From a virus, in IMG/VR virus record IMGVR_UViG_3300031351_000020, positions 1-24,046 of that record: a DNA stretch of 24,046 nt, one strand, 5' to 3'. Both the position numbers and the translations under genes were made by a program. Below are positions 1 to 24,046 of this stretch, piece by piece (the stretch's first letter is position 1; each line of letters starts with the position of its first letter). Under the pieces are notes generated by a model. That model had not been told where the DNA came from. It ran no database searches and saw only the letters and a program-made list of their open reading frames with translations.

Positions 1-793
1 AAATATCGTAAACGCCATCATGCGATCCAGAATCATCCCAATCAATGCAGCATTGATCGACTTCGTCTTCGTTTAATCCGGCAGAATAAATTCTAAAATT
101 CATCCCATCCCACGTAGGCCACTCAATCCCCTCGCTAGGATATATAATATTGTTATCGTAAAGATAGAGGAGATTCAAGTTAGTCAATCCTGCCAAAGGC
201 GAGATATCGCTGATACTATTGTTGTTAAGGTAAATATGTGTCAGATTGATCAATCCCGCCAAAGGCGAGATATCAACAATGTTATTATTATGACATAAAA
301 AATAGTTTAAATTTATCAATTCTGCTATAAATGAGATGTCAACAATATTATTATAATTAATCGAAAAATATTTTAAATTTATCAATTCTGCTATAAATGA
401 GATGTCAACAATAAAATTAGTATTGGCTGAAAGATGAGAAACTTTATAAAAATCACCATAAACTTTTATCGTCCACGTTCCTGCATTATATTCATGATTG
501 ACATTAACACCACCCGTCACTAGCACAAACTTCTCAAATATAGAACCATCACCCCAATCAACCAATATATTTCCACTCACACCTTTCCATATCGACGCAA
601 AAGATATTTTCGAATGAGTTATTGATACATACTTATTTTCACATAAAATACCGCCAGAATACACACGATTGCCTGGTGCGGAACCATCGAGTAAAACACC
701 CCCACTGTAGACTCGCTTTCCCGGTAATCCTCGTCCGTCGATCAGGACACCGCCAGAATACACAGAGGGTCGTTTTGCGCCTGACGTACTCAT
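1..793 (-). CDS. Leucine-rich-repeat phage surface/tail-tip protein (partial, runs off left edge)
   Basis: This open frame starts at ATG 793, overlapping the TAA stop of the upstream gene by one base (TAATG), and has no stop before base 1, so 264 codons are visible. Three parts can be read. Residues 11-54 hold three copies of a VYSGG(V/I)L module of about 16-17 residues. Residues 60-115 form a surface-protein-like domain with WGDGS near 80-84 and HEYNAGTWTIKVYG at 100-113, as found before LRRs in BspA-type proteins. Residues 128-215 are four 22-residue leucine-rich repeats with IVDIS(F/P)(I/L)AxL cores, of the internalin/LRR_4 type. A DGVYD motif follows near the edge. The LRR DNA is far more AT-rich than the rest of the window. 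As last visible gene of the late operon it is probably displayed at the tail tip for binding; that role is inference. A carried host-interaction protein is the alternative. Confidence 0.8.
   Translation of the reverse strand, partial: MSTSGAKRPSVYSGGVLIDGRGLPGKRVYSGGVLLDGSAPGNRVYSGGILCENKYVSITHSKISFASIWKGVSGNILVDWGDGSIFEKFVLVTGGVNVNHEYNAGTWTIKVYGDFYKVSHLSANTNFIVDISFIAELINLKYFSINYNNIVDISFIAELINLNYFLCHNNNIVDISPLAGLINLTHIYLNNNSISDISPLAGLTNLNLLYLYDNNIIYPSEGIEWPTWDGMNFRIYSAGLNEDEVDQCCIDWDDSGSHDGVYDI
128..390 (-). repeat. 66-bp tandem repeats encoding 22-residue leucine-rich repeats
   Basis: Four consecutive 66-bp units encode the LRRs. A 41-bp block is identical at 306-346 and 372-412, exactly one period apart. 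The two units nearer the left edge (around 182-280) resemble each other but differ from this pair at third positions and in the S-P-L-A-G core. Identity at DNA level in the first two units suggests a recent duplication. The limits given cover the repeat core approximately. Confidence 0.8.
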
Positions 794-1389
794 TAGTCAC
801 GGTAGATCGCAGCAGAAAATTCCGCATTCGACCCATCCAATAGAGATACATCGTCGGTGTTATCGTGATAGATCTCAAATATTTCATTGGCATAAATGTA
901 GCATAAATCCATCACAACCAAAAAATCAAAATCTTCACTTTCCCAAGGTTTTATCGCATGGGCAAATCGTGCCTCTCCATTGATGATCAGATAGTTATCG
1001 CCAGGATTCCACGCGTCATTTGTACCGCCTGCGATGGTAGCAGTCACGCTGGTTTCGTCATTATCTGTGATTTCCCCAACGCTTCCGTCCGTTAGATTGT
1101 AGACGCGTTTTCCTATCAACGCGTCTACCGACCAGCCCGCGTCAGAGTCCACCAGCGCCGCCGCAGACAGACCACCGTCGTGAGCACCAACCGAATCGCG
1201 CGCCTTGATCGATAGGAAGATTTTTTCCTCAGACGTCACGGCGCCATCCAACAGCAGGTAAACCGTGTTGATTTTCAATCGGTCTGCGAGCGACGTGACC
1301 GGCGCTTCTGAATATTCGTTTTCTCGAAACAGATCCAGCGGTATTCCGAGTGGAATTCCAGCAGAAGCCGATATCATTCTTCTGGTCAT
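793..1389 (-). CDS. Hypothetical virion-associated protein, 198 aa
   Basis: The start at ATG 1389 follows a strong AAGGAGG site seven bases upstream and lies just after the stop of the preceding 489-aa gene. A longer in-frame extension exists but overlaps that gene and lacks its own ribosome site. Residues about 85-140 (DSDAGWSVDALIGKRVYN, then TDGSVGEITDNDETSVTAT and a GDNYLIING strand) have the alternating beta-rich pattern of repeat modules in phage tail and decoration proteins. No enzymatic motif is visible. It sits between a putative tail protein and the LRR gene, with a one-base overlap to the latter, so a structural or adaptor role at the tail tip is the best guess. The family is not recognised. 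Confidence 0.7.
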   Translation of the reverse strand: MTRRMISASAGIPLGIPLDLFRENEYSEAPVTSLADRLKINTVYLLLDGAVTSEEKIFLSIKARDSVGAHDGGLSAAALVDSDAGWSVDALIGKRVYNLTDGSVGEITDNDETSVTATIAGGTNDAWNPGDNYLIINGEARFAHAIKPWESEDFDFLVVMDLCYIYANEIFEIYHDNTDDVSLLDGSNAEFSAAIYRD

Positions 1390-1402
1390 AATGACCTCCT
1401 TT

Positions 1403-2872
1403 TTACCTCGCCATCGGATTGCATATCCGATACAATCTGCCACCTCTAAATGATGCCCACATGTCTCGTCCATCGAAGAGCAGACGACCAATCGGACCGT
1501 CGACAGACAATCCCCACCAATCCAAATACACTCGATCAGGCACGATGTCGTCGTAGTTGTCGACGCCAGCGTTACCGCCTCGCCTGCCGAACCACCCAAG
1601 AGGGACTTTGCAGACCGTAGCCACCGGCTCGTCCCGTGCCAGGTCGTATCCAACGAGATGAAACCACGCGTTAAGGCCATCATGTCCCGACATAAGCGAA
1701 TATTCGCCATGTACTATCATCGGGAAATACGTAAACGGTGTAATCTTCCGTGTCCCAGATGACGCATCATCGAGCTTTCTAAACTGATTAATCTCACCAT
1801 CGGCATTGTGCACAAGGACAACTCCATTCGGCCCTCCGACATTGAGAAGTCCCTTGAAGTGCTTGTGGGCGTCAGAATCATTCACACCACTGGCAAGCGT
1901 ATTCAACGAGTAGTCAGATGTCGTTGGATTCGTAATTTTTGCCGACGCGAGGTAGAATGTCAACGTGCTAATGCCAACCTTTCCGATCCAAAATACGTGA
2001 TAACCGTCTGAGACGATATTCCCATAGTGCGTCATGCTACCGAGGATAGTGTAGGCCGCGTTGTTTCCATTTCCCTTTGCGACGGCGCCAGTAGTTTTCG
2101 CAATAATGGCCACACCATTTGTACTAACAGCCCGCGGAATACTCACGGCGACAGTAGCCCCACTCGCCACAATGATTTTGATATATTCGACATCGTCGTC
2201 ATCGGTGACCGTTTCTCCTATAGCAACGTCCCAAATGTAGGATCCACTGAAATTTTGAACGTCATATTTGGACACACGGAGAGAGTCATCGGCAGCCACC
2301 CGATAAACGACATATAGATACCTCGCATCTGAGCATACACCGAGCACATCGGATGGTGTTGAGTTGTAAGAAATGCCGAGCGGAGACCCGAGACTCAAAG
2401 GCCAGTCGTAATCCCACGGCTCATCAATCCAGCGGACGGCATTATCATCACACGCCAAAAACAAAACCGGCTTATCCTTCGGGTAGGACCACCCGACGCA
2501 AGAATCGATTACCGTGTGACCCACATTGAGAAAGTTAGGATCATCGCCAGGAGCCTGCCATTGCTCATTCGGAAGTCCAGAGCAAACATCATCTTTGTAG
2601 GCGTGAGGTGGACGGGTAGTACCGTTGACCAAACTTCTCAAACCGATCATTCGTTGACACGCGAGCGCCGTGTCAACTGTTCCATTGGGAGAGATGCCCG
2701 TGTAGGAGTCAAGCGCCTGGAAAAACGCCTCCATCTGATTAGCCCATTGAATCTCAACAGGAGTGCCGTCATCAGCCCCCTCGATAGTCTCATTTTTAAA
2801 CGATCCCTCTGGATAGGTCGAGGATGCAGGTGTGGCTCGGCCGGGGTACAGCGCTGGAAGTGATTTTGTCAT
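1403..2872 (-). CDS. Putative tail fibre/tip protein, 489 aa
   Basis: The frame starts at ATG 2872, overlapping the stop of the holin-like gene (ATGA), and ends 13 bases before the next start. The N-terminal 75 residues (LPALYPGRATPASSTYPEG near 5-23, ADDGTPVEIQWANQMEAFFQALD near 33-55) look like a virion-attachment module. The remainder is beta-rich, with repeated strand-turn units such as DKPVLFLACDDNAVRWI and DARYLYVVYRV, and a C-terminal DGRDMWASFRGGRLYRI. This pattern suggests a beta-propeller-like fold, which is inference. No catalytic motif is evident. The location after the lysis-like genes and before two more surface-type genes suggests a second receptor-binding or decorating tail component. 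No named family is recognised with certainty. Confidence 0.7.
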   Translation of the reverse strand: MTKSLPALYPGRATPASSTYPEGSFKNETIEGADDGTPVEIQWANQMEAFFQALDSYTGISPNGTVDTALACQRMIGLRSLVNGTTRPPHAYKDDVCSGLPNEQWQAPGDDPNFLNVGHTVIDSCVGWSYPKDKPVLFLACDDNAVRWIDEPWDYDWPLSLGSPLGISYNSTPSDVLGVCSDARYLYVVYRVAADDSLRVSKYDVQNFSGSYIWDVAIGETVTDDDDVEYIKIIVASGATVAVSIPRAVSTNGVAIIAKTTGAVAKGNGNNAAYTILGSMTHYGNIVSDGYHVFWIGKVGISTLTFYLASAKITNPTTSDYSLNTLASGVNDSDAHKHFKGLLNVGGPNGVVLVHNADGEINQFRKLDDASSGTRKITPFTYFPMIVHGEYSLMSGHDGLNAWFHLVGYDLARDEPVATVCKVPLGWFGRRGGNAGVDNYDDIVPDRVYLDWWGLSVDGPIGRLLFDGRDMWASFRGGRLYRICNPMAR

Positions 2873-3051
2873 TTGACAATCCCATTGTCAGTTACGAGCC
2901 TGAGAGCCAGTGTAAGCAGACCGCATACCGCCACGACATACGATTCTTGAATCAGGTTTTCAGCCACCAGGTGAGCGCCGATGGGCGACAGGAGCTCGAG
3001 CAGCCCCACCCATAGTGTTTTTGATTGATACCATTTTTTTGTCTGATTCAT
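2869..3051 (-). CDS. Small holin-like membrane protein, 60 aa
   Basis: The start at ATG 3051 has a GGGAGG ribosome site and overlaps the upstream stop (ATGA); the stop likewise overlaps the next start. The protein has a charged N-terminus with KKWYQSKTLWVG (residues 5-16), a hydrophobic stretch at about 13-31, a second at about 38-52, and ends LRLVTDNGIVK. This W-Q-S-K-T(L/I)W plus LRLVT arrangement is common in small phage membrane proteins placed in lysis cassettes. One or two membrane spans are plausible. A holin role is inferred from size, hydrophobicity and neighbours; no functional motif proves it. Confidence 0.6.
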   Translation of the reverse strand: MNQTKKWYQSKTLWVGLLELLSPIGAHLVAENLIQESYVVAVCGLLTLALRLVTDNGIVK

Positions 3052-3656
3052 GATGACCTCCCGTCGTATCCAAACGACTTCAAAATCTCGATTGCATGTC
3101 TAGCCGCCGGTTGTGTTGGCCGCCAGTTTTCTCCCTGGGCCAGCACCGCCTCGCGCCTGGTAGTACATCCCTCGGTAAACACTCTCGCTGCGCTCTCCTT
3201 CCAGATCAGATATTGATTCGCTGAGAGCTTTGGAAGATCGTATTGACCTGACCGCCAGTATTGCAGCTCGGCCTCGGCCGTATTCGGTTCCCCCTCTGCA
3301 TGGGCACGGAACGTCTGGTCCATCACGTAGCACTTCGCCCAATTCAGCGAACTTTTTGGATACCCGCGCACGTCGAACGCGTGTTGACACTCGTGGGTGA
3401 TGACATCCTCCTGATACTGAGGAGTGAGCTCGGTTGTACCCAACTCAAATGGCAAAACCACAAAGCAGACATCGCCCGCGCACAGACAGCACGGCCGCAG
3501 CTCATCGCGCAGCCTATCGATGTGCTTTTGGTACTGCTTTTTCATCCGGCGATAGGTCCACGCCGCGATCCAGTTGAGTTGAGATTCATCAACGATATGG
3601 ACATCACAGCGCCTCTCCATATCACGCGCAAAATTCACAACCTCGGAATGACTCAT
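3048..3656 (-). CDS. Putative zinc metallopeptidase (HEXXH) in lysis-like cassette, 202 aa
   Basis: The start at ATG 3656 has a GAGGTGA site four bases upstream and overlaps the lipoprotein stop (ATGA). A nine-residue longer reading lacks such a site. The key motif is HECQH at residues 88-92 within VITHECQHAFDV, a match to the HEXXH zinc-binding signature of gluzincin/metzincin-type peptidases. Acidic residues in FRAHAEGEPNTAEAELQYW (117-134) could supply the third ligand. A C-C-x-C cluster lies at 56-59. No signal peptide is seen. The gene lies between a lipoprotein and a holin-like protein, where an endolysin is usually found, and no lysozyme, amidase or transglycosylase is visible elsewhere in the window. 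Whether it cuts peptidoglycan peptides, a virion protein or a host protein is unknown. Confidence 0.65.
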   Translation of the reverse strand: MSHSEVVNFARDMERRCDVHIVDESQLNWIAAWTYRRMKKQYQKHIDRLRDELRPCCLCAGDVCFVVLPFELGTTELTPQYQEDVITHECQHAFDVRGYPKSSLNWAKCYVMDQTFRAHAEGEPNTAEAELQYWRSGQYDLPKLSANQYLIWKESAARVFTEGCTTRREAVLAQGENWRPTQPAARHAIEILKSFGYDGRSS

Positions 3657-3874
3657 GGCGTCACCTCGTCTCTCAGTACACATCGGACAACCGTGTCATC
3701 CTGTTGCAGCTCACAGGCCATCCCAGCGGCCTCACAGTCCATGTCGGGGTACCAGTGGCCACCCTCGCACCTCTGGGCCTCCCCATCAGCACATCGGACC
3801 GCCTTTGGTGTCTGACACGGTGGATAGGCAACACCACCACATCCGAGTACAAAAGCAAAAATAATCCATTTCAT
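3653..3874 (-). CDS. Cysteine-rich predicted lipoprotein, 73 aa (spanin-like position)
   Basis: The preferred start is ATG 3874, seven bases after an AAGGAG site; an ATG at 3880 lies too close to that site. The N-terminus MKWIIFAFVLGC is a short hydrophobic signal ending in a lipobox-like VLGC with Cys12 as the candidate lipidated residue. Six more cysteines follow at about 20, 28, 36, 47, 54 and 65, which could form three disulfides in the periplasm. The stop overlaps the metallopeptidase start (ATGA), implying coupled expression. In Gram-negative phages, small lipoproteins here are often outer-membrane spanins. This one is not proline-rich like Rz1, so that role is uncertain. Confidence 0.6.
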   Translation of the reverse strand: MKWIIFAFVLGCGGVAYPPCQTPKAVRCADGEAQRCEGGHWYPDMDCEAAGMACELQQDDTVVRCVLRDEVTP

Positions 3875-3876
3875 GG

Positions 3877-4278
3877 TCATTCTCCTTCCACGAGGATCCC
3901 GAGTTGCTCGAGCGCAACCGAAAAGTTTTCATTCAAAACGGCCAGTTTCTCGTCGTCCAACGACTCTCGAGCCTCGGACAGGTGAGCCAGTGTGCCGCAG
4001 ATTTTACCCAGCGTGATTCGGTATGGATCCCATTCGACCTCGAGCTCGAGCCATTCCGCGAGGGCCTCCCGACCCTGCTTTTGTTTTTCCTCATCAACAT
4101 TTTTTTCCATGGCCAATGACAACGGCGGATCCTGGGCCTGTTCTCGAAACGGCTTCAGCGCCTTTGTGATACGCTCTAGGTTCCTCATGATGGCATAGTT
4201 GGTTGGGATGTTCCCTCGCCAGCGAGCATCTACCAGGATCGCCTCTCCTCCAATAAGTTCATTCACTTTACTTTTCAT
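3877..4278 (-). CDS. Hypothetical phage protein, 133 aa, helical
   Basis: The start at ATG 4278 has a GGAGG site five bases upstream; an upstream reading of 18 more residues would overlap the GT25 gene and lacks this support. The protein is mostly charged and helical: YAIMRNLERITKALKPFREQAQ (about 46-67) and LSEARESLDDEKLAVLNENF (about 99-118) look amphipathic. No signal peptide, membrane span or catalytic motif is visible. The N-terminal part faintly resembles small phage proteins of the DUF1617 type; this is only an impression. It lies directly upstream of the lipoprotein-metallopeptidase-holin genes, so it may belong to the same unit. Confidence 0.6.
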   Translation of the reverse strand: MKSKVNELIGGEAILVDARWRGNIPTNYAIMRNLERITKALKPFREQAQDPPLSLAMEKNVDEEKQKQGREALAEWLELEVEWDPYRITLGKICGTLAHLSEARESLDDEKLAVLNENFSVALEQLGILVEGE

Positions 4279-4288
4279 TTCCGCCTCC

Positions 4289-5038
4289 TCATCGTATATC
4301 CCGCCATGGGTCCATCCATGGCTTTGTCCCACCGGCCGTCATGGTCGATTTCTTTGCGTATTCGGAATGCCTTATCCATCCTTCGCTCGGCTTGGCCCGG
4401 GCCTCGAATTTTTCATCAATCAATGGCACTCCGCGCTTTGCCCATTTCTTGTCCAATCCATGCTCGGCGAGCAGCTTGAAGCAACACACAGATATCTGAA
4501 AATCGGACAGAAACACGATGGGGAACATGGCAGATAGCGCTATCTCGGCGGCCCTGCGATTGATCATGTACCCCATGAGAGTTCGTGACAGCCAGACGCG
4601 ATTTTCATCTTTGACACGCAGCCGGTCCCCTGGGTGGTCCGCCGAGCACAGATAGAGCATGTCATAGTTTTTCGGCGGGCTGATATTGGAGATATTCATT
4701 CCTTTAACGGTCGGTTCCACGTCATCTTCTAGGATTATGCACCATTCATCGTTTGTCGATAAAAACGTTTTTAGAGCATCACGGTGACCCATATTGCAGC
4801 CCACGGCAGCAGGGGACAACCGGCTGTGTTCGTGCAACACATTATCATCTACCAATTTTGCCCGAGCGTCCGGACGCCATATCGAGCGTCCCATATCGTC
4901 ATACTCCCCTGGCTCCCCCCATAACGCGATTCCATCAACTCCAGATACCCGGACAAGCGTATTCCGCTCGAAAGCCGCCTGCATCGCGCGTCTACGATCT
5001 TGGGAGCGGTCTAAATTAATGTAATAAGCTCTCATCAT
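4289..5038 (-). CDS. Glycosyltransferase family 25 (LPS-type) protein, 249 aa
   Basis: The N-terminus MMRAYYINLDRSQDRRRAM followed by RVSGVDG matches the opening of GT25 enzymes. AVGCNMGHRDALK at about 78-90 and CIILEDDVEP at 100-109 match their conserved central region; the EDD acts as the acidic nucleotide-sugar/metal site in this family. Such enzymes transfer galactose or related sugars to lipooligosaccharide or protein in the cytoplasm. The length is close to the family's usual 200-260 residues, and the active-site motif looks intact. The start overlaps the fibre gene stop (ATGA); an ATG three bases later is possible. Lying between a fibre and the lysis-like cassette, it could modify host surface sugar or glycosylate virion proteins. 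The substrate is unknown. Confidence 0.85.
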   Translation of the reverse strand: MMRAYYINLDRSQDRRRAMQAAFERNTLVRVSGVDGIALWGEPGEYDDMGRSIWRPDARAKLVDDNVLHEHSRLSPAAVGCNMGHRDALKTFLSTNDEWCIILEDDVEPTVKGMNISNISPPKNYDMLYLCSADHPGDRLRVKDENRVWLSRTLMGYMINRRAAEIALSAMFPIVFLSDFQISVCCFKLLAEHGLDKKWAKRGVPLIDEKFEARAKPSEGWIRHSEYAKKSTMTAGGTKPWMDPWRDIR

Positions 5039-6387
5039 CCCCCCGTCCCCGATACGTAGAAATCAGTATGTAACTGCAAACCGGCTCTGACGTGCACTAA
5101 CCAATTTATGGTGGTAAACGGCGATGCGTGTCCTATAACCTCAATCTCAACAACGTTATCGGTGTCGTCTACTTGTATCCCCCAAGAACCTAGTGTCTCC
5201 CCATCTCCACGAATCTGAATTGTCTCTAATTTGCTCTGGATCATATAGGCGTTAAAATCCGGTTCTGTTCTCATCACTACTATCGGAAATCTATACCACG
5301 CAAATCCCTCTTTAGCTCCAGCTCCTGCCTGGTCTGTAGAAATCAATAATTCTACAATATAGGTCTGTATACATTCGTCGGGACACCACAATGGAGAATC
5401 GCTATCAGACGCGTTGAATTTCATAATAGTATTGGTATCATCGGTCGTTCTCGCCTGTAGGATCATGCCATCCATCCCCTGAGAGCTATAATCCCCGTTC
5501 AGCTGCCCACCGGTGAAATGTTCGGCGCCGGGCCACACCGATGACGCCCCTACACCACGCGCCTCAGCATGGGCATTGGAGACCGTGCTCGTAAGACCGT
5601 ATACGCGGCTATAAGCGGCGGAAGCGAGGCAACCGTACCCCATGGCATACTGACAATTTGCATCCCCTTGAACAGTGTTGTCGTAGCCCGATACGTCGTG
5701 AAAGTTCCCTTCACCAGATATACTATTGAATGCTCCTATGACCCGACTATAAGAAGTGTCATCTAAATCATTCCCATCCCCTAGTACGAAGGAACTGTTC
5801 ACAACCTCTAATGTGTTTTTAGCACCGCTTCCGTTAATCACAAGAGATGTCCATGTCGACGTAATTGTCGGTTCATTTAGCAACAAATTATTGTTCGTTG
5901 TGTCCCAAAAAAGACCGGCCTCCCCGGTGGGAGCGCTCCCGTCAGAAAACAGGATATATCCTGCCGTCAAGGCATTCATATCCTGGAGCGACGTATATTC
6001 GGTATCGGTCAAATGGAGATATTCCCCGACAGCACCACCTTGGAGGCCTGTCAATGAGTTATGTTCAGACACTCCACCGATGGGGCCGTCCGAGAGCAGA
6101 GCATTGAGCTCAGCGACCGTCATCAGCTTCCCGGTCACGTTCCCCGCGCTGTCATGTCGCAAAAGACCTGCCTCCGATACCGTGTCCGCCCCGATGAGCT
6201 GGAGAGTATCGATCCGTGCAGGTTTATCCTTCGCGAGCCATTTTTGAACATTCCCCGCCGCGTCTTTTCCTCCATACATCCGATATCCGAGGTCGGCATC
6301 ATTGGCCGGCTCGACGGCGATTTGGGCCGGGTTGATGGCCGCGATGTAGTCGTTTATCCTGAAAATTCTTGCATCTGTTGTAGCCAC
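5035..6387 (-). CDS. Tail fibre-like protein, 450 aa
   Basis: The start is GTG 6387, four bases after AGGAGG. The N-terminal region (about 1-60) is a likely baseplate-attachment part. Around 104-130 it has EHNSLTGLQGG followed by GEYLHLTDTEYTSL, a motif typical of phage tail fibres. Residues about 200-280 contain repeated short G-(A/Y)-x-N/S units such as VIGAFNSISGEGNF and AMGYGCLASAAYSRVYG, reminiscent of YadA-like left-handed beta-roll heads, which suggests a trimer. The C-terminal 110 residues look like a separate beta-rich tip. It directly follows the Mu gp48-like baseplate gene, the usual place for the fibre. No recognisable chaperone follows it. Receptor binding is inferred. Confidence 0.75.
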   Translation of the reverse strand: MATTDARIFRINDYIAAINPAQIAVEPANDADLGYRMYGGKDAAGNVQKWLAKDKPARIDTLQLIGADTVSEAGLLRHDSAGNVTGKLMTVAELNALLSDGPIGGVSEHNSLTGLQGGAVGEYLHLTDTEYTSLQDMNALTAGYILFSDGSAPTGEAGLFWDTTNNNLLLNEPTITSTWTSLVINGSGAKNTLEVVNSSFVLGDGNDLDDTSYSRVIGAFNSISGEGNFHDVSGYDNTVQGDANCQYAMGYGCLASAAYSRVYGLTSTVSNAHAEARGVGASSVWPGAEHFTGGQLNGDYSSQGMDGMILQARTTDDTNTIMKFNASDSDSPLWCPDECIQTYIVELLISTDQAGAGAKEGFAWYRFPIVVMRTEPDFNAYMIQSKLETIQIRGDGETLGSWGIQVDDTDNVVEIEVIGHASPFTTINWLVHVRAGLQLHTDFYVSGTGG

Positions 6388-6395
6388 GTCTCCTC

Positions 6396-7211
6396 CTATG
6401 CCTGGTCGTTGATGTCATCCGCCGCGCTGATCGCGTCCTGGTATTCGGGATCTGTCTCCTCAATGACATCCTGGATATCTGTCTCGCCGTCTGGGATGAC
6501 CAACAAAACACACCGCTGTCGACACGGCTTCAGTTTGAAGATGAGATTTTCCAAAAATCGCAACCGATCCCAGTTTATCCGCGCCGGGACACCGTATACC
6601 TCCGCGCACAATACAAAATAATAGGGTGCCTCATAGGGATAATCCTCGTGCGGATACAATTTTCGATACCATTGATATCCATCAAAATGGCCAAAAAACA
6701 CGTCCCCGCTCGATTCAAATTGATCCAAATCAGATCGGTCTATCGGCCGAAACTGATTTACATAATGTTTGTCTATGCGCCCCATGTCGTTGACGAGTAG
6801 CCGGCCGCCGGCGTTGTCGACGATCCACTGAGGGGACGGGTCCCTTGGGATCGGGTATGTGGTTGAAGATGGGTCCCACCATTCGTGCATGTACAGCGAG
6901 GTGAATCCGGCAGCGTGGACCATGGCCATGAAATAGTCCGGGTCCTGGCCGCCAGTCGCCGCCCACTCGGCCTCGAGCTCCGATACCGTCAGATCCTCGG
7001 CCGCGCCGAACTGCTCCGACCAATCTAAAAGAAACGTCGTTGTCGCCGGCCACGGCTCGACAAGAATGGACGCGAGATGTTCCCTAACGAGGAGCGGCCC
7101 GGCGCCTAGCCCCTCGAAAAACTCCGTGAGCCTACGGCGGGGATTGAGCGACGCCACCCTAGAGCGGAACCCCAAGAGGTCAAAAATCTTTGTCCAGTCG
7201 CTCAGCTCCAT
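6396..7211 (-). CDS. Baseplate/tail protein, Mu gp48-like (DUF2313 type), 271 aa
   Basis: The frame starts at ATG 7211, overlapping the baseplate J gene by ten bases, and ends nine bases before the fibre start. Position directly after gp47 (baseplate J) and before the fibre is that of gp48 in Mu-like phages. The N-terminal half (LLVREHLASILVEPWPATTTFLLDWSEQFG at about 41-70, then LTVSELEAEWAATGGQ at about 74-89) fits the DUF2313/YmfQ pattern of a protein linking baseplate wedge to fibre. A PYYFVLCAEVYG helix and an acidic tail (ETDIQDVIEETDPEYQDA) follow. At 271 residues it is longer than Mu gp48, so there may be an inserted or extended C-terminal region. Confidence 0.7.
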   Translation of the reverse strand: MELSDWTKIFDLLGFRSRVASLNPRRRLTEFFEGLGAGPLLVREHLASILVEPWPATTTFLLDWSEQFGAAEDLTVSELEAEWAATGGQDPDYFMAMVHAAGFTSLYMHEWWDPSSTTYPIPRDPSPQWIVDNAGGRLLVNDMGRIDKHYVNQFRPIDRSDLDQFESSGDVFFGHFDGYQWYRKLYPHEDYPYEAPYYFVLCAEVYGVPARINWDRLRFLENLIFKLKPCRQRCVLLVIPDGETDIQDVIEETDPEYQDAISAADDINDQA

Positions 7212-8473
7212 GTCACCGTGCCTATCTTTGCCCTTTCACCCTCTGACAGGTAATAGATGCCGCCAGAAATTGGCGTTGATCCGATTCGTACCTCAATACC
7301 GCCGATCGCCCCGCCGTTGGCCGCCGCTATCTGTCCAGCGACGCCGCCCACCGATGTTTCCGTGATGATGTCCCGCCGCGGGGGGATATCGAGCCCCGTA
7401 ATGAAGTTTTCGCGGCTGTAGACGTATTCCTCGAGGGCGTCCTCGATCGCGGTCTGGACGGTGTCCGTGTCGGCCACCCAGGCCAGTCCCTGGACGACCA
7501 CATTAAAAACCGTCCGGCCCCCGTCCTCCCAGTCCCACGGCTCGGCGTGGATCGGAAAGATCCGGATGAAATCATTGATCGGGCGCCGAGACGCAAGCCC
7601 CGTGCCGTCCGCCTCGATGCTGTCAAACACGTCTTGTAGAAGCCCTCCGACCTCTGGATCCGGAGGCCGCCCCCCTTCGCCCAACATCGTAGGGATTCCG
7701 TCCGGGTCTGCTTCGCTCTCGACAAATACAAAAACCTCGCCACACCCCCGAGTCGGCCCATCCTCTGGATGATTGGCGAGCTCCCAGCCGGAAAATGGAT
7801 AGGCCCGCTTGACCCCTTCGACCTCTTGCGCCCATTCCCGGTAATCGGCATAGGCACCCCCTTGTGGGCGGAAGGCGAATCGCTCGAGAATGCGCTGTCT
7901 GAATGCCTCGGTCGTCTCCTGGTCCACTCCGTCGACCGTCCGCGCAGTTACAGTGGCGTCTTTCTCAATGTCGGAAGGCGGGGAGACGAACTGCAGCGTT
8001 TCCCCGACGTCGACATTTCCAAGCTCGCCTACGAGCACCTCTCGAACAGTTGCCGACACCGTGGACGAGTTGAGTGCCACATCCCCCACCGTCACGGACT
8101 GCCGCTGTGTGGCAGGATTTATCACACGAGTTCCACTCGGCAGGGTTCCTCCCTGGACTAGCACCGTCACGTCAACGGTGTGCTCAGCCTGCTGACCAAG
8201 TTTTTGGAAAATCCCCACGAGCTCGCCCCAAAGTTGAAGGGGGGTCAGGGTTATTCCTCCGACCGTGATCGGTTTATTGCTCGCCGTCTTGACAAACAGC
8301 TGGAGAAGAATGAACCCGGCAAACTGATACAGCAGCACGAAAACGCCACCAAGGATTTTGGCCAATAGCCGATTGAAAGCCTTCGGAAACAACGGAATGG
8401 TCTGGTTCAGGCTCGTCTCGAGCTGAGTGATGATAGCGTCTTTGATCTCGGTTGCTGTCTTTCGAGGGGTCAT
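7202..8473 (-). CDS. Baseplate J/gp47-family wedge protein, 423 aa
   Basis: The protein has the features of the baseplate J family (P2 gpJ, Mu gp47, T4 gp6-related): PLQLWGELVGIFQKLGQ and VTVLVQGGTLPSGTRVINPATQ in the N-terminal half, then TVDGVDQETTEAFRQRILERFAFRPQGGAYADYREWAQEVEGVKRAYPF in pieces at about 183-230, the characteristic family signature. It forms the wedge linking hub to fibres. An extra feature is a hydrophobic segment at about 40-60 (LLAKILGGVFVLLYQFAGFILLQL in parts). The start ATG 8473 overlaps the gp46 stop (ATGA), and the stop overlaps the gp48-like gene by ten bases, indicating coupled translation. Confidence 0.85.
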   Translation of the reverse strand: MTPRKTATEIKDAIITQLETSLNQTIPLFPKAFNRLLAKILGGVFVLLYQFAGFILLQLFVKTASNKPITVGGITLTPLQLWGELVGIFQKLGQQAEHTVDVTVLVQGGTLPSGTRVINPATQRQSVTVGDVALNSSTVSATVREVLVGELGNVDVGETLQFVSPPSDIEKDATVTARTVDGVDQETTEAFRQRILERFAFRPQGGAYADYREWAQEVEGVKRAYPFSGWELANHPEDGPTRGCGEVFVFVESEADPDGIPTMLGEGGRPPDPEVGGLLQDVFDSIEADGTGLASRRPINDFIRIFPIHAEPWDWEDGGRTVFNVVVQGLAWVADTDTVQTAIEDALEEYVYSRENFITGLDIPPRRDIITETSVGGVAGQIAAANGGAIGGIEVRIGSTPISGGIYYLSEGERAKIGTVTWS

Positions 8474-8937
8474 TCTTTCGGAACCTCCATCTCAAAAGGG
8501 ATCACCATTCCGGAGTTGAGCGTCATTTCTCCGCTGAGATATACCCGCTTCGGCATCGGTATCCTCACCTCGGTGATTTCGACCGCCTTAGCCAGCTTGG
8601 TGTCTACAAAAGCCGCCTCGAGGTCATCTGTCGCCGCCTGAGCCAGCGTGACGACTGAGTTGCTCGTCAAAGGCTGCCCGGATGCGCACGCGTGGAGAAA
8701 ACGAGAACGGTACTGCTCTTCTCGTGGTTCCCCCTCGTTTCCCCACCACTGCTTTTTGGCGGATGCCTCGTCCACCGCGTCATCGGCGTTACCGCCGGCC
8801 AGCGTCAGGTAAACCGCCGAATGCACAGTTTCTGTCAGGGTCATGTAGCCGCCTTCGCATTCGATTTCCATGCGGCCATTGACCTGCCACACCATCGTAT
8901 CGCCGATCTGATTGGCGTTTGTCCCGTAGTCACCCAT
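8470..8937 (-). CDS. Baseplate protein, Mu gp46-like, 155 aa
   Basis: The gene lies between the gp45-like spike and gp47/baseplate J, where Mu has gp46, and its size is comparable. The sequence shows TETVHSAVYLTLAGGNADD (about 35-53), KKQWWGNEG (about 61-69) and a late segment with ITEVRIPMPKRVYLSGEM, all of the gp46 (PF07409-type) pattern: an initial antiparallel sheet followed by a W-W-G motif. Its role is in the baseplate inner wedge, like T4 gp25. The ATG at 8937 overlaps the upstream TGA by one base (TGATG), and its stop overlaps the next start by four bases. Confidence 0.8.
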   Translation of the reverse strand: MGDYGTNANQIGDTMVWQVNGRMEIECEGGYMTLTETVHSAVYLTLAGGNADDAVDEASAKKQWWGNEGEPREEQYRSRFLHACASGQPLTSNSVVTLAQAATDDLEAAFVDTKLAKAVEITEVRIPMPKRVYLSGEMTLNSGMVIPFEMEVPKE

Positions 8938-9422
8938 CAGTCAGACCTCAGCTTGGACGAGCTCACGTCCTGTTTTCCGGCAGCGAACGCAGACCACGCC
9001 GTTTTCAATGCCGCCCCACTGTCTGGGGTAGGAGGAGGTGTCCATGATGTGAAGATCCCATCAATCAGGTCGAACATGGCGTTCACCTTGCTGGCGAGGG
9101 CCACGAAGTCGGTACCGTTATTCACCCACACATATCCATCAGCCTTCAGGTGCAGTGAGCCAGTCACGTTTCCAGCTGCGTCCCGAGAGAATGCCCGCCA
9201 TTCTCCGCCGCCGGCCTCGGCGGACACCACGAGGAGGGCCAACACCACCCAATCGGCGCCGATCTTGTCACAGATGACCCCGTCCCCGGGTAACGGTCTG
9301 AAGTCCACGCCGGATGCCTGAGAGACCACTGCTGTGACCCATGGACCTGATCCCGTCTCGACGAACACCACGACGTGATCGCCGTCCAGCTTGACCTCTT
9401 TGACTATGCCCATCAGTGCCAT
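8937..9422 (-). CDS. Baseplate spike protein, Mu gp45/gpV-like, 161 aa
   Basis: The N-terminus is an OB-fold-like region: IVKEVKLDGDHVVVFVETGSGPWVT, then RPLPGDGVICDKIGADWVVLALL, as in Mu gp45 and P2 gpV, the membrane-piercing spike. The middle (AAGNVTGSLHLKADGYVWVNNGTDFVALASKVNAMFDLI in parts) matches the common beta-helical stalk that ends with a short C-terminal helix. The C-terminus has WTPPPTPDSGAALKTAW. There is no obvious histidine-rich iron-binding tip. The chosen ATG 9422 has GAGG six bases upstream and overlaps the gpP-like gene by ten bases; a second ATG at 9413 is possible. Confidence 0.8.
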   Translation of the reverse strand: MALMGIVKEVKLDGDHVVVFVETGSGPWVTAVVSQASGVDFRPLPGDGVICDKIGADWVVLALLVVSAEAGGGEWRAFSRDAAGNVTGSLHLKADGYVWVNNGTDFVALASKVNAMFDLIDGIFTSWTPPPTPDSGAALKTAWSAFAAGKQDVSSSKLRSD

Positions 9423-10636
9423 GGCAACCTCGTCGGGATCTCCCCGCTGAACGCCCCAGGAAGCGCCAGGGACAGGATCGCTGTCTCCTTGTCAGCCTGC
9501 TTTTGGAGCGCAACACCGGCGATCAGAAAATCGTAGAAATCATCCACGTAGTCATCAGGGCTTTTGACCTGCACCTTACGACCTGGAACGAACATCTCTC
9601 CATTGAGGTTTTTCCATGTCGATAGTTCAAGCGACGCAGTGAACACCCCCGCGAACATCCGGCCCGCAGCCGAGTCAACCGCTGTTGGAAGTTCCCCAGG
9701 AGAGATGTCGCGGATTTCGAACGTGTAAGGTCTCACTAGATCTGTAGCATGCGGATTTTGCACAGTGTAAGACTGAATCGGCGGGGGACCGGTCCTCCTC
9801 GGCTTCTTGGTCTTGAGCGGCACCATCCCCGTCACACTCGAATAATAGCGGTCCTCGTTGATCTGTGGTGTAAAGTTGATCACGGGGGCCTTGCCCTTCT
9901 CGTAGCGCCCCATCGGCGGCCCCGCGGTCTCCCCTCGCCAAAAAACGAGCTCACCGATCTCGCTGGACGTTAGGACCAGGCCCCGCTGGCTGCCAAGATC
10001 GGCGATAAACCCTAGCACTGGGTTCCCAGGCTTGATGTCGACCCGTTCGAATACTGGCCCCGCATCGGCCTCAAAAACCGGCGAGACACCGTGTAGCCGG
10101 CAGAGATCTCCTGCGATTACAATCAAATTTGAGCGCAGAAATTCCAAAGGAAACGCTACAAGAGGCGGGGTCGCTATTTCGAGAATCCCGGGTGTCGAGT
10201 AGCACGAAATATCGAGTATTCGTTCACCGACCCCAGCAAATGTCACCGGCGACGCCGCCCGTCCCGTGAATATCCGAGCCCCGTCAAGATCGATGGTGAC
10301 TACGGGAGATCCGAGAGGCGGAAATAGCGCCCGAGTCTCCAGCTCATTCGGAAGTACAAAACCCGCTTTTGCCACCGCATCGGCCATCCATACGAAATTG
10401 AAATCTGTAAGCAGACCGAGCTCGACGCCGTTGACCTTGACAGACAGGTCGGCCGCCTCGGCCACCACCGTATCGGATGTCTCGATCGGTATCTGGACCA
10501 CCACGCCGGGCGGGAGAGGGGAGAGCACCCCAGGGTTCGCCCGAGCGATCTTTGCCGCGTCCAGGTCGTTCCCAGTCGTCTCCCTGGCCACCGTGGACCA
10601 GGTCTCGCCACCCTGCGCTCTATACGTACCAGACAA
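9413..10636 (-). CDS. Baseplate hub protein, Mu gpP (gp44)-like with N-terminal LysM, 407 aa
   Basis: No ATG lies near the upstream stop. The best start is TTG 10636, four bases after GGGGAGG. The longer reading from an ATG at 10693 overlaps the gpN-like gene by over 70 bases. Residues about 4-50 (YRAQGGETWSTVARETTG, AAKIARANPG, PPGVVVQIP) form a LysM-like fold, corresponding to the separate gpX protein of P2-type phages. The rest, with VKVNGVELGLLTDFNF, GVSPVFEADAG, FIADLGSQRGLVLTSSEIGELVFWRG and a late GRKVQVKSPDDYVDDFYDFLIAGV, matches the gp44/gpD hub family related to T4 gp27. It forms the central ring on which the spike sits. The order gpN-gpP-gp45 is that of Mu. Confidence 0.85.
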   Translation of the reverse strand: MSGTYRAQGGETWSTVARETTGNDLDAAKIARANPGVLSPLPPGVVVQIPIETSDTVVAEAADLSVKVNGVELGLLTDFNFVWMADAVAKAGFVLPNELETRALFPPLGSPVVTIDLDGARIFTGRAASPVTFAGVGERILDISCYSTPGILEIATPPLVAFPLEFLRSNLIVIAGDLCRLHGVSPVFEADAGPVFERVDIKPGNPVLGFIADLGSQRGLVLTSSEIGELVFWRGETAGPPMGRYEKGKAPVINFTPQINEDRYYSSVTGMVPLKTKKPRRTGPPPIQSYTVQNPHATDLVRPYTFEIRDISPGELPTAVDSAAGRMFAGVFTASLELSTWKNLNGEMFVPGRKVQVKSPDDYVDDFYDFLIAGVALQKQADKETAILSLALPGAFSGEIPTRLPWH

Positions 10637-11933
10637 TGCGCCTCCCCTTGGGGATGATAAAATACTCGTCCCCGCCGAGATCATTCGTGGCATAGAACAG
10701 GTCCAGGGTCTCCCATTCCGTGGTTCCGTACAGCTTGAAGCACAGATCCAACGGTGTGCGGTCCGACTCGATTTCCTTCGCCATCCTGGTTTTTGCCGTC
10801 AATGACGAGGTGATTAGCGCCGACATGGAGAGTGACACCAATTTTGTTAGGTCAAGGAGTCCACCACCGGTATCGATCGTACCGGCCCTGATGTCGGAAC
10901 CAGCGATCGCTGCGTAATTCGTGTCGTGCCAAGTTTCGTACCGATCGAGCAGATCGGCGAGCTCCTCGGCCTGCGCTATGAGGTCCTCGCGGGTCGTGAA
11001 TTGGTCGGTGGCCGCCGCCGCCAACTTGGCCATGTTCCCGATCGCTGTTTTTCCAAGCAGCTGATTGAGATGAAAATTATTAATTAAATCAGCGGTATAG
11101 GTCTGTCTTTCGGCCGTGTCGACACCGAACAACGACGCGGCATAGGCCCCGTAGGCCCGGAGCTTGTCCCGAGCAAGGTCCCGTGTCCGAGCCGGTTCAC
11201 CGAGCATGAGCTGAAACTGGTGAGCCATGGTCAAGGGCTGGCCGACGAGAAGATCGATCCCGCGGGAGATGCTATCGCCGATGGCGTCCACACCGCCTGT
11301 CACCGCATCCGTCACGCGCTGCGCCGTTGCCATGGCCGACTTGATCTTTTTGACCGCCGATTTTGCCCGCTCTCCGAATGATTCCGCGTCGCCAAGTGTG
11401 CTTGTGTCGAGTTTGTCGGAAAAATCGGCCGCCGCTGCGAACTGGAGACCGTCGAAGCTCTGGTCAAAATCGGAGATGCCGCCGAGCTGGAGCCCCGTGG
11501 TCTCGTACCACACTAGCGACACAATCGCCTCGCCGGCCCCACTCACGAAAGCATCGGTCCGCTCGATATCGCCGACCGGGACAACGTCGATAGGTCGCCG
11601 GTACTGAGGATGCGAAAGCACCCCGACTCCCGGCTCGAGCACCGCACGAATAAATGCCTGAGCTCGATCATCATACCCGCTACCGCTGAAAACGCACGCC
11701 AGCGGAAACCGGCCCGACGTGTGACCATTCGGCTGCACGTAGGTCCCGTCACCCACGGCATTTTCAAAAACAGCCGCCTTGGACGCATAGGCGCTGGACA
11801 CGTCGCCAAAATCAAACGGTATCCGGTCCCCGGCCGGCGACACGAAAACCGCTTTACCAGGTGGGATATACTTCTCACCGTCGAACGGTTGCGGCCCGAG
11901 AAAGGCGTTCTTGATGTCGTTGAATAGGCTCAC
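10620..11933 (-). CDS. DNA circulation/tail protein, Mu gpN (gp43)-like, 437 aa
   Basis: The start is GTG 11933, overlapping the tape measure stop as GTGA. The N-terminal 115 residues (GEKYIPPGKAVFVSPAGDRIPFDFGDVSS, then GRFPLACVFSGSGYDDRAQAFIRAVLEPGVGVLSHPQY in parts) match the DNA_circ_N family typified by Mu gpN. The middle is helical and alanine-rich. The C-terminus ends ATNDLGGDEYFIIPKGRRIVWYV, a LysM-partner-like ending frequent in this family. In Mu this protein is a tail or baseplate component that was named for a reported circularising activity on the injected DNA. It follows the tape measure and precedes gpP, as in Mu. Confidence 0.85.
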   Translation of the reverse strand: MSLFNDIKNAFLGPQPFDGEKYIPPGKAVFVSPAGDRIPFDFGDVSSAYASKAAVFENAVGDGTYVQPNGHTSGRFPLACVFSGSGYDDRAQAFIRAVLEPGVGVLSHPQYRRPIDVVPVGDIERTDAFVSGAGEAIVSLVWYETTGLQLGGISDFDQSFDGLQFAAAADFSDKLDTSTLGDAESFGERAKSAVKKIKSAMATAQRVTDAVTGGVDAIGDSISRGIDLLVGQPLTMAHQFQLMLGEPARTRDLARDKLRAYGAYAASLFGVDTAERQTYTADLINNFHLNQLLGKTAIGNMAKLAAAATDQFTTREDLIAQAEELADLLDRYETWHDTNYAAIAGSDIRAGTIDTGGGLLDLTKLVSLSMSALITSSLTAKTRMAKEIESDRTPLDLCFKLYGTTEWETLDLFYATNDLGGDEYFIIPKGRRIVWYV

Positions 11934-13648
11934 GGCATCGCCCCTGTGTGGACGAGTTTGAACCTGCGGCCACGGCCGCCCTTGGTCACCTCGGCCCGGC
12001 CGGTTTCGTCTTTCAGGGTGACTTCTGTTTCCTCACGCGCCACAGTCTCTGTTCTCGACGTTCGAACCTGTGGTCGGACGGCAGCCCCAGAAGCCGCCGC
12101 CGCAACCCGCGATGCTGCACCGCCACCTAACCCAGAAACAACCGGAACAGGAGGCGGACCAGGGGCTTTTGGGGTCTTTGGAATTTTTGGTTGATTCGGA
12201 ACCGGAGCTGGCGCGCCTCCCTCGTCCCCGCTGAAAAACCCGGCGATTTCTCGGATAGCGTCACCAATCGGACCAAGTTTGTCCAATATCCAATTGAGCG
12301 CTGAGCTCGCCGCCGTCTTGATCATATCCCACAACCTCAGGAACTTTTTCCCGGCCTCCTCCCATCGCCCCGTAAACAGGTCGACAAGCATCCCGATATA
12401 GGTTTTGACGAACTTGAAAACTGGCTCTACAACCGGCCGAATCTTCTCCCAGATACCGACGAAAAAGCCCTTTATCGCTTTGCCGGCCGCCGCGAATGCG
12501 TCGAAAATTTTGAACATGAAGGCGTCGATTTCATCTCTAAAAATCCAGATTGCAGCCATCGCCGCAGCGAACGCCACCACGATGAGCATAATTGGGTTGG
12601 CCATCATGATTGCGTTGAATACAGACATAACAGCTGAGACGGCCTTTACAGCTACGACGATTCCATAAAACGCCACGAGTAGTCCGCCGATTTTCTTCCC
12701 CCAATACAAGATCCGATCAAAGTTATCGGCTACGAGCTTGATGTACTTTTCAACTTTTGCCTTTATGAGATCCTTGTTGGCATTCACCCATTCGCGAGCC
12801 TTGGCAGCTATTTCTGTAAGGTATTCTGTAAGTTCTTTTAGTGTTGGTGCCAGCGCCTCGCCGAATGCCCCCGCAGTCAGTCCGACGTTGTCTTTCAGAG
12901 TTGAAATCTTACCGCTCAAAATCTCGGACGCGATTTTCATCCCCTTGTAAAAAATCCCACCTTCGCTGGTCATTCTCTTAAAAGCTTCCGTGATATCTTC
13001 TGTGGACACCTTCCCCGCGCTGATCGCTTTGAACATCTTGGAACCTTTTTTTTCAATAACGTCCCCGAGTGTATTAAAAATAGGCACCCCAGCCTCGGCG
13101 ATCATATTTAAAGACTCCATGTCGGCCTTGCCCTTCAGAAGTGCCTTATTATACCCCCTGACGATGGAGTCCATTTTCTGGGCATTTCCTCCAGCTGTAT
13201 CGCCAAGCATTCGTATTTTTTCGATAGTTCCAACGATATCACCGCCCATGTTAGGCAAGAGCTGTTTAGCGGCCCCTGCGAGCGTCTCAAATTGAAACGG
13301 CGTTGTAGCAGCCGTCTGATTCAACGCGTCAACCATCTCTTTTGCGCGCTTGGCGCTTTTCAAAAGTGGCGTAAATGCCGCCTGCGCGTCCTCCACTTTT
13401 GAAAACGCCCGCATGATACCGCCTATTGCAGTACCAAGAGCCACTGCGCCAGCAGCAGCAGCATAAAAACCAGCGCGAAGAGCACCACTTAACCTGGATG
13501 AAACTGCAGATACCTTTTGGTCCAGCCGCTTCATGGCCCTGGATGTTCGGTTCGCAAACCGTGTCACCCGCTGCTGAATTTTTCCTACCGTCCGCGACAC
13601 CTTGTCGACGGCACGAAATACCGTCCTGACTACGAGATCACTGGCCAT
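11930..13648 (-). CDS. Tail tape measure protein, 572 aa
   Basis: The frame starts at ATG 13648 with AGGTG five bases upstream. The N-terminal ~55 residues are basic and coiled. A hydrophobic segment lies at about 58-80 and a larger one at about 320-370 (LLVAFYGIVVAVKAV, then IMLIVVAFAAAMAAIWIF), as in tape measures that also enter the membrane. Residues 85-280 (DAQAAFTPLLKSAKRAKEMVDALNQTAATTPFQFE in parts, AGVPIFNTLGDVI) match the TMP core. The C-terminal ~90 residues are proline- and alanine-rich, then basic. At 572 residues it is short; using about 1.5 angstrom per residue the tail would be roughly 85 nm. Location between chaperone and gpN agrees with Mu. Confidence 0.9.
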   Translation of the reverse strand: MASDLVVRTVFRAVDKVSRTVGKIQQRVTRFANRTSRAMKRLDQKVSAVSSRLSGALRAGFYAAAAGAVALGTAIGGIMRAFSKVEDAQAAFTPLLKSAKRAKEMVDALNQTAATTPFQFETLAGAAKQLLPNMGGDIVGTIEKIRMLGDTAGGNAQKMDSIVRGYNKALLKGKADMESLNMIAEAGVPIFNTLGDVIEKKGSKMFKAISAGKVSTEDITEAFKRMTSEGGIFYKGMKIASEILSGKISTLKDNVGLTAGAFGEALAPTLKELTEYLTEIAAKAREWVNANKDLIKAKVEKYIKLVADNFDRILYWGKKIGGLLVAFYGIVVAVKAVSAVMSVFNAIMMANPIMLIVVAFAAAMAAIWIFRDEIDAFMFKIFDAFAAAGKAIKGFFVGIWEKIRPVVEPVFKFVKTYIGMLVDLFTGRWEEAGKKFLRLWDMIKTAASSALNWILDKLGPIGDAIREIAGFFSGDEGGAPAPVPNQPKIPKTPKAPGPPPVPVVSGLGGGAASRVAAAASGAAVRPQVRTSRTETVAREETEVTLKDETGRAEVTKGGRGRRFKLVHTGAMP

Positions 13649-13656
13649 CAGCGCAC

Positions 13657-13896
13657 CTATTTCTGAGGCTTCGTGTCGTGCTTGAGCTGTGACCTGATGC
13701 CCTCATAGTACCATTCGATCTCATCGAGAGTGAGCGTGCGCGGGTCTGGAAGACAGTTATAGGATATGCTGATCTGGAAAAACATCTCGGTGTACACGGC
13801 CAACCGCGTATGCCTTGGGTTTCCATCTCCATCGTATCCAAGCGAAACACTCCTTCCATCTCTTACCAGCAGCGGCGCCGTGATCTGCTCAAGCCA
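13657..13896 (-). CDS. Frameshift extension of tail assembly chaperone (T-like domain), about 79 aa
   Basis: Read in the +1 (equivalently -2) frame relative to the chaperone, this stretch gives WLEQITAPLLVRDG, HTRLAVYTEMFFQISISY and LTLDEIEWYYEGIRSQLKHD before a TAG at 13657-13659, eight bases upstream of the tape measure start. The last segment, with a helical E-W-Y-Y-E-G-I-R motif, is typical of the C-terminal (gpT-like) part of long tail chaperones. This frame is closed by TAG upstream at the CTAGAG around 13920 and has no ATG, GTG or TTG before the overlap, so it must be entered by frameshifting or by an internal start after its beginning. The fusion to the zero-frame product is inferred. 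Confidence 0.7.
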   Translation of the reverse strand, partial: WLEQITAPLLVRDGRSVSLGYDGDGNPRHTRLAVYTEMFFQISISYNCLPDPRTLTLDEIEWYYEGIRSQLKHDTKPQK

Positions 13897-14311
13897 GAAA
13901 AAGCGCGAACACCTCCATGGCCACCTCTAGATCCCTCCATTTTAGCTTGTAAAACAGCTGACTCGGCACCCCAGCGGCATCCGCCATCATGGCGATCATC
14001 TTCCCGTTTTCTGAATTTTTCTTGACCCGATCCGCGGCCCCGAGTATCGAACCTTTGGGCAACTGCGTGAATTTGATCTCTTCTGGCCCTTCAGGGAGAT
14101 CCGTATCAACAATCCTAGCCGCCGGTCTACCCTCGTCGTCCACTGTTACTCGGCCGCGCCGGATGAAATATTCAATTTCCCGCCTAGTGTCGGCGAGGTC
14201 CTTCGTGTTGTTCGCATCCCTTGGCCTCTCAAAATCGACTGCTGCGAACTCACAAAACCGCTCAAAATCTGCCGAAGCCGTCTCGGCATCCACTACAAAT
14301 TTCGTTGACAT
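13889..14311 (-). CDS. Tail assembly chaperone (Mu gp41-like), 140 aa, zero-frame product
   Basis: The start at ATG 14311 has AAGGCGG eight bases upstream; a GTG three codons earlier is less well placed. The sequence (TKFVVDAETASADFERFCEFAAVDFERP, PEEIKFTQLPKGSILGAADRVKKNSENGKMIAMM in parts) is acidic and helical as in chaperones encoded between tube and tape measure. These proteins coat the tape measure during tail assembly and are absent from the virion. The frame closes at a TGA four codons after a run of five T (minus strand), while another frame opens across the same place and continues almost to the tape measure start. A frameshifted longer product is therefore likely; it is listed separately. 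Confidence 0.75.
   Translation of the reverse strand: MSTKFVVDAETASADFERFCEFAAVDFERPRDANNTKDLADTRREIEYFIRRGRVTVDDEGRPAARIVDTDLPEGPEEIKFTQLPKGSILGAADRVKKNSENGKMIAMMADAAGVPSQLFYKLKWRDLEVAMEVFALFLA
13894..13903 (-). other. Candidate programmed frameshift site (run of five T)
   Basis: On the minus strand the chaperone reads GCG CTT TTT CTG GCT TGA. The five T occupy 13902-13898. A Phe tRNA on TTT (13900-13898) can re-pair perfectly two bases back (TTT) or one base forward (TTC), and either shift enters the downstream open frame. A -1 shift would not. Mu itself is reported to use a -2 shift in its homologous gene. The exact shift direction cannot be decided from sequence alone. Confidence 0.55.
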
Positions 14312-14332
14312 AACACACACCGCCTTTCAAAC

Positions 14333-14376
14333 GCGCACCGCCGTGTTGGGTGAGGCGGCGACCCATGGCGGCGCGC
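14333..14376 (-). other. GC-rich hairpin between tail tube and chaperone genes
   Basis: The arms at 14333-14342 and 14367-14376 pair over ten bases in the minus-strand RNA, with one G-U wobble, around a loop of 24 bases. It lies in the 84-base gap between the tail tube stop and the chaperone start. Only three T follow, so it is a weak terminator at best. It could be an attenuator or RNA-stability element that sets relative levels of tube and chaperone; that role is inference. Confidence 0.4.
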
Positions 14377-14395
14377 AAAGGCCCCAGTTGGTAAA

Positions 14396-14773
14396 CTAGA
14401 GCTTTTTCAACCGCCCCTCGCCGGCCAATTCAAATGACGCAGCGCCGTTGTTTAGCGAATAGGTGACTTCCCCTTCCGTCCCTCCGACACCGGAATAAAT
14501 GTTGTTGTCGGCCATCGTCACAGAGCATTCGACGTCCTCTGTGGAATCGTGGACATCATCCAGAAACTCGATGTCTCCACGGTAAGGGTCGACCTGAACC
14601 GTGATTCCGGTCGCCTTCCATCCTCCAACCTGTTTCCTCTTCCGGCTCGAACCATCCCCGTTAAAGAGACGCTCGTTGACCGTCGCGTTCGGCTGTAGTG
14701 TGACGTCAGCATCGGCAACGGCCTTGAATTCTCGTGTCGCTATGGACACAAATTTTGCAGGTCCACAAATCAT
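14396..14773 (-). CDS. Tail tube protein, Mu gpM-like, 125 aa
   Basis: The start at ATG 14773 has AGGAGG six bases upstream. The sequence shows VDPYRGDIEFLDDVHD at about 62-77, ADNNIYSGVGGTEGEV at about 87-102, and SLNNGAASFELAGEGRLKKL at the end, the pattern of the Mu gpM tail tube family (PF10618 type). It forms the inner tube through which DNA passes. Length is typical for the family (115-130 aa). It directly follows the sheath gene, as in Mu and P2. Confidence is high. Confidence 0.9.
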   Translation of the reverse strand: MICGPAKFVSIATREFKAVADADVTLQPNATVNERLFNGDGSSRKRKQVGGWKATGITVQVDPYRGDIEFLDDVHDSTEDVECSVTMADNNIYSGVGGTEGEVTYSLNNGAASFELAGEGRLKKL

Positions 14774-14786
14774 GATTCACCTCCTA

Positions 14787-16271
14787 TCAGGTACCGACGT
14801 GGAATCCGAAATCGAGATCGATGCTGATCACGTTGGCGTTGCCGGAGCATTTGAACACGAGCTTTCCGTTGAGCCGTTTCGGGTTGGCATCGTCGATGCT
14901 CATAGCGCTGTTCGCCTTCGCGAAGTCCGGATCCGAGATAATCGCGTCGTCCGCAGCCGCCTGAATGATCTTGTGGAGTGCCTCGGTACCGTCATGAGGC
15001 TTTTTCGCAGTCGGTTCCTTGACGGATTGCGTGTCCGGGACGAGGGGGGGGCCACCCTTCCATTCAACCGACCCGAACTCAAGCCCAACGTTATAAAGCA
15101 TCGTCGAAATTTTCTCGATATCGACATCGTACTTGTAGGCGGGGGGTTCCTCGCCGGTCGGATGGTAGCAGGTCACCACATCCGAAATCTCGACGTCACC
15201 GTCGACAACCTCAATCGTCGAGCATCCAGCGTCGAAAGCCGACTCGTTCTGGTTCGGGTCCCATTGGGTTGCATCCGCCGCCGGTGTGAGCCGTGGGCAT
15301 TTCAGGGCACCGTAATCGTGAGCCGGCACAGTGGCCGCCCGCTTCGCGATCCGTCGCACCTGGTCGGCCGCGATGACAATAGGCAGGTCGTTTGAACCCG
15401 GGTTTGTCAAGATGACATTCGTCCTATCCGATTTTCTGGCGTCAGTGACGTCAGTCACCGTCTCCAATGTGGCCTCGGCGCAACCGGTGTACACCCTCAG
15501 CGGCTTCCTGATCTGAGGAGTCCAGCGCCCTTCGTTGTAGGCCGCGAACTCATCCAGGATCGTGTCGTCGGTGTAATCGTTTCCGTTGACGACGTGCGAT
15601 TCCCAGACGCTGCCGATTTGGGCCAGCGCCGCCGTGATGGACGGCGTCCCGGTCCCACCTGTGATTTGGGTAGACACCGTGAGCGTGACATCCGCATCGT
15701 CAGGAGACAAAACAGCGAGATGAACACCGTTGCCGCTGGTTCCCTTCCAGCCAACCGTGAAAGCAAGCGTGGTAGTGCCGTCCGATGCAGTCCCTGGCAT
15801 CCCGACAACGCCGTTGATCGCCGCGATCGCTTTGGTAATGAACTGCGCCACCGTGTCATCTTTGACTAAGTTGATCGGCAATGATGGCCGATTATTGACC
15901 AGTACATAGTGGGTCTCGGATTTTGTGGCTGTGCCCGCTGGCGTGATTTCACCAGCTGCCGGATCTCCTGATGGCGCAGCCAACGGATAAATTGTCACCG
16001 GGATGTCACCGACACCGTCCCCGTTCGTCGGCAACAGTGATTCGACGGCCTGGTAGATCTGGCTGTCAAAGCCAAAAGCATTTCCAGCCTCGCCAGGCGA
16101 AAACACCCGTTTTTTTGTCGTGGCGTAGACCGTGCCATCTGCGCCCTGCGCAATGACCGGGATCCTCACCGGCCGGTATCGCGTCCCGGCCGCGCCAATC
16201 TGCTTGTAGCTGGTCTTGATCGCCAGCCCACGGGACCCGTGAGACTGCGGAAAAGCGGTTGATTCAACCAT
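14787..16271 (-). CDS. Tail sheath protein, Mu gpL-like, 494 aa
   Basis: The start ATG 16271 has GGAGG seven bases upstream and lies two bases after the previous stop. The N-terminus (SHGSRGLAIKTSYKQIGAAGTRYRPVRIPVIAQ in parts) and the stretch PGEAGNAFGFDSQIYQAVESLLPTNGDG at about 68-95 match Mu gpL. C-terminal parts such as CYHPTGEEPP and DVEISDVVTCYHP fit the conserved sheath core that polymerises around the tube. Mid-protein segments of beta-rich repeats (GDPAAGEITPAG, GTSGNGVHLAV) are the usual variable surface domain. This gene shows the tail is contractile. Confidence 0.92.
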   Translation of the reverse strand: MVESTAFPQSHGSRGLAIKTSYKQIGAAGTRYRPVRIPVIAQGADGTVYATTKKRVFSPGEAGNAFGFDSQIYQAVESLLPTNGDGVGDIPVTIYPLAAPSGDPAAGEITPAGTATKSETHYVLVNNRPSLPINLVKDDTVAQFITKAIAAINGVVGMPGTASDGTTTLAFTVGWKGTSGNGVHLAVLSPDDADVTLTVSTQITGGTGTPSITAALAQIGSVWESHVVNGNDYTDDTILDEFAAYNEGRWTPQIRKPLRVYTGCAEATLETVTDVTDARKSDRTNVILTNPGSNDLPIVIAADQVRRIAKRAATVPAHDYGALKCPRLTPAADATQWDPNQNESAFDAGCSTIEVVDGDVEISDVVTCYHPTGEEPPAYKYDVDIEKISTMLYNVGLEFGSVEWKGGPPLVPDTQSVKEPTAKKPHDGTEALHKIIQAAADDAIISDPDFAKANSAMSIDDANPKRLNGKLVFKCSGNANVISIDLDFGFHVGT

Positions 16272-16273
16272 GG

Positions 16274-16936
16274 CTATTCCTCCTCAAACTCGAGCTCGGC
16301 GATGACCATTCCATCGGGCTCGTGGTAAAATTTGATGTCGATAATTTCTAAAGTTTCCTCGTCTGGAAGCTCTGTCGTTTCGATGTGGGAGATCTCCAAG
16401 ACGAGCCGAATCGCTGACACAGACTTCACCGGCCGATCCTGGCTCCCTGGCTGAAACGAGATCACCGACCCAGGCCACCGCATCGACACCAGAGTAGGGA
16501 GGCCGAGTTGGTCATACTTGTCGGCCATCAAAATGTTTCTAACGAGCCGAAACACGCGCTGAACAGCACGTGCAGAATTTTCATCCCCGCTGGTATGTCC
16601 TTCGCCAGACTCGGCCGAGATGGCCGAAGCGTAGCAGTCGATATTGATCCGTGTCGGCTCGGCTTGGTGTTGTAGAGACCTTGTGGATTTCGATTTGTCG
16701 AATTGGCTCCCGTCGTACCAGACGTTGACCACGGGGGTATCAGACGCAGATTGTAGGATCTCCCATGGCGCCGAGCGCTCGGTGTAGACATTGAAAGTCC
16801 ATAATGTGGGGTCTTTCGCCGCAGCCGTGGCAAGGGCCTGCTGTGCAGTGCATTCCGCTGCAAGAATGGCCGCCACAGCATCACGGACGATTTCAAATCC
16901 ATCCTGCTTATCGATCAATGTCAACGCGTAGGTCAT
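16274..16936 (-). CDS. Tail terminator/completion-like protein, 220 aa
   Basis: The start ATG 16936 overlaps the upstream stop (ATGA); a longer reading would lie inside the preceding gene. The protein lies just before the sheath gene, the place of Mu gp37-type tail terminators. Residues about 65-125 (TPVVNVWYDGSQFDKSKST, then PTRINIDCYASAISAES) followed by a helical SARAVQRVFRLVRNIL (about 125-140) suit the terminator fold. The C-terminus is acidic. It probably caps the tail tube and joins it to the head neck. Family identity is suggested by context and pattern, not by a diagnostic motif. Confidence 0.6.
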   Translation of the reverse strand: MTYALTLIDKQDGFEIVRDAVAAILAAECTAQQALATAAAKDPTLWTFNVYTERSAPWEILQSASDTPVVNVWYDGSQFDKSKSTRSLQHQAEPTRINIDCYASAISAESGEGHTSGDENSARAVQRVFRLVRNILMADKYDQLGLPTLVSMRWPGSVISFQPGSQDRPVKSVSAIRLVLEISHIETTELPDEETLEIIDIKFYHEPDGMVIAELEFEEE

Positions 16937-17304
16937 GACGAGTAGCCCTCCCCGAAAAGGAGGACCATTCCCATGGTGAGATCCGGCCTGGTCTCCACTA
17001 CCTTCAACGTGTAGGATCGACCGACCGCATCGGACAGTGTGAACAACCAAGGTCGCCCGGCGCCGTTTGGGACACCCTTGATATCCTCAAACGATGCCCC
17101 AACAAGATCGGACAGCAGCACCCCCACAGAAACCTGTCTCCCCGTCACGATCTCACCGGTCCCGACGTCGATCGATTGATGAATGTCGGAACTGAAACCG
17201 ATGAAATCGACGGTCTCCTCGGATGGGGATGTGATGGTCAGCGGCTCCCCTTCCTCGGTCACGGCGTTGATCAATTCCGCCGCCGCTTCTGACATCAAGC
17301 CCAT
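16933..17304 (-). CDS. Head-tail joining protein, gpFII-like, 123 aa
   Basis: The start ATG 17304 has GAAGGGGAAG six bases upstream. The sequence is beta-rich: LTITSPSEETVDFIGFSSD (about 22-40), EIVTGRQVSVGVLLSDL (about 51-67), GRSYTLKVVETRPDLTMGMVLLF (about 94-116). In lambda, gene FII follows FI and encodes a 117-residue beta-barrel that forms the neck between portal ring and tail. The present gene has the same place and similar length. Identity beyond position and fold pattern is not proven, so the call is tentative. Confidence 0.55.
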   Translation of the reverse strand: MGLMSEAAAELINAVTEEGEPLTITSPSEETVDFIGFSSDIHQSIDVGTGEIVTGRQVSVGVLLSDLVGASFEDIKGVPNGAGRPWLFTLSDAVGRSYTLKVVETRPDLTMGMVLLFGEGYSS

Positions 17305-17307
17305 GGA

Positions 17308-17562
17308 TCACTTCCCCTTCGGCTTCTCTTTCAAGAGACATCCAATGTTGGGTTGAAGGTAGTATTTGAACACCTTCATCCCGCCGTTGAAGTCTCTCGG
17401 CCGAACCTCGGCACCTCCGAACAGGAGACCGCTCCGCGTATTCATCTCCATCCCTGGAGCGACGTACGCGACCTCTGACAATTTTTCCATTGTCGGAGTC
17501 GGCGGAGATCCCGCCCCGGCGCCAGACGATCCAGACCCGCTGTTCTTCTCACTCTTCGACAA
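17308..17562 (-). CDS. Small head protein, second gpFI-like, 84 aa
   Basis: The start is TTG 17562, five bases after AGGAGG. The first 25 residues are Gly/Ser/Pro-rich and probably disordered. The C-terminal half has GLLFGGAEVRPRDFNGGMKVF, and the PRDFNGGMK part closely parallels PQDFPGGVK in the gene just upstream, suggesting the two are paralogues. In lambda the FI C-terminus binds the capsid and has a comparable PGxAFxVSAG stretch. No catalytic motif is visible. The role is probably in DNA packaging or capsid maturation, by position. Confidence 0.5.
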   Translation of the reverse strand: MSKSEKNSGSGSSGAGAGSPPTPTMEKLSEVAYVAPGMEMNTRSGLLFGGAEVRPRDFNGGMKVFKYYLQPNIGCLLKEKPKGK

Positions 17563-17571
17563 TTTTTCCTC

Positions 17572-17862
17572 CTATCGTGTCAGCCGACCCGCAGCCAACA
17601 TGGTTTCGACAGCTTTGACCCCGCCAGGGAAATCCTGCGGGAGGAGCCCGCCTCGCCGCCTGGATTCATCGGCTGTGATTATACCGACCAGACAGCTCAC
17701 CGCCCCGGCCTTTTTTGAAATGAATACCCGTGTCTTTTCATTCACTGGCTCTGGCTCTGGCTCTGGCTCAGCAACAACGAATGTCTCAACAGACTGCCCT
17801 CCCACAGGCGGCGTTTTCTCGGCCGCCTTGCGGGAGGATTTCTTCTTTCTCCCGAGGCCCAC
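17572..17862 (-). CDS. gpFI-like head maturation protein, 96 aa
   Basis: The preferred start is GTG 17862, two bases after the capsid gene stop, with an AAGGGA site about eight bases upstream; an ATG at 17898 would overlap the capsid gene by 34 bases. The N-terminal part is strongly basic (GRKKKSSRKAAEK) then acidic-proline (EPEPEPEP at about 33-40). The C-terminal half (KTRVFISKKAGAVSCLVG, then GGLLPQDFPGGVKAVETML) resembles the C-terminus of lambda gpFI. Lambda gpFI helps terminase dock on the prohead. Its place directly after the capsid gene agrees. Similarity is weak, so the call is tentative. Confidence 0.5.
   Translation of the reverse strand: MGLGRKKKSSRKAAEKTPPVGGQSVETFVVAEPEPEPEPVNEKTRVFISKKAGAVSCLVGIITADESRRRGGLLPQDFPGGVKAVETMLAAGRLTR
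17746..17769. repeat. Hexanucleotide repeat, four TGGCTC units
   Basis: Four perfect copies of TGGCTC on the plus strand encode alternating Glu-Pro in the gpFI-like protein. Six-base units keep the frame, so copy-number change would alter only the length of the acidic linker. This is a likely site of replication slippage. Confidence 0.85.
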
Positions 17863-17864
17863 GA

Positions 17865-18971
17865 CTAGAATCCCTTCGTGGTTATACAGCCGAAGCAATC
17901 ACGAGTGATGGGGGCAAGTGCAGGCCTGGTCCCAACGCCAAAATTAAATACCTCTCGATCCGGGCTGAACCACATGTTGTAGGACAGGTCGATTAGCTTC
18001 GGCTTTGCCGCCATTCTTCCGACCATTCGCCCAACAGCCGCAGCCTCACTGTCGATTCCGAATTTATTGATTGCTCCGAAAGTGGCATCCATCCGGGGAG
18101 ATGCCTCGAGAATGAACTTGGTATCGCCGACGTAGTCGGTTTTTACGCCGGCATCGGTCTCATACCATTCATCATAGGTATACTGATCGATTCGGCGGCC
18201 GCCGCGAATCCTGAGCACCCCTTGAAAGATCGCGCCATTCCCAAGATCAGGGTAAACCCGCGATGCTTCGATATCAAGTTTGTAAATCTCCCCGGTGTAT
18301 TGTCCAGAGGCGCCGTTTTTGAATTGCGTGGTTGCCTTCATCTCGTCAAAACAAGATGAATTACAGATAGCGCGCCTAACCTTTCTCTTCCCATCCCTCT
18401 CGATGACGTCGCAAAGGTTCGCGATATCAGTGAACGGAACCGCAGTTTCTGCCGTGCTCCACGCCGTAAAAGCATTCGGAAAGTGCGTCGCCAAACATTC
18501 GAAATCCTCAGAATAGACCGTGCCGGTGCCGTCCGTTAGGGTGACCGTCCCAAGCGTGATGATCTGAGACGCTTGGATCTCGATCGCACGTTTGATCATC
18601 GCGATCATTTCGGTGATGGTTGGTGCCACCACCTCGCTGACTCGCGCCATGAACGCCGGGCTTTCATACGGGTTTTTCCCGAGAGATCGTCCAGCGACGA
18701 CCTCATCAGCGGATACCGAAAGTCCCTCTTTGTATACGGTCGGCTTGATCGTCTTGATATCAAACCCCTTCAAGCCGTTCATCCGATATCCAGTGGTAGG
18801 ATCTCGTTGTGGCAACGCAACCTTCCTAGATGTCCGGCGAATATGGAACTCTACTTTGTCCTTGTTGTGGATGCCGTTCTGCGGAACGATAAATAGGCTC
18901 GACAGAGCAAGCGGCCCTTCATCTTCCTCGACGTATGGAGCGACCAGTTGAATAGTTTCTGTAGCTGACAT
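17865..18971 (-). CDS. Major capsid protein, lambda gpE-like, 368 aa
   Basis: The start ATG 18971 follows AAGGAGG by five bases; the longer reading upstream would run into the decoration gene. The protein matches the gpE family (PF03864 type): PYVEEDEGPLALSSLFI near the N-terminus, VALPQRDPTTGYR and SADEVVAGRSLG in the first third, DGTGTVYSEDFECLATHFP, then RAICNSSCFDEMKATTQFKNG at the middle, and FGVGTRPALAPITRDCFGC at the end. HK97-fold capsid subunits of this type make the icosahedral head and bind gpD trimers. Length is close to lambda gpE (341 aa). The neighbours, gpD-like upstream and gpFI-like downstream, agree. Confidence 0.92.
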   Translation of the reverse strand: MSATETIQLVAPYVEEDEGPLALSSLFIVPQNGIHNKDKVEFHIRRTSRKVALPQRDPTTGYRMNGLKGFDIKTIKPTVYKEGLSVSADEVVAGRSLGKNPYESPAFMARVSEVVAPTITEMIAMIKRAIEIQASQIITLGTVTLTDGTGTVYSEDFECLATHFPNAFTAWSTAETAVPFTDIANLCDVIERDGKRKVRRAICNSSCFDEMKATTQFKNGASGQYTGEIYKLDIEASRVYPDLGNGAIFQGVLRIRGGRRIDQYTYDEWYETDAGVKTDYVGDTKFILEASPRMDATFGAINKFGIDSEAAAVGRMVGRMAAKPKLIDLSYNMWFSPDREVFNFGVGTRPALAPITRDCFGCITTKGF

Positions 18972-18981
18972 TTCGTCCTCC

Positions 18982-19689
18982 TTAAGAGATCTCAGATACA
19001 CTGAGATCTCTGACCGTCTGTAGCTCAATCCCAGTGTTCTTGAGGAGTTTGTCGAAAACCAACGTATCGATCGCCGTCGCATCGTCGAGCTTCGAAAGTT
19101 TGTTTTTGGCCAGTTTGCCAGATTTGATCACCCGCGTCTGGAGATCGCCGCTTGCTGCAAAAGTCAAGGCCTCCCTGAGCACAGCCACAGGCTCGTCTAG
19201 GCTGTTAGCGCCGCCGTCTGCGTATGGCTGGAGTTTTTTCGTCGAGGAGTGCCGCGCGAGCAAGGTGCCCTTCGGCCATGTCGCCGACTGCCCAGTGCCT
19301 GCCACTGGATTATCCCAGGTGAGATCGCAGGTCCCGGTACCGATCTCGATCGAGCTGTCCGGCCCGGTGACATCGGTAGTGATTTTCACCTGCCCTCCGA
19401 CAACCGCCACCCCACAACCGTCGAGCCCGTCATTCATCTGGGCCGCGACAGACGCCTCCGTTGTCGTGGCACCTGAAAACGTGACAGTCTGCTCGACGCC
19501 GTCCCACGCCTCCCCTGACCCGTCGTTGATGGTTACTTTTTCGGTCTTGCCATTCTGGTCTTCAACGGCATACGTCGTGGTATCCGTGATAGTCGCAGCC
19601 GTCCCAGTGAGGTCCGCGGTCAGTGTTTCATCCTCGTATGTGCACGGTCCGAGAACGAGATCGTCTCTTGTTTCCTTTTGAGTTTCCAT
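18982..19689 (-). CDS. Capsid decoration protein, gpD-like, with inserted beta domain, 235 aa
   Basis: The preferred start is ATG 19689, overlapping the protease stop by one base (TAATG), with GAGGTG five bases upstream; a GTG two codons earlier is possible. The C-terminal part (WPKGTLLARHSSTKKLQPYADGG at about 139-161, DEPVAVLREALTF, then LQTRVIKSGKLAKNKLSKL) matches the gpD family, which forms trimers on the capsid surface. Between N-terminal LGPCTYEDETLTADLTG and this part lies about 100 extra residues (TVTFSGATTTEASVAAQMN, GGQVKITTDVTGPDSSIEIG), a beta-rich domain common in phage surface proteins. Typical gpD is 110-130 residues, so this is roughly double. Confidence 0.75.
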   Translation of the reverse strand: METQKETRDDLVLGPCTYEDETLTADLTGTAATITDTTTYAVEDQNGKTEKVTINDGSGEAWDGVEQTVTFSGATTTEASVAAQMNDGLDGCGVAVVGGQVKITTDVTGPDSSIEIGTGTCDLTWDNPVAGTGQSATWPKGTLLARHSSTKKLQPYADGGANSLDEPVAVLREALTFAASGDLQTRVIKSGKLAKNKLSKLDDATAIDTLVFDKLLKNTGIELQTVRDLSVSEIS

Positions 19690-20036
19690 TACCACACCTC
19701 TACTCCTGGATGCGCGGCCTCATACTCGGCCTTGAGCTTGGCCTCCTTGTTCGCGTCGTCATCCGACGTCGGCATGTGGTCGAGGTCCCCTGGGGCCTCC
19801 TCCTCACGAGCCGCGATTTGAGTTTTTTTTCTTCGAAAGTTGTCGTGCTGAACAGCGTGACGACTCGAATACTCTTCACCTGCGAGGATCGCTTTGTGTG
19901 CTACAGCAACATCACCTTCGCCCTCGGTGGCCGCTAGGAGATGCGTTTCCACGCGATCGCGCTCCAACTTGGTTCCCTCGGCGACCGCCTCCCGGTACAC
20001 CTCGGGATGTTCTGATTTCAATTGGTGTAGATCCAT
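19689..20036 (-). CDS. Internal scaffold protein (Nu3-like), in-frame start within protease gene, 115 aa
   Basis: Within the protease gene, ATG 20036 follows AGGAGGG by six bases, a far better site than expected by chance inside a coding region. Translation from there gives the C-terminal 115 residues, which are charged and helical (HQLKSEHPEVYREAVAEGTK, then ERDRVETHLLAATEGEG) and end in an acidic tail, as in scaffold proteins. Lambda makes its Nu3 scaffold from an internal start in gene C in the same way. The scaffold guides capsid assembly and is then degraded. The independent start is inferred from sequence only. Confidence 0.65.
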   Translation of the reverse strand: MDLHQLKSEHPEVYREAVAEGTKLERDRVETHLLAATEGEGDVAVAHKAILAGEEYSSRHAVQHDNFRRKKTQIAAREEEAPGDLDHMPTSDDDANKEAKLKAEYEAAHPGVEVW

Positions 20037-20801
20037 TCTACTCCCTCCTATTTTCTCCGCGGTGGTCGCCGCGGGTGTTGATTCCGCCTTTTCGATTTTG
20101 TCGATCATGCCTTTTTGTAATGCGGTGCGGGCCGACATAACGGCTCCCTCGCCGTAACCCGTCACCACTTTGTCTACTGTCGTTTTTCTCCCCGCCGCGA
20201 TCTTCTCGGCGATAATCATGTAGATGTCGTCCAGCTCCTCCCGGACGACTTTTACACCCTCGTCGGTGGCGAGATCCGGCCGCTTCTTCTGGCTGGCCGT
20301 GTTCGCCACGTGTTTGATCGTCGACGAGACGATCCCGTAGGTGGCCACCCCAATACTTCCGACCATCGTAAGATCCCCCTCGGCCACGATGGACCCAGCC
20401 TGTGACCCAAGCATGTATGCCGCGCTGGTGATGTAGCCAGACGCTACCGCCTGAGTTTTCACCGGAGAGTTGGCGATGGCGTCCATGGCCTCGTCTAACC
20501 CGTCAACATATCCACCAGGGGAGTCGATCAGATAGTCGATTCGGTTGGCCTTGCGCCCGACCGCCTCGGCCGTCTGCTTGACGATGTCGCTGTAAACGGT
20601 GTATTCGTACCCGTAATAGTCCAGGTAGGCATCAGGTTCATTCAAAAGTGGACCCTTGATTTGGATCTTGGCGATACCACCCTTGGCCATCTCCATCTCG
20701 CGCAGAGCGTGCTTGACGTCAGCAAGTCTCACCACCGTTGGAAGCGCCCGAGCGCGGATCGCCTCGACTCGCTCAATTTCGGGCTGTAGCATCAACCACA
20801 T
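19689..20801 (-). CDS. S49-type head maturation protease/scaffold (lambda gpC-like), 370 aa
   Basis: The preferred start is ATG 20801, after GAGGAAAGGGAAAAAA, overlapping the portal gene by 29 bases. Residues about 42-240 form the S49/ClpP-type domain: IQIKGPLL at 47-54, YLIDSPGGYVDGLDEAMDAI at 90-109, and SGYITSAAYMLGSQAG at 121-136. Ser126 is the likely nucleophile, with a Lys near 172-173 as possible partner. GDLTMVGSIGV at 142-152 is also typical. The C-terminal 115 residues are the scaffold region. In lambda, gpC processes portal and scaffold in the prohead. The order portal-protease-gpD-gpE agrees. Confidence 0.9.
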   Translation of the reverse strand: MWLMLQPEIERVEAIRARALPTVVRLADVKHALREMEMAKGGIAKIQIKGPLLNEPDAYLDYYGYEYTVYSDIVKQTAEAVGRKANRIDYLIDSPGGYVDGLDEAMDAIANSPVKTQAVASGYITSAAYMLGSQAGSIVAEGDLTMVGSIGVATYGIVSSTIKHVANTASQKKRPDLATDEGVKVVREELDDIYMIIAEKIAAGRKTTVDKVVTGYGEGAVMSARTALQKGMIDKIEKAESTPAATTAEKIGGSRMDLHQLKSEHPEVYREAVAEGTKLERDRVETHLLAATEGEGDVAVAHKAILAGEEYSSRHAVQHDNFRRKKTQIAAREEEAPGDLDHMPTSDDDANKEAKLKAEYEAAHPGVEVW

Positions 20802-22422
20802 TTTTTTCCCTTTCCTCAAGCGCGACCAAATATCCCAAGGCCCTGGCCACCGCCGGCGCGCCAAATTCCTTCTCGGCTCGCAAAATCGGCAGTATCGCTT
20901 CCAACTTCAGCTCGTTTTCTTTCCTGAGCTGGCGAACGTTTTTGTAAAAATCGGAGCCGTTGATTTCCCGAGCGGCCCTTTGATTCGTGGTCCACCCCTC
21001 GTCCACAGCGGACTTGAAGCCATTGGCCCGCTTCACCGGATCGGTCGAGGGCTTAACGGTCCCAGTCCACTCGGTCAGGATCCAAGCGCGCTGGATGTCG
21101 TACTTTGTGGCGTCGGCGACGGCCTCCAAAAACCCAACCGCCTCGATCTTCCCCAGGAGCACCTCGGACAAAAACCAGTCCTCGTAGACGTGGTTGTTAT
21201 TCTCTTCGCCGAGACGGCATCGCTCCCGCTTCGTGACGACCTCCCACTCGTTATTAGCCGCCTGGCTCGCCGAGTAGTTTTTGTTGAACGACAGCAGAAG
21301 TACCTCGGGGGGGATCTCGAGGGCCCAGGCCAGCCCCACCATGATCGCCGCCTCGAACGGACCGAAATTTACGTCAGCACCGCTGATCGCATACGAAACC
21401 GGCTCTTCGCCCTCTTGGAGCCGCTCCATGAAAAATCCAGGAAGCACCTCGACCATTTTCACTGGATTCGCCGTGCCCGAGTTTTCACTGGCAGTTACAT
21501 CTTTTTTGCGCTGGGCACCACCCTGGAGAGGCAAGGACCCAGTCTTCCCGGAATTTTTGATGTAGCCGACGATTAGCGAGTTGACGTATGCCTTGCGCTG
21601 CGCGCTGTCACGGTATCGGTCGATCTCGGACAGTGGCTGGATCGCGATGGAGAGCAGCGGTTCACCGCGGATACCATCCTCGCGCTTGTCGTATCCGTAT
21701 ACAAGCCAAGCTTGGAGCCGCCCGGTTTTCAGACCGTTGGCGGGGATGTACTCATATTCAAAAAGGTGCTCAGCGTCAGTAGCTGGTTTCTGTACGTAGA
21801 AGCCGAGGTGGGCGCCGTTGCCGTCCAGGTGGACACCGTCGACGATCTTTCTGCTGGTGTCGTCAATCGGTGGGGATTGTACCCGATTTCCGGAGATGAT
21901 CTGCACCCGCGGAAGATGCGTGACCGGATCCTGGCGCAGCACGACGAGACAATCACCGTCGATCAGCGCCTCCCGGTAGATGTCCCGCTGGAGTGCCCCG
22001 AACGTACGGCGCTTTTTGATGTCGCACAGCCCAGGGGATTTGGACCATAGCGCGAACCGGTTACCGATGACCTCGGACCACTCTTGGAGCGAATCCTCTG
22101 AAAGTCCCAGCGTCCCCTCATCGGGGGACGGGACAACCTCGAGCCCGGACCCGACGATCGCCGTCACGAGTCTTCGAATAATGCCGCGGGCGTATGAGTT
22201 GATCCGAAACAGGCGGGCTGAACGATTGCGCAATGTCCAGTAGTCGAGCTCGTCGAGCTCGTCGAGCATCCAGGACACGCCACCATAGAATTTGGTCCCA
22301 TCGTAGGGACCCATCGGGGAGGAGTATTCTGTTTCTTGTGCGACCGCCGGCGCCGGCGACGACTCGGGCCACGTCCAATCATCCTCTGGCTCGGTCACTG
22401 TTTTTTGAAATGGCCAGCCCAT
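20773..22422 (-). CDS. Portal protein, lambda gpB-like, 549 aa
   Basis: The start ATG 22422 shares its A with the stop of the gpW-like gene (TGATG); a reading from 22467 would lie inside that gene. Signature parts of the lambda-type portal family (PF05136) include LDELDYWTLRNRSARLFRIN, ARGIIRRLVTAIVGSGLEVVP, RDIYREALIDGDCLVVLRQDP, QIISGNRVQSP and, further on, NFGPFEAAIMVGLAWALEIPPEVLLLSFNKNYSASQAA in parts. This protein forms the dodecameric ring at the vertex for DNA entry and exit. Length is close to lambda gpB (533 aa). No sign of truncation. Confidence 0.93.
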   Translation of the reverse strand: MGWPFQKTVTEPEDDWTWPESSPAPAVAQETEYSSPMGPYDGTKFYGGVSWMLDELDELDYWTLRNRSARLFRINSYARGIIRRLVTAIVGSGLEVVPSPDEGTLGLSEDSLQEWSEVIGNRFALWSKSPGLCDIKKRRTFGALQRDIYREALIDGDCLVVLRQDPVTHLPRVQIISGNRVQSPPIDDTSRKIVDGVHLDGNGAHLGFYVQKPATDAEHLFEYEYIPANGLKTGRLQAWLVYGYDKREDGIRGEPLLSIAIQPLSEIDRYRDSAQRKAYVNSLIVGYIKNSGKTGSLPLQGGAQRKKDVTASENSGTANPVKMVEVLPGFFMERLQEGEEPVSYAISGADVNFGPFEAAIMVGLAWALEIPPEVLLLSFNKNYSASQAANNEWEVVTKRERCRLGEENNNHVYEDWFLSEVLLGKIEAVGFLEAVADATKYDIQRAWILTEWTGTVKPSTDPVKRANGFKSAVDEGWTTNQRAAREINGSDFYKNVRQLRKENELKLEAILPILRAEKEFGAPAVARALGYLVALEEREKNVVDATARN

Positions 22423-22667
22423 CAGCACACATTCACGGCGACGCCACCATTCAGGCGCATCTCCCAAAATTCAAGTTGAGCATATGCCCAATCTAGTTGA
22501 CTTTTCAGTGTGGTTAAATCATTACGAGTTACGGATAGTTGCGTCTGTCCCGTGTTGACAGAAAATGACCTTTTATTGCCCACAGTCAGGGAGGAAATCG
22601 CCGATTCGAATGACTCAATCAGGGTTTGAAAATAGGAAATCCGCGCTGCGATGAATGTGGAATCCAT
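22422..22667 (-). CDS. gpW-like head completion protein, 81 aa
   Basis: The start ATG 22667 lies about a dozen bases after AAAGGTG. The protein has a helical N-terminus (MDSTFIAARISYFQTLIESF), a short hairpin region (KRSFSVNTGQTQLSVTRND), and a second helix (LTTLKSQLDWAYAQLEFWEMRL). This helix-hairpin-helix layout and the place between terminase and portal are those of lambda gpW and DUF6148-type proteins, which close the portal after packaging. Its first 12 residues are identical to those of the chimeric terminase ORF upstream, because they lie inside the duplicated segment. Confidence 0.75.
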   Translation of the reverse strand: MDSTFIAARISYFQTLIESFESAISSLTVGNKRSFSVNTGQTQLSVTRNDLTTLKSQLDWAYAQLEFWEMRLNGGVAVNVC

Positions 22668-22871
22668 ATAGGTAGTAAAACACCTTTACATGCTATATGC
22701 AAACTTTACTGTGCATTTATTTCATACTAAGTTGTAATTATTGCGTATTTGAACCTTTTTGCGTAGCTAAGATTCACGCTTTGGCATGAACTTCGACGAA
22801 ACCCCATTCCCAAAAACGCCGATTTGGGAATGAACGTTATTTGCTGTCAGAAAAGTACAGTTTTTGCTCTT
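22630..22871. repeat. Direct repeat, copy 1 (terminase end, gap, gpW-like start)
   Basis: This 242-bp block matches 23804-24046 with three substitutions and one single-base indel. It holds the last 11 terminase codons, the intergenic gap and the first codons of the gpW-like gene. All differences lie in the gap. The spacing of the copies is 1175 bp. Confidence 0.95.
22668..22836 (-). promoter_or_regulatory. AT-rich intergenic gap with hairpin and weak promoter-like sequence
   Basis: This is the longest gene-free stretch of the window. Directly after the terminase stop, arms at 22805-22814 and 22823-22832 form a perfect ten-base-pair stem with an eight-base loop; no T run follows, so termination is uncertain. 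Further along, TTCAAA (22753-22748) and TAGTAT (22729-22724) with an 18-base spacer resemble a weak sigma-70 promoter reading toward the gpW-like gene. No tRNA or small ORF is evident. Confidence 0.35.
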
Positions 22872-23841
22872 TGAGCAAATTCCAGAACCACGGCCAGTCC
22901 ACAGCGTCGACCTCTAAATGCTGGACGCACATCATCCAGGCAAGAATTTCCACTTGGGCGTGACCGTAGACCATAAGATCCCAAAGTTCCTGTGGCGCCC
23001 CACCTGGTCGATGCCAAAACCACTCCTCTTGTCCGTTCGGGAGGGTCTTTTTCCTTTTCACCTCCCTGGTGAGCTCGCGTAGCTCGTCGTCGGTTGTGTC
23101 GACCGGGGCGTTGAACGTGTATTCGTCCTGTAACCCTTCGTCCGGGCGCCAGTTTCGGCGCAGAACAGGGGCGAGTCGGTCCTTGTAGTGGTTGACCGTG
23201 ATTCTGTAGCCAGTCGTCCCGCTTTGGGTCGTGAATTCGGCGAACTCTTTGATCCGCTGCCCACGGGCCGGCTTGTCGTCGCCCATGATGGGGTAGACAC
23301 CAGATGAATACTGAGAGCAAAACTCCACCACCGTGGAGCTAGACCACCTGGCATCCACGAACGTCAGGGCCAGTTGATAAACCTTCCTGTCGTTGGCCTT
23401 CCACGCACGCTCATCGATCATCTTCCCGAGCTCCACCCATGCCATCGACTCAATCACCTCGCACCCGGCCTCAGTGTCGTCCTCGATGCGGATGTAATCG
23501 ATTAGCCAACACCGCATTCCCGCCGTCCACCCCCAGACCGCCACCGCCAAATTCCCTTTGTGCACGTCGACCGTGCAGGTCAGTAGCAGGATTTCGGACG
23601 GGCAGTATTTCTCGATTTCCGTGTTTGGGATCTCGTTTTTTCGATACCATGGCCTGCGATGGGCGGACGCCATCGAGAATGATACCTTCCCGCTGTAGAT
23701 CTGAATCGACTTTGTCAAAAAGTTATTGTACCAGCGTTGAAGAGCTGAAAAATCCTTGACCTTAACTTCTGGCCAAGCGTCGAGCTCATCCATTAGCATC
23801 AACAAATAGGAAATCCGCGCTGCGATGAATGTGGAATCCAT
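22837..23841 (-). CDS. Chimeric ORF: gpW-like N-terminus fused to GpA-type terminase nuclease domain, 334 aa
   Basis: From ATG 23841 the first 12 residues (MDSTFIAARISY) equal the start of the gpW-like protein. The reading frame then passes without interruption into a terminase large subunit lacking the N-terminal ATPase domain. LLLTCTVDVHKGNLAVAVWGW at about 85-105 (in parts), TFVDARWSSSTVVEFC near 160-174, and QELWDLMVYGHAQVEIL near the end fit the GpA nuclease region; Asp92, Asp163 and the late Asp are candidate metal ligands. Walker A and B are absent. Full GpA-type terminases are about 600-700 residues. It is either an in-frame product of a 1175-bp tandem duplication, with the intact gene beyond the right edge, or an assembly junction. 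Confidence 0.75.
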   Translation of the reverse strand: MDSTFIAARISYLLMLMDELDAWPEVKVKDFSALQRWYNNFLTKSIQIYSGKVSFSMASAHRRPWYRKNEIPNTEIEKYCPSEILLLTCTVDVHKGNLAVAVWGWTAGMRCWLIDYIRIEDDTEAGCEVIESMAWVELGKMIDERAWKANDRKVYQLALTFVDARWSSSTVVEFCSQYSSGVYPIMGDDKPARGQRIKEFAEFTTQSGTTGYRITVNHYKDRLAPVLRRNWRPDEGLQDEYTFNAPVDTTDDELRELTREVKRKKTLPNGQEEWFWHRPGGAPQELWDLMVYGHAQVEILAWMMCVQHLEVDAVDWPWFWNLLKEQKLYFSDSK

Positions 23842-24046
23842 AATAGGTAGTAAAACACCTTTACATGCTATATGCAAGTTTTACTGTGCATTTATTTCAT
23901 ACTAAGTTGTAATTATTGTGTATTTGAACCTTTTTGCGTAGCTAAGATTCACGCTTTGGCATGAACTTCGACGAAACCCCATTCCCAAAAACGCCGATTT
24001 GGGAATGAACGTTATTTGCTGTCAGAAAAGTACAGTTTTTGCTCTT
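23804..24046. repeat. Direct repeat, copy 2 (reaches window edge)
   Basis: This 243-bp block repeats 22630-22871. It may continue beyond the window, so its true length is unknown. Its left boundary is the point where the gpW-like start meets the terminase reading frame, at a shared TCCTATTT-type sequence on the minus strand. Confidence 0.95.
24012..24046 (-). CDS. Terminase large subunit, extreme C-terminus of a second copy (partial)
   Basis: The last bases of the window encode EQKLYFSDSK and a TAA stop, identical to the end of the chimeric terminase ORF. Only this tail is visible; the rest lies beyond the right edge. By analogy with lambda order the full terminase gene should be there. Whether it is intact cannot be told. 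Confidence 0.6.
   Translation of the reverse strand, partial: EQKLYFSDSK

Follow-up and report, generated by a model that had tools for sequence, protein, structure and literature searches.

Between the tail tube gene and the tape measure gene of a virus contig, a frame without a usable start codon overlaps the end of a tail assembly chaperone gene, in a register that the -1 frameshift customary for such pairs does not reach. Is this frame translated as an extension of the chaperone, and, if so, in which direction do ribosomes slip? The DNA considered here, called the window below, is the whole stretch of 24,046 nucleotides of IMG/VR record IMGVR_UViG_3300031351_000020 (positions 1 to 24,046). 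Its structural genes lie on the minus strand and comprise those for portal, protease, sheath, tube, chaperone, tape measure, baseplate hub and further tail proteins. The features that matter for the question are the following.

14787..16271, minus strand: tail sheath gene (contractile tail), basis of the tree; phrog_165 tail sheath, E=4.8e-70
14396..14773, minus strand: tail tube gene, upstream of the chaperone; phrog_4699 tail tube, E=9e-19
13889..14311, minus strand: tail assembly chaperone (G/gp41/E-like), 0-frame product of 140 aa; ATG at 14311, TGA at 13889-13891
13910..13916, minus strand: Shine-Dalgarno-like sequence GGAGGTG, 9 nt upstream of UUU, which may stimulate slipping backward
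13897..13903, minus strand: putative slippery site CTT_TTT_C (N_CUU_UUU_C), with the T5 run at 13898-13902 and the UUU codon at 13898-13900
13657..13926, minus strand: T-like frame, stop to stop, with TAG at 13657-13659; a homologous T frame occurs in 246 loci
11930..13648, minus strand: tape measure protein gene; PHROGs best E=8.3e-33, Pfam TMP_3 E=4.7e-22

A chaperone overlapped by a frame without a start

The 140-residue protein matches the PHROGs family phrog_4648 over its full length (E=3.2e-16, residues 4-139 on profile positions 3-143 of 143), a match that places it in a family otherwise using -1; phrog_166, annotated as 'tail protein', is a weaker match (E=0.006). The Pfam family Phage_TAC_7 ('E, or 41 or 14'; P2 E, Mu 41) scores 19.2 bits with the window protein, under the cut-off of 25, and is matched by six of 11 members of the chaperone family (E up to 0.1; best E=8.7e-7). 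The predicted fold (pLDDT 91) retrieves, with Foldseek, the 'Tape measure chaperone' of Burkholderia phage Mica (E=4.5e-3, prob 1.00), and the T part is predicted as a compact domain (pLDDT 87.6); comparison with PDB structures gave no informative match for the chaperone (best Z 2.2) or for the T domain (best Z 3.0). The setting recalls the G/GT pair of phage lambda, where a chaperone gene likewise precedes the tape measure gene and is overlapped by a T frame reached by frameshift, in that case a -1 shift (PMC5009743).

Other features of the contig deserve mention. A GAAAGGC element, conserved in a TTTGAAAGGC-like context in most members of the clade described below, lies before the chaperone ATG (about 14320-14330, minus strand) and is probably its ribosome-binding site. 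A glycosyltransferase family 25 gene sits amid the tail genes (4289-5038, minus strand; Pfam E=2e-10). Downstream of them a leucine-rich-repeat protein (2-793, minus strand; Pfam LRR_4 E=4.2e-21), preceded by VYSGGVL-type repeats, runs off the contig and is possibly a tail-tip or host-contact protein. Finally, a near-perfect direct repeat of 243 nt (22630-22871 and 23804-24046), whose second copy forms the right end of the contig, joins the start of an open reading frame at 22422-22667 (MDSTFIAARISY...) to a truncated gene for the terminase large subunit gpA (22837-23877), and suggests a misjoin in the assembly at this end of the contig.

At the junction the window reads GAG GTG TTC GCG CTT TTT CTG GCT TGA. 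The T frame overlaps the chaperone by 35 nt, in the +1/-2 register, and its own stop lies 8 nt before the start of the tape measure gene. Its first ATG, GTG or TTG is a TTG 88 nt past the chaperone stop, at residue 42 of 89, and the frame is therefore without a usable start of its own. In the overlap UUU is the sole codon whose tRNA re-pairs fully after a shift, and it does so for +1 as well as for -2, according to a single-codon re-pairing table. An earlier note made from these letters had described just this arrangement: a chaperone ending at TGA 13889, an open T frame with no start before the overlap, a required shift of +1 or -2 instead of the usual -1, and a T5 run at 13898-13902 fully re-pairing with Phe tRNA either way; each of these points was recovered here, on a strand that the note had not named. 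The T frame matches the family profile with E = 3e-26 (the window being among the sequences that built the profile). Together with the 246 loci and a register that recurs in 16 other contigs, this match puts the chaperone/T pair far beyond chance, and a chaperone-T fusion is very probably made by frameshift. Its predicted length is 218 aa if the shift is -2 and 217 aa if it is +1.

One clade departs from a -1 family

Relatives were gathered by sheath-based and T-based searches, which yielded 246 loci with a chaperone/T pair and 185 distinct junctions. Alignments were needed for this purpose, as scans of viral contigs with the chaperone, the T part or the sheath as single sequences returned no relatives; scanning with the sheath alignment of the wider clade added no further clade members. 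The register is -1 in 170 of the 185 distinct junctions. It is +1/-2 in the 15 others, the window included, which are spread over 17 contigs (the window, L017, L018, L019, L020, L022, L099, L100, L101, L102, L104, L105, L106, L149, L150, L157 and L171). Phages isolated on Vibrio, Shewanella, Aeromonas, Oceanospirillum, Pseudoalteromonas and Acinetobacter are all of the -1 type. Among them and others, the pairs of Vibrio phages VP16T and H188, Shewanella phage SppYZU01 and Aeromonas phage AeroV_348 have a homologous chaperone, T frame, sheath and tube in a gene order like that of the window, the chaperone/T pairs themselves being unannotated; in several related GenBank records that we examined, the T frame either carries no annotation or stands as a hypothetical gene of its own.

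The -1 relatives slip mostly at U_UUU_UUG-like sites, or at CUU_UUA and CUU_UUU, and at the same position as the window (CTTTTTTTGG, CTTTTTATGG, CTTTTAATGG or CTTTTTCTGG). They differ from it in needing -1 and in a tendency towards RNA structure downstream. The decamer CTTTTTCTGG is identical in three of them (L043, L067, L119) and in the +1/-2 clade of the window. Five relatives in the -1 register (L069, L168, L172, L220, L221) have no slip site of the usual TT-run kind at the chaperone end.

A tree of the sheath protein (IQ-TREE quick search, 102 rows) brings the 14 +1/-2 rows that it includes together in a single clade of 15, with an SH-aLRT value of 100. The only other member, L138, is in the -1 register and nested inside the clade, and two changes of state suffice on this tree; the simplest history is therefore one switch to +1/-2 followed by one reversal to -1. 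L157 and L171 were left off, their sheath sequence being too short: the nearest sheath and chaperone relatives of the former, and the nearest chaperone relatives of the latter, are clade members. The apparent reversal in L138 goes with a spacer, from the slip position to the conserved E-I-(T/S) of the T domain, that is 2 nt shorter than in L017 by hand count, a difference in length that changes the register. The end of the L138 chaperone (about 6341-6355) reads CTT TTT TAA, with the stop directly after CTT_TTT. A family that uses -1 thus contains a clade, made up of metagenomic contigs, in which the direction of the shift has switched while the slippery position stayed the same.

Between L101 and L150, which belong with L100 and L102 to one lineage of the clade, the T frame shows 20 synonymous and two non-synonymous codon changes, and 19 of the 22 base differences fall at third positions. 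In this lineage the T frame is under purifying selection, and so its T domain is both produced and put to use.

Back by two bases or forward by one

The account we prefer, with moderate confidence, has ribosomes shift frame in a programmed manner at GCG_CUU_UUU_CUG, most likely by -2. A small share of the ribosomes whose Phe tRNA sits on the UUU at 13898-13900 would slip back two bases on the T5 run, where the tRNA would re-pair with UUU at 13900-13902, so that ...ALF-FWLEQ... continues into the T frame. The 218-residue chaperone-T fusion would thus be produced beside an abundant 140-residue chaperone. Lambda G/GT serves as the model for its function: the chaperone part would coat the tape measure protein, and tail tube subunits would be recruited by the T part. 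The earlier note had held the mechanism open between +1 and -2; the evidence now leans towards -2 and does not settle the matter.

What speaks for a backward shift is first the T run itself. Re-pairing of UUU with UUU at the homologous position, as -2 requires, is available in 11 of the 15 distinct junctions, and 11 of 12 lineages retain the run before UUU, with CTT as the preceding codon in seven and TTT in four. In the sheath genes of the clade CTT accounts for 17% of the codons for Leu and TTT for 25% of those for Phe; the chance of CTT in seven lineages would be about 0.166^7 if these were independent, which in the statistical sense they are not. That the run is kept despite this low usage suggests that it is selected, as it should be if the shift is -2. 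Two other causes may contribute: a forward slip of two tRNAs could also explain the retention of CTT or TTT, and the retention may be partly inherited from the -1 ancestor. The second argument comes from the Shine-Dalgarno-like sequence. In the window, L017, L022 and L099, GGAGGTG or AAGGAGGTG stands 9 nt before UUU, with anti-SD matches of 7 to 9 nt, and none of 138 -1 relatives has a match of at least 6 nt; within the clade this sequence is limited to four of 12 lineages. Stimulators of this kind sit 3 nt away at +1 sites and 9-14 nt away at -1 sites (review, PMC5009743), so that the spacing of 9 nt fits backward shifts rather than +1. Taken together with the parallels in Mu and other viruses described below, these observations make the -2 direction moderately probable.

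The main competitor is a fusion made by +1, either by a P-site Phe tRNA moving from UUU to UUC or by Leu and Phe tRNAs both moving forward on CUU_UUU_C. We regard it as a real, less probable possibility. UUU to UUC is the only full re-pairing that every one of the 15 distinct junctions offers at a single homologous position. This holds also for the four, all from the single lineage of L100, L101, L102 and L150, in which the T run, the Mu-type run of five identical bases, is broken at that position (UUG_UUU_C). It was tempting to take this broken run as proof of +1. The idea was dropped when an alternative -2 site, G_GUU_UUC (GGUUUUC), was found 9 nt upstream in the same lineage. The predicted junction peptides, given for the L102 lineage, tell the two apart: SLVFSLFWLEQ for +1 on UUU_C, SLVFSVCFWLEQ for -2 at GUU_UUC. 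Furthermore all 15 distinct junctions read TTT CTG G and so have C after UUU; in the sheath genes of the clade CTG represents 63% of CTG plus TTG. The invariant C is not required by -2; it mildly favours +1, or reflects avoidance of a U_UUU_UUG site for -1.

A +1 shift nevertheless leaves much to be accounted for. When it involves the P-site tRNA alone it does not explain why CTT or TTT is retained before UUU, and the spacing of the Shine-Dalgarno-like sequence is unlike that of +1 sites. UUU followed by a pyrimidine is common in the genes of the window (44 of 98 UUU codons), so UUU_C is insufficient as a signal. In all 15 junctions CUG occupies the A site. It ranks second among the Leu codons used in the window and is not obviously slow; CGN, which PA-X-like sites favour at this place, is absent. 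The lack of downstream RNA structure seemed at first to argue for +1, with a mean z of about 0 in the clade and of about -1 in the -1 relatives (thinned sequence sets), and no difference between the two groups farther downstream. This argument was abandoned as non-deciding, given that the verified -2 site of phage Mu likewise has no structure. As an evolutionary scenario, a change of the clade from ancestral -1 to +1 on UUU_C, at an unmoved slippery position after a 2-nt change of the spacer, is, like the +1 shift itself, the less probable reading. Four contigs of the clade (L019, L020, L105, L106) read AAT TTT TTT CTG, which contains a U_UUU_UUU heptamer expected to promote -1 as well, and may thus make a third, short -1 product.

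Three further explanations fare much worse than a programmed shift in either direction. The T frame might be translated separately, by reinitiation or coupling near the chaperone stop, with no fusion being made: L017 and L099 do have an in-frame ATG overlapping the region of the chaperone stop with the Shine-Dalgarno-like sequence upstream, but at about 16 nt, which is far for initiation, while the first start codon of the frame in the window lies within the conserved domain and suitable starts are missing from most of the clade, all of which makes this route very improbable. Transcriptional slippage at the T run, giving messengers of altered length, seems more improbable still. A run of five T is short for polymerase slippage, and the lineage of L100, L101, L102 and L150 has no such run at the junction position. 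Least credible is a base-call or assembly error joining frames truly in the -1 relation, which the earlier note had named as an alternative: the window is a metagenome-type contig and its right-end repeat invites suspicion, but the +1/-2 register is conserved in its nearest relatives and in 16 other contigs, mostly from other assemblies, with comparable full sheaths only 50-61% identical to that of the window and so not copies of one error, which rules out a base-call error in the window.

Comparison with known frameshift sites

The closest parallel to the preferred -2 shift is found in phage Mu. Xu, Hendrix and Duda reportedly described in 2004 Mu gp41 together with its -2 frameshift product. 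The earlier note had mentioned this case, and the Mu record AF083977 does carry the annotation 'verified -2 translational frameshift'. Mu shares with the window the order sheath, tube, chaperone, T frame, tape measure and DNA circularization protein, and its T frame is likewise in the +1/-2 register, with an overlap of 35 nt. The only fully re-pairing codon in Mu is GGG in CGG_GGG_C (CGG_GGG_CGA), so that C-G5-C in Mu and C-T5-C in the window have the same X5 layout, with a run of G in place of T; a run of this type is present in 11 of 15 junctions, that of the window (CTT_TTT) included. The Mu site is, as in the clade, devoid of downstream structure (z 0.98 and -0.09). The two differ in that +1 re-pairing is impossible in Mu and possible in the window, and -2 is verified in Mu only, not in the clade of the window. 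Mu must moreover be taken as an analogy, as there is no detectable profile homology between the chaperone and Mu gp41 (hhalign probability 0.9%, E=0.06), apart from the weak Phage_TAC_7 link.

Viruses of eukaryotes offer precedents for both directions. For -2, the site CCUUUUU of TVV1 (PMC8953718) and the arterivirus site N_GUU_UUU (PMC6675879), in the form G_GUU_UUU, have the N_NUU_UUU pattern with re-pairing of UUU to UUU, like the window. TVV1 uses -2 and TVV2-5 use -1, a difference of direction within one virus genus as in the family of the window. These are, however, unrelated RNA viruses, and the arterivirus site needs trans-acting proteins. For +1, Influenza PA-X is made by a shift on UUU_C because tRNA-Phe pairs better with UUC; mass spectrometry proved the +1 direction there (PMC3498833). 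Its site UCC_UUU_CGU shares UUU_C, with the same re-pairing of UUU to UUC, with the window; it belongs to a eukaryotic virus and has CGU as the A-site codon, whereas the clade has CUG.

Direction as an evolving trait

That different tailed phages use -1, -2 or +1 was already known (PMC5009743), as was the difference between -2 and -1 among trichomonasviruses (PMC8953718). A search of the open-licence literature gave no report of frameshifting in the phrog_4648 family, nor of a switch of direction within a tail chaperone family. Should the shift be -2, the clade would reproduce the X5 anatomy of Mu on T instead of G. To our knowledge Mu would be the one other case of a -2 shift in a tail gene. 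Should it be +1, a UUU_C site of the PA-X type would be extended to a bacterial virus, on a C-T5-CTGG decamer that is read by -1 elsewhere in the family. In either case the T frame supplies a gene product missing from several related GenBank records. The direction of the shift is usually treated as a fixed property of the frameshift signal. Here the family forms a natural series, with 170 distinct junctions in -1, 15 in +1/-2 within one clade, and one reversal, and the sharing of one decamer across directions makes directly testable what, beyond the slippery bases, sets the direction.
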